Assembly (NCBI GenBank): GCA_011525805.1
Contig: WYBR01000033.1
Coordinates: 62,001 to 126,000 of the forward strand
Direction of reading: 5' to 3'
Origin: Vicinamibacteraceae bacterium
Lineage (GTDB): Bacteria > Planctomycetota > Phycisphaerae > Phycisphaerales > UBA5793
DNA length: 64,000 bases
The position numbers were made by a program, and so were the translations under genes. Positions 1 to 64,000 of the stretch are shown here, one piece after another. The notes under the pieces are model-generated. The model saw nothing but the letters and a program-made list of their open reading frames with translations, ran no database searches and was not told the origin of the DNA. The first letter of the stretch is position 1. Every line of letters begins with the position of its first letter.

Positions 1-1626
1 CTTGTCCCATTCGATGACGGTGCGATCCTCCATCGCGGCGTTTTCGATGGGGACGAGTTCGCACAGCGGGGTTCGGGTGATGACGAACCCGCCGACGTGC
101 TGCGAGAGGTGGCGCGGGAAGCCGACCAGTTCGCGCGAGAGGTCGATGACGCGGCGGATGGTCGGCTCATCGGGATTGAGGCCGATCTCGCGGACGCGCT
201 CGTCGCTCGTCGCCTCGCCCCAGTGGTTGAGGTTTTTAGCGAGCGCATCGACGCAATCGGGTGAAAGGCCCATCGCTTTGGCGACCTCGCGCACGGCGCT
301 GCGGCCGCGGTAACTGATCACTTCGGCCGTGAGGGCGGCGCGATCGCGGCCGTACTTGGCGTAGAGGTATTGGATGACCTCCTCGCGCCGCTCGTGCTCG
401 AAGTCGATGTCGATGTCGGGCGGCTCGCCGCGCTCCCGGCTCACAAAGCGCTCGAAGAGGAGGCTGAATCGCGCGGGATCAACCTCGGTGATGCCCAGGC
501 AGTAGCACACCGCCGAGTTCGCCGCCCCGCCGCGGCCCTGGCAGAGAATGCCGCGGCCGCGCGCAAAGTTCACGATGTCGTAGCAGGTGAGGAAGTAGGG
601 TTCGTAGCGCAGTTCTGCGATCAGGCGAATCTCGTACTCGAGTGATTCCAGCGTCTTCGGCGGCACGCCCTGCGGGTAGCGACGCGCCGCGCCCGCCAGC
701 GCCTCGGTTCGCAGGTACTCGGTGGGCGAAAGACCCGGCGGGCACGGCTCCACGGGATACTCGTACTTCAACTCGTCGAGGTTGAACGCCGTCGCCCGCT
801 CGGCCACCTCGACGGCGCGATGGATCGCCTGCGGATGCGCCGCGAAGAGCCGGGCCATCTCCTCGGGTCGCTTGAGATGCCGCTCGGCGTTGGCCTGAAG
901 GCGGAAGCCCGCCTCCTCGATCGTGCAGCCGCAGCGGATGCACGTGAGCACATCCTGCAAGGGACGACGGTCGGGATGGTGGTAGATCACGCGGTTGATC
1001 GCCGCGAGGGGAAGGCGCTGCGCTTCGCCCAGCGCGATGAGGTCGCGCAGCCGGGCGTCGTCGTCGCCGCCATAGGTCATCGCGGCCGCGATCGAGAGGC
1101 GATCGTCATCGAAGGCGCGGCGGAGCGTCTCGATCGCCTCGACGAAACGCGCCTCGATAACCTCGGGCGGCTCGATCACGGCCAGCAGGCCCTCGCCGTG
1201 CGCGGTGAGGTCGTGCAGGGAGAGGTGGCACTCGCCCTTGGGCGCCCGCCGCTTGCCCAGCGTGAGCAGCCGGCACAGGCGCGCGTAGGCGCTGCGGTCG
1301 GTCGGATAGACGAGCACGGCCGGTCCATCTTCGGGCGCGATGCGGCAGCCGACCGCCAGCGGCAGGCCGCACTGCTTCGAGGCCACATGCGCGCGGACAA
1401 TACCGGCGAGCGTGTTCGTGTCGGCGATGGCGATGCGCCGGTAGCCCAGTTCAGCGGCGCGCTCAACCATCTCCTCCGGATGGCTGGCGCCGTACAGAAA
1501 GGTGAAGTTGCTCGTGACGGCGAGTTCGGCGTACGGCGCCAGCGCCGGCTGGTGCAAGCCGATCGGCCCGCCGCCCGCCGCCCGCGCCGGATGAACACGC
1601 AACTTGGTCGAGTCATTCATCGGCAT
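1..1626 (-). CDS. dnaE2: Error-prone DNA polymerase III alpha subunit DnaE2 (N-terminal half, runs off window)
   Basis: The first 542 codons of an alpha-subunit-type DNA polymerase are present; the rest lies beyond base 1 (family members are usually about 1,050 residues). The N-terminus reads as a PHP domain (TSNFTFLYGASHPEEMVERA, then ADTNTLAGIVRAH), and the polymerase core follows with the metal-binding GEPPDIDIDF motif near residue 410. DnaE2 extends primers past lesions together with ImuA and ImuB. The start is put at the ATG at 1626: an AGGAGG lies 11 bases upstream, overlapping the imuB stop. A second in-frame ATG at 1620 is possible. It is the third gene of an imuA-imuB-dnaE2 operon, which separates it from the replicative DnaE1. 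Sure of the family; the C-terminal half is unseen. Confidence 0.93.
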   Translation of the reverse strand, partial: MPMNDSTKLRVHPARAAGGGPIGLHQPALAPYAELAVTSNFTFLYGASHPEEMVERAAELGYRRIAIADTNTLAGIVRAHVASKQCGLPLAVGCRIAPEDGPAVLVYPTDRSAYARLCRLLTLGKRRAPKGECHLSLHDLTAHGEGLLAVIEPPEVIEARFVEAIETLRRAFDDDRLSIAAAMTYGGDDDARLRDLIALGEAQRLPLAAINRVIYHHPDRRPLQDVLTCIRCGCTIEEAGFRLQANAERHLKRPEEMARLFAAHPQAIHRAVEVAERATAFNLDELKYEYPVEPCPPGLSPTEYLRTEALAGAARRYPQGVPPKTLESLEYEIRLIAELRYEPYFLTCYDIVNFARGRGILCQGRGGAANSAVCYCLGITEVDPARFSLLFERFVSRERGEPPDIDIDFEHERREEVIQYLYAKYGRDRAALTAEVISYRGRSAVREVAKAMGLSPDCVDALAKNLNHWGEATSDERVREIGLNPDEPTIRRVIDLSRELVGFPRHLSQHVGGFVITRTPLCELVPIENAAMEDRTVIEWDK

Positions 1627-1641
1627 CGGACTTGCTCCCTC

Positions 1642-3192
1642 CTACGCCCACGCGCCGTGGATCGACCATTGATCGGGCTCGCCGTCGCGGTGTTGGCGCA
1701 CGAGCCACAGCCAGCGGCCGCTCTGCTCCTGCACGGCGAAGCAGTCGCGGGCGGCGCCATGACCGGGCGGGGTCCGCCACCACTCCGGCTCGAGGCGCTC
1801 GGGTCCGAGGCAGCGTCGGACCGCGCCGCCTCCGCCGCGCCACTGCACGCGGTGCACCGGCCCATCGGGGGTGAGCGAGACGACCTGCGCCTCGAGGGGA
1901 TGCTCGAAAAGCAACGTCGGGCGGTCGCGCGGCGTGAGGCCGGCGCACGCTTCCGATCCTGAAATGCCTTCGATCGCGGGGCGCAGCACGAACGCCCGCT
2001 CGGGCAGATGCGATTCGCGCAGCATCGCCCGCTGCACGCGCGCGGCGCCGAGGCGGTTGGCGAGCGCATCGAGGAGTTCATCGCCGGCCCGCCGAACCTG
2101 CGCCGCCGTGGCCGGTTCGCCTTCGCGCCAGTGCTCGGCCTGCTCGTGGGGCAGCCGGCCGATCGAGGCGGCGCGCAGCCGCACCGCCTCGACGCCGAAG
2201 CCGAGATGAGCGCGTTCGAGTTTCGGCCGCAGCAGCGTCCAGAGGTGGCGGACCTCGCGGCTCGGCCGGCCGAGGGTGATCGTGAATCGCTCAGGCGGGA
2301 GGTCGGAGCGGACGAGTTCGACTTCCATGCGCCGCACGCCGCCTTCTCGCTGAAGCAGTGCGTCGGCGAGTCGGGCGAGCAGGTCGCGCACCGTCAGTTC
2401 GATGACTTCCATCTGCGCCGTGGGCCCGTCGAAGCAGCGCTCGACGGCCGGGGGCGGGATCGGGCGCACCGGCTCGATCGTCTCGATCGCCTGCCCCAGC
2501 GCGCGGTCGAGGCGCCGGAGCAGTTCCTCGCCGAAGCGGGCGGGCAGGGTCGAGCGCGGCAGTTCGAGGAGGTGCGCGATGCGGACGATGCCGATCTCGG
2601 CGAGTTCGGCGGTGGTCTCGGCGCTGAGGCGCAGCGCTTCGACGGGGAGGGGCGCAATGGCGCCGCGCTGGCCGCCCGGCTCGACGATGATCGCCTCGCC
2701 GTCGCCGAAGCGCGACAGCGCCCAGGCGCAGGCGAAGGTCGGCGCGACGGCAGCGCGTGACTGAAAGCCGAGACCCGCCAGGTCGCCGCGGGCCTGGCGC
2801 AGCAGCCGCGCCTCGCCGCCGAAGACGCGCTCGCAGCCGCTCACGTCGAGGAGCAGGCCATCCGGCTCGCCGGGCCCGTCTTCATCGACGGCGACGGCGG
2901 GCGAGAAGCGCTGCGCCCAGGTCGCGAGCGATCGCAGCGCCGCGCGACGTCGCGGCGGGTCATCGGCTTCGAGGCGAATCGTGTCGGCGCGAAAGAGCGC
3001 CCGCGCCTGCGCGAGGGGGAGCCCCGCGCGGACGCCGGCCTTCTGCGCCCGCTCGCAGCAGTGCACGACGACCTGCCGCTGCGCCTGGGCGGCGAAGAGC
3101 AGGATGGGGCGGGCCGCGCTCGCCGATTCACGCGATCTTCGATCGCGCCGGCGCAGGAGGTCGATCGGCCAGGCGGGGAGCCAGATCGCCAT
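1642..3192 (-). CDS. imuB: ImuB, Y-family polymerase-like translesion factor
   Basis: 516-residue Y-family (DinB/UmuC-like) protein. It opens with MAIWLPAWPIDLLRR, typical of ImuB, and has palm and thumb-like segments (DGLLLDVSGCERVFGGEARL, then ARFGEELLRRLDRALGQ) and a long C-terminal region rich in Trp and Arg. Known ImuB proteins lack polymerase activity and act as the hub linking the beta clamp, ImuA and DnaE2. The ATG at 3192 best fits the family start. An ATG at 3228 with GGAG five bases upstream would add 12 residues. The 5' end overlaps the end of imuA by 65 bases, and the stop lies 15 bases before dnaE2, so the three genes are co-translated. Clear family; the exact start is uncertain. 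Confidence 0.92.
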   Translation of the reverse strand: MAIWLPAWPIDLLRRRDRRSRESASAARPILLFAAQAQRQVVVHCCERAQKAGVRAGLPLAQARALFRADTIRLEADDPPRRRAALRSLATWAQRFSPAVAVDEDGPGEPDGLLLDVSGCERVFGGEARLLRQARGDLAGLGFQSRAAVAPTFACAWALSRFGDGEAIIVEPGGQRGAIAPLPVEALRLSAETTAELAEIGIVRIAHLLELPRSTLPARFGEELLRRLDRALGQAIETIEPVRPIPPPAVERCFDGPTAQMEVIELTVRDLLARLADALLQREGGVRRMEVELVRSDLPPERFTITLGRPSREVRHLWTLLRPKLERAHLGFGVEAVRLRAASIGRLPHEQAEHWREGEPATAAQVRRAGDELLDALANRLGAARVQRAMLRESHLPERAFVLRPAIEGISGSEACAGLTPRDRPTLLFEHPLEAQVVSLTPDGPVHRVQWRGGGGAVRRCLGPERLEPEWWRTPPGHGAARDCFAVQEQSGRWLWLVRQHRDGEPDQWSIHGAWA

Positions 3193-4009
3193 CGCGCGCC
3201 GCCCACTCGTGAATCCTTCCGGTGGCATCATCTCTCCGCACGGCCCAGAGCCGCGCGCTTCCCGGGGCAGGCTGCCCTCCCTTGCAGCGCAGAAGTTCAA
3301 CCCTCCATGTCTGTTGCGAAGTGAGCGAAGGTTCGGGGGCGACGAGCCAGCGCGTGCGCGCCGCGGAGAGTTCGCCGCGCTCGCGCGCCGGCCGCGCCAG
3401 CCACGCCGGCGCACCGCCCGCGGCGGCGGCGATCTGGAGGCGGCGCGAGTCGGCCATCGAGAGCGCGCGGCCGTCGGCGATGACCGCCGCCACCGCGGCG
3501 CAGCGCAGCGCCAGGTCGATCGCCCACACCCGCTCGGCCGCGCCGGCCGCCTCGACGAAGATGGATCGTTCGAGCAGGCGCCGGTCGCCCGGGCCGTGCG
3601 GATCACTCGGATCGCGGCGGACAAGCGCGTGGGAATAGGGGCGGCAGCGCGAGCCGATCCAGAGGACCATCGCGCCTTCGCCGGCCTGGTCGCGCTGGAG
3701 GATTGCCCGCCACGCAAGGTCGATGAGGATGGCCAAGGGTGGAAGGCGGAGGGGATCGGCGCATCGAGCGCTGCCGACGCCGCAGCGAGGATCGCCCGGT
3801 TCGCCGTCGGGCGGAGCATCGAACCACTCGTGAACGCCGGGCAGGAACGGAAGCGAAGGGACGTGGAGCCAGGCGAGGTGGGGATCGCGGTGCGACGGCC
3901 GTCCGGCCCACGCCTCGCTCGCGGCCTGGACAACCGCCCGCGCTGCGGCCTGCCGCGCAGCCCGGTCGCGTTCCGCCGGCCCGGAATGGCGGGGCACTGT
4001 TGTTCGCAT
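3128..4009 (-). CDS. imuA: ImuA, RecA/SulA-like mutasome accessory protein
   Basis: 293-residue protein with the ImuA pattern: a short helical N-terminus, WLHVPSLPFLPGVHEW, a RecA-like core (GAMVLWIGSRCRPYSHALV, RSIFVEAAGAAERVWAIDLA, ADGRALSMADSRRLQIAAAA), then the characteristic TWRVELLRCKGGQPAPGSA and a charged tail. ImuA binds ImuB and RecA and is required for damage-induced mutagenesis with DnaE2. It is the first gene of the operon and overlaps imuB by 65 bases. No Shine-Dalgarno sequence precedes the ATG. Instead a -10 box ends six bases before it, so the mRNA is probably leaderless. Family assignment rests on domain order and on the imuB-dnaE2 context. Confidence 0.88.
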   Translation of the reverse strand: MRTTVPRHSGPAERDRAARQAAARAVVQAASEAWAGRPSHRDPHLAWLHVPSLPFLPGVHEWFDAPPDGEPGDPRCGVGSARCADPLRLPPLAILIDLAWRAILQRDQAGEGAMVLWIGSRCRPYSHALVRRDPSDPHGPGDRRLLERSIFVEAAGAAERVWAIDLALRCAAVAAVIADGRALSMADSRRLQIAAAAGGAPAWLARPARERGELSAARTRWLVAPEPSLTSQQTWRVELLRCKGGQPAPGSARLWAVRRDDATGRIHEWAARDGDLAPRLADRPPAPARSKIA

Positions 4010-4010
4010 T

Positions 4011-4043
4011 CTGTTAGGATACAGCCGATCGCGGGCCGGTCAA
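4011..4043 (-). promoter_or_regulatory. Promoter of imuA-imuB-dnaE2 with overlapping dyad
   Basis: Reading the minus strand: TTGACC at 4043-4038, a 16-base spacer, TATCCT at 4021-4016, six bases, then the imuA ATG. The -10 lies inside the dyad CTGTATCCTAACAG (4024-4011), whose arms CTGT and ACAG are six bases apart. A repressor bound there would cover the -10 and the start codon, as expected for a LexA-controlled operon. The spacing differs from the enterobacterial LexA box (CTGT-N8-ACAG), so calling it an SOS operator is inference. Confidence 0.55.
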
Positions 4044-4141
4044 GTCTTTCCCCGCAATTCCGAGGAAAAATGAACAGGAGCAGCCCGGACGGGTCGCTCC
4101 TGCATGAGATTCAGGTTGTCGTCGCGGTCGAGGCGACGCGG

Positions 4142-4429
4142 TCAGTTGGCCGCGGCGGTTTCCACGGCGGTGTAGCGGGGAATGCGCTCGTCGGCGGGGA
4201 CGATGTCCACCGTACGGTTGCGGAACTGGACGGTGCCGTCGCACATCGCAAAGAGGGTGTCATCCTTGGCGCGCTTGACCATGTACCCGGCCTTGTAGGG
4301 GGTGCCGACCTGGCGGACGATGATGGTTCCGGCGCGGGCGAACTGCCCGCCGTAGACCTGGACGCCGCGGTACTGGGCGTTGGAGTCGCGGCCGTTCTTC
4401 GTCGACCCCTGACCCTTCTTATGTGCCAT
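4142..4429 (-). CDS. rpmA: 50S ribosomal protein L27
   Basis: 95 residues starting [20 protein letters not shown], the standard bacterial L27 N-terminus without the cleaved extension of Firmicutes. The basic core ([19 protein letters not shown]) follows. L27 sits at the peptidyl-transferase centre of the large subunit, and its N-terminal tail reaches the P-site tRNA. In most bacteria rplU (L21) lies directly upstream; here the upstream gene is an exported protein, so the rplU-rpmA pair is split. The C-terminus ([15 protein letters not shown]) is slightly longer than usual. Very secure. Confidence 0.97.
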
Positions 4430-4497
4430 GACGCAAACTCCGTTCAATCGAACCGGCCCGATGCGGACCGGGAAAAGCCGGCAAGGGTAGGCTCGAA

Positions 4498-5124
4498 CTA
4501 TCGCATGATCCAGTGCTGGCGGCGCAGGCGGACGGCCTTGGCGGGCTCGGCCAGCGGGTTGCCGGGGCAGTCGTACTCGCGCGCCAGGTGCTTGCGGACG
4601 ACGACGTCCTTGCCCGAAACCGGGTCCTTGACCACCTGCGTGTCGCTGCTCAGGCCGCCGACGAAGACGCGCACGTCGCGCACATCCTCGAGCGTGCCCG
4701 CCTTCCAGATGAAGAGGCTCTCGCGGGCGTTTTCGCGGCCGTGCTTGAGTTGCCCGATCACCTGGTTCTTGGATTCGAGGAAGGGGTTCTTCATCATCTT
4801 GACGAGGCGCTCGGTCACCTCGTAGGGCACCTCGCCGTCCTTGATGATGTCGCCCGCGTCGGTCGCGAGAATCGCGTTGGGCACGAAGATCTGATCTTCG
4901 CCGGTGCGGTTCGTGACGAGATAGGTCATGAACCAGTACATCTCGGTGTCGATCTGGATGAGGCGCAGGTCGTGCGTCACTTCGAACTGGAATTCCCAGC
5001 GCGGCGGCCGGGCGCTCGGCTCGGGAGGCGCCGCGGCGCCGGCCGGCGAATGCGGCAGCGAGAAGGCCAGAGCCGCGAGAAGGGCGGCCGCGAGCAGTCG
5101 AACGCGCAGGCTGACTCGACTCAT
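4498..5124 (-). CDS. Exported protein of unknown function
   Basis: 208 residues. The start [20 protein letters not shown] is an Arg-containing n-region plus hydrophobic core, followed by AGAAA, which looks like a Sec signal peptide cleavage region. The mature part is soluble, with beta-rich stretches such as [17 protein letters not shown] and [20 protein letters not shown], then a charged helical region ([20 protein letters not shown]) and a basic end. The ATG at 5124 has GGAGAA seven bases upstream; an ATG nine codons further upstream (5151) is less likely. No family is recognised. It is transcribed toward rpmA, with a 68-base gap, and may share its transcript. Confidence 0.7.
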
Positions 5125-5315
5125 GAGGGATTCTCCCGTGGGTGGCGTCACAGACGCGCAGCCCTAGCATATCCGAGACCCGGTCGCCGGACCAGAACTC
5201 GCCGCGCCCGACGTTGCCTCGCCCGGCCGGCGGATGGGCGGACGCGGCCGGCCCGACCCGGCCTTGGATGTTCAACCGCGCTCAAGGCCGTGTGATTCCC
5301 TGATCTGTTCCTCCC

Positions 5316-6251
5316 ATGCCCGACGTGAGTGCCGAAACGATCGTCCGCGTGCCCCCATCCCGACTGCCCGAGGCCGTCGCCCAGGTCATGGCCAAGGGGG
5401 TCGAAGCGGGCGCGGCCGAGCGGTTCATGGCGTTCCTCCAATGCCAGGGGCACGCGACCGACCTGTGCTGGGCGGTCGAGGCAGAAGGCGGACGACTCGG
5501 ACCGGTCTACCTCGCCATTCCAAACGTCGGACGCACGGCGATGATCTTCGTCACCCCGCCGCGCGCGGCGGCCGACGTCCCGCGGCTGGTTCGGCTGATC
5601 GACGAGGCGCACGGTCGACTCGACTCCGCCCGCGTGGCGCTGGCCCAGGCGTTGCTCGAGCCCAATGAATCGCTGCTCGCGCGGGCCTTCGTCCAAGCCG
5701 GCTACACGCGCCTGGCCGTGCTGCACTACATGGAGCGGCGCCTGACGCGGCTGCGCTCCTTCCCCGAGCCGCAGTGGCAGGACGAAGTCACGCTGCTGCC
5801 CTACCGCCCGGCGCTCGATGGGCCGTTCAAGCAGGCCCTGGCGGCAAGTTACGTCGAGACGCTCGACTGCCCGGCGCTGTGCGGCCTGCGCGACCTGGAC
5901 GATGTCCTGCGCGACCACAAGGGAGCGGGGATTCAGGATCCGACGCTCTGGACGCTGGTGCTGTGGGATGGACAGCCCGCGGCGGTGCTGCTGCTCAACC
6001 CCCTTGCCGACGGAGAGTCGGTGGAATTGTCGTACCTCGGGGTCGGGGCGGAGCATCGTCGCCGGGGGCTGGGAAGGCGGCTGATGGCCCTCGCCATGCA
6101 CCAGTTATCGGAGCGGCCCTTCCGCCGATTCACCCTCGCGGTGGATGAGCGCAACGAGCCGGCGCTGAACCTCTACCGCTCGTTCGGGCTGGCGAGCACG
6201 GATCGGCGGCTGGCCTACATCCGCCCGGTGGCCGATGGAAAGGGGTCGTAA
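5316..6251 (+). CDS. GNAT-family N-acetyltransferase
   Basis: 311 residues. The C-terminal half (about 165-311) is a GNAT domain: ELSYLGVGAEHRRRGLGRRL carries the acetyl-CoA pyrophosphate-binding R/Q-x2-G-x-G/A pattern (RRRGLG), and NEPALNLYRSFGL is the usual motif B end. The N-terminal half has a weaker repeat of the fold (VYLAIPNVGRTAMIFVTPPR, LLARAFVQAGYTRLAVLHYM), suggesting a tandem GNAT protein with one active site. The substrate cannot be predicted. It lies 71 bases upstream of an ABC exporter in the same direction. No clear ribosome binding site was found. Confidence 0.82.
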   Translation: MPDVSAETIVRVPPSRLPEAVAQVMAKGVEAGAAERFMAFLQCQGHATDLCWAVEAEGGRLGPVYLAIPNVGRTAMIFVTPPRAAADVPRLVRLIDEAHGRLDSARVALAQALLEPNESLLARAFVQAGYTRLAVLHYMERRLTRLRSFPEPQWQDEVTLLPYRPALDGPFKQALAASYVETLDCPALCGLRDLDDVLRDHKGAGIQDPTLWTLVLWDGQPAAVLLLNPLADGESVELSYLGVGAEHRRRGLGRRLMALAMHQLSERPFRRFTLAVDERNEPALNLYRSFGLASTDRRLAYIRPVADGKGS

Positions 6252-6322
6252 TCCGCGCTCGACCGTCTATGATCCACGTTCCAGAACGACCCGGCCCTGC
6301 CGGCGCCCCCTGACTCTCCTCC

Positions 6323-8149
6323 ATGAAGAACTTCTGGCGATTCGCCAAGCACATCCTCCGGTACCGGACCACAATCGTCTTTGCCCTGTTTGCGGCGGTC
6401 GTTTCGGCCGCATGCTTCGGGGCGGGGATCGCCACCATCCCCATCATCCTCAAGGCGATGCTCGGCGACGAAACGCGGTCGCTTCGGGACCTGGGGATTG
6501 ATTACAACGCCCGCATCAACAACTTCGTCCCCCAGGAGTGGATCGACCGCCTCCCCACCGACGCCTTCCAGGGAGTGCTCGTCGTCCTCGGACTGGTGCT
6601 GGCGCTGACGCTCATCGGCGCCGTCGCCAAGTACTTCCACACGCTGCTGGCGATGACGGCGTGCATCCGCACGATCGCCAACATCCGCAAGGCCGCTTTC
6701 TACCGCGTCATCCACTTCCCCCTGCGCTCGATCGTGGCGGAAGGGACGATGGACTCGATCAGCCGCATCGTCCGCGACTCGAACCAACTGGGCAAGGGGT
6801 TCACGGCGATCACGAGCAAGGCGGTGCATGAACTGTTCAAGGGGGCGGCGGCGCTGGTGGTGGCGATCGCGCTGGACTGGAAAATGAGCCTTATCGCGCT
6901 CATCGGCGCGCCGGTGCTCGCCGGCTTCGTGCGCTTCTTCAGCCGCCGCATCAAGATCGCGAGCAAGAAGGCGCTCAAGCAGGCGGGGCTGATGCTCGGC
7001 ACGATCGCGCAATCGGTGCAGGGCATCCGCGTCGTGAAGGTGCACACGGCCGAGCGGCAGGAGGTCGGCCGTTTCAACCGGGCCAACAAGCGCCTGCTCG
7101 CGGCGGAGATGTCGATCCGCCGGGCCAAGGCGCTCTCCTCGCCGGTGGTCGAGGGGATCACGATGATCGGCATCATCGTGCTCGGCGGGTTCAGCGCGTG
7201 GTACATCCTCCAGGGCGCGGCGGACCGGACGCACGCGATCGCCGCCCTCGCCGCGCTCGGCGCGGCTGGCGCCTCGGTGAGGCCGCTGAGCCAGTTGACC
7301 AACGACATCTACGAAGCCGCCGCGGCCGCTGACCGCCTCGTGCAACTGCTTCGCGGCAAGGTCGAGAAGTCGCGGGGCGACGCTCGGCAGCGCCTGCCCC
7401 TGCACACCCAGTCCATCGAGTTCCGCAACGTCGTCTTCACCTACCCCAACGCCGCGGCCCCGGCGATCGACGGAATCACCCTGCGGATCAACTACGGCGA
7501 GGTCGTCGCCTTCGTCGGGCCCAACGGATGCGGCAAGACGACGCTGCTGAGCCTCATCCCGCGCCTCTTCGACCCCGACTCGGGGCACGTGCTCATCGAC
7601 GGCACGGACATCGGCGAGGTCTCGCTCAAGAGCCTGCGCCAGCAGATCGGCGTCGTGACGCAGGAGACGGTGATCTTCAACGACTCGATCAACAACAACA
7701 TTGCCTACGGCAGCGGGGTGATCGACCAGAAGCGCATCGAGGCCGCCGCCGCCGCCGCCCTCGCCGACGAGTTCATCCGCGCCAAGCCCGAGGGCTACGA
7801 CACCGTCGTCGGCGAGCAGGGCGTCACGCTCTCGGGCGGGCAGCGGCAGCGCATCGCCATCGCCCGAGCCATCCTCCGCAATCCGCGCATCCTCATCCTC
7901 GACGAGGCCACGAGCATGATCGACGCCGACTCCGAGGCGCAGATCAACGCGGTGCTCGATCGCTTCTGCCACGACCGCACGAGCCTGGTCATCGCGCACC
8001 GGCTGAGCACGGTGATCAACGCCGACCGGATCGTCGTGATGGATCGCGGGCGGATCGTGGACATCGGCGCTCACCGCGACCTGCTCGACCGCTGCCCGCT
8101 GTATCAGCAACTCTGCCGCACGCAACTGGGCGGCCTCGACGCGGCGTGA
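6323..8149 (+). CDS. ABC exporter, fused membrane-ATPase (MsbA-like)
   Basis: 608 residues. An ABC type-1 exporter membrane domain (about 15-320) has hydrophobic segments near 20-45, 88-110, 170-210 and 275-300. The nucleotide-binding domain follows, with Walker A GPNGCGKTT near 400, the Q-loop (VVTQETVIFNDSI), signature LSGGQRQR, Walker B ILILDEATSMID and the H-loop IAHRLSTV. All catalytic motifs are intact, so a homodimeric exporter is expected; lipid A or another lipid, peptide or drug could be the substrate. No lipid A gene is adjacent, so no specific name is assigned. Confidence 0.88.
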   Translation: MKNFWRFAKHILRYRTTIVFALFAAVVSAACFGAGIATIPIILKAMLGDETRSLRDLGIDYNARINNFVPQEWIDRLPTDAFQGVLVVLGLVLALTLIGAVAKYFHTLLAMTACIRTIANIRKAAFYRVIHFPLRSIVAEGTMDSISRIVRDSNQLGKGFTAITSKAVHELFKGAAALVVAIALDWKMSLIALIGAPVLAGFVRFFSRRIKIASKKALKQAGLMLGTIAQSVQGIRVVKVHTAERQEVGRFNRANKRLLAAEMSIRRAKALSSPVVEGITMIGIIVLGGFSAWYILQGAADRTHAIAALAALGAAGASVRPLSQLTNDIYEAAAAADRLVQLLRGKVEKSRGDARQRLPLHTQSIEFRNVVFTYPNAAAPAIDGITLRINYGEVVAFVGPNGCGKTTLLSLIPRLFDPDSGHVLIDGTDIGEVSLKSLRQQIGVVTQETVIFNDSINNNIAYGSGVIDQKRIEAAAAAALADEFIRAKPEGYDTVVGEQGVTLSGGQRQRIAIARAILRNPRILILDEATSMIDADSEAQINAVLDRFCHDRTSLVIAHRLSTVINADRIVVMDRGRIVDIGAHRDLLDRCPLYQQLCRTQLGGLDAA

Positions 8150-8196
8150 TTGCGGCGTGTTGTTCCGCCCTCCCCCTCCCCTACGATTGCCGCATC

Positions 8197-9720
8197 ATGA
8201 CCGAGCCGCAGCGAACCGGGGCCGAGGAGACCGCCTACGCCGAGCAACTGATTGCCGATCGGCGCGCCAAGGTCCGCCGCCTGCGTGAGGAACTCGGCGT
8301 CAATCCGTATGGGCGGCGCGTGGATGGACTCGTTTCCATCGCCGAGGCTCGCTCGCACTTCGTCGAGGGTGCGGAGGGCGCCGATCGGGCGGTCGTGTGC
8401 ACCGCCGGTCGCGTCATGCTCCACCGCGACGGTGGAAAACTCCACTGGCTCAACATCCGCGACCTCACCGGCGACCTGCAGATCGCCGTCTCGAAGAAGG
8501 ACGCCGACGCGGCGAGTTTCGCCGTTACTGAACTGACCGACCTCGGCGACATCATCGTCGTGCAGGGGCCGGTCATGAAGACCCGCACCGGCGAGATCAC
8601 CGTCTGGGCGAGCCGCGTCGAGATGGCGTGCAAGAGCATCGCCCTGCCGCCGGACAAGTTTCACGGCATTGAAGATCCCGAGATGCGCTACCGCCAGCGC
8701 TACGTGGACATGTACGTCCGCCCCGAGGTATCGCGGACGTTCCTGGTTCGCTCGCAACTGATGAGTTCGATCCGGCGCTACATGGACGGCCGGGGCTATC
8801 TCGAAGTTGAGACCCCAATGCTGCAGGCGCAGGCGGGCGGGGCGGCGGCGCGCCCCTTCATCACCCACCTCAACGCCCTCGACATCGACCTCTACCTGCG
8901 CATCGCGCCGGAACTCTACCTCAAGCGACTGCTCGTGGGCGGCATGCCGAGGGTCTACGAGATCAACCGCAACTTTCGCAACGAGGGCGTCGATCGCAGC
9001 CACAACCCCGAGTTCACCATGATGGAGGTGTACGAAGCGTTCGGCGACTGCGAGACGATGCTCGATCTGACGGAAGGGCTGATTCACGAACTCGCGGTCG
9101 AGGTGACGGGCGCCGCCGGCGGCCGGCCGCTGCTCGAGTTTGACGGGCGCCTCATCAACTGCGCGCGGCCGTTCGCCCGCGTGACATACGCCGGACTCTT
9201 CGAGGGCAGCGTGGGCGTGTCAATGTTTGACGAGGGCGCGGTGCGCGCCGAAGCGAAGAAACGCGGACTTGAGGGAGCGGAGACCAAGGACCACTGGCTG
9301 CTCGTGAGCGATCTCTTCGACCGCTTCGGGGAGCAGGGCATCGACCCCGCGAGGCCCACCTTCGTCATGGACTTCCCCAGCGCGATCTCGCCGCTCACGA
9401 GGCCGCACGAGGATCGGCCGGAACTCGCCTACCGCTGGGAACTCTTCATCGCCGGCATGGAGTTCGCCAACTCCTACACGGAACTCAACGACCCCGACGT
9501 GCAGGAGCGCAAGTTCAGCGAGCAACTGCGCGGCGCCGCCGTCGAGGATGCCACTTTCCGCACCCTGGACCACGACTTCCTCAACGCGCTGCGCGTCGGC
9601 ATGCCGCCCGCCGGCGGGCTGGGCGTGGGCATCGACCGGGTGATGATGCTCATGACGGGAAACCGCTCCATCCGCGACGTGATCCCCTTCCCCTTCATGC
9701 GGCCGGAGGAACGGACTTGA
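8197..9720 (+). CDS. lysS: Lysyl-tRNA synthetase, class II
   Basis: 507 residues. The N-terminal OB-fold anticodon-binding domain (about 60-170) contains RVMLHRDGGKLHWLNIRDL. The class II catalytic core follows, with motif 2 (NRNFRNEGVDRSHNPEFTMM) and motif 3 (GLGVGIDRVMMLMTG). VDMYVRPEVSRTFLVRS is typical of class II LysRS. It charges tRNA-Lys in the cytoplasm. The ATG at 8197 gives a family-like N-terminus. No Shine-Dalgarno is seen, but TACGAT lies nine bases before it. The stop codon overlaps the TTG start of the following FRG gene. Confidence 0.97.
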   Translation: MTEPQRTGAEETAYAEQLIADRRAKVRRLREELGVNPYGRRVDGLVSIAEARSHFVEGAEGADRAVVCTAGRVMLHRDGGKLHWLNIRDLTGDLQIAVSKKDADAASFAVTELTDLGDIIVVQGPVMKTRTGEITVWASRVEMACKSIALPPDKFHGIEDPEMRYRQRYVDMYVRPEVSRTFLVRSQLMSSIRRYMDGRGYLEVETPMLQAQAGGAAARPFITHLNALDIDLYLRIAPELYLKRLLVGGMPRVYEINRNFRNEGVDRSHNPEFTMMEVYEAFGDCETMLDLTEGLIHELAVEVTGAAGGRPLLEFDGRLINCARPFARVTYAGLFEGSVGVSMFDEGAVRAEAKKRGLEGAETKDHWLLVSDLFDRFGEQGIDPARPTFVMDFPSAISPLTRPHEDRPELAYRWELFIAGMEFANSYTELNDPDVQERKFSEQLRGAAVEDATFRTLDHDFLNALRVGMPPAGGLGVGIDRVMMLMTGNRSIRDVIPFPFMRPEERT

Positions 9721-10580
9721 ATCTCGGCTCACTTCCTGACGGACATCCGCAAAAGGTGTGGGGCTTGATCGCTGACATCGCTCGGCAGATCGACATCACG
9801 GTGAGTGGATCAACGGCCTACGTATTTCGAGGTCACGCCAACGCACGTTGGCCGATTGAGTCGCCGATTGTGCGGTGCGTGAACCGTCCCGGAATTACCG
9901 CGGACGAGCTGTTGAAAATCGAGAGCGCGGCGACGGAGCGCTTTGCGCGCCAATCTCATCACTTCTTGAGTTCCTTTGTCCGCTCTTGCTTTGAGACTCC
10001 ATTTGTTCAGTGGGCAATCATGCAGCATCACGGAGCAGCGACGCGATTGCTTGACTGGACATACTCACCCTATGTTGCTGCCTACTTTGCCGCCTCTCAG
10101 TTGCCAGAATCTGATGGTGTTATCCATGGGATCAAGGGCAGCCTTTTTCAGATTCCAGATACACTGAAGAACCTTGATGGTTACTCAATTCACCAAGCCG
10201 TTGAGGATCGCGCATTCTGGAAACGGGACGCCGAAACGCGCCTCTTTATTCTTGGTTCCGACCTCCAGACGGAACGCATGATTGCTCAACAGGGAGTTTT
10301 TATGGTTTGCACGAACATTGCTGCCAGTATTCATAAACAGATTCAGGCGTTAGCGCAGGGCGCGGCAAAGGAACAGTCATTTGTAATCCGGATTCCCGCC
10401 GCCGTGAAGCCCTACCTGCTCATGCGTCTGGCGACCATGAATATTTCGGCCTACACCTTGTTTCCTGGCCTTGATGGACTCAGTCGATCTATTTCGGAGG
10501 CCATGTACATGGAAGCACATCGAACGCCTCCTGGGCTAGATCGCACCGATCCGAATCATCCCCACTGTGTGACCTCGTGA
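9717..10580 (+). CDS. FRG-domain protein
   Basis: 287 residues. The FRG signature is present near residue 36 (AYVFRGHANARWPIESPI) and the second conserved block near 100 (QHHGAATRLLDWTYSPYVAA). The domain is named for its Phe-Arg-Gly motif; its biochemical role is not established to my knowledge, and such genes are common on mobile or defence-associated DNA. The TTG start overlaps the lysS stop (TTGA), and the stop overlaps the next ATG (TGATG), so it is translated in a chain. Its sequence is clearly less GC-rich than the flanking genes, with A/T-ending codons, which suggests recent transfer. A TTG start means low initiation that may depend on lysS translation. Confidence 0.83.
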   Translation: MNLGSLPDGHPQKVWGLIADIARQIDITVSGSTAYVFRGHANARWPIESPIVRCVNRPGITADELLKIESAATERFARQSHHFLSSFVRSCFETPFVQWAIMQHHGAATRLLDWTYSPYVAAYFAASQLPESDGVIHGIKGSLFQIPDTLKNLDGYSIHQAVEDRAFWKRDAETRLFILGSDLQTERMIAQQGVFMVCTNIAASIHKQIQALAQGAAKEQSFVIRIPAAVKPYLLMRLATMNISAYTLFPGLDGLSRSISEAMYMEAHRTPPGLDRTDPNHPHCVTS

Positions 10581-11083
10581 TGGGCATACTCGCTGCCCGT
10601 CGGTGGCGCAGGCGGAGTACGAAGCGATACCTCGCTTCGATCGGCCGCATCGTCGATCGCAGGACGCTGCGGCGGATGACGAGCGCTGCGGACCGGCGCG
10701 TAGCGTGGTGGCTGCGACTCGGTGTGGCGCTGCCGGGACTGGCGCTGCTGGCGGGGTGGATGTGGATGTTTCGCGGAGTTACCCGCGCGGGCGGCTCGCC
10801 CTGGCGGATCGGTCTGCTCATGCTCCTCTATGTCGGTCTGCCGACCCTGCTGGTCGTGCACGCGATCCGCACAGTGCAGGACCGCATCCGCCGCCCCGCC
10901 CTCTATCGGGCCCTGCGCGAGGACTTCCACATTCCTGTCTGCACGACGTGCGGCTACGACCTGCGCGGTTCGGGAGGGCTCGCCGCCGCGCGCTGCCCCG
11001 AATGCGGCGCGACTTTCACCCGCGAGAACCAGAGCAGTTTCACTTCCGGCGTGGCGGGTACCGCTGCACGCTCGCGGCTCTGA
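10580..11083 (+). CDS. Small membrane protein with C-terminal zinc ribbon
   Basis: 167 residues. The N-terminus is very basic, two hydrophobic segments follow (about 47-67 and 78-100), and a cytoplasmic end carries CTTCGYDLRG...RCPECG, a four-cysteine zinc ribbon. Proteins ending in CGYDLRG-type ribbons are frequent in Planctomycetes; the function is unknown. The ATG overlaps the FRG stop (TGATG), so the two are coupled. An in-frame GTG one codon earlier (10577) is an alternative. The last codons form part of a hairpin repeat (11064-11095). Confidence 0.72.
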   Translation: MGILAARRWRRRSTKRYLASIGRIVDRRTLRRMTSAADRRVAWWLRLGVALPGLALLAGWMWMFRGVTRAGGSPWRIGLLMLLYVGLPTLLVVHAIRTVQDRIRRPALYRALREDFHIPVCTTCGYDLRGSGGLAAARCPECGATFTRENQSSFTSGVAGTAARSRL

Positions 11084-11095
11084 GCGAGAGTGCAG
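11064..11095. repeat. REP-like hairpin with GGCTCTG loop (copy 1)
   Basis: A 12-bp stem with one mismatch encloses the loop GGCTCTGA. It overlaps the stop codon of the zinc-ribbon gene. The same loop core recurs in hairpins at 33671-33698 and 26725-26750 with different stem sequences. The next 230 bases up to 11327 hold no convincing gene. Confidence 0.5.
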
Positions 11096-11327
11096 TGCGG
11101 CGGGGCAGAAGCAAACGGTTCCGTGAGGATCACGCTTGGACGCCCGCACACACGATGCTGGCGCGATGTGGTGCGCCACTCACCCCCTGGCACGGTGCGC
11201 GCGCAACCCTCGCCGCTCCGCGATGGCGCTTCGATCACTTCAATCCACTCCTTCTTTCGCCTCATTGCGGCGCAGCATCCCGTGCTCGCTGGCGCTTCGG
11301 GCTGGTTGCGCGGCGATCGGAGCAGCC

Positions 11328-12008
11328 CTATCGGCCCGCCCCACATCCCGACGGCGCAGCGCTGCGGTTGCGCGCGAGGTGGAAGATCGACGGCACGTTG
11401 GCGCGCCATTGCCGCAGTCGGAGCGTAATGAGCGTCTCCTCGACGTTCGTGAGTATGACGAGGAGGATGGCGAGGCGCGGCAGCCAGGGCGGGCCGTCGA
11501 GGAGGATCGAGAATGCGCCCGCGGAGACGAAGAGCCAGCACGACTTCGCCGCCCAGGTGTGATACGCGGGCAGGCGGCCGAAGCGGGCCAGCGCCGCCAC
11601 GAGCGAGACCGCGTAACTGGCCATCATCACCGAGAGCAGCAGCGATTCGTCCGCCGCGAAGTCCGGTTCGAGCACCAGCAGGCCGAAGAGCAGGGCCGCG
11701 TACATGAATGCGTCGGCCAGGCTGTCGAGCCGCGCGCCGAGGATCGACTGCTGGCGCAGGATGACCGCGAGGCGCCCGTCGAGCCAGTCGGTGACGAGCA
11801 GGGCGGCGAAGAGAATGAGGAACTCGCGCTCGCGTCCGGCGCAGGCGAGCCAGAAGAGCGCCCCGGAGCCGAAGAGGCGCAGGACGGTGATCGCGTTGGG
11901 GATGGTGAGTCGGCGCTGCGACGGCTGCTCGCGCTCGATCCGCCCCTCGCCGCCGGGATGCACGGCCCCTTCGGACAACGCGACCTCCGGCGGAAGTCTA
12001 CCGCTCAT
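11328..12008 (-). CDS. CDP-alcohol phosphatidyltransferase family protein
   Basis: 226-residue membrane protein with several hydrophobic segments. The family motif D-G-x2-A-R-x8-G-x3-D-x3-D aligns to DG (77-78), A81, G91, D95 and D99, but the usual Arg is Val82. These enzymes move a phosphatidyl group from CDP-diacylglycerol to an alcohol such as glycerol phosphate, inositol phosphate or serine. All four metal-binding aspartates are present, so activity is plausible; the substrate is not clear. The first 35 residues are polar and longer than in PgsA. Isolated between two intergenic regions; the tRNA-Ser gene lies just upstream on the same strand. Confidence 0.82.
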   Translation of the reverse strand: MSGRLPPEVALSEGAVHPGGEGRIEREQPSQRRLTIPNAITVLRLFGSGALFWLACAGREREFLILFAALLVTDWLDGRLAVILRQQSILGARLDSLADAFMYAALLFGLLVLEPDFAADESLLLSVMMASYAVSLVAALARFGRLPAYHTWAAKSCWLFVSAGAFSILLDGPPWLPRLAILLVILTNVEETLITLRLRQWRANVPSIFHLARNRSAAPSGCGAGR

Positions 12009-12155
12009 CGGGTCGCAAAGACTCGCTGGAGCGTCCGAAAACAGGCCGACGCGGGCGCCGAAACCGCCAACGCGTACTCCGCTGATTGCACGCCCAAGGG
12101 CGGGCGCGATGCGGCGGGCACGGCGCTCGTGTCCACATCAGTGTGAATTGGAAAA

Positions 12156-12243
<88 letters not shown>

Positions 12244-12485
12244 ACGGCTGCCCGGACGCCGCATGCAGCGCCCGCTTCGAAACGGACTGGCCCAGAGTGT
12301 AGGCGGGAGTGGAGCGCGAAGGCATCGCGCCGCGACTGCGGGCGTCGGCCGGGGCGCGAGACGCCCGCGCCCGGCCCGAGGGAATGCTCCGCGCCCCCGC
12401 GGGGCGCCGGGCTGCGACGTGCGCGAGCCGCGCCCGACGCTGCGGTTGCGGAGCGGGCGCGCGACGAGACCTAGGATCAGAGTAG

Positions 12486-13958
12486 ATGGCGGAAACGGCG
12501 CACGCTACCCGACGACGACTGCGACGGCGGCGATGGATCATCATTGCCGCAGCCGCGTTGGTGTGCCTCTGGGCGGCTGTTCAGATTCTAAAGATCATCT
12601 TTGCGGTCGTCAGTCCTGACGTCGATTACGCCGCCCGGATCGTGGAATCTGTCGCGGCGCGACAGCCGGACAGCGATGAGAACGCCTGGCCGATCTATCG
12701 GGAAGCGTTCGCCGCGTGTAGGGACGTGGCGCACAACCACGCGCAGGAGATCGGGAGGCGCGAAGCGGAGCGCGGGAGTGCGCCGGCGTACTCCGATGCC
12801 TCGCGCCTGCTCTTCGGTCCCCCTGATCCCGACCGGTGGCGCCTCGAAGCCGAAGAACTCCGGCGGCTCGAAGAGTGCGGCGTCTTCGCGCTGCTCGAGC
12901 GAGCCGCCTCGATCGGTCGGGCCGTCAGCGCGGCGCCGCATCCGGACCCGGAGTTCGGAAATGTCATGGTGTTCGGCTTGCTGGACGCCGACCTCGGGGG
13001 CGCGCGTCATGCGTTCGATGCGCTGGCGTGTCGGATGCGCCTCGCTTTTCTCGCGGGAGATTGGGAGGCGCACGCTCGCGCTCTCGACGCCGGCCTGGCG
13101 GCGGCGCGGGCGCTGGCCACGCAGGGCGTGGCCGTTCAACACCGCGCCGCCTTGCGCGGAATGACGACGCTTCTCGACGAACTCCAGTATGAACTGACGG
13201 AAGGACCGATCGACGCGGACACGCTTTCGCGGCTCTCGACGATCCTCGCGGCGCGCGCCGATTGGTTGGATGGCTACGACCTGGTTGTGGAGGTCGATCG
13301 ACTTGTGATGCTCGATGCCGTGCAGCGCTGGTACACGGACCACGGTTTCGGAGTCGGGTTCGCCGCACTTTCGCGCATCCCGGGCATGGCGGCCTCCTCG
13401 ATGGCCGGCGTTTCGGAGGTGACTCCGGCCGGAGAGCCCTCGCTCCTCGATCGGCTCGCCAACCTGCGCAGCGTGTCGATGCCGACGCGGCGCCGGACGG
13501 CGCGAAGCATCGAGGAGTGGTCGCAGGCCCTTCGCGGCATCGACGATGCGCCGCCGCACCGCCGACTCGACGAACTGAATCGAATCGAGCAAGCCTTCCA
13601 GCCGCTGTTGGCCGGGAACGAAGTGCTCTCGCTCATGGTCTCATCGGATCATGAGAAGGGGCTTGCCGAAGCGCTTGAAGCGATTCGGCGAATCCGGGTC
13701 GTGCGGATCATGCTCGCAATTGAGCGCCATGCCCGGGCGCATGGCGGCGCCTTGCCGAGGTCGCTTGACGACCTGGTCGACCTGGACGATCCGGCCCTGC
13801 TCATCGACCCTCTGGCGGGCGGGAGATTCTTGTACCTGCACGATGCAGGAGAGTCGAGCCAGGAGGGCAAGCAGCGGCGGCCGTATCTGCTCTTTCCCGC
13901 GTCGAACGAGGAGAGACAGGACCAGCGCGAGGCGCTCAATGTTCTGCGCCCTGATTGA
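12486..13958 (+). CDS. Membrane-anchored protein of unknown function
   Basis: 490 residues. A poly-Arg N-terminus (RRRLRRRRW) precedes one transmembrane helix (about 18-42), leaving a large outside domain that is mostly helical with Arg- and Glu-rich stretches. Near the end, HGGALPRSLDDLVDLDD followed by LIDPLAGGRFLY resembles the LP-x-SLDDL...DP-x-GG-x-F-Y ending seen in several planctomycete anchored proteins. No enzyme motif was found. The start ATG at 12486 follows TAGGAT by eight bases; there is no Shine-Dalgarno. No neighbour suggests a role. Confidence 0.72.
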   Translation: MAETAHATRRRLRRRRWIIIAAAALVCLWAAVQILKIIFAVVSPDVDYAARIVESVAARQPDSDENAWPIYREAFAACRDVAHNHAQEIGRREAERGSAPAYSDASRLLFGPPDPDRWRLEAEELRRLEECGVFALLERAASIGRAVSAAPHPDPEFGNVMVFGLLDADLGGARHAFDALACRMRLAFLAGDWEAHARALDAGLAAARALATQGVAVQHRAALRGMTTLLDELQYELTEGPIDADTLSRLSTILAARADWLDGYDLVVEVDRLVMLDAVQRWYTDHGFGVGFAALSRIPGMAASSMAGVSEVTPAGEPSLLDRLANLRSVSMPTRRRTARSIEEWSQALRGIDDAPPHRRLDELNRIEQAFQPLLAGNEVLSLMVSSDHEKGLAEALEAIRRIRVVRIMLAIERHARAHGGALPRSLDDLVDLDDPALLIDPLAGGRFLYLHDAGESSQEGKQRRPYLLFPASNEERQDQREALNVLRPD

Positions 13959-14071
13959 ATCCGGAGCGTCGCGGCTCGCGGGGGCACGGACAGAAGTGCA
14001 GCCGACCGCGCGGCGTGCGGCGCGTTCGATGGCATGTTCCCGGTCTGCCTCGCCGGCGCGACTTCCTTCCC

Positions 14072-15052
14072 TCACCCATTGGGCGTCGGCACGCGGAACT
14101 GCTTGAGGTCCACGCCGCGGAAGTACTCGATCGTCCGGGCGAGGCCCTCGCGCAACTGGACCTTCGGCTCCCAGCCGAGGTTCTCGCGCGCCAGGTCGAT
14201 GATGGGCTGGCGCTGCGTCGGGTCGTCGGCGGGGAGGTCTTCGTAGACGATCCTGGACTTGGTGCGCGTCATCTCCACGACCATCTCGGCGAGTTGTTTG
14301 ATCGTGAACTCGAAGGGGTTGCCGAGGTTGACGGGTCCGATGAACTCATCGGGGCCGTTCATCATGCGGATGATGCCCTCGACGAGGTCATCGACGTAGC
14401 AGAAGGATCGCGTCTGGCTGCCGTCGCCGTAGATGGTGATGTCCTCGCCGGTGAGGGCCTGGCGGATGAAGTTGGAGACAACGCGGCCGTCGTAGGGGTG
14501 CATCCGCGGGCCGTAGGTGTTGAAGATGCGCACGACGCGGATGTTCAAGCCGTTGGAGCGGTGGTAATCAAAGCAGAGCGTCTCGGCGGCGCGCTTGCCC
14601 TCGTCGTAGCACGCCCGCGGGCCGATGGGGTTGACGTTGCCGCGGTAGGACTCGGGCTGGGGGTGGACCTCGGGGTCGCCATAGACCTCGCTCGTCGAGG
14701 CGTGGAGGACTTTCGCCCGCGTCCGCTTGGCCATGCCGAGGACGTTGATGATCCCGATGACGCTGGTTTTCATCGTCTTGATCGGGTTCCACTGGTAGTG
14801 GATGGGGCTGGCGGGGCAGGCCATGTTGTAGATTTCATCGACCTCGAGCCAGATGGGGTGGGTGACGTCGTGGCGGACAAGTTCGAAGTTGGGCCGGCTG
14901 AGCAGGTGGGCGATGTTGATCTTCTGGCTCGTGAAGAAGTTGTCGAGGCAGATGACGTCGTGGCCCTGCGCGACGAGGCGGTCGCACAGGTGCGAGCCGA
15001 GGAACCCGGCGCCGCCGGTAACGAGGATGCGCTTCATTTTCGAGATGGACAC
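14072..15052 (-). CDS. UDP-glucuronate decarboxylase (UXS-type SDR)
   Basis: 326 residues of the extended SDR family. The NAD-binding [10 protein letters not shown] is at the N-terminus, the TSEVYGDP block carries the catalytic Ser/Thr region, and Y-x3-K appears as [31 protein letters not shown] and [20 protein letters not shown] are hallmarks of UDP-xylose synthase, which makes UDP-xylose from UDP-glucuronate for cell-surface polysaccharide. Start: a GTG at 15052 has GGAG eight bases upstream; an ATG at 15037 would give MKRILVTGG directly. No glycan genes adjoin it. Confidence 0.93.
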
Positions 15053-15518
15053 GAAAAGGGCTCCAGGGAGAGGAACGAAAACCGAATGGACGGTCAGAAT
15101 GACTCAGGGACGGCGGATGCCCCTGAAAACCGGCTGCTCAGTTACCGATCCGCCTCATCGGAATCCGAGTCGAGCGGAAAGGGTAGGCGCAGTCCCTGAA
15201 CCAGTCGGGCTCTGCGGATCGCCGGATAGCACGAAAGGCGCGAGGCGCCCCGTTGTGCGCCCGTCAGTGCCGAGAGGCTCCCAATCGCTCGTGCTTCTTC
15301 CCGAGCTCCGTTGTTGCGGGTGACTTGGTGGAGACACACAACGAAGCAATTCCCGCCCGCGGATTACCTGTTTCCATCTTCGCTTTTTCCCCAACCTGAT
15401 TGGATGAATGTGGTAGGATAGTGGAAAGCGGGGGGATTCTCGACTCTCAAGGTCCGCCCTCATCGCCGAGGGCGGGGTTTTTCCTCCAAGTCCTTCGGAC
15501 AGAAAGCGGCGGTGAGAA
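15053..15518. other. 466-base intergenic region with leader hairpins
   Basis: No convincing gene was found. The right third carries a TAGGAT (15414-15419) that could be a -10, the terminator-like hairpin at 15454-15482, and a small GTCC-TTC-GGAC hairpin (about 15490-15500) just before the FG-GAP gene. The left part shows only scattered short GC-rich dyads. Confidence 0.5.
15454..15482 (+). terminator. Intrinsic terminator-like hairpin in leader of FG-GAP gene
   Basis: Perfect 8-bp stem CCGCCCTC/GAGGGCGG with loop ATCGCC, followed by GG and five T. It points toward the gene starting at 15519 and no plus-strand gene ends upstream. It is therefore either an attenuator or the end of a short untranslated RNA. 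Confidence 0.6.
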
Positions 15519-17111
15519 ATGACCATGTCTTCGATGCATCGGGCTCTCCTTTCAAGTGCTCCACTTCGGCGCTCTCACATCCTGGCCGTGGGGATCGGCG
15601 CGGTCTGCATTCTCGCAGGCTCGCGAATTGCGCTGAGTCAATGCGAGCGGGTGCGCCTCGAGGCTCCGGATGGCGCCGAGGACGATCGACTCGGCAACGA
15701 CATCCGCGTCGATGGGGATCGCATGGTGGTCGGGGCACATCTGGACGACCACTCGGGACTCGTCGACGCGGGGGCGGCGTATGTTTTCGTGCGGAGCGGC
15801 AACTCTTGGCTCTATGAGGCGAAGTTGATTGCCTCTCATCCTCAGAACGACGCGCGGTTCGGGTGGTCCGTCGACATCGATGGCGACCTGATCGTGGTCG
15901 GAGCGCGCAACGAGAATCAGTTCGGTCCGGAATCTGGGGCGGCCTACGTCTTCCGTCGCTCCGGATCGCGCTGGGTGCAAGAGGCGAGGCTGGGAGCGGG
16001 CGACCCGGAGGAATTCGCGCGGTTCGGCCACTCCGTATCGATCAGCGGTGATGCGGTCCTGGTCGGTGCGCCGAAGGAGAACTTCCTCCGAGGGGCTGCC
16101 TACGTCTTCCGACGCGAGGGAATGGCGTGGGCGCAGGAAGCCAAACTTGGCGCCCAGTTCGGTGGATCCGGCGGCGACGAGCTCGGGTACTCGGTGTGCA
16201 TCGACGGTGATGTGGCGTTTCTCGGCGCTTGGCAGGTCGAGGATCTCAACCAGCCCTTCAATCATGGAAGCGTCTTCGTGCATCGTCGGATCAACGGCGT
16301 CTGGACGTTCGAGCAGCAACTGAATTCCGCCGACCGCGCCCAAGCAGAGAACTTCGGCATGGCCCTGGATGTGCAAGGCGATCGCGCCATCATCAGCAAG
16401 TGGCACGACAGCACGCGCGGCACGAACGCCGGATCGGCGTACATCTTCGAACACGACGGACAGCAGTGGGTCGAGCGGCAGAAGCTCCTTGCCTTCGATG
16501 CCGGGCCTGAGCACGAGTTCGGGGTCGATGTGGGGCTTGACGGCGACACAGTGGTCATCGGCGCGCGCGGCAACACGGAACTCGGGTTCAACGCTGGGGC
16601 GGCGTACCTCTTCACCCTCATCAGCAACGTCTGGACGTTCAGCGGCAAGCTCCTTGCCAGCGACGGCGGTCCGGACATGCTCTTCGGAAACTCGGTCGAT
16701 GTCTCCGGCAACGTTGCCGCCATCGGCGCTCCGCGGCGGAATGCCGGGAGGGGATCCGCCTACGTCTACCAGATCGACAACTGCAATCCCATACTCACCG
16801 TGTCTGCGACGTGCCCCAACGGCGGCCCGATCCAGGTCGGTTGGTCCAACGCCACGCCGAACAACCAGGTCGCCATCCTCTTCGCATACGGTCAGGGCGC
16901 GTTCCGAATTCCGCAGGGCCGGCCATGTGCGGGGGTCCAACTTGGCCTGAGCGCCAACGGGATCATGCTCGTGCAGAACACTACCTTCGGATCGGGAGCG
17001 AACGGCAGTCGAACGCTGTTCTCCAACGCCTCGTCTAACGCCTGTGGTGGATTCCTGCAGCTGCTGGACATCGCGACGTGCCGCACGAGCAATGTTGAGC
17101 GCATTGAGTAG
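15519..17111 (+). CDS. Exported seven-bladed FG-GAP propeller with shared C-terminal domain
   Basis: 530 residues. A signal peptide spans about 1-40 (HILAVGIGAVCILAG, cleavage near ALSQ). Seven FG-GAP-like repeats of about 50 residues follow, each with an FG-x-(S/D)-(V/I)-x-(I/V)-x-GD-x-(V/L)-(V/I)-GA core and a GAAYVF end, so a seven-bladed beta propeller is expected (about 45-425). The last 105 residues (C-rich; ATCPNGGPIQVGW ... ACGGFLQLLD ... SNVERIE) form a separate module also found at the ends of the proteins at 27329 and 51240. Two ATGs are possible, 15519 and 15525; the second has GGTGAG eight bases upstream. A terminator follows at 17148. Likely a surface or outer-envelope binding protein; the ligand is unknown. 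Confidence 0.85.
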   Translation: MTMSSMHRALLSSAPLRRSHILAVGIGAVCILAGSRIALSQCERVRLEAPDGAEDDRLGNDIRVDGDRMVVGAHLDDHSGLVDAGAAYVFVRSGNSWLYEAKLIASHPQNDARFGWSVDIDGDLIVVGARNENQFGPESGAAYVFRRSGSRWVQEARLGAGDPEEFARFGHSVSISGDAVLVGAPKENFLRGAAYVFRREGMAWAQEAKLGAQFGGSGGDELGYSVCIDGDVAFLGAWQVEDLNQPFNHGSVFVHRRINGVWTFEQQLNSADRAQAENFGMALDVQGDRAIISKWHDSTRGTNAGSAYIFEHDGQQWVERQKLLAFDAGPEHEFGVDVGLDGDTVVIGARGNTELGFNAGAAYLFTLISNVWTFSGKLLASDGGPDMLFGNSVDVSGNVAAIGAPRRNAGRGSAYVYQIDNCNPILTVSATCPNGGPIQVGWSNATPNNQVAILFAYGQGAFRIPQGRPCAGVQLGLSANGIMLVQNTTFGSGANGSRTLFSNASSNACGGFLQLLDIATCRTSNVERIE

Positions 17112-17147
17112 CACGCGCGGCTCGTGTGATCTCTCTCTCAAGCCTCC

Positions 17148-17175
17148 AGCCCACGGCGGTTGCCGTGGGCTTTTT
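17148..17175 (+). terminator. Intrinsic terminator after FG-GAP gene
   Basis: Perfect 10-bp stem AGCCCACGGC/GCCGTGGGCT with loop GGTT, followed by a run of T. It lies 37 bases after the stop codon of the FG-GAP gene. Confidence 0.88.
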
Positions 17176-17394
17176 GTCGACTGGTTCTCAGAAGAGATGG
17201 CGGGGCGAATGGCCGGGCGGTTTCAGCACCAATCCCGCCTCCCCGGCAAGGAGAACGCCTGGCGATTCCTCGGCGCCGATGTCGTCGGTCACCCCGACAG
17301 GACGGCCAGGCGTCCAGCCGGCGCCGCTCGGCGCCACGGCGGCCATGCACCCTTCTCGCATGGCAACCGGGCCCATCTCCTCCCGGTCCTCGTC

Positions 17395-17400
17395 TACAAT
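17395..17400 (+). promoter_or_regulatory. -10-like hexamer of speA, leaderless spacing
   Basis: TACAAT lies six bases before the speA ATG and no Shine-Dalgarno is present. No clear -35 is seen. Part of a recurring pattern in this window. Confidence 0.4.
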
Positions 17401-17406
17401 CCTCCC

Positions 17407-19380
<1,974 letters not shown>

Positions 19381-19434
19381 CCAGCCCGCGTCGCGCCGCG
19401 TGACGGATTCCTACTCGAGCGAGCGGGCCGGACC

Positions 19435-20319
19435 ATGACGTATCAGCACCAGCCGCGCAACCCGGGCTTTCTCGACCTGCCGCCGGAGATGCGCGATCCC
19501 CGATCCTCGCGCTTCGCGGTGCTCCCCGTGCCCTACGACGAGACGAGCAGCTGGCAGAAGGGCGCGGACAAGGGGCCGGCGGCCATCATCGACGCCTCCG
19601 CGACCGTCGAGTGGTACGACATTCAGACCAACTCCGAGCCCTGCCGCCGCGGCATCACGACGCTGCCGCCCGTCGACTGGAAGGGTCCGCCCGAGCAACT
19701 CGCCGATCGCGTGGCAGCGACCGTCGATGCGATATTCGATCGCGAGCAGATCCCCGTCCTGCTCGGCGGCGAGCACAGCATCTCCATCGGCGCCATCCGC
19801 GCCGCGGCCAAACGCATCGCCAACCTCACCGTCCTCCAGATCGACGCGCACGGCGACACGCGCGAGGAGTACGAAGGCTCATCGCACAACCACGCGTGCG
19901 TGATGGCCCGCGCGCGGCAGTGGTGCCCCATCGTCCAGGTCGGCCTCCGCGCCATCGAGGCCGGCGAGGCGGAGACGATGGAACGCGACCGCGTTTTCTT
20001 CGCCCACGAGATCGTGCAGAACCCGGAGGCGTCGTGGATGGACCGCGTCGTCGATCTGCTGACGGACGAAGTCTACATCACCATTGATCTCGACGCGTTC
20101 GATCCGAGCCTGATTCCCGCGACGGGCACGCCCGAGCCTGGCGGCCTGTCGTGGAGCGACGTCGATCGGCTGCTGGAGAAGGTGACGGCGAAGCGGCGCG
20201 TCGCGGCCTTCGACGTGGTCGAACTGCTCCCGATGCCCGGCCACCACGCCAGCGCCTTCACCGCCGCCAAACTCGTCTACCGCCTCATCGCCCTGATCGT
20301 CGCCCGCGAGCCGACGTAA
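19435..20319 (+). CDS. speB: Agmatinase-family ureohydrolase
   Basis: 294 residues. Metal-binding motifs are present: GGEHS near 109, DAHGD with a following NHA (residues about 136-155) and TIDLDAFDPS near 222 with GTPEPGG. The fold and length fit agmatinase, which splits agmatine to putrescine and urea with two Mn ions. Position directly after speA supports this role. Other ureohydrolases (guanidinobutyrase, arginase) have similar motifs, but YEGSSHNHACVM resembles the agmatinase DEYEG..xHACVM form. Confidence 0.9.
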   Translation: MTYQHQPRNPGFLDLPPEMRDPRSSRFAVLPVPYDETSSWQKGADKGPAAIIDASATVEWYDIQTNSEPCRRGITTLPPVDWKGPPEQLADRVAATVDAIFDREQIPVLLGGEHSISIGAIRAAAKRIANLTVLQIDAHGDTREEYEGSSHNHACVMARARQWCPIVQVGLRAIEAGEAETMERDRVFFAHEIVQNPEASWMDRVVDLLTDEVYITIDLDAFDPSLIPATGTPEPGGLSWSDVDRLLEKVTAKRRVAAFDVVELLPMPGHHASAFTAAKLVYRLIALIVAREPT

Positions 20320-20334
20320 GCGATCGACCGCCGA

Positions 20335-21348
20335 TCAGAGGCGCATCGCGATGCTCGCACCGTCGACGGCGCTCCGGCGCGCCGCATCGAAGATCTCGAC
20401 CGTGCGCAACGACTGCCTCGCCGTGACGTGAAGCGGCTTGCCGTCGCGCACGGCCTCGAGGAAGTTGCGGTGCAGGTCGGCGGCGCGCGGGGCGGCACGC
20501 GAGCGGCGCTCGACGCCCTCGATGTTGCGCGCGATGAGCGACTTCCAGTCGCCCACGAGCGAACCGCGCTCTCCGACGACCAGCCACTTGTGCCGGGGCC
20601 CGATGGGGCAGATGTCGCTCTTGCCGACGAGCGCGGCGGCGCCGTTGCCGAAGCGCAGGTCGATCATGAAGTGATCATCCGCGTCGCCGTGGCGCACGCG
20701 GCGCACCTCGGCGTTGACGCTGACGACCGGCCCGGCCGCGTGCATCAACGTGAGCACCTGGTCGAGCAGGTGCGGTCCCCAGTCGAGCATGGAGCCGCCG
20801 CCGAGGGCTGCCGTCACCCGCCAGGACTGGTTGAACTCGGCGGCGCCGAAGCGCGTGGCCGGCTCGAACTCAAACAGCCGGTTCTCCACGCGCAGCACCT
20901 GCCCGATGAAGCCGCTCTCGACGATTGTCTTCACGCGCAGAAAGTCCGCATCCCAGCGGCGGTTGTGAAAGACGCTGCACAGCACGCCCACCCGCTCGCA
21001 CGCCTCACAGATTCGCCGCGCCTCCGCGGCCGTCGTGGCCAGGGGCTTTTCGATCAGCAGGTGAATGCCGCGCGCGATGAGCGGCTCGACGGCGCTCCAG
21101 CGCACGCTGCTGTGCGGGGCGACGAGGGCGGCGTTTAGGCTGCAGGCGGCGAACTCGCTGAGGTCGGCGGTGGTCCGCGGCACGCCGAGCGCTTGCGCCG
21201 CTTCGCGCCGCGCGGGCGTCACGTCGAGGACGGCCGCGACCTCCCATCCCGCCGCGCGCAGGCCGGGGAGGTGGCACAATTCCGCCATGCGGCCGAAGCC
21301 GACGATGCCGATCTTCATCGCCCGCCGGTGGGCGCTGGTGCTGTTCAT
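20335..21348 (-). CDS. Gfo/Idh/MocA-family NAD(P)-dependent oxidoreductase
   Basis: 337 residues. The Rossmann domain starts at residue 11 (MKIGIVGFGRMAELCHLPGL); the family EKP motif is LLIEKPLATTAAEA. The C-terminal alpha/beta domain has GGGSMLDWGPHLLDQVLTLM with the catalytic-like Asp and His. Substrates in this family are mostly sugars or inositols, and this one cannot be specified. The start may be the ATG at 21348 or at 21318. It follows an exported-protein gene by 30 bases on the same strand and faces the polyamine genes convergently, with 15 bases between stops. Confidence 0.87.
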   Translation of the reverse strand: MNSTSAHRRAMKIGIVGFGRMAELCHLPGLRAAGWEVAAVLDVTPARREAAQALGVPRTTADLSEFAACSLNAALVAPHSSVRWSAVEPLIARGIHLLIEKPLATTAAEARRICEACERVGVLCSVFHNRRWDADFLRVKTIVESGFIGQVLRVENRLFEFEPATRFGAAEFNQSWRVTAALGGGSMLDWGPHLLDQVLTLMHAAGPVVSVNAEVRRVRHGDADDHFMIDLRFGNGAAALVGKSDICPIGPRHKWLVVGERGSLVGDWKSLIARNIEGVERRSRAAPRAADLHRNFLEAVRDGKPLHVTARQSLRTVEIFDAARRSAVDGASIAMRL

Positions 21349-21378
21349 TGAATCGCCCCCGGGTCCGGCGCCAAGCGT

Positions 21379-22287
21379 TCAGGGTTCGTGCCGGTTGAGA
21401 TACGCCGTCCACCTCGCCACGTCGGCGCTGCGGACGGCAAACGTGCTGTAGCGCACGTCGGCGGGCGCATCGGCGTAGAAGACCACGTCGCGCACGATCC
21501 GCGTCTCCGGACCGCGCAACTGCTCGACGTGGCGGATCAGGCCCCAGCGCTGCTCGAGGCCGAGCGTCTCGTCGGTCATGCGGGCCCGAAGCAGCGCCGA
21601 GATGCGCGACTTGACGCCCCGCGTGCTCGACGCGGCGCGGATGCGGTCTTCGAGGTCGCGCAGCAGGACGCCCAGGCGCCTCAGCCCCGTCTCGGGCATC
21701 GCCTCCGCGACGGCTTCTCGGAACTTGAGCGCCGGCTGGTTGAGCAACTCGACCTGGCTCGCCTCGAAGCGCAGCGCATCCCACCGCCGTTCAAGTTCGG
21801 CGCGGATCTCGGCGCTGCGGCCGGCCGGAAGCGCGAGCGACTCGAACTGCTCGTGAACGATCGGATCAGCAGCCGGGTCCGGCGCCAGCCGCGGGAGGTT
21901 GCGGAGGAGGCGCTGGTAGAGCGCGGCGTCCATGCCGGCAAGGTCGGGCCGGAAACTGAGCAGTTGCCAGCGAATGTAGGCGTCGACGGCGGCATCCTCG
22001 CGATCCTGCACGGCGGCGACGGCCTCGACGATATCCGCCGGCCGCACGACGTAGGCGTAGGTGCGGGCGAAGTCGGATTGCTGGCGCGGGAGATTGCCGG
22101 TGGCGCGGAAGGCGCGACCTTCGGCGCGCAGGCGCTCGACGGCAATGCGCACCGCCGCCTCGGGCGCGATGAGGACCGGCCCCGAGGGCGGCCGCGCCGG
22201 CGAGGGCGCCTGGGCGAAAAGCGATCGCGAGGCGCCCAACGCCGCCGAAGCCGCGATTCCCAGGATGATCAGCCGCGCCCGGCTCAT
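21379..22287 (-). CDS. Exported helical protein of unknown function
   Basis: 302 residues. Signal peptide MSRARLIILGIAASAALGA with likely cleavage near LFAQA. The mature protein is predominantly helical and rich in Arg, Glu and Ala, for example TYAYVVRPADIVEAVAAVQD and RRLGVLLRDLEDRIRAASST; no known domain is recognised. The ATG at 22287 has GGGAG six bases upstream. It is the first gene of a probable two-gene operon with the Gfo/Idh/MocA oxidoreductase, divergent from pyrB. Confidence 0.7.
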   Translation of the reverse strand: MSRARLIILGIAASAALGASRSLFAQAPSPARPPSGPVLIAPEAAVRIAVERLRAEGRAFRATGNLPRQQSDFARTYAYVVRPADIVEAVAAVQDREDAAVDAYIRWQLLSFRPDLAGMDAALYQRLLRNLPRLAPDPAADPIVHEQFESLALPAGRSAEIRAELERRWDALRFEASQVELLNQPALKFREAVAEAMPETGLRRLGVLLRDLEDRIRAASSTRGVKSRISALLRARMTDETLGLEQRWGLIRHVEQLRGPETRIVRDVVFYADAPADVRYSTFAVRSADVARWTAYLNRHEP

Positions 22288-22381
22288 CTGAATCTCCCGA
22301 CTCCCGGCGATCGATCCGGGACATGGTACGGGGTCTGCGCCCGGCGGCAAGGGGCGGGGCCCTCCGCCCGGGGCTTGTTGC

Positions 22382-22387
22382 TACACT
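22382..22387 (+). promoter_or_regulatory. -10-like hexamer of pyrB, leaderless spacing
   Basis: TACACT lies seven bases before the pyrB ATG, with no Shine-Dalgarno between. No -35 is evident. Confidence 0.3.
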
Positions 22388-22394
22388 TTCGGGC

Positions 22395-23351
22395 ATGAAC
22401 CAGGCGCCCGCGCCCGCCGCCGCCGCACCCAGGCCGTGGACCCGACGGCACCTGCTGTCGCTTGAGGGCGTCTGTGCCGCTGAGATGCAGCGGGTCTTCG
22501 CCGAGGCGGAGCGCTGCCTGCCGCTGGTGATGGCTCCGGGGCGCAAGTTCGACGACCTCGCCGGCCACTGCGTCGCCAACATCTTCTTCGAGGATTCGAC
22601 GCGCACGCGCAACAGTTTCACCCGCGCCGCCCAACTCCTCTCCGCCGACGTGATCCAGGTGAGCGGGGAAGGCTCGAGCACGAGCAAGGGCGAGACGGAG
22701 ATCGACACGGCGCGGAACATCGAGGCGATGGGCGTTGATGCGCTCGTGGTGCGCCACTCCAGCGCCGGCGTGCCGCGCAACATCGCCGACCACGTGCGCT
22801 GCGGCGTGGTCAACGCCGGCGACGGGCGGCACGAGCACCCCACGCAGGGGTTGCTGGACATCTTCACCCTGCAGCGCCACTTCGGACCCGACCTCGCCGG
22901 CCGCCGCATCGCCATCGTCGGCGACATCATCAACTCGCGCGTCGTGCGCTCCAACATCTTCGGTCTGCGGACGCTCGGCGCGCAGGTGATCGTGGCCGGC
23001 CCGCCGGCGCTGGCGCCGGCGTCGCTGGGAGCGCTGGGCGTCGAGGTGTCGCACGACCTCGACGCGGTCCTGCCGCTCGTCGACGTGGTGATGATGCTGC
23101 GGGTGCAGTTCGAGCGCCTCGCGGGTCAGTCGATCGCCTCGACGCACGAGTACCGCGACGGCTACGCGCTCACGGAGCGGCGGACGCGGCTCCTGCCCGA
23201 GCACGCCGTCGTCATGCATCCCGGCCCGATCAACCGCGGCCTGGAACTCGACAGCGAAGTGGCCGACGGCCCGCGCTCGGTCATCCTCCGCCAGGTGACG
23301 CACGGCGTGGCCATCCGCATGGCCGTCCTCAAACTCATCATCGCCGGGTGA
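22395..23351 (+). CDS. pyrB: Aspartate carbamoyltransferase catalytic chain
   Basis: 318 residues. The carbamoyl-phosphate motif F-x-D-STRTR occurs as FFEDSTRTRNSF, and HPTQGLLD marks the aspartate domain. The flexible loop SGEGSSTSKGET carries the conserved Ser and Lys, and VMHPGPINRG is also typical. It makes carbamoyl aspartate, the first committed step of pyrimidine synthesis. No pyrI or pyrC adjoins it, so the gene stands alone. The 15 residues before the conserved start are Ala/Pro-rich. Very secure. Confidence 0.97.
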   Translation: MNQAPAPAAAAPRPWTRRHLLSLEGVCAAEMQRVFAEAERCLPLVMAPGRKFDDLAGHCVANIFFEDSTRTRNSFTRAAQLLSADVIQVSGEGSSTSKGETEIDTARNIEAMGVDALVVRHSSAGVPRNIADHVRCGVVNAGDGRHEHPTQGLLDIFTLQRHFGPDLAGRRIAIVGDIINSRVVRSNIFGLRTLGAQVIVAGPPALAPASLGALGVEVSHDLDAVLPLVDVVMMLRVQFERLAGQSIASTHEYRDGYALTERRTRLLPEHAVVMHPGPINRGLELDSEVADGPRSVILRQVTHGVAIRMAVLKLIIAG

Positions 23352-23395
23352 TGGTTCCGCGCTGATGGTCTCTCTCCCCGGCGCGCGCCGAAGAC

Positions 23396-23543
23396 TCACC
23401 ACAGAGGACACGAAGGCACGAAAGAGGCGCGAAGGCGGCAATCAGCCCGGTGCGCCGGCGCCGATCAAAGTGCGGACTTGCTTTGACTGAGCTACTGAGT
23501 TTGCCTTGTGCCCGCTTCGTGACTTCGTGCCCTTTGTGGTGAA
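23396..23543. repeat. Inverted-repeat element between pyrB and mfd
   Basis: Imperfect terminal inverted repeats of about 27 bp (23396-23424 and 23515-23543, three mismatches), beginning TCACCACAGAGG on the left, enclose about 90 bases without coding potential. The composition and the CACGAAG repeats inside each arm suggest a small non-autonomous mobile element or long hairpin. It lies between convergent genes and could act as a bidirectional transcription barrier. Confidence 0.65.
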
Positions 23544-23561
23544 TGCGGGTCGGCCGTAGCC

Positions 23562-26500
23562 CTATCCCGCCATCACCGGCCCGGCGGAGAGCGACTCGAG
23601 TCGCTTCTTGAGGACGCTCAGCAGCGTGGCCGGCTCGCGCGCGGCGGGGGTGGGGCGGTAGTAGACCTGCGCCTCATCGCCGCCGGCGCCGCTCACGAGG
23701 CGCACCGTCCCCGGCGCGCCTTCCATCGCGTCGAAGATGCGCTGCGCGTCGCGCGCCTTGAAGATGAGGTCGCGCTCGTGCCGCACGAGCGAGCGCACGC
23801 CGCCGATCGCGGCGAGGATGCGCACTTCGGTGAGGTGCAGGAGCGTTTCCGTCGTTGCGGGCAGCGAGCCATACGCGTCGATGAGGTCGTTGCGCACCTT
23901 CGCAAGTTCGGCGAGGCTTCGCGCTTGGCTGATACGGCGGTACGCCTCCATCCGCCGCAGGTCGGCGGAGATGAAGGAGCGCGGAATGGCCGCGTCGATG
24001 TCGAGTTCGATCTCCGTCTCGACGGGGCGCAGGTCGGGCTCGTGCTTCAGGTCCTTCACCGCCGATTCGAGGAGGTGGCAATACATCTCGTAGCCGACCG
24101 CGGCAATGTGGCCGGACTGCTCGGCGCCGAGGAGGTTGCCGGCCCCGCGGATTTCGAGATCGCGCATGGCGATCTTGAACCCCGCGCCGAGCATCGAGAA
24201 CTCCTCGATGGCGCGAAGACGGCGCGCCGCGACCGACGTCACCGCCTTATCGCGCGGCAGGAGCAGGTAGCAGTACGCCCGGTGCTTCGACCGGCCGACG
24301 CGCCCGCGCAACTGGTGCAGGTCGGCCAGGCCGAAGGTCGTCGCCTCATTGATGAACATCGTGTTGGCGCTGGGGATGTCAATGCCTGACTCGATGATCG
24401 TCGTGCTGACGAGGATGTCCGCCTCGTGGCGGATGAAGCGGATCATCACCTCTTCGAGTTCGCGGTCGGGCATCTGGCCGTGGCCGATGATGACGCGGGC
24501 GCCGGGGGCCATCTTCTGCACCTGGTCGGCGACGCTCTGGATGTTGTGGACGCGGTTGTGGACGAAGAAGACCTGCCCCTCGCGGGCCAGCTCGCGGGCG
24601 ATCGCCTGGGCGAGGCGCTTCTCGTTCCACGGAATGACCTCCGTGACCACCGCCCGCCGGTCCGTCGGGGCGGTCGTGAGCGATGAGATGTCGCGCAGGC
24701 CGAGCATCGACATGTGCAGCGTGCGCGGGATGGGCGTGGCGCTGAGCGTCAGCACGTCGGCGGTGAGGCGGAACTGAAGCAGCCGCTGTTTGTGCTCGAC
24801 GCCGAAGCGCTGCTCCTCGTCGACGACGACCAGGCCGAGGTCGGCGAACTTCACGTCCTTGCTCAGCAGCCGGTGCGTGCCGATGATGACATCCACTCGC
24901 CCCTCGCGCAGATCGCGGAGGATCGCCCGCGACCGCTGCCCCGACTGAAAACGCGAGATGACTTCGACGCGGAAGGGGTAATCGGCGAAGCGCTGACGGA
25001 AAGTGCGGTAATGCTGCTCGGCGAGCACCGTCGTCGGCACGAGGACGGCCACCTGCTTGCCGTACTCCGCCGCCTTGAACGCCGCGCGGATCGCCAGTTC
25101 CGTCTTGCCGAAGCCCACGTCGCCGCACAGCAGCCGGTCCATCGGGCGGTCGCCGTGCATGTCCTTCTTGATCTCGCTCAGTGACGCCAACTGGTCGGGC
25201 GTCTCTTCATAAGGGAACTCCGCTTCGAACTGCTTCTGCCAGGCCGTGTCGTTGGGGTAGCGGATGCCCGGCACATGCTGGCGTGCCGCCTGGATGCGGA
25301 GCATCTCGGCGGCCAGGTCGCGCACCGCGGCGCTGACCTGCTCCTTCTGCCGCGACCACTTGAGGCCGCCCATGTGCGAGAGGGGCGGCTTGCCCTCAAA
25401 CCCGCCGACGTACTTCTGCACGAGGTCGATGCGCGTCAGCGGCACGTGCAGCCGCGTGCCGCCTGCGAACTCGAGCGTGAGGTACTCGCGCTCCGGCGCT
25501 TTGTCGTTTCGCCGGCCGTCGGTGCGATCGATGCGCAGCATGGCGAGTTCAACGAACTTCGCGATCCCGTGATCGCGGTGCACCACGTAGTCGCCCGGCG
25601 CGATCTCGAGGAAGGCGTCCATCGCCCGGCCGGCGCGGAGGCGCTTCGAGCCTCGCCGCACGTGGTAGCGGTGCAGCAACTCGTGGTAGGGCACGAGCGC
25701 CAGCCGCCGTCGCTCCTCCCCCGCCCAGATGAAGCCGCGATGCAGGTAGGAGACGACCGATTCGATCTCGCCGACGCCGTCGGGCGCGGCGTCGGCCAGG
25801 AGTTCACGGAAGCGCTGCCGCTCTCCTTCGCTGATGCAGAAGACGATGATGCGCGCCTCACCGCGGCTCATCTCGACGAGTTCGCGCACCGCCTCCTTCG
25901 CCTCGTCCGCGAAAGGCGGGAGCGATTCCACCGGCAGGTCGATCGTCGCGTCGGGGTCGGTCGCGCCGAGGCCGTGCGCATCGATCTGCACATAGGTGAA
26001 GCGGCGCAGGTCGGCAAGGACCGCCGGAGGGCCGAAGACCGCGCCTCCGGAGGTCGCCCGCTCGTAATAGCCGCGCCCCTGCTCGGTCACTTCCATGAGT
26101 TCGTGCAGCACGACGACGGAATCCTCGGGCAGGTATTTCGACAGCAGTGTGCCGCCTTCGTCGCTCAGCAGCGCCTTGACGGTCGCGCCGACGATCTGCA
26201 CCTCATCAAGGCGACGATCACTGGCGAGCGTGTCGGGGTCGATCTCGCTGATGCGCTCGATCTCATCGCCGAAGAAGTCCAGGCGCACGGGGGGCGTGTC
26301 GTCGCCGCGGCCGGCGGGGGAGATGTCCACCAGCCCGCCGCGCACGGAGAACTGACCCGGCCCGTCGAGGGCCGCGACGCGCTGGTAGCCTGCCTCTTCG
26401 AGCCACGCCAGCAGGTTTCCCACCGGCTGCGTCTGTCCGGCGCGGAGACTGAGGCACAGCGACCCGAGGCGCTCGGCCGTCGGCACGGCCTGCATGAGCG

Positions 26501-27026
26501 AGTGAATCGGCGCGACGATGACCGGCGGCGGCGCGCCGTCGATGAGCAGGCGCACGATTTCGAGCCGCTGGCCGAGCAGTTCGGGGTTGACGCCTGTCTC
26601 GCCGGGCAGGACTTCGAGTGCTGGAAAGAGCCGGGCGGCCACGCCGAGAGCCGCGAGTTCATCAACCGCTTCGTCGGCGTCGTCGATGTGGGCGGTGATG
26701 AGGAGGATCGGTAGATCTTGCTCCCTCCCCCGGCTCTGCGGGGGAGGGCCGGGGTGGGGGCCTTCCGACAGACTGACAAGGCGCTGCCTATGCCCCGCCC
26801 GCGCTCCGCTGCGCAAAGCCTCCGCGTCGCGGCGAACCGATTGCCGCGTGATCGCGGCGACGACCGCGCTGACCGTCGAAGCGTTCCCGCCGGGAATGCG
26901 GACATACGTCTCGCGACCGCTCGCGAGGCGGGCCGCGAGTTGGCGCATCGTCTCATGCTGTGAGAGATCGCGTAACCAGTCCATTTTCTCTTGGTCGAGT
27001 CCGAGGTGGTCCAGTGGCGCGGGCAT
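23562..27026 (-). CDS. mfd: Transcription-repair coupling factor
   Basis: 1,154 residues. A UvrB-like N-terminal module comes first, then the RNA polymerase-interacting domain ([16 protein letters not shown]), then a RecG-like DEAD translocase with Walker [19 protein letters not shown] and [13 protein letters not shown]. The C-terminal TRCF domain has [13 protein letters not shown]. Mfd removes stalled RNA polymerase and recruits UvrA. Start at ATG 27026; a TTG ten codons upstream is possible. Residues about 62-103 (26718-26843) are Arg/Pro/Ser-rich, interrupt the first UvrB-like strand, and match a repeat found elsewhere in the window, so a repeat appears to have been inserted in frame. Confidence 0.96.
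26718..26843. repeat. Dispersed repeat inserted in frame in mfd
   Basis: Two parts. 26725-26750 is a hairpin with stem CCCTCCCC/GGGGAGGG around a loop containing GGCTCTG. 26800-26837 matches 29931-29968 in inverted orientation at 36 of 38 positions. Together they add about 42 residues to Mfd without breaking the frame. Confidence 0.65.
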
Positions 27027-27328
27027 CCCGGCGGTGAGATTGCAGCCAGCGCGCAAGCCCGCGCTGCGAACCCCGGACCATCCGGGGCCGCTGACGCATC
27101 TTCACTCCGGCCGATTCTATCGGCCACCTCAGCCGCGGTGACGCCGCGGATTGTGGCACAAGGACTGACCCGGGCTTCTGTCAGGCTTTCAGGGAATAAT
27201 GACCCCGGATTCGGGTGTTGCAGTTGCATTGATGAACCACTGTGGTTCGCCCGGATCAGATGGTGCGGTTCGCACATCGCGAGCACAGTGATCGCATCGG
27301 AGTCGGCACAACGGAAAGAGAGGTTGGA
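27027..27328. other. 302-base divergent intergenic region mfd / Kelch gene
   Basis: Promoters for both genes are expected here, but no convincing -35/-10 pair, terminator or small gene was recognised. An AGAGG lies five bases before the Kelch-gene ATG. Confidence 0.4.
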
Positions 27329-29461
27329 ATGTACGCCGCAATGAACATGCCTCGTCCGATGGTCGCGCTTCTGATCGCAGTGGCTTCGATCTCGATCGGG
27401 CTTCCTCCATCAGCACGTGGACAGGACTGTGGCGAATGGATGGAAGTGGGGCCAAGCGGCCCGAACGGGAGATACCGTCACGCGGCGGCCTACGACAGTA
27501 CTCGCGGCGTCACGGTCATGTTCGGTGGTGACCTCACCCTCGGTGACACGTGGGAGTACGATGGCCGGGCGTGGAACCTTGCCGCCACCACCGGACCGAC
27601 CGGTCGGTGGGGTCATGCAATGACCTTCGACAGCGCGAGAGGACGAACAGTGCTCTTCGGCGGAATGGACGGCGACCGCCTGCGGGACACGTGGGTGTGG
27701 GATGGCGACGAGTGGGCGAGAATCCCGTTCACCGGCCCGTCGCGACGCCATTCCGCGGCGCTGGCCTATGACAGCGCGCGCGACGTCATCGTCATGTTCG
27801 GGGGCCGGGACTGGGACTCCCCATTCGGCGACACGTGGGAACTCGATCAATCCGGCTGGCGCCGCGTGTCGCAGACCGGTCCGAGTCCGCGCCACAGCCA
27901 CGCGATGACTTACGACTCAGCGCGCGGCGTCGTCGTGCTGTTCGGCGGGCTGGCGAGCAGCCCCATGGGCGATACCTGGGAGTGGAACGGCGTGGAGTGG
28001 CGGTTGGTCGGTGAAGGCGGCCCCGCGCCGCGTGCGGACCATGCACTGGCCTATGACGAGGCTCGCGGCGTAACGGTGCTGCGCGGCGGCTGGGACACTC
28101 TTGACACCTGGGAGTGGAACGGTGAGCAGTGGCGAGAGCGATTCGCCTCCGGACCGTCCGCCCGAGGCGGTCATTCACTCGTCTACGACAGCCGTCGACA
28201 GGTCTGCGTCCTCTTCGGCGGATCTGATGAGGTTTGCCTCCGCGGCGACACTTGGGAGTGGAACGGCTCGCGATGGACTCTGAGGGGAGATGTCGGGCCG
28301 TCCGGCCGCCTTGGCCACAGTATGGCCTATGACTCGGCGCACGATGAGACCCTCATGTTCGGCGGCTGGGATTATGCCTACACCAGAGGAGACCTGTGGG
28401 CCTGGGACGGGCGCACCTGGAGGCTCGCCTCCACCGTTGGCCCCTCGATGCGCACCGAGCACGCCATGGCGTTCGACAGCGCGCGATCCGTTACCGTGCT
28501 CTTTGGAGGGCACCACATCTTCGACGGGGAGTTGCGCGACACATGGGAGTGGGACGGCGAGCGATGGGTGTCCCGCTCTTCCATCGGGCCAAGTCTGCGG
28601 CGGAGTCACGCGATGGCGTATGACGAAGTGCGCGGCGTTACTCTTCTCTTCGGCGGCATGTACCTGCAGAGCGGTTACCAGTATCTCGGAGACACGTGGG
28701 CGTGGAGCGGGTCGGCCTGGACTCGAGTCGCCAGCGATGGTCCATCACCGCGCCACAGCGCGGCCATGGCTTTCGACTCACAGCGGGGCGTTGTTGTGCT
28801 CTACGGCGGAAGCCAGGGATCCGCGACGTACGGGGACACGTGGGAGTGGAACGGGGCCTCGTGGACGCTTGCGGCGACCGATGGACCGCCGCCTCGCTCC
28901 TCCCACGCGATGGTGTATGACCCGGTGCGAGGCGCTTGTGTCATGCACGGCGGAGTGAACGATGGGACTTGGGCGTGGGACGGCGTTGAGTGGACCGTTC
29001 TGGATGAAGATCCGCGGATGGACGTCCGCGGGCACTGGATGGTGTATGACCAGCGCCAGAGTTCGACCCTGCTCTTCGGTGGAATCCGATATGGAAGCGG
29101 AAGCACCGGGTATTCGGACGATCTGTTCCAGTTCCGCTGCCCGCTCGCTCTTTCCGTCACGCCGACGTGCCCCGGCGGCGGACCGGTCCATGTCGAATGG
29201 TCCGGCGCCGTTCCAAACGCCTACGTGGCGTTGATCTTCGCTCGGAACGTCGGTTCATTCGTCATTCCCGATGGAAACATCTGCGCCGGCGCGGTCCTCG
29301 GCCTTGGGGCACAGGAGGTCAAGCTCGTCTATCGCTGGCGGTCCGACGAGAACGGCACGGGGAGAGTTGACCGCAACGCCACCGCACACGGATGCGGCGG
29401 CTACCTTCAACTCATCGATCTCCACAACTGCACCACCAGCAACGTCGTGAGAATGGAATGA
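27329..29461 (+). CDS. Exported Kelch-repeat protein with shared C-terminal domain
   Basis: 710 residues. The signal peptide MVALLIAVASISIGL ends near SARGQ. About twelve Kelch/galactose-oxidase-like repeats of roughly 50 residues follow, each with GPSxRxxHAMxYDSARGxxVLFGG and D-T-W-(E/A)-W, enough for two propellers of six blades. The last 105 residues (PTCPGGGPVHVEW ... HGCGGYLQLIDLHNC ... NVVRME) match the C-terminal module of the FG-GAP proteins at 15519 and 51240. ATG 27329 has AGAGG five bases upstream and starts the signal peptide; in-frame sequence upstream is not kept. Probably secreted or surface-exposed; binding partner unknown. Confidence 0.85.
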   Translation: MYAAMNMPRPMVALLIAVASISIGLPPSARGQDCGEWMEVGPSGPNGRYRHAAAYDSTRGVTVMFGGDLTLGDTWEYDGRAWNLAATTGPTGRWGHAMTFDSARGRTVLFGGMDGDRLRDTWVWDGDEWARIPFTGPSRRHSAALAYDSARDVIVMFGGRDWDSPFGDTWELDQSGWRRVSQTGPSPRHSHAMTYDSARGVVVLFGGLASSPMGDTWEWNGVEWRLVGEGGPAPRADHALAYDEARGVTVLRGGWDTLDTWEWNGEQWRERFASGPSARGGHSLVYDSRRQVCVLFGGSDEVCLRGDTWEWNGSRWTLRGDVGPSGRLGHSMAYDSAHDETLMFGGWDYAYTRGDLWAWDGRTWRLASTVGPSMRTEHAMAFDSARSVTVLFGGHHIFDGELRDTWEWDGERWVSRSSIGPSLRRSHAMAYDEVRGVTLLFGGMYLQSGYQYLGDTWAWSGSAWTRVASDGPSPRHSAAMAFDSQRGVVVLYGGSQGSATYGDTWEWNGASWTLAATDGPPPRSSHAMVYDPVRGACVMHGGVNDGTWAWDGVEWTVLDEDPRMDVRGHWMVYDQRQSSTLLFGGIRYGSGSTGYSDDLFQFRCPLALSVTPTCPGGGPVHVEWSGAVPNAYVALIFARNVGSFVIPDGNICAGAVLGLGAQEVKLVYRWRSDENGTGRVDRNATAHGCGGYLQLIDLHNCTTSNVVRME

Positions 29462-29520
29462 TCGCACGAGGCGCGGTGCCGCCCGCCGCCGACCACCGCC
29501 GACACCCAAGACCCGTGCTG

Positions 29521-29563
29521 ACGCGTGGGGCTCGGTTTGGTGTTGGCGCGTGGGGCACGGTTT
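29521..29563. repeat. Short imperfect tandem repeat
   Basis: Two 18-base copies (29521-29538 and 29546-29563), reading CGCGTGGGGCTCGGTTT and CGCGTGGGGCACGGTTT after their first base, are offset by 25 bases in the gap after the Kelch gene. Confidence 0.5.
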
Positions 29564-29653
29564 CGGGAAGCGGGTGAGGGGTTTCGCCTCGTCCGGCGCG
29601 AATAGGATCGTGAGCCGCGAACCGGGGGAGGAATCCGAAGGCGTGCGTGCGAC

Positions 29654-29905
29654 ATGGCCGATCTACTCTTCTACACGAAGCGGAACTGCGGGCTGTGTGA
29701 TCGGCTCTGGGCGATGATTTCGGCGGTGATCGAGGCAGACGGCCGCGACGACCTGAGCCTCATCGTCATCGACATCGACGGCGATCCCGGGCTGATCGAG
29801 CAGTTCCGTTTCCGTGTGCCGGTGGTGATGCACGAGGACGCCGTGCTCCTCGAAGGCCGGCCGGATGAGCAGGAAGTGCGCCAGGCGCTGCGCGCGATCG
29901 AGTGA
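29654..29905 (+). CDS. Glutaredoxin-like thiol protein
   Basis: 83 residues with a thioredoxin fold. MADLLFYTKRNCGLCDRLW has a CGLC active site after the first strand, and RVPVVMHEDAVLLEG contains the cis-proline. This matches the small glutaredoxin-like (DUF836) family found in many bacteria; the partner is unknown. It stands alone before the PBP2-RodA operon. Confidence 0.85.
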   Translation: MADLLFYTKRNCGLCDRLWAMISAVIEADGRDDLSLIVIDIDGDPGLIEQFRFRVPVVMHEDAVLLEGRPDEQEVRQALRAIE

Positions 29906-29930
29906 GAATGACTGCGGTTGGATGTCTTCG

Positions 29931-29968
29931 GTTGGCCGCGACGCGGAGGCTTTGCGGAGCGGAGCGCG
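29931..29968. repeat. Second copy of the repeat found in mfd
   Basis: Inverted copy of 26800-26837, 36 of 38 bases identical by eye. It lies between the glutaredoxin-like gene and mrdA. Confidence 0.6.
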
Positions 29969-30012
29969 AAGCGCGACACCACGCCGCCCGCCGGTTTGAG
30001 TGAAGAAGCGAC

Positions 30013-32331
30013 ATGAAGCGCGACGCGATCATCCCGAGCATGTTCCACCGCCGTCTGCTGCTGCTGCTGGTGATGGTGGTGCTGGCGGCTTTCGCGCTGG
30101 TGGGGCAACTCTACCGCCTGACCGTGGTTCAGGGGGCGGAGCACCTCCAAGCGGCCGAGGCGATCCTTGTGGACAGCGAACTGCTGCCGACCTACCGCGG
30201 GCGCCTCGTCGACCGGCGGGGTCAGGCGCTGGCGCTCGATCGGCCGTGCTTTGACATCCTGGTGGACTACCGCCTGATCAGCGGCGAGTGGGCGGTGGCG
30301 CAGGCGGGCAGCGAGGCCCGCCGCCTGCACCGCGAGGAGTGGAACGAACTCAGCCGCGCCCGGCGCGAAGCGCTCATCGAGCAGTATCGCCCGCGCTACG
30401 AGCGCGAGGTCGAGGAGGTGTGGCGCGAGATCGCCCGCCTCGGCGGTGCGCCGCTCGAGGAGGTTTACGCGCGGCGCGACGCCATCGCGCAGCGCGTCGA
30501 GCGCATGGCGGACTACATCCACGAGCAGTGGCGCCAGCAGCGCGAGCGGCAGTTTCAGACGCAGATTCCCATCAGCGAGGTCCGCCGGCCGATTCTCGAG
30601 CAGCGCCGACCGCACGTCATTCTCACTCGAATCGCCGCGGGAGAGGAGGCCCAGTTCAAGGCGCTCTCGGCCAACGGCCCGCAGATCGGCCGCGATCAGC
30701 CGGCCGTCACCGTGCGGACCTCCGGGACGCGCGACTATCCCTGGCGGCGGGCCGAAGTGACGCTCGACCGCTCCACCCTCCCCGCGCCGCTGCGGCGCGA
30801 CGAGCCGCTCACCATCGAAGTCTCGAACGTCACCTCGCACCTCGTCGGCTCCATGCGCGAGGAAGTGAACCGCGAGGAACTCGAGGCCCGCCCGCTCTAC
30901 GGCGAAGGCAAGGAGGTCATCGACCTCAAAGGCTACCTTCCCGGCGACGGCGTCGGCGGCCGCGGGCTCGAACGGGCGCTCGAAGAGCCGTTGCGCGGCA
31001 CGCGCGGCGTCATCACGCGCTACGTGGACGACACGCCCGACGAGCGCCTCGAACCGCAGCCCGGCGGGGTCGTGCCGTTGACGATCGACGTGCAGTTGCA
31101 GGCGAAGGTCCTCGGCCTGCTCGATCCGCGCCTGGGCCTGACGGTGGTCCAGCCGTGGCACGGCCAGGAGAACGAGTTGCCCCTCGGGACACCCCTCGCC
31201 GCCGGCGCGGTCATCATCGAGGTCCGGTCCGGGGAGGTGCTCGCATGCGTCTCCTCGCCGACGGAACTGCCCGAGTCCCTGGCGAGTTACCGCGCTGCGC
31301 TGGGGGAGAAGGAGCAGGAAGAGTTTGACCGCCTGGTGCCACCGCCGGACCTCTATCACCGCGCGCTGGACATTCCCTATGCGCCGGGCTCGATCGTCAA
31401 GCCGCTGTTCATGTCCTGGGCGATGTCGCACGGGCAATGGGGCCTGCAGCGCGAGGTCGAGTGCCGCGGCCACTTCTACCCCGACAACAACCAGATGCTG
31501 CGCTGCTGGGTCTACCGGCCGCCCGCCTACGGCGCGCACGGTCCGCTCGGGCCGGTCGAGGCGATCGCCCGCAGTTGCAACATTTACTTCTACACAATCG
31601 GCCACCACCTCGGCCTCGAAAGGTGCCGCGAGGTCTACGCCGACTGGGGCCTCGGCCGGCCGCTGGACCTCGGCGTTTCGCTCTACAACCGGCCCGTGGG
31701 CTACGACCCGTCCAATCCACCCGGCCGCAGCGAGCCGCTCATGCTCGCGATGGGACAGGGGAGCGTGGCGTGGACGCCCCTGCACGCGGCCGCGGCGTAC
31801 GCGGCGCTGGCGCGCGGCGGGTACTACCTCGCGCCGACCTTCATCAAGGACGACCCGCGCGGCGTACCGCGCATCGCGGACGATCTCGAACTCGACGACC
31901 AGGCCGTCTTCCTCGCGCTCAAGGGCCTGCACGAAGTGGTGAACAACCAGCAGTACGGCGGCGCTCGGCACATTGACGTCGGCGCCGGCGAGCACCGCTA
32001 CGAGCCGATCTTCAGCGCTGAGGGCGTCAACGTCTGGGGCAAGACGGGCACCGCTCAGCAGGCCTGGCCGACGCGCGTCATGCGCTATGGCCCCGACGCC
32101 CAGCCCCTCCTTGACGCCGCGGGCCGGCCGACTTTCGTCGAGCGCAGCGCCGGCATCGGCTCGCACTCGTGGTTCGTCGGCCTCGTTGGGCCGGGCAGCG
32201 GCGACGGCCGCGGGCGGCCGGAGTACGCCATCGCCGTCATCGTCGAGTGGGGCGGGTCGGGCAGCCGCTGCGCCGGCCCGATCGCCAACCAGATCATCCA
32301 CCTGCTCAAGTCAGAAGGGTACCTGCCGTGA
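30013..32331 (+). CDS. mrdA: Penicillin-binding protein 2 (elongasome transpeptidase)
   Basis: 772 residues. One N-terminal transmembrane helix (about 14-35) is followed by a PBP dimerisation domain and then the transpeptidase domain. Its three active-site motifs are intact: S-x2-K in APGSIVKPLF (residue about 460), S-x-N as SCN in ARSCNIYFYT, and K-T-G in WGKTGTAQQ. It cross-links peptidoglycan during elongation. rodA starts inside its stop codon (GTGA), the usual mrdA-rodA arrangement. Residues about 90-250 are unusually long and rich in Arg and Glu compared with PBP2 of Proteobacteria. Confidence 0.93.
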   Translation: MKRDAIIPSMFHRRLLLLLVMVVLAAFALVGQLYRLTVVQGAEHLQAAEAILVDSELLPTYRGRLVDRRGQALALDRPCFDILVDYRLISGEWAVAQAGSEARRLHREEWNELSRARREALIEQYRPRYEREVEEVWREIARLGGAPLEEVYARRDAIAQRVERMADYIHEQWRQQRERQFQTQIPISEVRRPILEQRRPHVILTRIAAGEEAQFKALSANGPQIGRDQPAVTVRTSGTRDYPWRRAEVTLDRSTLPAPLRRDEPLTIEVSNVTSHLVGSMREEVNREELEARPLYGEGKEVIDLKGYLPGDGVGGRGLERALEEPLRGTRGVITRYVDDTPDERLEPQPGGVVPLTIDVQLQAKVLGLLDPRLGLTVVQPWHGQENELPLGTPLAAGAVIIEVRSGEVLACVSSPTELPESLASYRAALGEKEQEEFDRLVPPPDLYHRALDIPYAPGSIVKPLFMSWAMSHGQWGLQREVECRGHFYPDNNQMLRCWVYRPPAYGAHGPLGPVEAIARSCNIYFYTIGHHLGLERCREVYADWGLGRPLDLGVSLYNRPVGYDPSNPPGRSEPLMLAMGQGSVAWTPLHAAAAYAALARGGYYLAPTFIKDDPRGVPRIADDLELDDQAVFLALKGLHEVVNNQQYGGARHIDVGAGEHRYEPIFSAEGVNVWGKTGTAQQAWPTRVMRYGPDAQPLLDAAGRPTFVERSAGIGSHSWFVGLVGPGSGDGRGRPEYAIAVIVEWGGSGSRCAGPIANQIIHLLKSEGYLP

Positions 32332-33653
32332 GCACGGGCGCTCCAATCCGGACCGCCGCGCCCGCGCGCACCTGGGCGAAGCAGTACGGCCTGACGCCGG
32401 ACACGCTCAACGAGGCCGCGCCCTCGACGGTCATTCCCGGCGTGCTGTGGTGGAATCCGGCGTGGTTCTCCGTCGCCGCCGCGATCGCGCTGAGCGTCAT
32501 CGGAGTCGCGGCGATCCGCCTCACCGAGGACGGCGACACGCTGGGAGTGTGGAAGAAGCAGGCGATCTTCACCGTCGTGGGCGTCATCGCCTGCGCCATC
32601 GGCGCCATTCCCTCGCCGCGCACCTGGCGCTATCTCGCGTATCCCTCGATGTTCGCGGCGATCGCGCTGCTCGTCTTCGTCCTGCTTCCCTTCGTGCCGC
32701 ACGAGATCGTCCGGCCGCGCAACGGCGCCCGCAGGTGGATCAACCTCGTGGTCACCGACTTTCAGCCCAGCGAGGCGGCGAAGATCGTTCTCGTCCTCGC
32801 GCTGGCCAACTACCTGCGCTACCGGAAGAACTACCGCACGCTCGGCGGGCTGCTCGTGCCCTTCCTCATCATGCTCGTGCCGATGGGTCTGATTCTCGTC
32901 GAGCCGGACCTGGGGACGGCGATGCTCTTCGGCCCGGTGCTTTTTGCGATGCTGCTGGCGGCGGGGGCGCGGCTGACGCACTTGTTCACCATCGCGGGAC
33001 TCGGCGCCGTGACCATCACCGCCATCGCCACCGTCTCGCTCCTCGCCGCCGCGCACGACCCGCCGCGATACCCCATCCTCGAAAAGCACCAGGTCGAACG
33101 TATCCAGGGACTGGTCAACCAGGTGCGCGGCGACCGGAGGCAGGCCGACACCATCAACTACCAGGCCTTCAAGGCCATGACGATCATCGGCGCCGGCGGA
33201 TTCCTCGGCCTCGGGCCCGAGCGCAGCCGCCTCGTCATTCAGACGCAGCACCTTCCCGAAGATCACAACGATATGGTGTTTTCGGTGGTGGTGAACCGCT
33301 GGGGCTTCGTCGGCGCGACGGCGATGATCGGCATCTACATCGTCTACCTCGTCGGGCTGGTGATGACGGCGGCGACGACGATGAACCCCTTCGGCCGCCT
33401 CGTCTGCGTGGGGTTCGCGGCGATCATCGCCTCACAGATGATCGTCAACATCGGAATGAACATCGGCCTGCTGCCGATCACGGGCATGACGCTGCCCTTC
33501 GTGAGTTACGGCGGCTCAAGCCTTGTCGCCACCTTCGCCATGACGGGCATCGCCCTCTCCATCGCGCTGCGCCCGCCGGCCTACTTCGCCCGCCCGTCCT
33601 TTGAATTCGACGGCGAACGCGAAGCGCTGGAGCGCATGGAGTATCTGCGGTGA
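32328..33653 (+). CDS. rodA: Peptidoglycan glycosyltransferase RodA (SEDS family)
   Basis: 441 residues with about ten hydrophobic segments. SEDS hallmarks: NGARRWINLVVTDFQPSEAAK, VEPDLGTAMLF (with the catalytic-type Asp after VEP), EDHNDMVFSVV and GMTLPFVSYGGSSLVATF near the end. RodA polymerises glycan strands and works with PBP2, whose gene overlaps its GTG start by four bases (GTGA). FtsW is the nearest alternative, but pairing with mrdA favours RodA. An N-terminal extension of about 45 polar residues precedes the first helix. Confidence 0.92.
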   Translation: MSTGAPIRTAAPARTWAKQYGLTPDTLNEAAPSTVIPGVLWWNPAWFSVAAAIALSVIGVAAIRLTEDGDTLGVWKKQAIFTVVGVIACAIGAIPSPRTWRYLAYPSMFAAIALLVFVLLPFVPHEIVRPRNGARRWINLVVTDFQPSEAAKIVLVLALANYLRYRKNYRTLGGLLVPFLIMLVPMGLILVEPDLGTAMLFGPVLFAMLLAAGARLTHLFTIAGLGAVTITAIATVSLLAAAHDPPRYPILEKHQVERIQGLVNQVRGDRRQADTINYQAFKAMTIIGAGGFLGLGPERSRLVIQTQHLPEDHNDMVFSVVVNRWGFVGATAMIGIYIVYLVGLVMTAATTMNPFGRLVCVGFAAIIASQMIVNIGMNIGLLPITGMTLPFVSYGGSSLVATFAMTGIALSIALRPPAYFARPSFEFDGEREALERMEYLR

Positions 33654-33670
33654 GCGGAGCAAGACGGCGC

Positions 33671-33698
33671 CATGCTTCGCGGCTCTGGGCGAAGCATG
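33671..33698. repeat. REP-like hairpin with GGCTCTG loop (copy 2)
   Basis: Perfect 10-bp stem CATGCTTCGC/GCGAAGCATG around GGCTCTGG, between convergent rodA and the QueD-like gene. There is no T-run. The downstream GAGAGTGCAG also follows the copy at 11064. Confidence 0.55.
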
Positions 33699-33757
33699 GC
33701 GAGAGTGCAGGGGCGCACAAACTCTGACGAACTCCGAATCCTCTCGCACGCGCCCCG

Positions 33758-34123
33758 TCAGTCGGGCTGATACGTCGCCTCGCACCCCGGTGCTTCGGTG
33801 ATGCTCACGCGCGCCAGGCGGACGCCGGAGGGCAGCGACCGGGCGAGGCGGTCGGCGATGTGGCGGGCCACCTGCTCGGCCGAGGGGTTGAGGCGCGTGA
33901 AAGGCTCGACGTCGTTGAGGTTGGCGTTGCTCAACGGGGCGATGACGGCGTCGAGGGACGCTTCGAGGGCGTGAAAGTCGCACAGCAACCCGTCGCGGTC
34001 GAGTTTCGCCCCGGCCACGACGACGGTGACGCGCCAGTCGTGGCCGTGGAGGGGTTCGCGCCGGCCCCCGAGCAGGAGGGCGTGGGCTGCCGAGAAGACG
34101 CGTTGAACGCTCAACTCATACAC
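33758..34123 (-). CDS. QueD/PTPS-like protein lacking catalytic residues
   Basis: 121 residues of the 6-pyruvoyl-tetrahydropterin synthase / QueD family. Zinc ligands are present (H14 in FSAAHAL; H26 and H28 in LHGHDW), and the substrate-binding Glu in TEAPGCEATY. The catalytic Cys normally four residues before HGH is R22, and the Asp-His of the LDH-x2-LND block is S65-N66 (PLSNANLND). A standard QueD or PTPS reaction is therefore doubtful; a divergent activity or a non-enzymatic role is possible. GTG start at 34123 with TACGAT six bases upstream and no Shine-Dalgarno. No other queuosine gene is nearby. Confidence 0.8.
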   Translation of the reverse strand: MYELSVQRVFSAAHALLLGGRREPLHGHDWRVTVVVAGAKLDRDGLLCDFHALEASLDAVIAPLSNANLNDVEPFTRLNPSAEQVARHIADRLARSLPSGVRLARVSITEAPGCEATYQPD

Positions 34124-34129
34124 GGACCA

Positions 34130-34135
34130 ATCGTA
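34130..34135 (-). promoter_or_regulatory. -10-like hexamer of QueD-like gene, leaderless spacing
   Basis: TACGAT on the minus strand ends six bases before the GTG start. No -35 is clear. Confidence 0.35.
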
Positions 34136-34249
34136 GCGTGGCCGGCCGGCGCCTCATTTGCCCGATTCGAGAAGTCCGGACTCAACAAGGCCGCATTATC
34201 GGCCGATTGAGTCAGGACCGGGGCGCCGGGCGCCGGGGAACGACTGCAC

Positions 34250-35656
34250 ATGCGCGAGATCGGAATCGACAACCTGCACGAAGGTCTGGTGCTCCCGCTC
34301 GACCTGTACTCGGCGTGGGGAATCAAGTTGCTCACGCGCCGCACGGCGATCAGCCGGGCGATGCTCGACCACCTGCGCACGATCGGGCCTCGGTTCTATC
34401 TCGCGGAGAACGCCCGGGCGTTCGCGCCGCTGGCGGTGCTGCGGGAGGTGCGGCCGGAGGACCTGTCGCGCGACACGGAGATCCGCAGCGACCTCGTCGG
34501 GCTGGGCGGGCGCATCGCTGCGCGGGCGGGGACCATCCTCGAGCCGCACCATCTCGACGCGCTGGCGCAGGGCGCCTTTGAAGTGGTTGCGGGCGAGCCG
34601 GAGCACGTCGCGGCGAACCGGCGCAAACTCGCCGGCGTCATCCTCGAACGGCGCAAGGAGCAGTGGAAAGGGCTCGACCAGAGCGTACCCGTGCAGGGAG
34701 ATGCGCTCGGCCTGGACCGGGCCGAGGCGGAGGACTGGCCGAGCATCGACGAGATCATCGCCTGGCGCGAGGAGCGCGTGGACCTGCTGCGGCTGCAATA
34801 CGCGCGGCTGCTCGCCGGCCTGCCGGTGCGCCTGGCGGCCTTGACGCGGCTCGTGGATGACCTGATCGCGATGCTGCGGCGCAATCCCAGCCGCTACGGC
34901 CAGGTCGCGCTCTCGTGCCCCTGCGCCGCCGACTACCTGCCCGATCACGCCTTCAACACCGCCGCCCTGGCGATCGCGATCGCGGCGCGGCGGCATTGGC
35001 CGCTCGAGTACGTGCAACTGGCCGGTCTCTCCGGGCTGGTCCACGACGTCGGAATGCTCCTTCTTCCCCAGCGCCTGCGCATCGAGGATGAGAATCTCGA
35101 TGAGCAGGACCGGTCGCGCTTGCGGCGGCACACGAGTTACTCCGTCTCGCTGCTCGACGACGTCGAGGAACTGCCGGAGGGCGTGCTCTGCGCCGCCTAC
35201 CGCCATCACGAGCGCGACAACGGCAAGGGGTATCCCGACGCGCTGCGGGCGAAGGAGATCGGCGACCTCGCGCGGCTGCTGGCCGTGGCCGACATGGCCG
35301 CGGCGATGAACGAGCCGCGCGCCTTCCGGCCCCAGCCCCTCGCCCATGAAGCCATTCAGACGATGGTGCAGTACGGCGTGGACAACTTCATCCATCGGCC
35401 GCTCGTGCGGGCGCTCGTCGAGACCGTCGGCCTCTACCCCATCGGCAGTTACGTCACGCTCTCCACGCAGCGCGTGGCGCAGGTCGTGGGGATGCACTTC
35501 CACGCGCCCGACCGGCCGATCGTCCGGCTGTGCGACGACCGCGGAGTGGCGACGGGAGGCACGATGGACCTGACGCGCAACGAGCCGTGGGAACTCTTCG
35601 TTCTCGACGGCGCCCCGCCGCCCGCGCCGGCGCAGCGACAGCGCCGCGCGGGTTGA
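34250..35656 (+). CDS. HD-GYP domain phosphodiesterase
   Basis: 468 residues. The N-terminal half (1-190) is of unknown type, with the opening REIGIDNLHEGLVLPLDLYS seen in many HD-GYP proteins. The HD-GYP domain follows: HD at H265-D266 (GLVHDVGMLLLP), HHERDNGKGYP with the GYP triad intact, and VADMAAAM with the conserved Asp. A C-terminal beta region (YVTLSTQRVAQVVG) ends the protein. Such domains hydrolyse cyclic di-GMP or related dinucleotides, so a role in motility or biofilm control is likely. No receiver domain or membrane helix is seen, so the input signal is unknown. Confidence 0.9.
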   Translation: MREIGIDNLHEGLVLPLDLYSAWGIKLLTRRTAISRAMLDHLRTIGPRFYLAENARAFAPLAVLREVRPEDLSRDTEIRSDLVGLGGRIAARAGTILEPHHLDALAQGAFEVVAGEPEHVAANRRKLAGVILERRKEQWKGLDQSVPVQGDALGLDRAEAEDWPSIDEIIAWREERVDLLRLQYARLLAGLPVRLAALTRLVDDLIAMLRRNPSRYGQVALSCPCAADYLPDHAFNTAALAIAIAARRHWPLEYVQLAGLSGLVHDVGMLLLPQRLRIEDENLDEQDRSRLRRHTSYSVSLLDDVEELPEGVLCAAYRHHERDNGKGYPDALRAKEIGDLARLLAVADMAAAMNEPRAFRPQPLAHEAIQTMVQYGVDNFIHRPLVRALVETVGLYPIGSYVTLSTQRVAQVVGMHFHAPDRPIVRLCDDRGVATGGTMDLTRNEPWELFVLDGAPPPAPAQRQRRAG

Positions 35657-35717
35657 ACAGACCGCCATCGAGGCGGCGCGCGATTCCGCCACGGGAGACG
35701 GCCTATCGTCCGGCGAC

Positions 35718-37151
35718 ATGACCGGCCCCTCTGATTCACCATTGATGCTCTCCGTTTCCGGCGCGCGCGGGATCGTCGGCGCATCGATGACGCCGTCCGT
35801 CGCGGCCGCGCTGGCCGCGGCCTTCGCCGGAGAGTTGCTCGCCGGCGCCGCGCGCGGCGGCGAGGTCGTGATCGGGCGCGACGGCCGACCCTCCGGCGCC
35901 GCGCTCGAAGAAGCGGCGTGCGCAGCCCTCTTGGCGCACGGCCTGCGGCCCGTGCGGCTGGGCGCGGTGAGCACCCCCACCACCGCCGTGATGGTCGCGC
36001 ACCGCGGTGCCGTCGGCGGAGTCGTCATCACCGCGAGCCACAACCCCGCCCAGTGGAACGGGCTGAAGTTCCTTACGGCCCAGGGCGCCGCCCCGCCGCG
36101 CGACCGCGCGCAGCGGATCATCGACCGCTTCACGCACCCCCGCAACGCCGCCGCCAAGCCGCCCGCCGCGACCGCCGCCGCGGAGAGCGATGACGCCGGG
36201 CCGGAGGTACACGTGCAGCGCGTGCTCGCGCTCGTCGACGTCGAGTCGATCCGGGCGCGGCGCTTCACCGTCGTCCTTGACTCCATCAACGGCGCGGGCG
36301 GGCGGGCGGGGCGCATGCTCCTCGAACGACTGGGCTGCACGGTGGTCCATCTCAACGGCGAGCCGACGGGGGTCTTCGCCCACGCGCCCGAACCGGTGCG
36401 CGAGAACCTGACCGATCTGGCCCAGGCCGTGGCGGCGCATGGGGCGGATGCGGGCTTTGCGCAGGATCCCGACGCGGATCGACTCGCCATCGTGGATGAG
36501 CGCGGGTGCTACATCGGGGAGGAGTACACGTTTGTGCTCGCGGCGGAGGAGGTGTTGGCGCGGGCGCCAAGACGCGGCGGCGCGAAACCGCAAGCGGTCG
36601 CGGGGGCAGCATCGACCTCGCCGGCGCTGGCTGTTAATCTTTCGTCGAGCAGAATGATCGACGACGTGGCGTCAAACCACGGGGCGCGGGTGATCCGCAC
36701 GCCGGTGGGCGAAGCCAACGTGGTCGAGGCGATGGGGCGGCACGGCTGCATCCTCGGCGGCGAAGGCAACGGTGGCGTCATCTGGCCGCGGGTCTGCCTC
36801 GTGCGCGACAGCCTCAGCGGGATGGCGCTCGTACTTTCGCTGCTGGCGCGCCGTGGACGGCGGCTCAGCGAAATCGTCAACACGATGCCCGCCTATGCGA
36901 TCGAGAAGGACAAGACCGCGATCCGCCCGGGACTGGCGCCGCGCGCGATCGACGCGCTGGCGGCGAAGTTTCCCGACGCCGCGCAGGACCGGCAGGACGG
37001 CTTGCGCCTCGACTGGCCCGATCGCGGCGCCTGGCTGCACGTCCGCGCCAGCAACACCGAGCCGATCCTCCGACTCATCGCCGAGGCGCGCGACTCGATT
37101 GAGGCGCGGACTCTGCTGCGCGAGGCGGCGGCGATCGTCTCGGCGCTGTAA
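35718..37151 (+). CDS. Phosphohexomutase (phosphomannomutase / phosphoglucosamine mutase type)
   Basis: 477 residues of the alpha-D-phosphohexomutase superfamily. Catalytic phosphoserine loop TASHNP (near 104), metal loop FAQDPDADRLAIVD, sugar-binding loop GGEGNGGVIWP and phosphate-binding RASNTEPILRL are all present. The sugar-binding loop EGNGG differs from the GEQSGH of typical GlmM and is closer to archaeal-type enzymes, so the substrate (glucosamine, mannose or glucose phosphate) is open. It supplies nucleotide-sugar precursors. Stands alone after the HD-GYP gene. Confidence 0.88.
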   Translation: MTGPSDSPLMLSVSGARGIVGASMTPSVAAALAAAFAGELLAGAARGGEVVIGRDGRPSGAALEEAACAALLAHGLRPVRLGAVSTPTTAVMVAHRGAVGGVVITASHNPAQWNGLKFLTAQGAAPPRDRAQRIIDRFTHPRNAAAKPPAATAAAESDDAGPEVHVQRVLALVDVESIRARRFTVVLDSINGAGGRAGRMLLERLGCTVVHLNGEPTGVFAHAPEPVRENLTDLAQAVAAHGADAGFAQDPDADRLAIVDERGCYIGEEYTFVLAAEEVLARAPRRGGAKPQAVAGAASTSPALAVNLSSSRMIDDVASNHGARVIRTPVGEANVVEAMGRHGCILGGEGNGGVIWPRVCLVRDSLSGMALVLSLLARRGRRLSEIVNTMPAYAIEKDKTAIRPGLAPRAIDALAAKFPDAAQDRQDGLRLDWPDRGAWLHVRASNTEPILRLIAEARDSIEARTLLREAAAIVSAL

Positions 37152-37183
37152 GCGATCCTCAACCGGCTCAAGCGCGCCCCGTC

Positions 37184-38584
37184 TCAGCGCGACGGGTTGT
37201 TCTCGATCTCCTGCTGCGCCTCGCGGACGGCTTCTTCGGCCATCTGCATTGACTGGCGCATCATGTTGCGCACCTGCTTGACCGCGAGTCGATCGCTCGA
37301 TTCCTCGGGCACTTCGGGGCGCGGCGCCTTTTCCTGCTGGGCCGGGGTAAGAACGGACCACACCTGGTCGATGGCGGCGACGACGAAGCCGCGCCGCTGG
37401 CGATGGAGTTCCTCGAGGCGCTTGTCCTGCTCGTCGTCCATGAGCAGGTCCTTCGCGTCGAAGGGCGCCTGCTGGGCCTGCGTGCCCTCGTCGGCGAAGG
37501 CGGACATGGCCCCGACCATCGCGAGAACCATGAAGTTGCGCTCCTTGAGCGACGCCTCGACGGACTCCTCCTGGCGGGCCATGAGTTGCGCGAGTTGCTG
37601 GTTGATCGCGGCCGCCTGGTCGCGGTAGATGGCGGCCACGCCTTCGATGGCGCTGCGCTGATCCGAGGTCAGGTCCAGGGCCAGAACCGTCGTGAAGAAC
37701 GAGTCCGCCTCGGTCGGCGCGTAGATGCGCGGGTAGGAGCGCGCGTGGAACTCGCGCGTGAGGCGCTCGCTCGCCGGTCCGGGGATCGAGCCGGCGACGA
37801 CCTGGGCGTGCTTGCGGTTCGCGTCGCGGATCTGCCGGCGGACGGAAAGGATGCGCTCGTACTTGTCGAACATCCCGGCCTGCGCGGCGGGGTCCATGTA
37901 GTCGATGTTGCGGACTTCCTCGGCGGCGCGGAGGCGTTGCTGGAGCAGGCCGTCCAGTTCGCCGGCGTAGGCCTCGAGGAGGGGCGCGACGGCGGCTCGC
38001 TGCGGCTCGTCGAGCTTCAGGTCGTCGACCAGTTCGACGACATCCACCCCTTCGCCCGCGAAGAAGGCGCCGATGTGCAGTTGGGTGCGGCGGCGCCGGT
38101 CGCGCTCGTAGGCCGGCCACTTCGCCAGTTGGTCCGGCGTGAGCGTGGCCTTGACGTTCTCGAAGAACTCGACGCCGAGATCGTTGCGGCGCGTAATCCA
38201 CGTCTTCTCGATCTCCTGCATCTCCATGCCCACGGTGACCCAGTCGCCGCTCTCCTGGACCTCCTTCATGAGCGCCTGGACGCGGTCGCGGCGCTCGGTG
38301 GCGGCGGCGGTGAACACCGCGACGTACCCCTCGTGCAGCGAGCGCACCAGTTCGCCGGTCGCGGCGTCGAGGGAGAGCGCCTTGATGATGTCGCGCACTT
38401 CCGCGGCCTTGACGAGCGGCGGCTCGACGGGGAACTCCATCGAGTTGATTCGGGCGTTGAGGTCGAGTTCCTCTTCCTGGGCCAGGGCGGGGCGGACCGC
38501 CGTCGCGAAGAGGACGAGCACGCACAGGGCCAGGCGCGCCGCGGAACGCGCCGGGCCGGCGGTCAGGGCCGGAATGTGAAGCAT
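37184..38584 (-). CDS. Exported LTxxQ-motif protein
   Basis: 466 residues. Signal peptide ARLALCVLVLFATAV with cleavage near PALAQ. The mature protein is helical, with three LTxxQ-type motifs (TLTPDQLAKW, DLTSDQRSAI, VLTPAQQEKA), the repeat that marks Spy/CpxP-like periplasmic proteins. In that family the motif sits in a cradle-shaped chaperone; whether this longer, several-unit protein acts likewise is unknown. ATG 38584 has GAAGGTG upstream. Downstream of the ASPIC-type gene with a 125-base gap. Confidence 0.75.
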   Translation of the reverse strand: MLHIPALTAGPARSAARLALCVLVLFATAVRPALAQEEELDLNARINSMEFPVEPPLVKAAEVRDIIKALSLDAATGELVRSLHEGYVAVFTAAATERRDRVQALMKEVQESGDWVTVGMEMQEIEKTWITRRNDLGVEFFENVKATLTPDQLAKWPAYERDRRRRTQLHIGAFFAGEGVDVVELVDDLKLDEPQRAAVAPLLEAYAGELDGLLQQRLRAAEEVRNIDYMDPAAQAGMFDKYERILSVRRQIRDANRKHAQVVAGSIPGPASERLTREFHARSYPRIYAPTEADSFFTTVLALDLTSDQRSAIEGVAAIYRDQAAAINQQLAQLMARQEESVEASLKERNFMVLAMVGAMSAFADEGTQAQQAPFDAKDLLMDDEQDKRLEELHRQRRGFVVAAIDQVWSVLTPAQQEKAPRPEVPEESSDRLAVKQVRNMMRQSMQMAEEAVREAQQEIENNPSR

Positions 38585-38709
38585 GGACACACCTTCTTTT
38601 CGGGCTGATGTTCGGGCGCGGACGCCTGATGAAAGGAGCGATTGCACCGGATGATTCTACCGCCTGCGAGCGCGGTTGATTCGTCTCCGGCGCCTGCCGT
38701 GGGGACACG

Positions 38710-40605
38710 TCACGGCGCCGGTTCGAGGGCCTTGCCCTGCGCGAGACGCCAGCGCCCGGCGGGCGCGTCAGTGAACCGCTGCGCCGAGGCGCCGCGATCG
38801 GGCCAGAGGATCGTCAGTTCGTCGATCGTGTCGGCGTCGCCGATGCCGAAGTGAACGAGCAGGTCGTGCTGCTTGCCGGCGTGCCCTCCGACGCCGATGA
38901 GTTGGCGCTGCATCGTGACCGCGCCCATGGTCGCCCGGACGACGGCGCCGAGCGCCTCGCGATTGGCGCCGGCGCCGGGATCACCCTCAAGCCGCAGGAC
39001 GATCGAGTGGCGGCCGCGCGGCGGGATGGAGCGGAAGAGTCTCAATCGCGGCTCGCGCCCCTGCCGCTGCTCGGAGGTGAAGCGGTTGAACGTCTGGCCC
39101 GCGAGCACGTCGAGCCCGCCGTCGCCGTCGACGTCCGCCAGCGAGATCTGCTGCGAGCCGTCGTGATCGAGCCCGACGCGCCGGGTCGCATCTTCGAACG
39201 AGCCGTCCTCGCGCTGGAGAAAGAGACGAAGGCGCTGGTCGTCGGGGTAGTCGCCGCTGGAGAGGAGCAGGTCGAGACGGCCGTCGAGATCGAAGTCCGC
39301 CAGTTCGCAGAAGAGATCGCCCTGGTTCCAGTTGTTCACGCCCTCAGGAATGCGATCGACGGCCAGGCGGGTATCTTCGACGAAGCGGGTCCGGCCGTCG
39401 GCATCGCGCGTGCTCACGAGGAAGCGCGAGCGGTCGGAGGAGTCGCCCGCCCAGCCGTGGGTGATCTCGGCGAGGAAGAGATCGAAGTCGCCGTCGTTGT
39501 CGACGTCGCCGACGGCTGCGTCGAAGGTGTTGCCGTTGCTGCGGAAGGGTCTCTCATCCTCGCGATCGAAGCGCGGATCGGACTTCGCTCGCTCCTTGAG
39601 CCACTCGGGATAGCGGCCGTGGCGGACGGAGTCGCCGTCGACGCCGCACTGAGGCGCCACGTCGTGCCACAGCGGGTGGGCCACGCCCGGCACGAGGTCG
39701 GCGGGCTTGACGGCCAAGCGCGTCGGGTCCCACAAATGGAGGCGATTCCACCGCCGGCCGTAGTTGAGTTCGACGATCTCCGGCAGGACGTGGCTGGAAC
39801 CGATCGGCGTGGGAAGCAGGTCGGCGAACAGGGCGCCGTAGGTCGGACGGCCCCCGCGATCCTCGGCATCATCCTCCTCGAAGAGAAACCCGTCCGTCGC
39901 CCAGGCGACGCGCTCGAAGTTACCCGGCTGCGTCTGGAGGAGCAGGTCGTTGTGATGCCCGTCGAGCGAGGGGCCGTACTGGCGGTACCAGTTGCCCAGA
40001 AAGAGATCAAGGCGCCCGTCGCGGTCGGCGTCGCCGACGGCGATGGCGCTGGTGGTGGCGGGCGCGGCGGCGAGGATCGGCGTGGCGTCCGCGAACGTGC
40101 CGTCGCCTCGGCCGCGGCTCCACGACGTCCGCGCCCCGTGGTCGATCCACCTTTCATTCAGCGCATCAATGTTTCGCGTGATGATCGCGTCGAGCCGGCC
40201 GTCGTTGTCGAGATCAGCCAGGACGATGCCGTCGCCCGGATGCAGCAGCGGCAGATTCGTCGAGGCTGCTTCGACGTACCGGAACCGCAGCGGCGCGTCG
40301 GAGTCAACCGTGTGCAGGAAGAGCCTGGCGAAGCGAGCGCCCTCGGGCTGAGTGTCGATCGACGCCTGCGGCGGGGGCAGAGTGCTCTGGAGCAAGACGT
40401 CGGGTCGGCCGTCGCCGTTCACGTCGGCGAAGAGGCAGCGGGCGATCGCCGTACCGACCGTCGCCGTGTCGAGCCCGACCTGATCGGTGATGTCCTCGAA
40501 GTGGAGCGTCTCCTCGTCGCCCGTTTCGACGAGCGCGGCGGCGCTGAGTCCGGCGCAGACCAGCGCGGCGCACGCCTGACTCAATACGGAGGGGTGGCGC
40601 CTCAT
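38710..40605 (-). CDS. Exported VCBS/FG-GAP protein with ASPIC/UnbV-type C-terminus
   Basis: 631 residues. A signal peptide (about 1-25) is followed by at least six VCBS/FG-GAP repeats with calcium-binding D-x-D-x-DG-x2-D loops (DVNGDGRPD, DLDNDGRLD, DADRDGRLD, DVDNDGDFD, DFDLDGRLD, DVDGDGGLD). The end (about 545-620) has VVRATMGAVTMQRQLIGVGG and HFGIGDADTIDELTILWPDR, the ASPIC/UnbV pattern. Such proteins are abundant in Planctomycetes; function unknown. Its ATG overlaps the stop of the coiled-coil gene upstream (ATGA), so the two are translationally coupled. It lacks the C-terminal module of the three other propeller proteins. Confidence 0.85.
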   Translation of the reverse strand: MRRHPSVLSQACAALVCAGLSAAALVETGDEETLHFEDITDQVGLDTATVGTAIARCLFADVNGDGRPDVLLQSTLPPPQASIDTQPEGARFARLFLHTVDSDAPLRFRYVEAASTNLPLLHPGDGIVLADLDNDGRLDAIITRNIDALNERWIDHGARTSWSRGRGDGTFADATPILAAAPATTSAIAVGDADRDGRLDLFLGNWYRQYGPSLDGHHNDLLLQTQPGNFERVAWATDGFLFEEDDAEDRGGRPTYGALFADLLPTPIGSSHVLPEIVELNYGRRWNRLHLWDPTRLAVKPADLVPGVAHPLWHDVAPQCGVDGDSVRHGRYPEWLKERAKSDPRFDREDERPFRSNGNTFDAAVGDVDNDGDFDLFLAEITHGWAGDSSDRSRFLVSTRDADGRTRFVEDTRLAVDRIPEGVNNWNQGDLFCELADFDLDGRLDLLLSSGDYPDDQRLRLFLQREDGSFEDATRRVGLDHDGSQQISLADVDGDGGLDVLAGQTFNRFTSEQRQGREPRLRLFRSIPPRGRHSIVLRLEGDPGAGANREALGAVVRATMGAVTMQRQLIGVGGHAGKQHDLLVHFGIGDADTIDELTILWPDRGASAQRFTDAPAGRWRLAQGKALEPAP

Positions 40606-41456
40606 CGCTGCGGCCCGTCGTTCACTTTTTCGCCCTCGGGCTGCGGCGGAGGAGGTGGCGGCTGCTCGGCGGGCGGACCGATCTCCGCCGCGCTCACCGC
40701 CGTCACCTGAAGCGCATAGCGGAACTCGAGGTAGGGGCCGATCAGCGGCGGAATATCGAACACGCCGGCTTCGCGGCGCGCTTCGTTGACGCGCAGGTCA
40801 GGCGTGAACAGGCCGCGAACGCGGATGGGCGAACCATCCGCGAAGCGCGCCAGCGCCGAGGCCAGGCGCTTGGGCCACTCGATCACGAATCGCTCACTGA
40901 CCACCTCGCCGCTGATCGGATCGATCGCTTCGAGATCGACGAACGGGTGATCGCCGTCGAGGGCTTCACGCGAGACGATCCGGCACGTCCAGTCGAGGCG
41001 TTGCCGGTGCTCGCGGTTGATCATGTTGGCCCACTGCGTGAGCAGGCGGAGATGGTGGCGGAGTTCGCGCGGATCGGTCGGCGGAAGATCGGGGAAGGCC
41101 TCGGCGTGGATGGCCTTGAGCCGCGCGAGCACGTCATGCGGCGACGTGGGCGGGCCTTCGCCGCGGACCGCGGCCTCGCCTTCTCCACCCTCGGAGCGCT
41201 CGGCCCGAAGGCGCTCGATCTCCGCCTCGAGTTCGGCGATGCGGGCGCGGGCCGCGGCCAACTCGCGCTCGAGCGACTCCACCTGTCGGCGGAGGGCGGC
41301 GGCATCCTCCTGCGGCGCCGGCGGTTGAGGAGGATCCTGCCCGGCTGAGCCTGCCCCTGAACCGAACAAAACAAGAACTGTCAGCGCCGTCCACAAGTAC
41401 TTTTGCAACGTCCACCCCCGCTCAAACGAAAAAGAAGACCTGTTCGGGGCAGGCAT
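40602..41456 (-). CDS. Exported coiled-coil protein
   Basis: 284 residues. A hydrophobic stretch near 20-38 (LWTALTVLVLFGSGAGSAG) is a signal peptide or anchor. An Arg/Glu/Ala coiled coil follows (about 50-95, ALRRQVESLERELAAARAR), then a globular part (100-250) and a Pro-rich tail (PPAEQPPPPPPQPEGE). No family is recognised. First gene of a minus-strand run ending with the LTxxQ gene; its stop overlaps the next start by four bases (ATGA). Confidence 0.72.
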   Translation of the reverse strand: MPAPNRSSFSFERGWTLQKYLWTALTVLVLFGSGAGSAGQDPPQPPAPQEDAAALRRQVESLERELAAARARIAELEAEIERLRAERSEGGEGEAAVRGEGPPTSPHDVLARLKAIHAEAFPDLPPTDPRELRHHLRLLTQWANMINREHRQRLDWTCRIVSREALDGDHPFVDLEAIDPISGEVVSERFVIEWPKRLASALARFADGSPIRVRGLFTPDLRVNEARREAGVFDIPPLIGPYLEFRYALQVTAVSAAEIGPPAEQPPPPPPQPEGEKVNDGPQR

Positions 41457-41474
41457 GAACCCGATTCATCCGTT

Positions 41475-41483
41475 ATCATAATA
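41475..41483 (-). promoter_or_regulatory. AT-rich -10 region of the exported-protein operon
   Basis: The minus strand reads TATTATGAT here (TATTAT and TATGAT overlapping), 18 bases before the start at 41456. It is the most AT-rich spot in the divergent region between 41456 and 41551. No good -35 was found. Confidence 0.35.
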
Positions 41484-41550
41484 AGTGGGTGAGAGCGGGC
41501 GGGGCCGGCCGGTCCCGCCGCCCGACCAACCGCCTGACAGGAGCGCCGCG

Positions 41551-43344
41551 ATGGAAGACATCCGAACCGTCCTCAACCACGCCGCCCGCCGCCTCGGATT
41601 GAAGGGGTTCGTCGATCGGCTGCACATCGTGGCGATCATCGCCGTCGCGCTGGCGCTGGTGCTGGTTCTGCTGGGCAAGGCGCTGCCGCCGGTGAACGCC
41701 TCGATCAACTGGGCGCTGCTCGCCCCGGCGCTGGCGCTGCTGGCGCTCGCGGGCGCGATCGCGTGGTGGGCGCCGCTCCGCCCCTCGCCGATCCACATCG
41801 CCGTCGAAGTCGATCAGCGGCTGGAACTCAAGGAGAAGTTGAGCACGGCGATGCTCTGCCGCGGGCGCGAGGACGCCTTCGCGCAGGCGGCGATTGACGA
41901 CGCCATCGCCGTGGCTCGCCGGCCGGAGACGAAGCAGAACGTGCGGCGGCGCTTCGCGGTCTCGGCGCCGCGCGGCTGGTGGATCAGCCCGATGCTGCTC
42001 GCGGCGACGGTCCTCGCGGGATTCACCATCCCCGCAGGCGACTGGTTCGCGCGCGAGGAGACGAAACTCTCCATCGAGGAGCGAGAGCGCATCGAGCAGA
42101 TCCGCGAGCAGTACGAAGCGGCGATCAAGGAAGCGGCCGAGAAAGTCGGCCAGGATCCCAAGGAACTCAAGGAGATGCTCGCCGAGGCCGATCCGAAGAT
42201 GGGCGAGCCCGAGGCGATCAAAGCCCCCGAAGAGTTCCAGCGCGAGGCGTTCAAGAAACTCAGCGCGCTCGGCGAGGAACTCCGCAAGCAGACCGAGACC
42301 GAGCAGGCCCGTTCGCTCGAAGCGCTGCAGAGCAAACTGAGCCAGTTGAATCCCGCGGCCGACTCCGGCCCGGCGGGCGAACTGAGCAAGGCCCTCTCGC
42401 AGGGCGACTTCTCCGCGGCCAAGAAGGCCCTCGAACAACTGCAGCAGCAGATGAAGGAAGGCGAACTGCCCGCCGAGCAGAAGCAGGCGCTCGAGCAACT
42501 CGCCGAGCAACTCCAGAAACTGGCGCAGAACCAGGACGCTCTCAAGGAGCAGTTGCAGCAGGCGGGCGTCGACCCGGCCGCGCTCAACGATCCCCAGGCG
42601 CTCCAGCGGGCGATCGAGAACGCCGCGAACCTGACGCAGGAGCAGAAAGAGCAACTGGCTCAGGCCTGCCAGGCGGCGCAGCAGGCGGCGCAGGCGATGC
42701 AGTCGATGGCCGGCGCGTGCCAGGGCATGGCGGGCATGCCGGGAATGCAGGGCATGCAGGGCATGGCGGGGATGGAAGGCATGCAGGGCGCCGGGCAGAT
42801 GGGCGATCAACTCTCCCAACTCGAAATGGCCGCCCAGCAACTGGCCAACGTGAACGCGGCGATGCAGAACCTCGCCGGCCAGTGTCAGGGACTCGGGCAG
42901 GGTCTTGGGCAGTGCCAGGGTCAGGGGCAGGGCATCAGCCAGGCGATGGCCCAGATGCAGTGGATGCAGAATCTCCAGGGTGGCCGGGGGCCTGGCATGG
43001 GCAACCGCGGCCAGGGCGCCGGCGGCAGCGGCGCTCGACTCGCCACTCCCATGTCGATGCTCGATCAGAAGGAGAAGGTCTTCACCGACCCGAACAGCCA
43101 GATCATCGGCACCACCTTCATCGAGGGCAAGCAGGTCATCAAGGGTGAGTCGCAGGTGCGCTTCGCCGAACTCGTCCGCGCCGCATCGAGCCGCGCGCAG
43201 GAGGACGTCGAAGAGAACCTGCTGCCCGCGCAGTACGAGAAGGCGATGAAGACCTACTTCGGCGAGATGCAGAAGCGGGCGGAAATCGTGCGAGAGCAGC
43301 AGCCGCCGGCCGAACCCGAGCCGCAGCCGGAGCCTGAGCAGTAG
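41551..43344 (+). CDS. Gln- and Met-rich membrane protein (DUF4175-like)
   Basis: 597 residues. Two transmembrane helices near 27-45 and 52-72, one near 145-162, then a long Gln/Glu/Lys coiled region (about 175-380). A methionine-glycine-glutamine tract follows (about 390-420, including GMPGMQGMQGMAGMEGMQG), then a second Gln-Gly tract, and a conserved-looking end (MSMLDQKEKVFTDPNSQI, SRAQEDVEENLLPAQYEKAM). The layout resembles DUF4175-like proteins; function unknown. ATG 41551 has AGGAG seven bases upstream. A strong terminator follows at 43369. Confidence 0.75.
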   Translation: MEDIRTVLNHAARRLGLKGFVDRLHIVAIIAVALALVLVLLGKALPPVNASINWALLAPALALLALAGAIAWWAPLRPSPIHIAVEVDQRLELKEKLSTAMLCRGREDAFAQAAIDDAIAVARRPETKQNVRRRFAVSAPRGWWISPMLLAATVLAGFTIPAGDWFAREETKLSIEERERIEQIREQYEAAIKEAAEKVGQDPKELKEMLAEADPKMGEPEAIKAPEEFQREAFKKLSALGEELRKQTETEQARSLEALQSKLSQLNPAADSGPAGELSKALSQGDFSAAKKALEQLQQQMKEGELPAEQKQALEQLAEQLQKLAQNQDALKEQLQQAGVDPAALNDPQALQRAIENAANLTQEQKEQLAQACQAAQQAAQAMQSMAGACQGMAGMPGMQGMQGMAGMEGMQGAGQMGDQLSQLEMAAQQLANVNAAMQNLAGQCQGLGQGLGQCQGQGQGISQAMAQMQWMQNLQGGRGPGMGNRGQGAGGSGARLATPMSMLDQKEKVFTDPNSQIIGTTFIEGKQVIKGESQVRFAELVRAASSRAQEDVEENLLPAQYEKAMKTYFGEMQKRAEIVREQQPPAEPEPQPEPEQ

Positions 43345-43368
43345 GCGCTCCGGAGGGAAAGGATCTTC

Positions 43369-43398
43369 GGCCCCGCGGCGAGCGCCGCGGGGCCTTTT
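43369..43398 (+). terminator. Intrinsic terminator
   Basis: Perfect 11-bp stem GGCCCCGCGGC/GCCGCGGGGCC with loop GAGC, followed by four T, 24 bases after the stop of the Gln/Met-rich gene. Confidence 0.9.
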
Positions 43399-43475
43399 GC
43401 TTGACGCCGGCCCGAAGCGTGCGGCGGCGAGATTCGACCGCGCCCCGCGGGGTGTCCGATATCCTATAGGCCCCC

Positions 43476-45278
43476 ATGCAGCGCCGGCAGTTCCTCAACA
43501 CGACCAGCGGCGGAGCGGACACGCTCAGCGCCCTCCTGCCCCGGGCGGGCATTGCCGTGCTCCTGAGCGTGGTGTGCATGCTCGAGGTCGGCTTTCATGA
43601 GCCTCCCCTGTCCGGACCGTGGCTGACCGCGATTCGCTCGGCGCTGCTGCTGGGTCTGTGGGCGGCCCACGGCTCGGCATGGATCCTTGAGAAGAATCGC
43701 CTCGGATGGGTGCGGGCCCACACGATCGAACTCGGGCTGCTCATCGGCGCCTCGGTCTTTCTCTTCGCGCACTGGGCGTGGTCGATGGGCCTCATCGCCC
43801 TGCTCGTCATTTACATCCTGTCGCAGGCGTACCTGGCGCTGGCGCAACTGGTGATCCGCTTCAGCCTGCTCTTCGTCGGGAGTTTCGCGCTGCTCATCCT
43901 GATCGGCGCGCTGCTGCTGATGCTGCCGCGCGCCACGCCCGCCGAGGAACCGATCGACTTCCTCGATGCCCTGTTCACGTCGACGAGCGCCGTGTGCGTG
44001 ACGGGGCTGATCGTGCGCGACACGGCGACGGAGTTCACCGGCTTCGGCCAGACGATCATCCTGATTCTCATCCAACTCGGCGGGCTGGGGATCATCATCT
44101 TCGGGGCCCTGCTCGCGACGATGCTCTCCGGCTCGATGTCCGTGCGCCACGCGTCGAATCTGGGTGAAGCCGTCAGCGCGGTCGAGAGCGGGCCGGGAAA
44201 CGTCGAGCGCCTGGTGCGCTTCATCGTAAGCGCGACGCTGATCACCGAAGCGGTGGGCGCGGCGCTGCTTTACGCCGGGTGGCGCGCGTCGCGCGGCGAT
44301 GGCGACCCGACGCTGCTCTTTGACAGCGTGTTCATGTCGATCAGCGCCTTCTGCAACGCGGGCTTCTCCATCTACTCCGACAATCTCGAGTCGTTCCGGT
44401 ACCATTGGACGAGCCACGCCGTGATCGCGCCGCTGATCGTCGGCGGGGGGTTGGGATTCCCCGTCCTCTACAATCTCTGGAAGGCGCTCGAAGCCAACGT
44501 GCGCCGCCGGATGGGCCGCTGCACCACGCGCGACATGCACCGCCACCGCCTTGTGCGCCTCAACCTCCACACCCGCCTCGTGCTGTTCACTTCGGCCGCG
44601 GTCTACCTCCTGGGCGTGCTGGGGATCTTCGGCGGACAACTCGCGCCCGGGTCCGGGTCCGCCGGCGCCGCCGGCGCGCCGGGACCAACCGCCTCTGCCG
44701 CGGCGTCTGAGGAGAGCGTCGGCCACCGCCTTCTCGACGCGTCGTTCATGTCCATCACCGCGCGGACCGCCGGGTTCAACACCATGCGCATGGACGAACT
44801 GACGACCGGCAGCCGCTTCGTTCTGATGATGCTCATGTGGGTCGGCGGATCTCCGGGAGGGACGGCGGGAGGCGTCAAGACCACCGTCGTCGCCGTCCTC
44901 CTGCTCACCATCCTCGCGACGCTGCGCAACCGCGATGAGACGGAGATCTTCGGCCGATCGCTGCCCGACGCGCTGGTTCGCCGCTCGGGCGCGCTGGTCA
45001 TGCTCGGGTTTGTTGTGGTGGCGGCGACGACGATGTGCCTGACGATCACCGAGGGCGGCCCTTTCGCGCACCACGTCTTCGAGGCCGTCAGCGCCACCTC
45101 GACCGTGGGCCTCTCGCTCGGGCTGACCGCGGACCTGACGCCCCTGGGCCGGATCGTCATCGTCGCCGCGATGTTCCTCGGCCGGGTGGGCCCGCTGGCG
45201 TTGATCGGCGCGGTCGTCTTCGCGCGGGCGGAGAAGGCCCGATACCGCTATCCCTCCGAGCCGGTGATGCTCGGCTAG
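43476..45278 (+). CDS. Potassium uptake protein, TrkH/KtrB family
   Basis: 600 residues with about ten to twelve hydrophobic segments. The four pore loops can be found: AVCVTGL, AFCNAGFS, ARTAGFN and ATSTVGLS, each with the selectivity-filter glycine. GGSPGGTAGGVKTTVV is the KtrB/TrkH signature. Together with the NAD-binding regulator encoded 37 bases downstream it should form a K+ (or Na+/K+) uptake system. Residues about 390-415 are a Gly/Ala/Ser-rich insert. No Shine-Dalgarno; TATCCT ends ten bases before the ATG. Confidence 0.93.
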   Translation: MQRRQFLNTTSGGADTLSALLPRAGIAVLLSVVCMLEVGFHEPPLSGPWLTAIRSALLLGLWAAHGSAWILEKNRLGWVRAHTIELGLLIGASVFLFAHWAWSMGLIALLVIYILSQAYLALAQLVIRFSLLFVGSFALLILIGALLLMLPRATPAEEPIDFLDALFTSTSAVCVTGLIVRDTATEFTGFGQTIILILIQLGGLGIIIFGALLATMLSGSMSVRHASNLGEAVSAVESGPGNVERLVRFIVSATLITEAVGAALLYAGWRASRGDGDPTLLFDSVFMSISAFCNAGFSIYSDNLESFRYHWTSHAVIAPLIVGGGLGFPVLYNLWKALEANVRRRMGRCTTRDMHRHRLVRLNLHTRLVLFTSAAVYLLGVLGIFGGQLAPGSGSAGAAGAPGPTASAAASEESVGHRLLDASFMSITARTAGFNTMRMDELTTGSRFVLMMLMWVGGSPGGTAGGVKTTVVAVLLLTILATLRNRDETEIFGRSLPDALVRRSGALVMLGFVVVAATTMCLTITEGGPFAHHVFEAVSATSTVGLSLGLTADLTPLGRIVIVAAMFLGRVGPLALIGAVVFARAEKARYRYPSEPVMLG

Positions 45279-45315
45279 ACTGACGCGGCGCCCCGCGCCC
45301 CACGGAGTTGTCCGC

Positions 45316-46005
45316 ATGCCTTCAGAACGATTCGTCGTCATCGGACTGGGCCGCTACGGCTCGCGCCTCGCCGTCAACCTCGCCCGCGCCGGCGCCGAGG
45401 TCATCGCCATCGACCGCAACCGCGAAGTGGTCGAGGAGATCCGCGACCGCGTCACGCTCGCCGTGGCGATGGATTCGACGGACGAGCAGGCGCTGCGCCT
45501 CCAGGGCGTGGACAAAGTCGGCGTGGCGGTCGTCGCCATCGGGCACGACTTCGAGGCCAACGCCCTCACCACCGTCATCCTCAAACACATCGGCGTGAAG
45601 CGCGTCATCAGCCGAGCGGGCAACCCGATGCAGGTCCGCATCCTCAGTCGCATCGGCGCTGACTCGGTCGTGAATCCAGAAGACGAGACGGCCGACCGGT
45701 GGTCGCACAAACTCCTCGCGCCCTACCTCATCGACCACATCGAACTCGCGGCGGGGTACGGGCTGGTGCAGATCCCCACGCCCCGGCTGTGGGTGAACAA
45801 GACCCTCGCCGAACTCGAGATCCGGCGGACGTACAGCGTCAACATCGTGGCAATCAAGCGGCGCGTGCTCACCTCGACCGAGACGGGCCAGGAGGAGTAC
45901 GACGAGATGGTGATGGACACGCCGATGCCCACCAGCCGCCTCAACGGCGACGACATCCTCATCATCGCCGGCCGGGACGAGGACCTCGAAGACCTGCCGC
46001 AGTGA
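45316..46005 (+). CDS. Potassium uptake regulator, TrkA/KtrA family
   Basis: 229 residues. An RCK N-domain with Rossmann motif VIGLGRYGSRLA and the acidic end of strand 2 (IAIDRN) binds NAD(H), ATP or ADP; an RCK C-domain covers about 140-225 (WVNKTLAELEIRRTY, NGDDILIIAG). Such rings gate TrkH/KtrB channels. The gene follows the TrkH-family gene by 37 bases with CGGAG eight bases before its ATG, so they form a two-gene operon. A single RCK pair fits KtrA better than the doubled E. coli TrkA. Confidence 0.93.
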   Translation: MPSERFVVIGLGRYGSRLAVNLARAGAEVIAIDRNREVVEEIRDRVTLAVAMDSTDEQALRLQGVDKVGVAVVAIGHDFEANALTTVILKHIGVKRVISRAGNPMQVRILSRIGADSVVNPEDETADRWSHKLLAPYLIDHIELAAGYGLVQIPTPRLWVNKTLAELEIRRTYSVNIVAIKRRVLTSTETGQEEYDEMVMDTPMPTSRLNGDDILIIAGRDEDLEDLPQ

Positions 46006-46115
46006 GCCTCCGCGCTCCGGGAGCGGGTGCGGCGTCGTCTGCAGCCACAGGTTCACAGCCTGCGATCCACGGTGCATCACCGCTGTGACCGCCCGCGCGT
46101 GCCAACGACAGTGCA

Positions 46116-47993
46116 CTACCCCTGCCCCTCACTGAGGCGGACGAACTCGGCGTGCAGTTTCGGATAGACCTGGCCGTCGCGCAGCAGGTGGGAGTGCGTG
46201 CCCTGCTCGACGATCCTCCCACCGTCCACCACGAGAATGCGGTCGGCCGTCCGGATGGTGCTCAGGCGGTGCGCGACGACGAAACTCGTCCGCCCCTCGA
46301 GAAGCCGGGCCAGCGCCTGCTGCACGCGGTGCTCGGAGACGGTGTCCACGGCGCTGGTCGCCTCGTCGAGGATGAGCAGGCGCGGCCGGGCCATCATCGC
46401 CCGCGCGAAGCAGATCAACTGCCGCTGTCCCAGCGAGAGCGAGGAGCCGCGCTCGCCCACCTGCGTGTGCAGCCCCTCGGTCAGGTCTTCGATGAGGTCG
46501 AGGCAGCCGAGGCGTTCGCAGACCTCGCGCACCTGCTCATCGCTCGCCTCGGGCCGCGCGAAGCGGATGTTGTCGAGGACGCTGCCGGTGAAGAGGAAGT
46601 TCTCCTGCTGGACGATGCCGGTCTGGCTGTGCAGGTCGCGCGGGCTGATGCGGCGGATGTCGACGCCGTCGATCGCGATCCGTCCCGCGTCGTGCAGGTA
46701 GAACTTGGCGATGAGGTTGATGATCGAAGTCTTGCCGCTGCCCGTGTGCCCGACAAGGGCGATGGTCTGCCCCGGCTCGGCGGCGAAGGTAATGTCGCGC
46801 AACACCGGCCGGTCCTTCTGATAGCCGAAAGTGACGTTCTCAAACTCGATGCGCAGGCCCTCCTCGCGCCGCGGCAGGTCGAGGCTCTCGCCCGGCTCAG
46901 GTTCGAGCCGCGCCGGGGCGGTGTCGATGAGGTGGAAGACGCGCTCGGCCCCCGCCATCGCCTGCAGCACGACGTTGTACATGTCGCCGATCACGATGAT
47001 CGGCTGGAAGAACACGCCCGTCATCATCATGAACGCGAGCAGGTCGGTGACGGTCATCTCGCCGCCTGCGATGCGCAGCCCGCCCACGAGCAGGGCAATG
47101 GCGATGAAGACCTGGCTCGTCACGTCCATGAGCGGCAGGTAGAGCCCCTGCGCCTTCGCCACCACGAGGTGCCGGTCGCGGTGCAGGTGGCAGATTCCGC
47201 GGAACATGGCGCTGTTGCGCTCCTCGCGCGTGAACGCCTGCGTCACGCGGATGCCGGCGATCGACTCGGCGAGATTGGCCGTGAGCAGGCTGTAAGTCTC
47301 CTGCACGCGGCGATAGGAGTTGGACAGCAGTTGCCGGAAGCGCCAGTTGATCAGGTACACGAAGGGGGCGCCGATCAGCACCACCGCCCCGAGCACCGCG
47401 TCATACGCCAGCATGACGACGATCGCGTAGACCATCTGCACCACGGCGATGGTGAGGCGCGGGGCGACTTCGGTCAGCGCCCGGCGCAGCGCATCGATGT
47501 CGCTCGTGCCGCGCGCGAGGATGCGCCCGACCTTGGTGCGGTCGTAGAAGTCCATCCCGAGGACCTGGAGGTGGGCGAAGATCTCGCCGCGCAGGTCGCG
47601 CACGACGCGCTCGGCAAGTTTCGCCACCGCCATCTGGCGGATGCGCATCACGACGTACCACAGGATCGCCAGGGCCACGAGCACGCTCACGCCGAGGTAG
47701 AGCCAGTTCTGCGGATCGACGCCGAGACGGCCGCGCCAACTCTCGGGCCGCTGCTCGATCGCCCCGCCGATCGTCTGCGCCACGAGCAGCGGAATCGTGC
47801 CGTTGAGCACCGCCAGCACCGCCGCCAGCGCCATGATCGACCAGAACAGGGCCGAGTAGCGCGCCATGCGTCCGGCGACGCGCCGCGTCATCCGCCAGTC
47901 AAACGGGCGAATGCGCTCGCCGGCATCGTCGCTGGGCGAGACGGCGGTGAGCACTTCGCCGGCCGAGAAGTTGGTCGCTCCGACGCGGGTCAT
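46116..47993 (-). CDS. Heterodimeric ABC exporter, subunit with degenerate signature
   Basis: 625 residues. An exporter-type membrane domain (about 50-340) is followed by an ATPase domain with Walker A GHTGSGKTS, Walker B LLILDEATSAVD (catalytic Glu present) and H-loop VAHRLSTI. The signature reads LSLGQRQL rather than LSGGQ. With the upstream gene (which has the opposite defect) it should form a heterodimer with one active and one degenerate ATP site. The start overlaps the end of that gene (ATGA). MdlAB/TmrAB-type multidrug or lipid exporters are the closest known design; substrate unknown. Confidence 0.9.
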   Translation of the reverse strand: MTRVGATNFSAGEVLTAVSPSDDAGERIRPFDWRMTRRVAGRMARYSALFWSIMALAAVLAVLNGTIPLLVAQTIGGAIEQRPESWRGRLGVDPQNWLYLGVSVLVALAILWYVVMRIRQMAVAKLAERVVRDLRGEIFAHLQVLGMDFYDRTKVGRILARGTSDIDALRRALTEVAPRLTIAVVQMVYAIVVMLAYDAVLGAVVLIGAPFVYLINWRFRQLLSNSYRRVQETYSLLTANLAESIAGIRVTQAFTREERNSAMFRGICHLHRDRHLVVAKAQGLYLPLMDVTSQVFIAIALLVGGLRIAGGEMTVTDLLAFMMMTGVFFQPIIVIGDMYNVVLQAMAGAERVFHLIDTAPARLEPEPGESLDLPRREEGLRIEFENVTFGYQKDRPVLRDITFAAEPGQTIALVGHTGSGKTSIINLIAKFYLHDAGRIAIDGVDIRRISPRDLHSQTGIVQQENFLFTGSVLDNIRFARPEASDEQVREVCERLGCLDLIEDLTEGLHTQVGERGSSLSLGQRQLICFARAMMARPRLLILDEATSAVDTVSEHRVQQALARLLEGRTSFVVAHRLSTIRTADRILVVDGGRIVEQGTHSHLLRDGQVYPKLHAEFVRLSEGQG

Positions 47994-49900
47994 CGCACGA
48001 CCTCCGGCGACTCAACTTCGTCTGGTTCTTCCTCGCGCTCGCGGTCGAGTTGCAGCAGCGCCGCCTGGCGGTAGTGCTCGTTGCCGCGCATGAGGTGCTC
48101 GTGGGCGCCCGCGGCCGTGACGCGGCCGCGCTCGATCACCAGCACGCGATCGGCGCGGCGCAGCGTGCTGAGGCGGTGGGCGATGAGGAGCGTCGTGCGG
48201 CCGCGCATGACCCGGTCGAGATTCGCCGCGATGCGCACTTCGGTGCGGGCATCGACCGACGCCATCGCGTCGTCGAGCAGGAGAATCGGCGCATCGGGCA
48301 GGATCGCCCGCGCGATGCTCAGACGCTGCCGCTCGCCGCCCGAGAGCGTCAAGCCTCGCTCGCCGATGATCGTCTGGTACCCGTCGCGCGAGGCGGCGAT
48401 GAACTCCTCTGCGGCCGCGGCCTGCACCGCCCGCTGCACGGCCTGGTCCGGAGCATCGGGCACGCCGAAGCGCACGTTGTTGGCGATCGTGTTCGAGAAG
48501 AGAAACGGCTCCTGGAAGACGATGCTCACCGCCCGCCGCAGCGCCGCCGGATCCCACTGCCGAACATCCACTCCATCGACGAGCACGCGCCCGGCCGTCA
48601 CGTCGTAGAAGCGGCAGAGGAGATTGAAGATCGTGCTCTTGCCGCCGCCCGCCGGTCCGACCAGCGCCACCGTCTCCCCCGGCTCCACCACGAACGAAAC
48701 GTCCTCCAGCACCAGCGGCGCATCGGGTCGATAGCGGAATGAAACGCCCTCAAACTCGATGCGCCCGCGAACTTCCTTCGGCGCATGCGCGCCCGGCGGC
48801 GCGGCGATCTCCACCGGCGCATCGAGCAACTCGAAGACGCGGTTCGCCCCCACCATCGACTCGGGAATGCTCGCGGCGCTCGAAACGATCGTCTCGACCT
48901 GCCCGGCGAGTTGGCGCACGAGGCTGAAGAAGACCCAGAGCGTTCCCAGCGCGATCCCCCCCGCCGCCGGGCCGATCTGCACAAGATGACCGCCGTAGAG
49001 CAGCAGCACCGCGATCTGGAGGAAACCCAGCGTCGTGATCCACGGCAGCAGGGTCGCGTTGGTCCGCACGATCTTCATGCGCGCGTCGAACGCATCCTCG
49101 TTGCGCTCGCCGAAGCGGGCCTTGACCTGCTCCTCCTGCCCGAAGCCCTTGATCACCTTGACGCCGATGATGCACTCCTGAAGCGTCTGGATCAGGCGGT
49201 CGAGCGTCTCGCGGTGGCTCTGCAGGCGCGGCTCGATCGAGCGGCTGTACCGGATGAGCACCCACGCCTGGAGCGGAAAGACCGTCAGCACCGCCAGCGT
49301 CAGCCAGGCGTGCTCGCGGAACATGTAGAAAAGAAACAGCCCCAGCGCCGCGGTCGAGATGATCAGTTGCAACACGACGCCCTCGATGAAGAGGCGCACC
49401 GAGCCGGCGTCGCCCGTGACGCGGTTGATCAGCCCGCCCGAGTCGTGCGTGTCGAACCAGGAGAATCCGAGGCGCTGAAGTTTGTCGTACAGAGCCGTGC
49501 GCAGATCGACGGTGATGCGCTGGATGAGCGTCTCGTTGGCGAGGCGCGTGCGGTAGCGGGCGTAGGCCCGCAGGAGGGTGATGAGCAGGACCATGCCGGC
49601 GGCGATGGAGAGGATCTGCCAGAGCGGCCAGTGGGTGGGCGGGGCGACGCCCAGCGGCCACTGCGGGTCCTCCGTCGTGTCCGGCAGCGCCCGGTGCCGC
49701 AGCACATCCAGCGCCAGCCCGCTGTAGACGAACGCCCCGAGCGCCAGGGCTTCGGCCCCGACCTCCCACAGCAGCGCCACAAAGCACGACCAGCGATACC
49801 GCCACGTCAACGCAAAGAGGCGGCGGACATGGTCAGCCCGCTTGGCGGCAACGGCGGCGGAAGGCGAAGAGGGGGCGTGTGACGACGAAAACAGCGACAC
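47990..49900 (-). CDS. Heterodimeric ABC exporter, subunit with degenerate Walker B
   Basis: 636 residues. Same layout as its partner: membrane domain (about 35-340), Walker A GPAGGGKST, canonical signature LSGGERQRL, H-loop IAHRLSTL. The Walker B end is ILLLDDAMASVD, with Asp in place of the catalytic Glu. Thus ATP bound to this subunit's Walker motifs, facing the partner's LSLGQ, should not be hydrolysed well. GTG start at 49900; TATCAT ends five bases before it and no Shine-Dalgarno is seen. First gene of the two-gene operon. Confidence 0.9.
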   Translation of the reverse strand: MSLFSSSHAPSSPSAAVAAKRADHVRRLFALTWRYRWSCFVALLWEVGAEALALGAFVYSGLALDVLRHRALPDTTEDPQWPLGVAPPTHWPLWQILSIAAGMVLLITLLRAYARYRTRLANETLIQRITVDLRTALYDKLQRLGFSWFDTHDSGGLINRVTGDAGSVRLFIEGVVLQLIISTAALGLFLFYMFREHAWLTLAVLTVFPLQAWVLIRYSRSIEPRLQSHRETLDRLIQTLQECIIGVKVIKGFGQEEQVKARFGERNEDAFDARMKIVRTNATLLPWITTLGFLQIAVLLLYGGHLVQIGPAAGGIALGTLWVFFSLVRQLAGQVETIVSSAASIPESMVGANRVFELLDAPVEIAAPPGAHAPKEVRGRIEFEGVSFRYRPDAPLVLEDVSFVVEPGETVALVGPAGGGKSTIFNLLCRFYDVTAGRVLVDGVDVRQWDPAALRRAVSIVFQEPFLFSNTIANNVRFGVPDAPDQAVQRAVQAAAAEEFIAASRDGYQTIIGERGLTLSGGERQRLSIARAILPDAPILLLDDAMASVDARTEVRIAANLDRVMRGRTTLLIAHRLSTLRRADRVLVIERGRVTAAGAHEHLMRGNEHYRQAALLQLDREREEEPDEVESPEVVR

Positions 49901-49905
49901 ACGCG

Positions 49906-49911
49906 ATGATA
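49906..49911 (-). promoter_or_regulatory. -10-like hexamer of ABC exporter operon, leaderless spacing
   Basis: TATCAT on the minus strand lies five bases before the GTG start at 49900. No clear -35. Confidence 0.35.
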
Positions 49912-50110
49912 GGCGCAGGGAGATCGGGCGCTGGTATCATTGGTGTCCGCGTTCACACGCCGCCGCGCTCCCTTGCGCCGAGCCTTCGGGTCGTCATTCG
50001 GCCCTGAGGCTCATGACCGAAGGGCGGCTAAACGATTCCGGGCCGCATTCATCGCATTCGCCGCATTCGCCGCCACCATCGCCTCCAACGCCTTCTGCCC
50101 TTCTTCTCCG

Positions 50111-51157
50111 ATGACCACCACACCCGCACCATCGCGACATGCCGGCACGCTCATCACGGGCGCCAACGGCGAGTTCGGCCACGGCCTGATCCGCACCCTG
50201 TACGACGCCGGGCGGCGCGACCTCGTCGCCCTCGACGTGCATGAGATCGACGCCTCGCTGCGGCCGATGTGCCGCGATGCGATCGTCGGCGACATCACCG
50301 ACGCGGCGCTGCTCAGCCGCCTGCACGCCAACTATGAGATTCACTCGATCTTCCACCTCGCGGCGCTGCTCAGCACGCGCAGCGAGTTCAACCCCGAGGC
50401 GGCGCACGAGGTCAACGTCGTCGGCACGGTCAACCTGCTCAAACTCGCGGCCGACCAGGCGGCGTCGCACGGCCACCCCGTCAGGTTCATGTTCCCCAGC
50501 AGCATCGCAGTCTACGGCATGGGCGGCCTCGAGGCGAAGGCGCGGGCGGGCGCCGTGCGCGAAGATCAGTGTCTTGAACCGACGACGATGTACGGCTGCA
50601 ACAAACTCGCGTGCGAGCACCTCGGCCGCTACTACGCGCGGCACTACCGCCAACTCGCCAAGGACCGGCCGCGCGGCGCGGGTCGCGTGGATTTCCGCTG
50701 CATCCGCTTCCCCGGCGTCATCTCCGCCTTCACGCTGCCCTCGGGCGGCACGAGCGACTACGCGCCGGAGATGATCCACGCGGCCGCGAAGAGTGAGGCC
50801 TACGCCTGCTTCGTGCGCGAGGATGCCCGCATCCCCTTCATCACCATGCCCGACGCGATCGAAGCCCTGCTGAAACTTCACGACGCCGATGCGAAGGCAC
50901 TGACGCGCACGGTCTACAACATCACGGCGTTCGCGCCGAGCGCCGGCGAGATCGCGGCGATCGTGCGCCGGCACTTCGGGAAGGCGGAGATCACGTTCCA
51001 ACCCGATGTCGAGCGTCAAGGCATCGTCGATTCCTGGCCGGCGGACGTGGACGACTCGGCGGCGCGTCAGGACTGGGGCTTCCACCCGCGCCACGACCTC
51101 AACGCCGCGTTCGAGGAGTACCTGATCCCGAACATCCGGGCGAAGTATGCGACGTGA
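50111..51157 (+). CDS. SDR-type L-threonine 3-dehydrogenase-like enzyme
   Basis: 348 residues of the extended SDR (epimerase) family. NAD-binding ITGANGEFGHGLI is at the start, Y-x3-K occurs as MYGCNKLACE, and RFPGVISAFTLPSGGTSDYA with ITMPDAIEALLKL matches the epimerase-like L-threonine dehydrogenases that make 2-amino-3-ketobutyrate. Start taken as ATG 50111, giving the usual N-terminus; in-frame sequence upstream is Ala/Arg-rich and unlikely. No kbl (2-amino-3-ketobutyrate ligase) gene is adjacent, so the threonine role is from similarity of motifs only. Confidence 0.8.
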   Translation: MTTTPAPSRHAGTLITGANGEFGHGLIRTLYDAGRRDLVALDVHEIDASLRPMCRDAIVGDITDAALLSRLHANYEIHSIFHLAALLSTRSEFNPEAAHEVNVVGTVNLLKLAADQAASHGHPVRFMFPSSIAVYGMGGLEAKARAGAVREDQCLEPTTMYGCNKLACEHLGRYYARHYRQLAKDRPRGAGRVDFRCIRFPGVISAFTLPSGGTSDYAPEMIHAAAKSEAYACFVREDARIPFITMPDAIEALLKLHDADAKALTRTVYNITAFAPSAGEIAAIVRRHFGKAEITFQPDVERQGIVDSWPADVDDSAARQDWGFHPRHDLNAAFEEYLIPNIRAKYAT

Positions 51158-51239
51158 CGGAGAATCGTGCTCCGATGGAAGCGAGCGGCTCGCGCCCCAC
51201 GCACGGCGCCGGTTCGGAGCGGTCCATGCGGAAGCGACT

Positions 51240-52763
51240 TCAGGGAATGAGCGCGACGTTGCTTGCGTGACACGCCGCCGCATCAAGCAGCTGCAGGTAG
51301 CCGCGACAAGCCGCCGGGCCAGCCTGTCCCATGAAGGACCCGGCGCCCGTTGCGCCACTGTTGAATGGACCGGGTGGAGTGACCACCTGGAACTGGCTGG
51401 GGCTGAGGCCGAGCATCGTTCCTCCGCATGGTGTGCCGATCGGTACCCGATGGGTCCCCTGGGCGCTGGAGAAGAGGAGCACCTGCACGCTTGACGGGGT
51501 TGCATCCTGCCAGGCGATCTGCAGCATCCCGGGGCACTCGCCCTGAACATCCAGCGTGTAGTCAACGACTCGCCCCTGGAAGACGTAGGCGGCGCCGGTC
51601 TTCGCACCTCGATCGTCGTTGCGGCGGGCACCGACGACTGCCTGAGCACCATGAATCGCGACGGCCCCGCCGAACTCATGTCTCGTGCCTCCGTCGAGCG
51701 CGCGAATCTTGTGCACGAACTCACCGGTCAAAGCGTCAAAGATGTAGGCCGACCCCGACTGATAGCCGATGCTGTTGTCATAGAGCGCGCCAACGACTGC
51801 GCGATCCGCATGCAGAGCCACAGACCACCCGAACCACTGCTCCGGGCGGCCATCCGGCGCTGTGAACTTCGAGATCACCTGGCCGTCAGAGAGGTCGAAG
51901 AGATACGCAGCACCGGCGCCATCTCCTCGATCATCGTCCTTGGGCGAGCCGACGAGGGCGAGGTTTCCGTCGATTGCAACAGAGGCGCCGAAACTGTCAT
52001 AGGCCTCCAGGTCCTCGGGAACAAGTTTGTAAATCAACTGCCCCGTCTCGACATCAATGACATACGCGGCGCCCGAGCGTGTCCCTCGCCCGCGTGCATC
52101 CCTGGCGCCAACGATCGCCCGATCACCGCTGATACCGACGGAACAGCCGAACAGGTCTCCTTCGAGACCATCCGGAGCAAAGAGCCTCCTCAGCTGCACT
52201 CCGGAAGACACGTCGAAGATGTACGCCGCTCCTGATTCCGGGCCTCGCACGTCGGAACCGATCGCCCCGATGATCGCGTATCGACCGCTGAGGGAAACGG
52301 AGTGGCCAAACCAGTCGCGATCCGCGCCATCCGTGGCGTGCAGTTCGGCGTGTTGCTGTCCGGTCGTGAGATCGAAGACATACGCGGCGCCGCCCATCGT
52401 CCTGAGATCGCTGTTATTGCGAGCGCCGACCACCGCCACGCGATCCTGGACTGCAACGGCGCAGCCGAACCACTCTCCGGTGGCGATCGGAGTGGCGTTC
52501 AACTTGAACAACTGCCGCTGGGTAGCCAGATCGAGCACATACACACTCCCCGCGTCGGAACGCTGCCGACCGAGTTCATCCATCAGGTGCGCACCGATCA
52601 CAATGCGATCGGCGCTGACACCCACTGCATAGCCGAACTCGGAGTGATCCTGGGCGTCCGAAGCGAGGAGTTTGCGCCGAAGCGCCCAGACTTCCTGCGC
52701 CTGCACGGCGGCTGGGGCGATGCACGACAGCACCAGACACGTCAGAATGTACCTCTGAAACAT
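51240..52763 (-). CDS. Exported seven-bladed FG-GAP propeller with shared C-terminal domain (second)
   Basis: 507 residues. Signal peptide MFQRYILTCLVLSCIAPAA with cleavage near VQAQ. Seven repeats of about 52 residues follow, each with WFG-x-(S/A)-V-x-(I/L) ... VVGA and a GAAYVFD end (about 30-400). The last 105 residues (VQGECPGMLQIAW ... ACRGYLQLLDAAAC ... SNVALIP) match the C-termini of the proteins at 15519 and 27329. ATG 52763 has GGAG seven bases upstream; in-frame codons further upstream cross a terminator and are unlikely. TACAAT (near 52828) may be its -10. Convergent with the SDR gene. Confidence 0.85.
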   Translation of the reverse strand: MFQRYILTCLVLSCIAPAAVQAQEVWALRRKLLASDAQDHSEFGYAVGVSADRIVIGAHLMDELGRQRSDAGSVYVLDLATQRQLFKLNATPIATGEWFGCAVAVQDRVAVVGARNNSDLRTMGGAAYVFDLTTGQQHAELHATDGADRDWFGHSVSLSGRYAIIGAIGSDVRGPESGAAYIFDVSSGVQLRRLFAPDGLEGDLFGCSVGISGDRAIVGARDARGRGTRSGAAYVIDVETGQLIYKLVPEDLEAYDSFGASVAIDGNLALVGSPKDDDRGDGAGAAYLFDLSDGQVISKFTAPDGRPEQWFGWSVALHADRAVVGALYDNSIGYQSGSAYIFDALTGEFVHKIRALDGGTRHEFGGAVAIHGAQAVVGARRNDDRGAKTGAAYVFQGRVVDYTLDVQGECPGMLQIAWQDATPSSVQVLLFSSAQGTHRVPIGTPCGGTMLGLSPSQFQVVTPPGPFNSGATGAGSFMGQAGPAACRGYLQLLDAAACHASNVALIP

Positions 52764-52912
52764 GACGATTCTCCCCGATTGATCGTCCATCCTCGCGGGG
52801 TCCGGCCCGCCACTCACTGACATTGTACGGGTTTCCCGATCGCTCGGAAGTCGAATTCGGGCGAGCGAGGTCGGATCAAGGGCGGACGACCATACTTGAT
52901 CGCCGTTGATCG

Positions 52913-52948
52913 AAAAAACAAACTCGGCGGCTTTCGCCGCCGAGTTTG
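52913..52948 (-). terminator. Strong intrinsic terminator
   Basis: Perfect 13-bp stem CAAACTCGGCGGC/GCCGCCGAGTTTG with a four-base loop, followed on the minus strand by six T. No protein gene of normal size ends just before it. Confidence 0.92.
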
Positions 52949-52964
52949 TGTGCATATTGATCGT

Positions 52965-53045
52965 TGTATCAAGGCTGCACATTCACGGGCTGCACCAATC
53001 GCAGATCCCGTCGGAACTGCGCTAGGCGTGCAGCCCCTTGATACA
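52965..53045 (-). repeat. Inverted repeat overlapping the 13-codon ORF
   Basis: Arms 52965-52980 and 53028-53045 pair over 16 bp with a two-base bulge. The right arm is coding sequence of the short ORF. A third, shorter copy of GTGCAGCC (minus strand, in the loop) can pair with the same arm, so two alternative hairpins are possible. Confidence 0.65.
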
Positions 53046-53063
53046 GTCATTCAGGTACGTCAC
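53022..53063 (-). CDS. 13-codon ORF with near-consensus Shine-Dalgarno
   Basis: GTG ACG ... GCC TAG encodes VTYLNDCIKGLHA. GAGGTGATC, a nine-base match to the complement of the 16S rRNA 3' tail, lies just upstream (GAGG seven bases before GTG), the strongest such site I noticed in the window. Its last codons form one arm of the inverted repeat and a terminator follows 73 bases after the stop. It could be a leader peptide or a microprotein; the same frame stays open upstream to 53276, so it may instead be the end of an 84-codon frame. Confidence 0.4.
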   Translation of the reverse strand: MTYLNDCIKGLHA

Positions 53064-53277
53064 TGGATCACCTCGCTTTCGTAAACGGGCCTTCCGGTCG
53101 CGGCCTCGACCCTCGGCGACGCCGCTCCGGCCTTGACTTCCCCGCGCCGTCGCACGGGGCACAACGCCCGTCGCATCCGGGCTCCGCGGAGCCGCAGGCG
53201 ACGCTCGCCGGGACTCACTCGTTCCGCGGCCGCCGGGTTCTCCGGCGCTCTGGAATCCGCTCATCCCGATGCTCAAG

Positions 53278-53305
53278 AGTATCGTCGGGAAACGGCGATC
53301 GTCAA
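53278..53305 (-). promoter_or_regulatory. Promoter of the small transcription unit
   Basis: Minus strand TTGACG at 53305-53300, 16-base spacer, GATACT at 53283-53278. Five of six and four of six matches to the sigma-70 consensus. Confidence 0.5.
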
Positions 53306-53420
53306 GAGAAATCCACCGAATTGGACCTCTACCGGGCCACTTTTTTCGGCGGCGGCAGATTGCCTGGTTTACCAGGTTCTCGACCGGCGGCCGCCGACGC
53401 GGACCACCGGCGAGCCCCGG

Positions 53421-53657
53421 TCAATCCTCGAATTCATCGCTCAGGTTCCCCAGGCGGACCTGCTCGTCGAGATAGGCCTGGAACTCGCCCATCCGGTAAC
53501 TGATGAAGCAGAAGGCGTGATGCAGCGTGACCCACTCGATGTCCGTCGGGTCGGCCTCGAGGTCGTGGCGCAGGCGGTTCAGTTCGGCAAGCAGTTTTTC
53601 GGCCTTCACGGCAAGCGTCTCCCTTCGTCGGCGGCGCGACTGGCGGATCGTAGTCAC
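53421..53657 (-). CDS. Small helical protein coupled to the zinc transporter
   Basis: 78 residues. The basic start TTIRQSRRRRRETLAVKAEK is followed by a helix, then DIEWVTLHHAFCFISYRMGE and an acidic end (GNLSDEFED). His-His, Cys and acidic residues could bind metal, but this is speculation. The GTG start overlaps the permease stop (GTGA), so it is translated as the fourth gene of the zinc-transport operon. No family is recognised and no signal peptide or membrane helix is seen, so it is probably cytoplasmic. Confidence 0.7.
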   Translation of the reverse strand: MTTIRQSRRRRRETLAVKAEKLLAELNRLRHDLEADPTDIEWVTLHHAFCFISYRMGEFQAYLDEQVRLGNLSDEFED

Positions 53658-54535
53658 GTCCGCGCCGAACGCAGACGGTTGAGCACGATGGAGGCGGCGA
53701 AGAGCAGGGCGAGGATGAGCACGACGATCGGCCCGACGGGCAGCCGCCCTCCCCAGACCCCGAAGGCCGCGAGGTATCCGCCGACCATGCCGACCTCGCC
53801 GAGGATGACGCTGGCGATGAGGACGGTCGAGAGGCGCCGGCTCACGAGCAGGGCCGCGGCTCCGGGGATGATGAGCAGGGCGTTGACGAGGATCAGGCCG
53901 AGGAGTTTCATGCACAGCACGATGATCGCCGCGATCATGATGAGCAGCAGGTAGTGCAGCAGGCCGGTGCGCACGCCGAAGACGCGGCTGACCGTCTCGT
54001 CAAAGGCGAAGAAGACGATCTCCTTGTAGAGGAGCGCGAGCGTGAGGGCGACGACGGCGGCGCAGCCGACGGCGAGCCAGACGTCTTCGCTGCGCAGGTA
54101 GAGGATGTTGCCGAAGAGCACCGCGTCCCACTGGGTGGGCGGCGCGACGCGGCCGGCGGTCAGCGCGCGGTACCACTCCTCGCCGCGCAGGTGAATGCGC
54201 ATCTGGTCGAGCAGAAAACCCACGCCCATCGCGGCGACGAGGAGGATGCCGATGGCTGTGTCGATCATGACCTTGCGGCTTCGGCCGAGCACGGCGATGA
54301 CGACCGCGGTCCCGATGCAGAAGAGGAAGATGGCCAGGTCGCGCCACCAGCCGGTTGCGGCGAGGAAGGCGGCCAGCCCGACGCCGCCGAACCCCGCGTG
54401 GGTGATGCCCTGCCCGATGAAGGCGAGGCGCTTGAGCACGATGACGACGCTGAGCAGCGCGCACGCGGCGGTGAGCGCCATGCCGGCGAGCAGCGGCGGA
54501 AGGAAGTCCGGGCCGAAAGCGTCGCGGATCGTCAT
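53654..54535 (-). CDS. znuB: Zinc/manganese ABC transporter permease
   Basis: 293 residues with eight or nine hydrophobic segments, ABC-3 family. Typical parts: FLPPLLAGMALTAACALLSVV at the start, GQGITHAGFGGVGLAAFL, VFAFDETVSRVFGVRTG-like EAA region (FFAFDETVSRVFGVRTGLL) and LLIIPGAAALLVSRRLS. It moves metal across the inner membrane with ZnuC. The ATG overlaps the ZnuC stop (ATGA). Zinc rather than manganese is inferred from the His-rich binding protein of the operon. Confidence 0.9.
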   Translation of the reverse strand: MTIRDAFGPDFLPPLLAGMALTAACALLSVVIVLKRLAFIGQGITHAGFGGVGLAAFLAATGWWRDLAIFLFCIGTAVVIAVLGRSRKVMIDTAIGILLVAAMGVGFLLDQMRIHLRGEEWYRALTAGRVAPPTQWDAVLFGNILYLRSEDVWLAVGCAAVVALTLALLYKEIVFFAFDETVSRVFGVRTGLLHYLLLIMIAAIIVLCMKLLGLILVNALLIIPGAAALLVSRRLSTVLIASVILGEVGMVGGYLAAFGVWGGRLPVGPIVVLILALLFAASIVLNRLRSART

Positions 54536-55341
54536 GGCCCTTCACCCTGAAGCGCCACGCCCGCGAGGTTGTGGTTGAAGACCTCGGCGAGCACCTCGCG
54601 CGTCAGCCCCGCGGGCGCGTCGTGGAAGTGGAGCCGCCGATTGAGGCACGCGACCTGGTCGCAGCCGGCGACGATGGCGCGGAGGTCGTGGCTGACGATG
54701 AGCACCGTCAGTTCGTAGGTGCGATGCACCGCATCCATGAGTCGGGCAAACTTCGCCTGCCCCACCTCGTCGATGCCGACGAGCGGCTCGTCGAGCACCA
54801 GCAGCCTTGGTCGCGCCGCGAGGGCGCGGGCGAGAAAGACGCGCTGCTGCTGGCCGCCGGAGAGGTCGCCGACGGGCTTGGCGGCGAGGTCGGCGATGCC
54901 GACCTGCTCCAGAGCCTCGGCCGCGGCGCGGCGATCATCGGCGCCGGCGCGGCGGAACATGCCCGTTCGCCCGACGATCCCCTGCCGAACGACCTGCGCC
55001 ACGCTGAGCGGAAAGGCGATCTCGACGTCGTGTCGCTGCGGCACGTAGCCGATCATGCTGGCGGCGCACGCCTGGTGGGGCGTGCGGCCGAAGACGCTGA
55101 TGCGCCCTTCGCCGGGGCGGAGCAGGCCGAGGATGAGTTTGAGGAGGGTGGACTTGCCCCCGCCGTTCGGGCCGACGATCCCCAGCCGCGTCCCGCGCGG
55201 AATGTGCATGGTGACCGATTCGAGGATGCGCACGCCGGGGACGTAGGAGAAGGAGACGTGATCGACGCAGACGGCGTCGCCGCTGTGGTGCTGCGCCAGT
55301 TCGCTGTGGTGATCCTGTTGGCAGCAGTGCTTCTCAGCCAC
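54532..55341 (-). CDS. znuC: Zinc/manganese ABC transporter ATPase with Cys/His-rich N-terminus
   Basis: 269 residues. ATPase motifs: Walker A GPNGGGKST, Q-loop GYVPQRHDVEIAFPLSV, signature LSGGQQQRV, Walker B LLVLDEPLVGID, H-loop VSHDL. The first 24 residues (KHCCQQDHHSELAQHHSGD) are rich in Cys and His and lie before the usual start of the fold, so a metal-sensing or metal-holding tail is possible. Overlaps znuA by eight bases and znuB by four, so the operon is tightly coupled. Confidence 0.92.
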   Translation of the reverse strand: MAEKHCCQQDHHSELAQHHSGDAVCVDHVSFSYVPGVRILESVTMHIPRGTRLGIVGPNGGGKSTLLKLILGLLRPGEGRISVFGRTPHQACAASMIGYVPQRHDVEIAFPLSVAQVVRQGIVGRTGMFRRAGADDRRAAAEALEQVGIADLAAKPVGDLSGGQQQRVFLARALAARPRLLVLDEPLVGIDEVGQAKFARLMDAVHRTYELTVLIVSHDLRAIVAGCDQVACLNRRLHFHDAPAGLTREVLAEVFNHNLAGVALQGEGP

Positions 55342-56332
55342 CGCTTCCTTCCGCGCGGACGTTCTCGCGCAGGCCCTTCACGAGGTTGTCGAGGTTGGAG
55401 CGCATCAGCGCATCATACGTCTCGTAGCCCGACCGATTCGGATCGCCCAGCGGATCGAGCGGACGCAACGTGACGAGGCTGGAGAGTCCCTCGGCCGCGG
55501 CCGAGGAATACTGCGGTTCGATGAAGACGGCCCGCACGCCGCCCTGCTCGATGTGGCGGCGCACCTCCGCGAGGCGGGCCGGCGTCACGTCGTGCGTCTC
55601 CATGTTCATCACCGTCGCCACGACCTCGAGGCCGTACGCCTCCGCGAGCACGTCGAAGGCATCGTGGTAGGTGATCAGCCGCCGGTCCGCGATTGGTTCG
55701 AGGGCCAGTTCATACTCAACGGCGAGTTCTGCGAGCTGCTGCTGCACCACCTCCTCGCGCGAGCGGATGTCCTCAGCGCGATCGGGATAGAGGGCGGCGA
55801 GTTGATCCGCCGCCGCGCGGACAAGTTTCGACGCGTGCGTGGGGACGAGCCAGACGTGCGGATTCGGGCCGGCATGGGCGTGGGCGTCTTCCCCCGCGTG
55901 GTCGTGATCGTGGTCGTGGCCGTCGTCCTCGCGTGCGAAGGGGCCGAGGTCGTGTCCGAGCAGGGCCATGAAGTGAATGAGGGCCTGGCCTTTCGCCGCC
56001 CGCTGAAGGTGCGGCGCGGCGATCCAGTCATCCAGTCCGCCGTTGGCCACGAGGATCGCCGCGTCGTTGAGGGCTTTGACGTCCGCGGGGGAGGGGCTGT
56101 AGCCGTGCTCGCTCACGCCCGGCGGCACGAGGAGCGTGACCTTGATATCCGGACCCGCGACCTGCCGGACGAGGTCGTAGAGCGGGAAGATGGTGACGAC
56201 GACGCCGTCGCCCGTCGGCTCGCCGGGCCCGGACCGCCGGCCGCAGCCGGGCAGACCGGCGAGGACGACGAGCAGGCCGGCGAGAAGCACGGTCGGCGCG
56301 AACCTTGAGCGGGCGGTTTGCGTCTGAATCAT
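55334..56332 (-). CDS. znuA: Zinc ABC transporter substrate-binding lipoprotein
   Basis: 332 residues. Signal sequence with lipobox LAGLPGC (near 30), so a lipoprotein. Cluster A-I metal-binding fold with likely ligands His in VSEHGYSPSPAD, His in GPNPHVWLV, His in TYHDAFDVL and Glu/Asp in FIEPQYSS. A His/Asp-rich loop (HDHDHDHAGEDAHAHAG, near 137-155) is typical of zinc-specific ZnuA. First gene of znuA-znuC-znuB plus a small gene. GACAAT lies six bases before the ATG. No Zur box was recognised. Confidence 0.92.
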   Translation of the reverse strand: MIQTQTARSRFAPTVLLAGLLVVLAGLPGCGRRSGPGEPTGDGVVVTIFPLYDLVRQVAGPDIKVTLLVPPGVSEHGYSPSPADVKALNDAAILVANGGLDDWIAAPHLQRAAKGQALIHFMALLGHDLGPFAREDDGHDHDHDHAGEDAHAHAGPNPHVWLVPTHASKLVRAAADQLAALYPDRAEDIRSREEVVQQQLAELAVEYELALEPIADRRLITYHDAFDVLAEAYGLEVVATVMNMETHDVTPARLAEVRRHIEQGGVRAVFIEPQYSSAAAEGLSSLVTLRPLDPLGDPNRSGYETYDALMRSNLDNLVKGLRENVRAEGSGG

Positions 56333-56511
56333 GGCGAGATTGTCCCCCGTCAGGTCGGGTAATCCACTGCATTTGGCGGCGAGGCGAGCCGATGCAAACC
56401 ACTACCGCTGGGGCATGTCGGCGGTTCGCGCGGCCGCGGATGAAGTGTTGCCCTTGCCGGCAAAGGGGATTACAGTTGGAGCAGGTGCGGCCGCGAGGCC
56501 GCCCGCGACAT

Positions 56512-56584
56512 GGGGTGGTAGCTCAATTGGGAGAGCGCTACGTTCGCAATGTAGAGGTTGTGAGTTCGATTCTCATCCACTCCA
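56512..56584 (+). tRNA. tRNA-Ala (anticodon CGC)
   Basis: 73 bases. Acceptor GGGGTGG/CCACTCC contains the G3-U70 pair that identifies tRNA-Ala. D-arm GCTC/GAGC, anticodon stem CTACG/TGTAG with loop TTCGCAA (anticodon CGC), T-arm GTGAG TTCGATT CTCAT. Discriminator A; CCA not encoded. It reads GCG codons. Confidence 0.95.
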
Positions 56585-56654
56585 CTTGACCGCGCGAGCG
56601 AAGCCCAGGCATAACCATGCCTGGGCTTTGGGCGTTAAACGCGCCCATTTCTGC

Positions 56655-56660
56655 TATGAT
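56655..56660 (+). promoter_or_regulatory. -10-like hexamer of putA, leaderless spacing
   Basis: TATGAT lies six bases before the putA ATG. No Shine-Dalgarno and no clear -35. Confidence 0.4.
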
Positions 56661-56666
56661 GGTCGC

Positions 56667-59600
56667 ATGGCCATCTTCTCGCGCAACAAGCCTCGATCCG
56701 CCCCCGTCGCCGTGCCCGCCTCGCGCGACGGCGCCGCCCCTATCGCCGCCGCCCACGCCGACGTCGACCGCAACCTCGACGCCCGGATTCAATCGATCGG
56801 CCGGGAGTTTCTCGACCGCGCCCGCAGCCAGAAGGCCGGCATGCTCAGCGCCCAGTTCTGGTCCGACAGCCTCATGGAATGGTCCATGAAGGATCCGAAC
56901 TTCAAGGTGCAACTCTTCCGCTTCGTCGACGCGTTTCCCATGCTGCGCACCAGCGAGCAGGTGCACGATCACCTTGTGGACTACCTCACCCAGCCGGGCG
57001 TCACGGTTCCCTCGGCGATCTCGCTGGGCCTCAAGGCGGGGGGCATGGCCAAGGGCCTGCTCACGTCGACCGTGACCAAGCAGATCACCGGCATGGCCAA
57101 CAAGTTCATCGCCGGCACCGACGCCGCCAGCGCCCTGCCCGGCCTGCGCAAACTCTGGGACCGCGGCGTCGCCTTCTCCGTCGACCTCCTCGGCGAAGCG
57201 TGCGTTTCCGAGTCCGAGGCGCTTGCCTATCAGGCGAAGTACCTCGACCTCGTCGAAAACCTCTCGAGCGAAGTCGCGTCGTGGAAGGCGAATCCGAAAC
57301 TGGAGACGGACCACCTCGGCGCCATCCCCCGCGTCAACGTCTCCATCAAGATCTCCAGCCTCTACTCAATGACCGATCCGATCAACGCGGAAGGCAGCAC
57401 TCGCGCGCTGATCGAGCGCCTCGCGCCGATTCTCGTCGCGGCGAAGAAGCGCGGCGTGTTCATCAACTTCGACATGGAGCAGTACGCGCTCAAGGACCTC
57501 ACGCTCGAACTCTTCATGGCGTGCTGCGAGAAGTTTGACTTCGAGGCGGGACTGGCGATGCAGGCGTACCTGCGCTCCGGACCCGATGACGCCCGCCGCA
57601 TCATCGACTGGTCGAAGCGCACCGGTCGGCAGGTGACGGTGCGCCTCGTCAAGGGCGCCTACTGGGACTACGAGACGATCATGGCCGAGCAGCGCGCCTG
57701 GCCCGTGCCCGTCTGGTCGCGCAAGAGCGACACCGACGCCTGCTTCGAGACGATGGCGGGCCTCTTCATCGAGAACATGCCCCGCAGCGAAGGTGACGGC
57801 GGCGTCAAACTCGCGCTCGGCTCGCACAACGTCCGCTCCATCGCCCACAGCCTCGCGCTCGTGCGCAGCCTCGGCCTGCCCGACACCGCCCTCGAACTCC
57901 AGATGCTCCACGGCATGGGCGATCAACTCAAGCACGCCGCGGTCGAAAGCGGCCTGAGGCTTCGCGAATACGTCCCCGTTGGAGAAATGCTCCCGGGAAT
58001 GGCGTACCTCGTGCGGCGCCTGCTCGAAAACACCAGCAACGAATCGTGGCTCAAGGCCGGCTTTGCCGACAACGCCTCGACTGAGCAACTCCTCGCCAAC
58101 CCGCGCACGAAGTCAACCGGCCCCGACCCCGGCATCGAGGCGTTCAAGACACTGCCCGAGCGGCACGCGCTGACCCCGGCCATCGAAGGCGTCGGCGACG
58201 GCCGGCCCTTCTTCACCGATCCGCCGCGCGACTTCTCGCAGCGCTCCGTGCGGGAGGCGTTCAAGCGGGCGGTCGATGCGGCCGTCGTCCCCGTCGTCAA
58301 GGCCGACCGCACGGAGGAGGACGCCGAGCGGGCGCTCGCCGCGGCCCATGCCGCCCTGCCGCGCTGGCGCACCACGCCGATCAGGGATCGCGCCAACGTC
58401 CTCTGCCGCGCTGCGGCCATCATGCGCCAGCGCCGCGATGAACTCGCCGGCATCATGATCCGCGAAGCCGGCAAGACCTGGCGCGAGGCGGACGGCGACG
58501 TCTGCGAAGCGATCGACTTTTGCGAGTATTACGCGCGCATGGCCGTCGCGCTCTTCGAGCACCAGCGCCTCGGGCGGTTTGTCGGCGAACTCGACCAGGT
58601 CGTGTACCAGCCGCGCGGCGTGGCGGTCGTCATCAGCCCCTGGAACTTCCCCCTCGCCATCCTCACCGGCATGACCACGGCCGCGGTCGTCACCGGCAAC
58701 CCGACGCTCATCAAGCCCGCCGGGCCGACGCTGGGCATCGCCAAGGTGTTCTTCGACATCATGCTTCAAGCCGGCTGCCCGAAAGACGTGCTGCACTTTA
58801 TGGCCGGCCCGGGCCGCACGGTCGGCGCCAAACTCGTGCGCGACCGGCGCGTCGCGCTCATCGCCTTCACCGGCTCGATGGAAGTCGGCCTCGACATCGT
58901 CGGCGCGGCGGGCCAGGTGCCCGAGGGTCAGGGACACGTGAAGAAGGTGGTCTGCGAGATGGGCGGCAAGAACGCCATCATCGTCGACGCCTCCGCCGAC
59001 CTCGACGAGGCCGTGCTCGGCGTGCGCTACAGCGCCTTCGGCTACCAGGGGCAGAAGTGCTCCGCCTGTTCGCGGGCGATCGTCGTCGACACCAACTACG
59101 ACCTGTTCGTTGAGCGCCTCGTCGAAGCGACGCGGGCGCTCAAGATTGGCAATCCCATCGACCCGAGCGTCGATCTCGGCCCGGTCATCGACGAGCCGGC
59201 GTACAAGTCGATCATGAAGTACATCGAGATCGGCAAGCAGGAGGCGAAGGTGGGCCTGGCAATGGACCTGCCGCCGGCCGATCAACTCGCGCCGGGGCGG
59301 CACTACGTTCCGCCGCACATCTTCATCGATGTGCCGCCGACGGCGCGGATCGCGCGCGAGGAGATCTTCGGCCCGGTGCTGTCGGTCATCAAGGTGGAGT
59401 CGTTTGATGAAGCGCTGGAGGTCGCCAACTCCTCGCATTACAAACTCACCGGCGGCGTCTTCAGCCGCAAACCTTCGCACATCGAAAAGGCCCGCGCCGA
59501 GTTCCGCGTCGGCAATTTGTATCTCAACCGCGGCTGCACGGCGGCGCTGGTGGGCCGCCAGCCCTTCGGCGGCTTCGGCATGTCCGGCGTCGGCACCAAG

Positions 59601-59690
59601 GCCGGCGGGCCGGACTACCTCCTCCACTTCGTCGAGCCTCGCACCATCTGCGAGAACACGATGCGAAGAGGCTTTGCGCCCGAACTGTGA
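56667..59690 (+). CDS. putA: Bifunctional proline dehydrogenase / L-glutamate-gamma-semialdehyde dehydrogenase
   Basis: 1,007 residues. The proline dehydrogenase barrel covers about 90-470 (INFDMEQYALKDLTLELF, VRLVKGAYWDYETIMAEQRA, LELQMLHGMGDQLKHAAV, RLLENTSNESW). The aldehyde dehydrogenase covers about 530-1000, with the NAD site (ISPWNFPLAILTGM), VCEMGGKNAIIV with the general-base Glu and catalytic Cys798 in GQKCSACS. It oxidises proline to glutamate. The N-terminal DNA-binding domain of enterobacterial PutA is absent, so it is not a repressor. Start ATG 56667; upstream in-frame codons cross the tRNA gene. Confidence 0.95.
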   Translation: MAIFSRNKPRSAPVAVPASRDGAAPIAAAHADVDRNLDARIQSIGREFLDRARSQKAGMLSAQFWSDSLMEWSMKDPNFKVQLFRFVDAFPMLRTSEQVHDHLVDYLTQPGVTVPSAISLGLKAGGMAKGLLTSTVTKQITGMANKFIAGTDAASALPGLRKLWDRGVAFSVDLLGEACVSESEALAYQAKYLDLVENLSSEVASWKANPKLETDHLGAIPRVNVSIKISSLYSMTDPINAEGSTRALIERLAPILVAAKKRGVFINFDMEQYALKDLTLELFMACCEKFDFEAGLAMQAYLRSGPDDARRIIDWSKRTGRQVTVRLVKGAYWDYETIMAEQRAWPVPVWSRKSDTDACFETMAGLFIENMPRSEGDGGVKLALGSHNVRSIAHSLALVRSLGLPDTALELQMLHGMGDQLKHAAVESGLRLREYVPVGEMLPGMAYLVRRLLENTSNESWLKAGFADNASTEQLLANPRTKSTGPDPGIEAFKTLPERHALTPAIEGVGDGRPFFTDPPRDFSQRSVREAFKRAVDAAVVPVVKADRTEEDAERALAAAHAALPRWRTTPIRDRANVLCRAAAIMRQRRDELAGIMIREAGKTWREADGDVCEAIDFCEYYARMAVALFEHQRLGRFVGELDQVVYQPRGVAVVISPWNFPLAILTGMTTAAVVTGNPTLIKPAGPTLGIAKVFFDIMLQAGCPKDVLHFMAGPGRTVGAKLVRDRRVALIAFTGSMEVGLDIVGAAGQVPEGQGHVKKVVCEMGGKNAIIVDASADLDEAVLGVRYSAFGYQGQKCSACSRAIVVDTNYDLFVERLVEATRALKIGNPIDPSVDLGPVIDEPAYKSIMKYIEIGKQEAKVGLAMDLPPADQLAPGRHYVPPHIFIDVPPTARIAREEIFGPVLSVIKVESFDEALEVANSSHYKLTGGVFSRKPSHIEKARAEFRVGNLYLNRGCTAALVGRQPFGGFGMSGVGTKAGGPDYLLHFVEPRTICENTMRRGFAPEL

Positions 59691-59754
59691 TTCGGCGCCT
59701 AGGGAGTCGCGACCGCCGCGCAAAAGCGATCTCGGCAGACAAAGGAGTTCGATC

Positions 59755-60246
59755 ATGGCCACCTCCGCCGCGCCTGTCGATACAAAGAAGGCCGAACGTC
59801 GCTCGCTGCGTTTCGATTCGCTGGCAGATGTGAAAGCGGAGGTTGATCGCCTCGCCGCCGGTGCGGTGCGCCCCACCGGCAACTGGACGCTGGCGCAGGC
59901 GATCGATCACCTCGCCGCCATCGTGGAAGGATCGCTCGACGGGATCCCCGCCAGGGCACCTTGGTTCATCCGCATGCTCTCGCCGCTCTTTCGCAAGAAG
60001 GCGCTGAACGTCGGGATCGATCCCGGCATTCAGCTGACCGGTGACATGACCATCGTGCTGCCTCGCGACGACGTGACGCTTGACGCGGCCATGGCGCGCA
60101 TGAACCGAGTCTTCCAGCGACTCAACGGAGGTGAGCAGATGGCTCAACCCAGCCCGGTTTTCGGCCGGATGACGCATGAAGAGTGGAGCAAACTCCACAT
60201 GCGCCACGCGGAACTTCATCTGTCGTTCATGCATCCGACCGACTGA
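59755..60246 (+). CDS. DUF1569 (DinB-like) protein
   Basis: 163 residues. RRSLRFDSLADVKAEVDRLA and GNWTLAQAIDHLAAIVEGSL, together with PSPVFGRMTHEEWSKLHMRH and AELHLSF at the end, fit the DUF1569 four-helix-bundle family related to DinB. Conserved His residues (about 54, 143, 147) may bind metal. Function unknown. AAGGAG lies seven bases before ATG 59755. The 3' end overlaps the convergent SRPBCC gene by 31 bases. Confidence 0.85.
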   Translation: MATSAAPVDTKKAERRSLRFDSLADVKAEVDRLAAGAVRPTGNWTLAQAIDHLAAIVEGSLDGIPARAPWFIRMLSPLFRKKALNVGIDPGIQLTGDMTIVLPRDDVTLDAAMARMNRVFQRLNGGEQMAQPSPVFGRMTHEEWSKLHMRHAELHLSFMHPTD

Positions 60247-60782
60247 TCCGATGCGCCGAGGATTTCGCGCAGCTTTTGGCATCGATGTCTGAAGATGCCG
60301 CGCAGGTCGCGCCGCACGAGCAGCGAATCGGCGAGCCGCCCGCCGATCATGTCGTAGTTGACCACGTCGCCGCAGAGCGTGCCGCCTTCGCACGGCTCGA
60401 ACGTGTGCTCGTGTATCCACGTCCGGTACGGGCCGCGCAGCTGCTCGTCCACGAATCGATGCGGCGGCTCCCATCTGCTGATGAGCGACCGCCAGCGCAG
60501 CGGGATGCCGCGAAGCCGCAGCCGGTAGTCGAGCACCAGCCCCTCGCGCATTTCAACCGGCCGGGGCGTGAGGATCTGGAATCGCAGGTGGTCGGGCGTG
60601 ATGGTGTCGAGATTGCCCGCGTCAGAGAAGAAGGTGAAGATTTCCTCGATCGGCCGCGGCAGCCACAGCGAGGCGCGCAGTTCAAAGCCACGGTCCGGGT
60701 GGCGGGCGAAGGTCACGACCCCTCGCTCTGTTTCGGGTGACCGGCCGCAGGCATCGCGTTCGGGCTGGCGCAGCACAGACAT
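60216..60782 (-). CDS. SRPBCC-family (START-like) protein
   Basis: 188 residues. The helix-grip pattern is visible: FELRASLWLPRPIEEIFTFF, SDAGNLDTITPDHLRFQIL, PRPVEMREGLVLDYRLRLRG and RTWIHEHTFEPCEGGT, with a long C-terminal helix. The family binds hydrophobic ligands; this subgroup is often called a ligand-binding SRPBCC or DUF-type cyclase-like protein, without a known ligand. Start taken as ATG 60782 with TATCTT seven bases upstream. Convergent with the DUF1569 gene, overlapping by 31 bases. Confidence 0.8.
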   Translation of the reverse strand: MSVLRQPERDACGRSPETERGVVTFARHPDRGFELRASLWLPRPIEEIFTFFSDAGNLDTITPDHLRFQILTPRPVEMREGLVLDYRLRLRGIPLRWRSLISRWEPPHRFVDEQLRGPYRTWIHEHTFEPCEGGTLCGDVVNYDMIGGRLADSLLVRRDLRGIFRHRCQKLREILGASDQSVGCMNDR

Positions 60783-60789
60783 GCCGCCA

Positions 60790-60795
60790 AAGATA
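60790..60795 (-). promoter_or_regulatory. -10-like hexamer of SRPBCC gene, leaderless spacing
   Basis: TATCTT on the minus strand ends seven bases before the ATG at 60782; no -35 is clear. Confidence 0.3.
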
Positions 60796-60901
60796 CTTCG
60801 GGTTGATCCGCCGGGTTCGAGCCATCCGCCCTTCACGGGAACTGACCCGATTCGACCGCCGCATGCGCCGCGAGGGACTGGCGCACGACGAAAGGAAGAC
60901 C

Positions 60902-63478
60902 ATGTCGATCCGCAAGTCACTTTTGCCGCCCCTGTTCGCATTCGCCGCCGCCATCGCCTCCTGTGCCATGTCGGAACACGGGCAGGACCCGGTGGCCGGC
61001 GCTCCCGAGGCACCGGGCGCGAACGCCGAAGCCGACGCCGTCACCCTCGAGATGATCATGTCCGACCCCGACTGGATGGGGAACGGCCCGGAGGGCGAAT
61101 ACTGGGCCGACGACGGCCAGAGTGTCTACTACCAGCGCAAGAAGGTAGGCTCCGAGGAGCGTGAACTCATCCAGGTCGACCTGCGCGGGCAGGTGATCCG
61201 CGTCGTGAGCGACGAGGAGCGGCCCTTCATCGACGTGCGCGGAGGCGACTACAACAGCGACTACTCCCGCAAGGTCTACGTCCGCGGCGGCAATCTCTTC
61301 ATCAAGAACCTCGCCGACGGCACGATCACCCAACTCACAAAGACAAGCGAGAGCATCTCCAGCCCAGAGTTCATGCACGGCGACCAGCGCCTCGTCTTCC
61401 GCCGCAACGGCAACCTCATCATCCGCGATCTCGCGACGGGCGTCGAAACCCAGCCCGCGGACCTCCGCGCGCAGGACGATCCGGATGAAAAGAAGGACGA
61501 GAAGAAGAAGGAGGATTACCTCGCGGACCAGCAGGAACGGCTCTTCGAGACGATCCGCCAGGGCAAGGAGCGGCGCGAAGAGGCGGAGCAGCGCCGCAAG
61601 CGCGAGCGCGAGGCGGACGCGACGACGCTCAAGCCGTGGTACCTCGGCGGCGGCATCGAGATCCGGGGGACCGACCTCTCGCCCGACGGCCGATGGATGC
61701 TTGTGCGGACGGCGAAGACCGGCGCCCGCAGCGGCCGCGGCGACGTGATGCCGCAGTTCATCACGGAAGACGGCTACGTCGCCACGCGCTCCGTGCGCGA
61801 CAAGGTCGGCACGAGCGAAGTCGTCGGAGAGTCGCTCATCCTCCTCGATCTCGAAAACCGCACCCGCCACGATCTGGACCTGAGCGTGCTTCCCGGGATC
61901 AGTGATGATCCCTTCGCGAAGCAGGAGGTGGAGGAGAACGAGCAAGACGCCGAAGACGAAGACGAAGGCGATGACGCAAGCGACGAGGACGGGCGCAACG
62001 AAGATGAAAGTGCGGTGACGGAAGAGGGACAGCCTCCCGAGCCATCGATCGAGGAGACGCAGCAGAAGAAGAAGGATGAGGCGAAGGAGGAGGAGCCCAA
62101 GCCGCGCCCCGTCTCCATCCGAGGCATCACCTGGAACGAGGACGGCACGGCCGTTCTCCTTCAGGTCTACTCGGAAGACAACAAGGATCGCTGGATCGCC
62201 TCGGTCGATCTCGCCGAGCCGAAACTTCTCCCGCAACATCACCTTCATGATCCGGCTTGGATCGGCTGGGGTTCCTCGACCATGGGCTGGCTCGCCGACG
62301 GACGAACGTTCTACTTCGTCAGCGAGGAATCCGGCTATGCGCATCTCTACACCAAAGCGATCGACGAGCAGGTTTCACGGCAGATCACCTGGGGGGATTA
62401 CGAAGTCTCCGACGTCCGCCATGGTCGCGACAGGACGCGACTCTTTTACACCGCCAACGCGCTGCATCCTGGTATTTACGAGGCGTGGATGATCGACCCG
62501 GTGACGGCGGATACGACGCAACTGACGAGCCTGGCCGGCCGCGCCGACTGGACGCTCTCGCCCGACGAGAAGAGCCTGCTCATTTCGTTTTCGACGCGGA
62601 CGCGCCCGCCGGAATTGCTCGTGCAGTCGATCGATCCTCCGAGCATGCCCTGGCCGATCACGCGCACGGTGAGCGAGGCGTTCACGTCGCTGCCCTGGAT
62701 CGAGCCGGAGATCGTAGAGATTCCCTCGAGCGAATCGGATCAGCCGATCTATTCGCGGCTCTACCTTCCGCCGGAGGAGGCCGAGGGCCTTCGGCCGGCC
62801 GTGGTGTTCATTCACGGCGCAGGGTATCTTCAGAACGCGCACTACGGCTGGTCGAGTTACTTCCGCGAGTTCATGTTCCACACGCTGCTGGCGAGGCGGG
62901 GCTACGTCGTGCTCGACATGGACTACCGCGCCAGCGCCGGCTACGGGCGCGACTGGCGCACGGCCATCTACGGCCGGATGGGCGAGCCCGAACTCGTCGA
63001 TCTGCGTGATGGGGTGAACTGGCTCGCCGCCAATCACCGCGTCGATCCGGAGCGAGTGGGCGCCTACGGCGGCTCGTACGGCGGGTTCCTCACCCTCATG
63101 GCCATGTTCCGCGAGCCGGACCTCTTCGCCTGCGGCGCCGCGCTGCGGCCGGTGACGGACTGGGCGCATTACAACCACGGCTACACGGCCAACATCCTCG
63201 ACACGCCCAAGATCGCCCCCGAGGCCTACGAGCGATCCAGTCCGATCGAGTTCGCCGACGGCCTGCAAAAGCCCTTGCTCATCTGCCACGGGATGCTCGA
63301 TGACAACGTCTTCGTCCTCGACACGGTCCGCCTCGCGCAGCGGCTCATCGAACTCAGGAAGGAGAACTGGGAGGTGGCGCTCTACCCGGTCGAGTCGCAC
63401 GGCTTCCGCGAGCCGACCTCGTGGCTCGACGAATACCGGCGGATTCTGAAGTTGTTTGAGACGCACCTGCGGAACTGA
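60902..63478 (+). CDS. S9-family prolyl oligopeptidase / dipeptidyl peptidase
   Basis: 858 residues. The N-terminus MSIRKSLLPPLFAFAAAIAS is a signal sequence with Cys next, so it may be a lipoprotein. A beta-propeller gate domain (about 45-600) is interrupted by two charged inserts (about 191-246, Lys/Glu/Arg; 333-403, Asp/Glu). The alpha/beta-hydrolase domain has Ser725 (GAYGGSYGGF), Asp800/801 (GMLDDNVF) and His833 (VESHGF). It cleaves peptides in the envelope or outside. The inserts are unusually long for the family. Start ATG 60902, based on the signal peptide. Confidence 0.9.
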   Translation: MSIRKSLLPPLFAFAAAIASCAMSEHGQDPVAGAPEAPGANAEADAVTLEMIMSDPDWMGNGPEGEYWADDGQSVYYQRKKVGSEERELIQVDLRGQVIRVVSDEERPFIDVRGGDYNSDYSRKVYVRGGNLFIKNLADGTITQLTKTSESISSPEFMHGDQRLVFRRNGNLIIRDLATGVETQPADLRAQDDPDEKKDEKKKEDYLADQQERLFETIRQGKERREEAEQRRKREREADATTLKPWYLGGGIEIRGTDLSPDGRWMLVRTAKTGARSGRGDVMPQFITEDGYVATRSVRDKVGTSEVVGESLILLDLENRTRHDLDLSVLPGISDDPFAKQEVEENEQDAEDEDEGDDASDEDGRNEDESAVTEEGQPPEPSIEETQQKKKDEAKEEEPKPRPVSIRGITWNEDGTAVLLQVYSEDNKDRWIASVDLAEPKLLPQHHLHDPAWIGWGSSTMGWLADGRTFYFVSEESGYAHLYTKAIDEQVSRQITWGDYEVSDVRHGRDRTRLFYTANALHPGIYEAWMIDPVTADTTQLTSLAGRADWTLSPDEKSLLISFSTRTRPPELLVQSIDPPSMPWPITRTVSEAFTSLPWIEPEIVEIPSSESDQPIYSRLYLPPEEAEGLRPAVVFIHGAGYLQNAHYGWSSYFREFMFHTLLARRGYVVLDMDYRASAGYGRDWRTAIYGRMGEPELVDLRDGVNWLAANHRVDPERVGAYGGSYGGFLTLMAMFREPDLFACGAALRPVTDWAHYNHGYTANILDTPKIAPEAYERSSPIEFADGLQKPLLICHGMLDDNVFVLDTVRLAQRLIELRKENWEVALYPVESHGFREPTSWLDEYRRILKLFETHLRN

Positions 63479-63575
63479 TCGGAAATACGCTCTCGCGCGA
63501 CTACTATGGAGGCCCGTCCGGGCGGCCGCGGAAGGGCCGCCCCGAACGATCGACATCAGCAGGAGCGAGGCAGAG

Positions 63576-64000
63576 ATGCGAGGCGTTGCAGAATCAAAGG
63601 GCGCGTTCCGGCAACTGCCCTTCATGGGCGTGATCCGCGTCAACGAAGAGGCGATGAAGATCGGCTACCGGATGGGCGACCCGGCGTGGTCGAACCTCGG
63701 CCAGGGCCAGCCGGAGGTCGGCGTGCTCGAAGGCGCTCCCCCGCGCTACGAGAGCCTGAGGATCGACCTGGCGGATCACGGCTACGGTCCCGTCGAAGGG
63801 CTGCCCGAACTGCGGCAGGCCGTCGCCGACCACTACAACCGGCTCTATCGAGTCGGCAAAACCTCCCGGTACACGATGGAGAACGTGGCGATCTCCGCCG
63901 GCGGCCGGCTCGCCCTGTCACGCTGCGGCGCGACGATGGCGGACATCCGACTCGGCTACTTCACCCCCGACTACACCGCCTACGAAGACCTCCTCACCAC
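63576..64000 (+). CDS. PLP-dependent aminotransferase class I/II (N-terminal part, runs off window)
   Basis: The first 141 residues are present. MGDPAWSNLGQGQPEVGVLE and DHGYGPVEGLPELRQAVADH are the usual fold-type I aminotransferase N-terminal motifs, and NVAISAGGRLALSRC corresponds to the PLP-phosphate-binding strand. The catalytic Lys is beyond the edge. GAGG lies five bases before ATG 63576. Substrate cannot be told from this part. Upstream S9 gene is 97 bases away. Confidence 0.85.
   Translation, partial: MRGVAESKGAFRQLPFMGVIRVNEEAMKIGYRMGDPAWSNLGQGQPEVGVLEGAPPRYESLRIDLADHGYGPVEGLPELRQAVADHYNRLYRVGKTSRYTMENVAISAGGRLALSRCGATMADIRLGYFTPDYTAYEDLLT

Follow-up and report, generated by a model that had tools for sequence, protein, structure and literature searches.

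The surface placement of planctomycete proteins is poorly known, and planctomycete genomes are rich in long exported proteins of unknown fate. Dockerins are docking modules in cellulosomes. The C-terminal domain (CTD) of type IX secretion system (T9SS) cargo has, to our knowledge, no conserved Cys pairs. It is a C-terminal Ig-like sandwich, with the export signal in its last 22 residues, the last two strands (PMC4804311). PEP-CTERM tails are also terminal, and fewer than 10 residues follow the tail in 87% of the proteins (PMC1569441). The Fn3 domains of the pectate lyases Pel3 and PelI carry signals for the type II secretion system (T2SS; PMC7949064), and Planctomycetales have Cys-rich wall proteins with the YTV domain (PMC8567305).

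The window, the whole stretch of 64,000 nucleotides that was analyzed, encodes three exported β-propeller proteins that end in a common module of ~105–110 residues. The features are as follows.

15519..17111, plus strand: gene A, FG-GAP_2 β-propeller protein of 530 aa, exported, module at the C-terminus (FG-GAP_2 E 5.7e-89)
15519..15641, plus strand: probable Sec signal peptide of gene A (MTMSSMHRALLSSAPLRRSHILAVGIGAVCILAGSRIALS-Q; sequence inspection and hydropathy heuristic)
16779..17108, plus strand: module copy A (Cys codons at 16812, 16926, 17043 and 17079)
27329..29461, plus strand: gene B, Kelch β-propeller protein of 710 aa, exported, module at the C-terminus (Kelch E 2e-44)
27329..27424, plus strand: probable Sec signal peptide of gene B (MYAAMNMPRPMVALLIAVASISIGLPPSARGQ; sequence inspection)
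29129..29458, plus strand: module copy B
51240..52763, minus strand: gene C, FG-GAP_2 β-propeller protein of 507 aa, exported, module at the C-terminus (FG-GAP_2 E 1.4e-99)
52695..52763, minus strand: probable Sec signal peptide of gene C (MFQRYILTCLVLSCIAPAAVQAQ; sequence inspection)
51243..51572, minus strand: module copy C

Gene C, the main gene of the original prediction, is located on the minus strand, and the ORF of gene B is nested in a longer frame of the plus strand that starts at 27242. Copies B and C are 48% and 42% identical to copy A. The three copies have 31 invariant columns, all four Cys residues are aligned and a stop codon follows immediately, which establishes the homology that the original prediction had claimed for these three tails. 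The preceding propellers belong to different families, as it also stated, with FG-GAP_2 in genes A and C and Kelch in gene B. Its shared motif C-P-(G/N)-G does lie near the start of the module, but the spacing is shorter in copy C, which reads C-P-G. In copy A, the first and third Cys and the second and fourth Cys probably form disulfides. A profile built from 50 copies of the genome recovers exactly copies A, B and C in the window, and no fourth copy.

Neither Pfam nor NCBIfam contains a match to copies A, B and C at E≤1. Sets of 3, 50 or 11 members likewise match no Pfam or NCBIfam family and no PDB sequence. Single members gave isolated weak matches to bMG3 (E 0.002) and Peptidase_C25_C (E 0.05), which were rejected as chance-level. 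Among 50 copies, no match was found to the T9SS sorting models (PF18962, TIGR04183 and TIGR04131), to Dockerin_1 (PF00404) and F-hand repeats or to the YTV domain. The PEP-CTERM profile does not match either; the tails end in C-x-T-S-N-V-x-R-I-E/P, without a helix or a basic end, and inspection of copies A, B and C confirms the reported lack of a transmembrane helix and of a basic PEP-CTERM-like tail. The module, which the original prediction could not assign to a named domain, is thus also without a Pfam or TIGRFAM match, and judged by sequence it is best read as an uncatalogued domain outside the T9SS CTD, PEP-CTERM and dockerin families.

A profile search with the three tails had been proposed along with the original prediction. 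In the 138 contigs (4.54 Mb) of the window's genome, such a three-tail profile finds ~140 further copies in distinct ORFs (E<1e-5, best 3e-41), carried by unrelated exported proteins, which rules out chance similarity. A broader profile finds 143 module ORFs in this genome, a few of which contain a form with two Cys residues (2-Cys form). The extreme C-terminal location described from three genes holds throughout: the stop codon lies 0–6 residues past the module in 136 of the 138 ORFs that have their stop codon inside the contig, and the module is terminal in all 42 ORFs of independent MAGs (Phycisphaerales bacterium UBA5793, KLAP200, PLA5 and PNC21). The only two ORFs with sequence after the module, L034 (462 aa, plus frame) and L096 (298 aa, minus frame), share a homologous Cys-rich extension of ~110 residues. 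Two modules occur in one ORF in a single case in this genome.

The AlphaFold model of the 4-Cys module is an Ig/Fn3-like β-sandwich of eight strands (pLDDT 94.8, pTM 0.85). All four Cys residues are retained in 178 of 183 complete copies. In most diverged relatives across the phylum, the second and fourth Cys are the only ones retained, and one relative (L113) has only the first and third. Because the Cys residues are lost pairwise in relatives, in a manner that matches the strand order of the model, two disulfides, Cys1–Cys3 and Cys2–Cys4, are predicted; one copy in the window's genome (L037) has lost the first and second Cys, unlike this pairing. A disulfide-locked Ig-like domain is therefore well supported by the structure prediction and the paired loss. 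The model of the 2-Cys form exhibits a similar strand order (pLDDT 87.3), and the 2-Cys and 4-Cys profiles align with an hhalign probability of 99.4%. Apart from the Cys residues, conservation is strongest at an early C-P, a G, a W, I-P, G-T-x-L-G-L, a Q in the penultimate strand and S-N-V in the final strand. With Cys left out, the last 22 residues are better conserved than the remainder (2.16 versus 1.61 bits).

This conserved end corresponds in position to the export signal of the T9SS CTD. A T9SS-type CTD would follow the same logic in the same size class, combining a signal peptide, varied passengers and a C-terminal Ig-like sandwich in which the last two strands are conserved. However, none of the 50 copies matches a sorting-domain model, and SprA was matched in 0 of 24 genomes in a search in which the control genomes gave no match either. 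Type IX secretion of the module proteins is considered very improbable.

The fold also allows the module to be compared with the Fn3 domains of T2SS substrates. Foldseek searches of the module model against the PDB returned nothing at E≤0.001, and the VIA-align neighbors of both models are generic Ig/Fn3 domains. For the 4-Cys model, the Pel3 and PelI Fn3 domains rank highest (Z 9.2 and 8.9, 80 residues, 2.4–2.6 Å), and secretins are present in 15 of 15 genomes searched, both of which would suit a folded recognition domain for the T2SS. Little weight is given to the structural match because Nir2 heads the ranking for the 2-Cys model; antibody domains also trail by less than 2 in Z, so that the similarity may reflect just a common arrangement. 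Moreover, the Pel3 domain is N-terminal and its recognition is multi-site, and secretins are found in module-free genomes as well. A T2SS recognition role is thus unlikely, less so than the T9SS explanation. A secretin operon beside a stand-alone array of modules (contig C19) was rejected as a partner, since the operon is kept in families f1 (the window's family) and f2 and the adjoining arrays are not. Exosortase was rejected likewise: it occurs in all 71 genomes tested in the window's order, and its presence is uninformative because these include genomes without the module. The suggested co-occurrence with a particular protease or secretion system was therefore not borne out by exosortase, which is universal, or by secretin adjacency, which is absent in relatives.

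The passengers of the module are diverse. More than 10 unrelated partner families were identified, including SBBP, Kelch, FG-GAP_2/3, PQQ, subtilase, β-helix, Ig, GSDH, multicopper oxidase and CHRD, together with choice-of-anchor B (E 1.2e-106), choice-of-anchor Q and J, and DVUA0089. The passenger parts form 13 sequence clusters and 27 singletons. The partner type changes 27 times on the module tree (minimum 8; shuffled 54), which shows mixing rather than a rate because the tree is poorly resolved. The module has thus been shuffled among unrelated exported proteins, as predicted, and is not confined to one propeller family. Signal peptides are visible by eye in most of the module proteins. 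A strict but crude heuristic detects them in 79 of 126 module proteins and 45 of 130 control genes (P=1e-5); a looser rule passed 66 of 117 control genes, and the stricter rule was used instead.

At least 27 proteins consist of a signal peptide and the module alone. Many of these stand-alone genes are located in tandem arrays, and the repeated neighbor of these arrays is a longer exported protein, frequently a subtilase, that bears a 2-Cys module. At L253:11944-14447, L254:8060-10102 and L256:9777-12094, a secreted subtilase ending in a 2-Cys module is paired with at least one gene for a signal peptide plus a 4-Cys module, which suggests that the small stand-alone proteins act together with the neighboring subtilase. 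Two paralogues that adjoin stand-alone arrays in the window's genome (contigs C82 and C65) have in-frame stops at adjacent codons, TAA in L248:10426-10651 and TAG in L252:9540-9780 (minus strand). Both stops fall inside a C-terminal 2-Cys-like domain, the remainder of which is intact downstream. Other array neighbors (C38, and C67 and C170 of genome G304) contain frameshifts or stops, and the C72 paralogue is intact; such stops may reflect either decay or regulated readthrough. In the tandem array of C82 (L248:7867-7971 and 8378-8482), identity between units reaches 89% in the spacer and gene ends but only 65–71% in the coding modules.

The stand-alone proteins count against a pure sorting tag because no cargo is left to sort; they fit a domain that acts by itself in binding or docking as well as they fit a sorting tag. 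They favor the main rival explanation, an autonomous lectin-like or protein-binding Ig-like domain that acts at its final site, such as a sheath, exopolysaccharide or S-layer, and that is C-terminal through a fusion habit of the lineage. The arrays, some beside subtilases with 2-Cys relatives, the generic nature of the Ig/Fn3 fold and the dockerin-like repeats borne by the same partner in sister families are consistent with this explanation. The positional strictness of the module disfavors it: binding domains are commonly found at either terminus, inside the protein or in tandem, and only one ORF contains two copies of this nearly always terminal module. A plain binding domain is rather unlikely, although the strongest of the rivals. 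The stand-alone copies would also suit a structural wall protein, in which stand-alone and fused modules form a disulfide-rich layer as a Phycisphaerales counterpart of the YTV-domain cell-wall proteins; the modules are Cys-rich, abundant and partly in tandem stand-alone copies. Yet the four Cys residues act like two internal pairs that are lost jointly, leaving none for bridges between proteins, and there is no YTV match among the copies searched, so that a wall role has very little probability. The proposal of a sorting module thus stands in part, supported by the unrelated exported partners and the C-terminal strictness and weakened by the 27 stand-alone proteins and by the result that no gene tracking the module was recovered among those searched.

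In the window's order, the module is present in 6 of 6 sampled genomes of the window's family and in 0 of 145 others. Strong matches also occur in a distant family of the phylum (f61; 6 of 6 sampled). The 2-Cys relatives are found in 46 of 246 sampled genomes of the phylum, and within the window's class in f1 only. A contig scan yielded matches confined to Planctomycetota, a result that applies to the narrow profile (alignment A1). The tree comparing f1 with f61 copies lacks resolution (a single clade uniting the rows of f61 and f23 has p-AU 0.316), and f1 may have acquired the module by transfer.

Other lineages use other C-terminal devices on comparable proteins. Among choice-of-anchor B proteins that score almost equally against the profile, that of the window's genome ends in the 4-Cys module, those of f2 and f5 (both of the window's order) and of f22 end in a pair of dockerin-like repeats, and those of f37, f47 and f71 have other C-terminal domains. 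In additional planctomycete families, choice-of-anchor B proteins (L224, L228, L233, L239, L243, L245 and L246) terminate in other unnamed domains that show a Q...S-N pattern and are possibly distant relatives. Family f1 has ~140 modules (the count in the window's genome), 2–9 dockerin matches and 3–17 PEP-CTERM matches per genome. Family f2 has 59–99 dockerin matches and no module, and four genomes (G305, G111, G327 and G313; three of f4 and one of f3) have 63–114 PEP-CTERM matches and no module. Family f61 has many modules, no dockerin matches and 0–2 PEP-CTERM matches. The split is imperfect, since G311 has few dockerin and few PEP-CTERM matches, G309 has few PEP-CTERM matches and all three devices coexist in f1. 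Even so, lineages differ in which C-terminal device dominates the exported proteome, and the module is one option.

Taken together, these observations are best explained, with a probability of roughly 55%, by an autonomous disulfide-locked Ig/Fn3-like β-sandwich that serves C-terminal surface targeting or attachment in this planctomycete lineage. Judging from the N-terminal signal peptides, Sec would export the protein from the cytoplasm. The module would then fold in the periplasm with the disulfides Cys1–Cys3 and Cys2–Cys4, as the predicted topology and the paired loss suggest. A putative envelope component may read the C-terminal hairpin, with its near-invariant Q and terminal S-N-V, and the folded protein would be moved across the outer membrane and/or held at the surface. 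Export and anchoring by the module would thereby equal the presumed role of PEP-CTERM tails and dockerin-like repeats in sister lineages. Tentatively, the module could even be the signal of a previously undescribed Planctomycetota outer-membrane sorting or anchoring system with its own putative envelope machinery, in which ~140 proteins of one genome, and more with the 2-Cys relatives, are marked by an Ig-like C-terminal domain that is locked by disulfides and ends in a Q...S-N-V hairpin. For the surface placement of planctomycete proteins, a single uncatalogued module accounts for the C-termini of ~140 proteins of one genome, and annotators gain a family to define. If the module is indeed a sorting signal, it would represent a secretion or anchoring route beyond the known list.

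Compared with known systems, the module shares separate features with each. Like the YTV domain, it is planctomycete-specific, Cys-bearing and exported, but that domain belongs to another lineage of the phylum and its Pfam model does not match the module. In sister families, Dockerin_1-like repeats fill the same C-terminal slot of the homologous choice-of-anchor B protein; a dockerin is a paired Ca-binding F-hand repeat, with a different fold and no sequence relation to the module. PEP-CTERM is similarly C-terminal on many unrelated exported passengers and common in the window's order, whereas it is a tail of ~24 residues with a transmembrane helix and a basic end, the module is a folded domain of ~105 residues with neither, and exosortase does not track the module. 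The Fn3 domains of PelI and Pel3, the nearest structural match of the 4-Cys model, are exported bacterial Fn3-like domains tied to outer-membrane secretion; they differ in being N-terminal, in their 14% identity and in a secretion signal that extends over two domains. The T9SS CTD (Por secretion tail, types A/B) differs in sequence, in having no two conserved disulfides or stand-alone copies and in phylum, the module belonging to Planctomycetota. It is nevertheless the nearest functional analogue, with the same Sec signal peptide, strictly C-terminal Ig-like β-sandwich, unrelated passengers, many copies per genome and an end that is the most conserved part.
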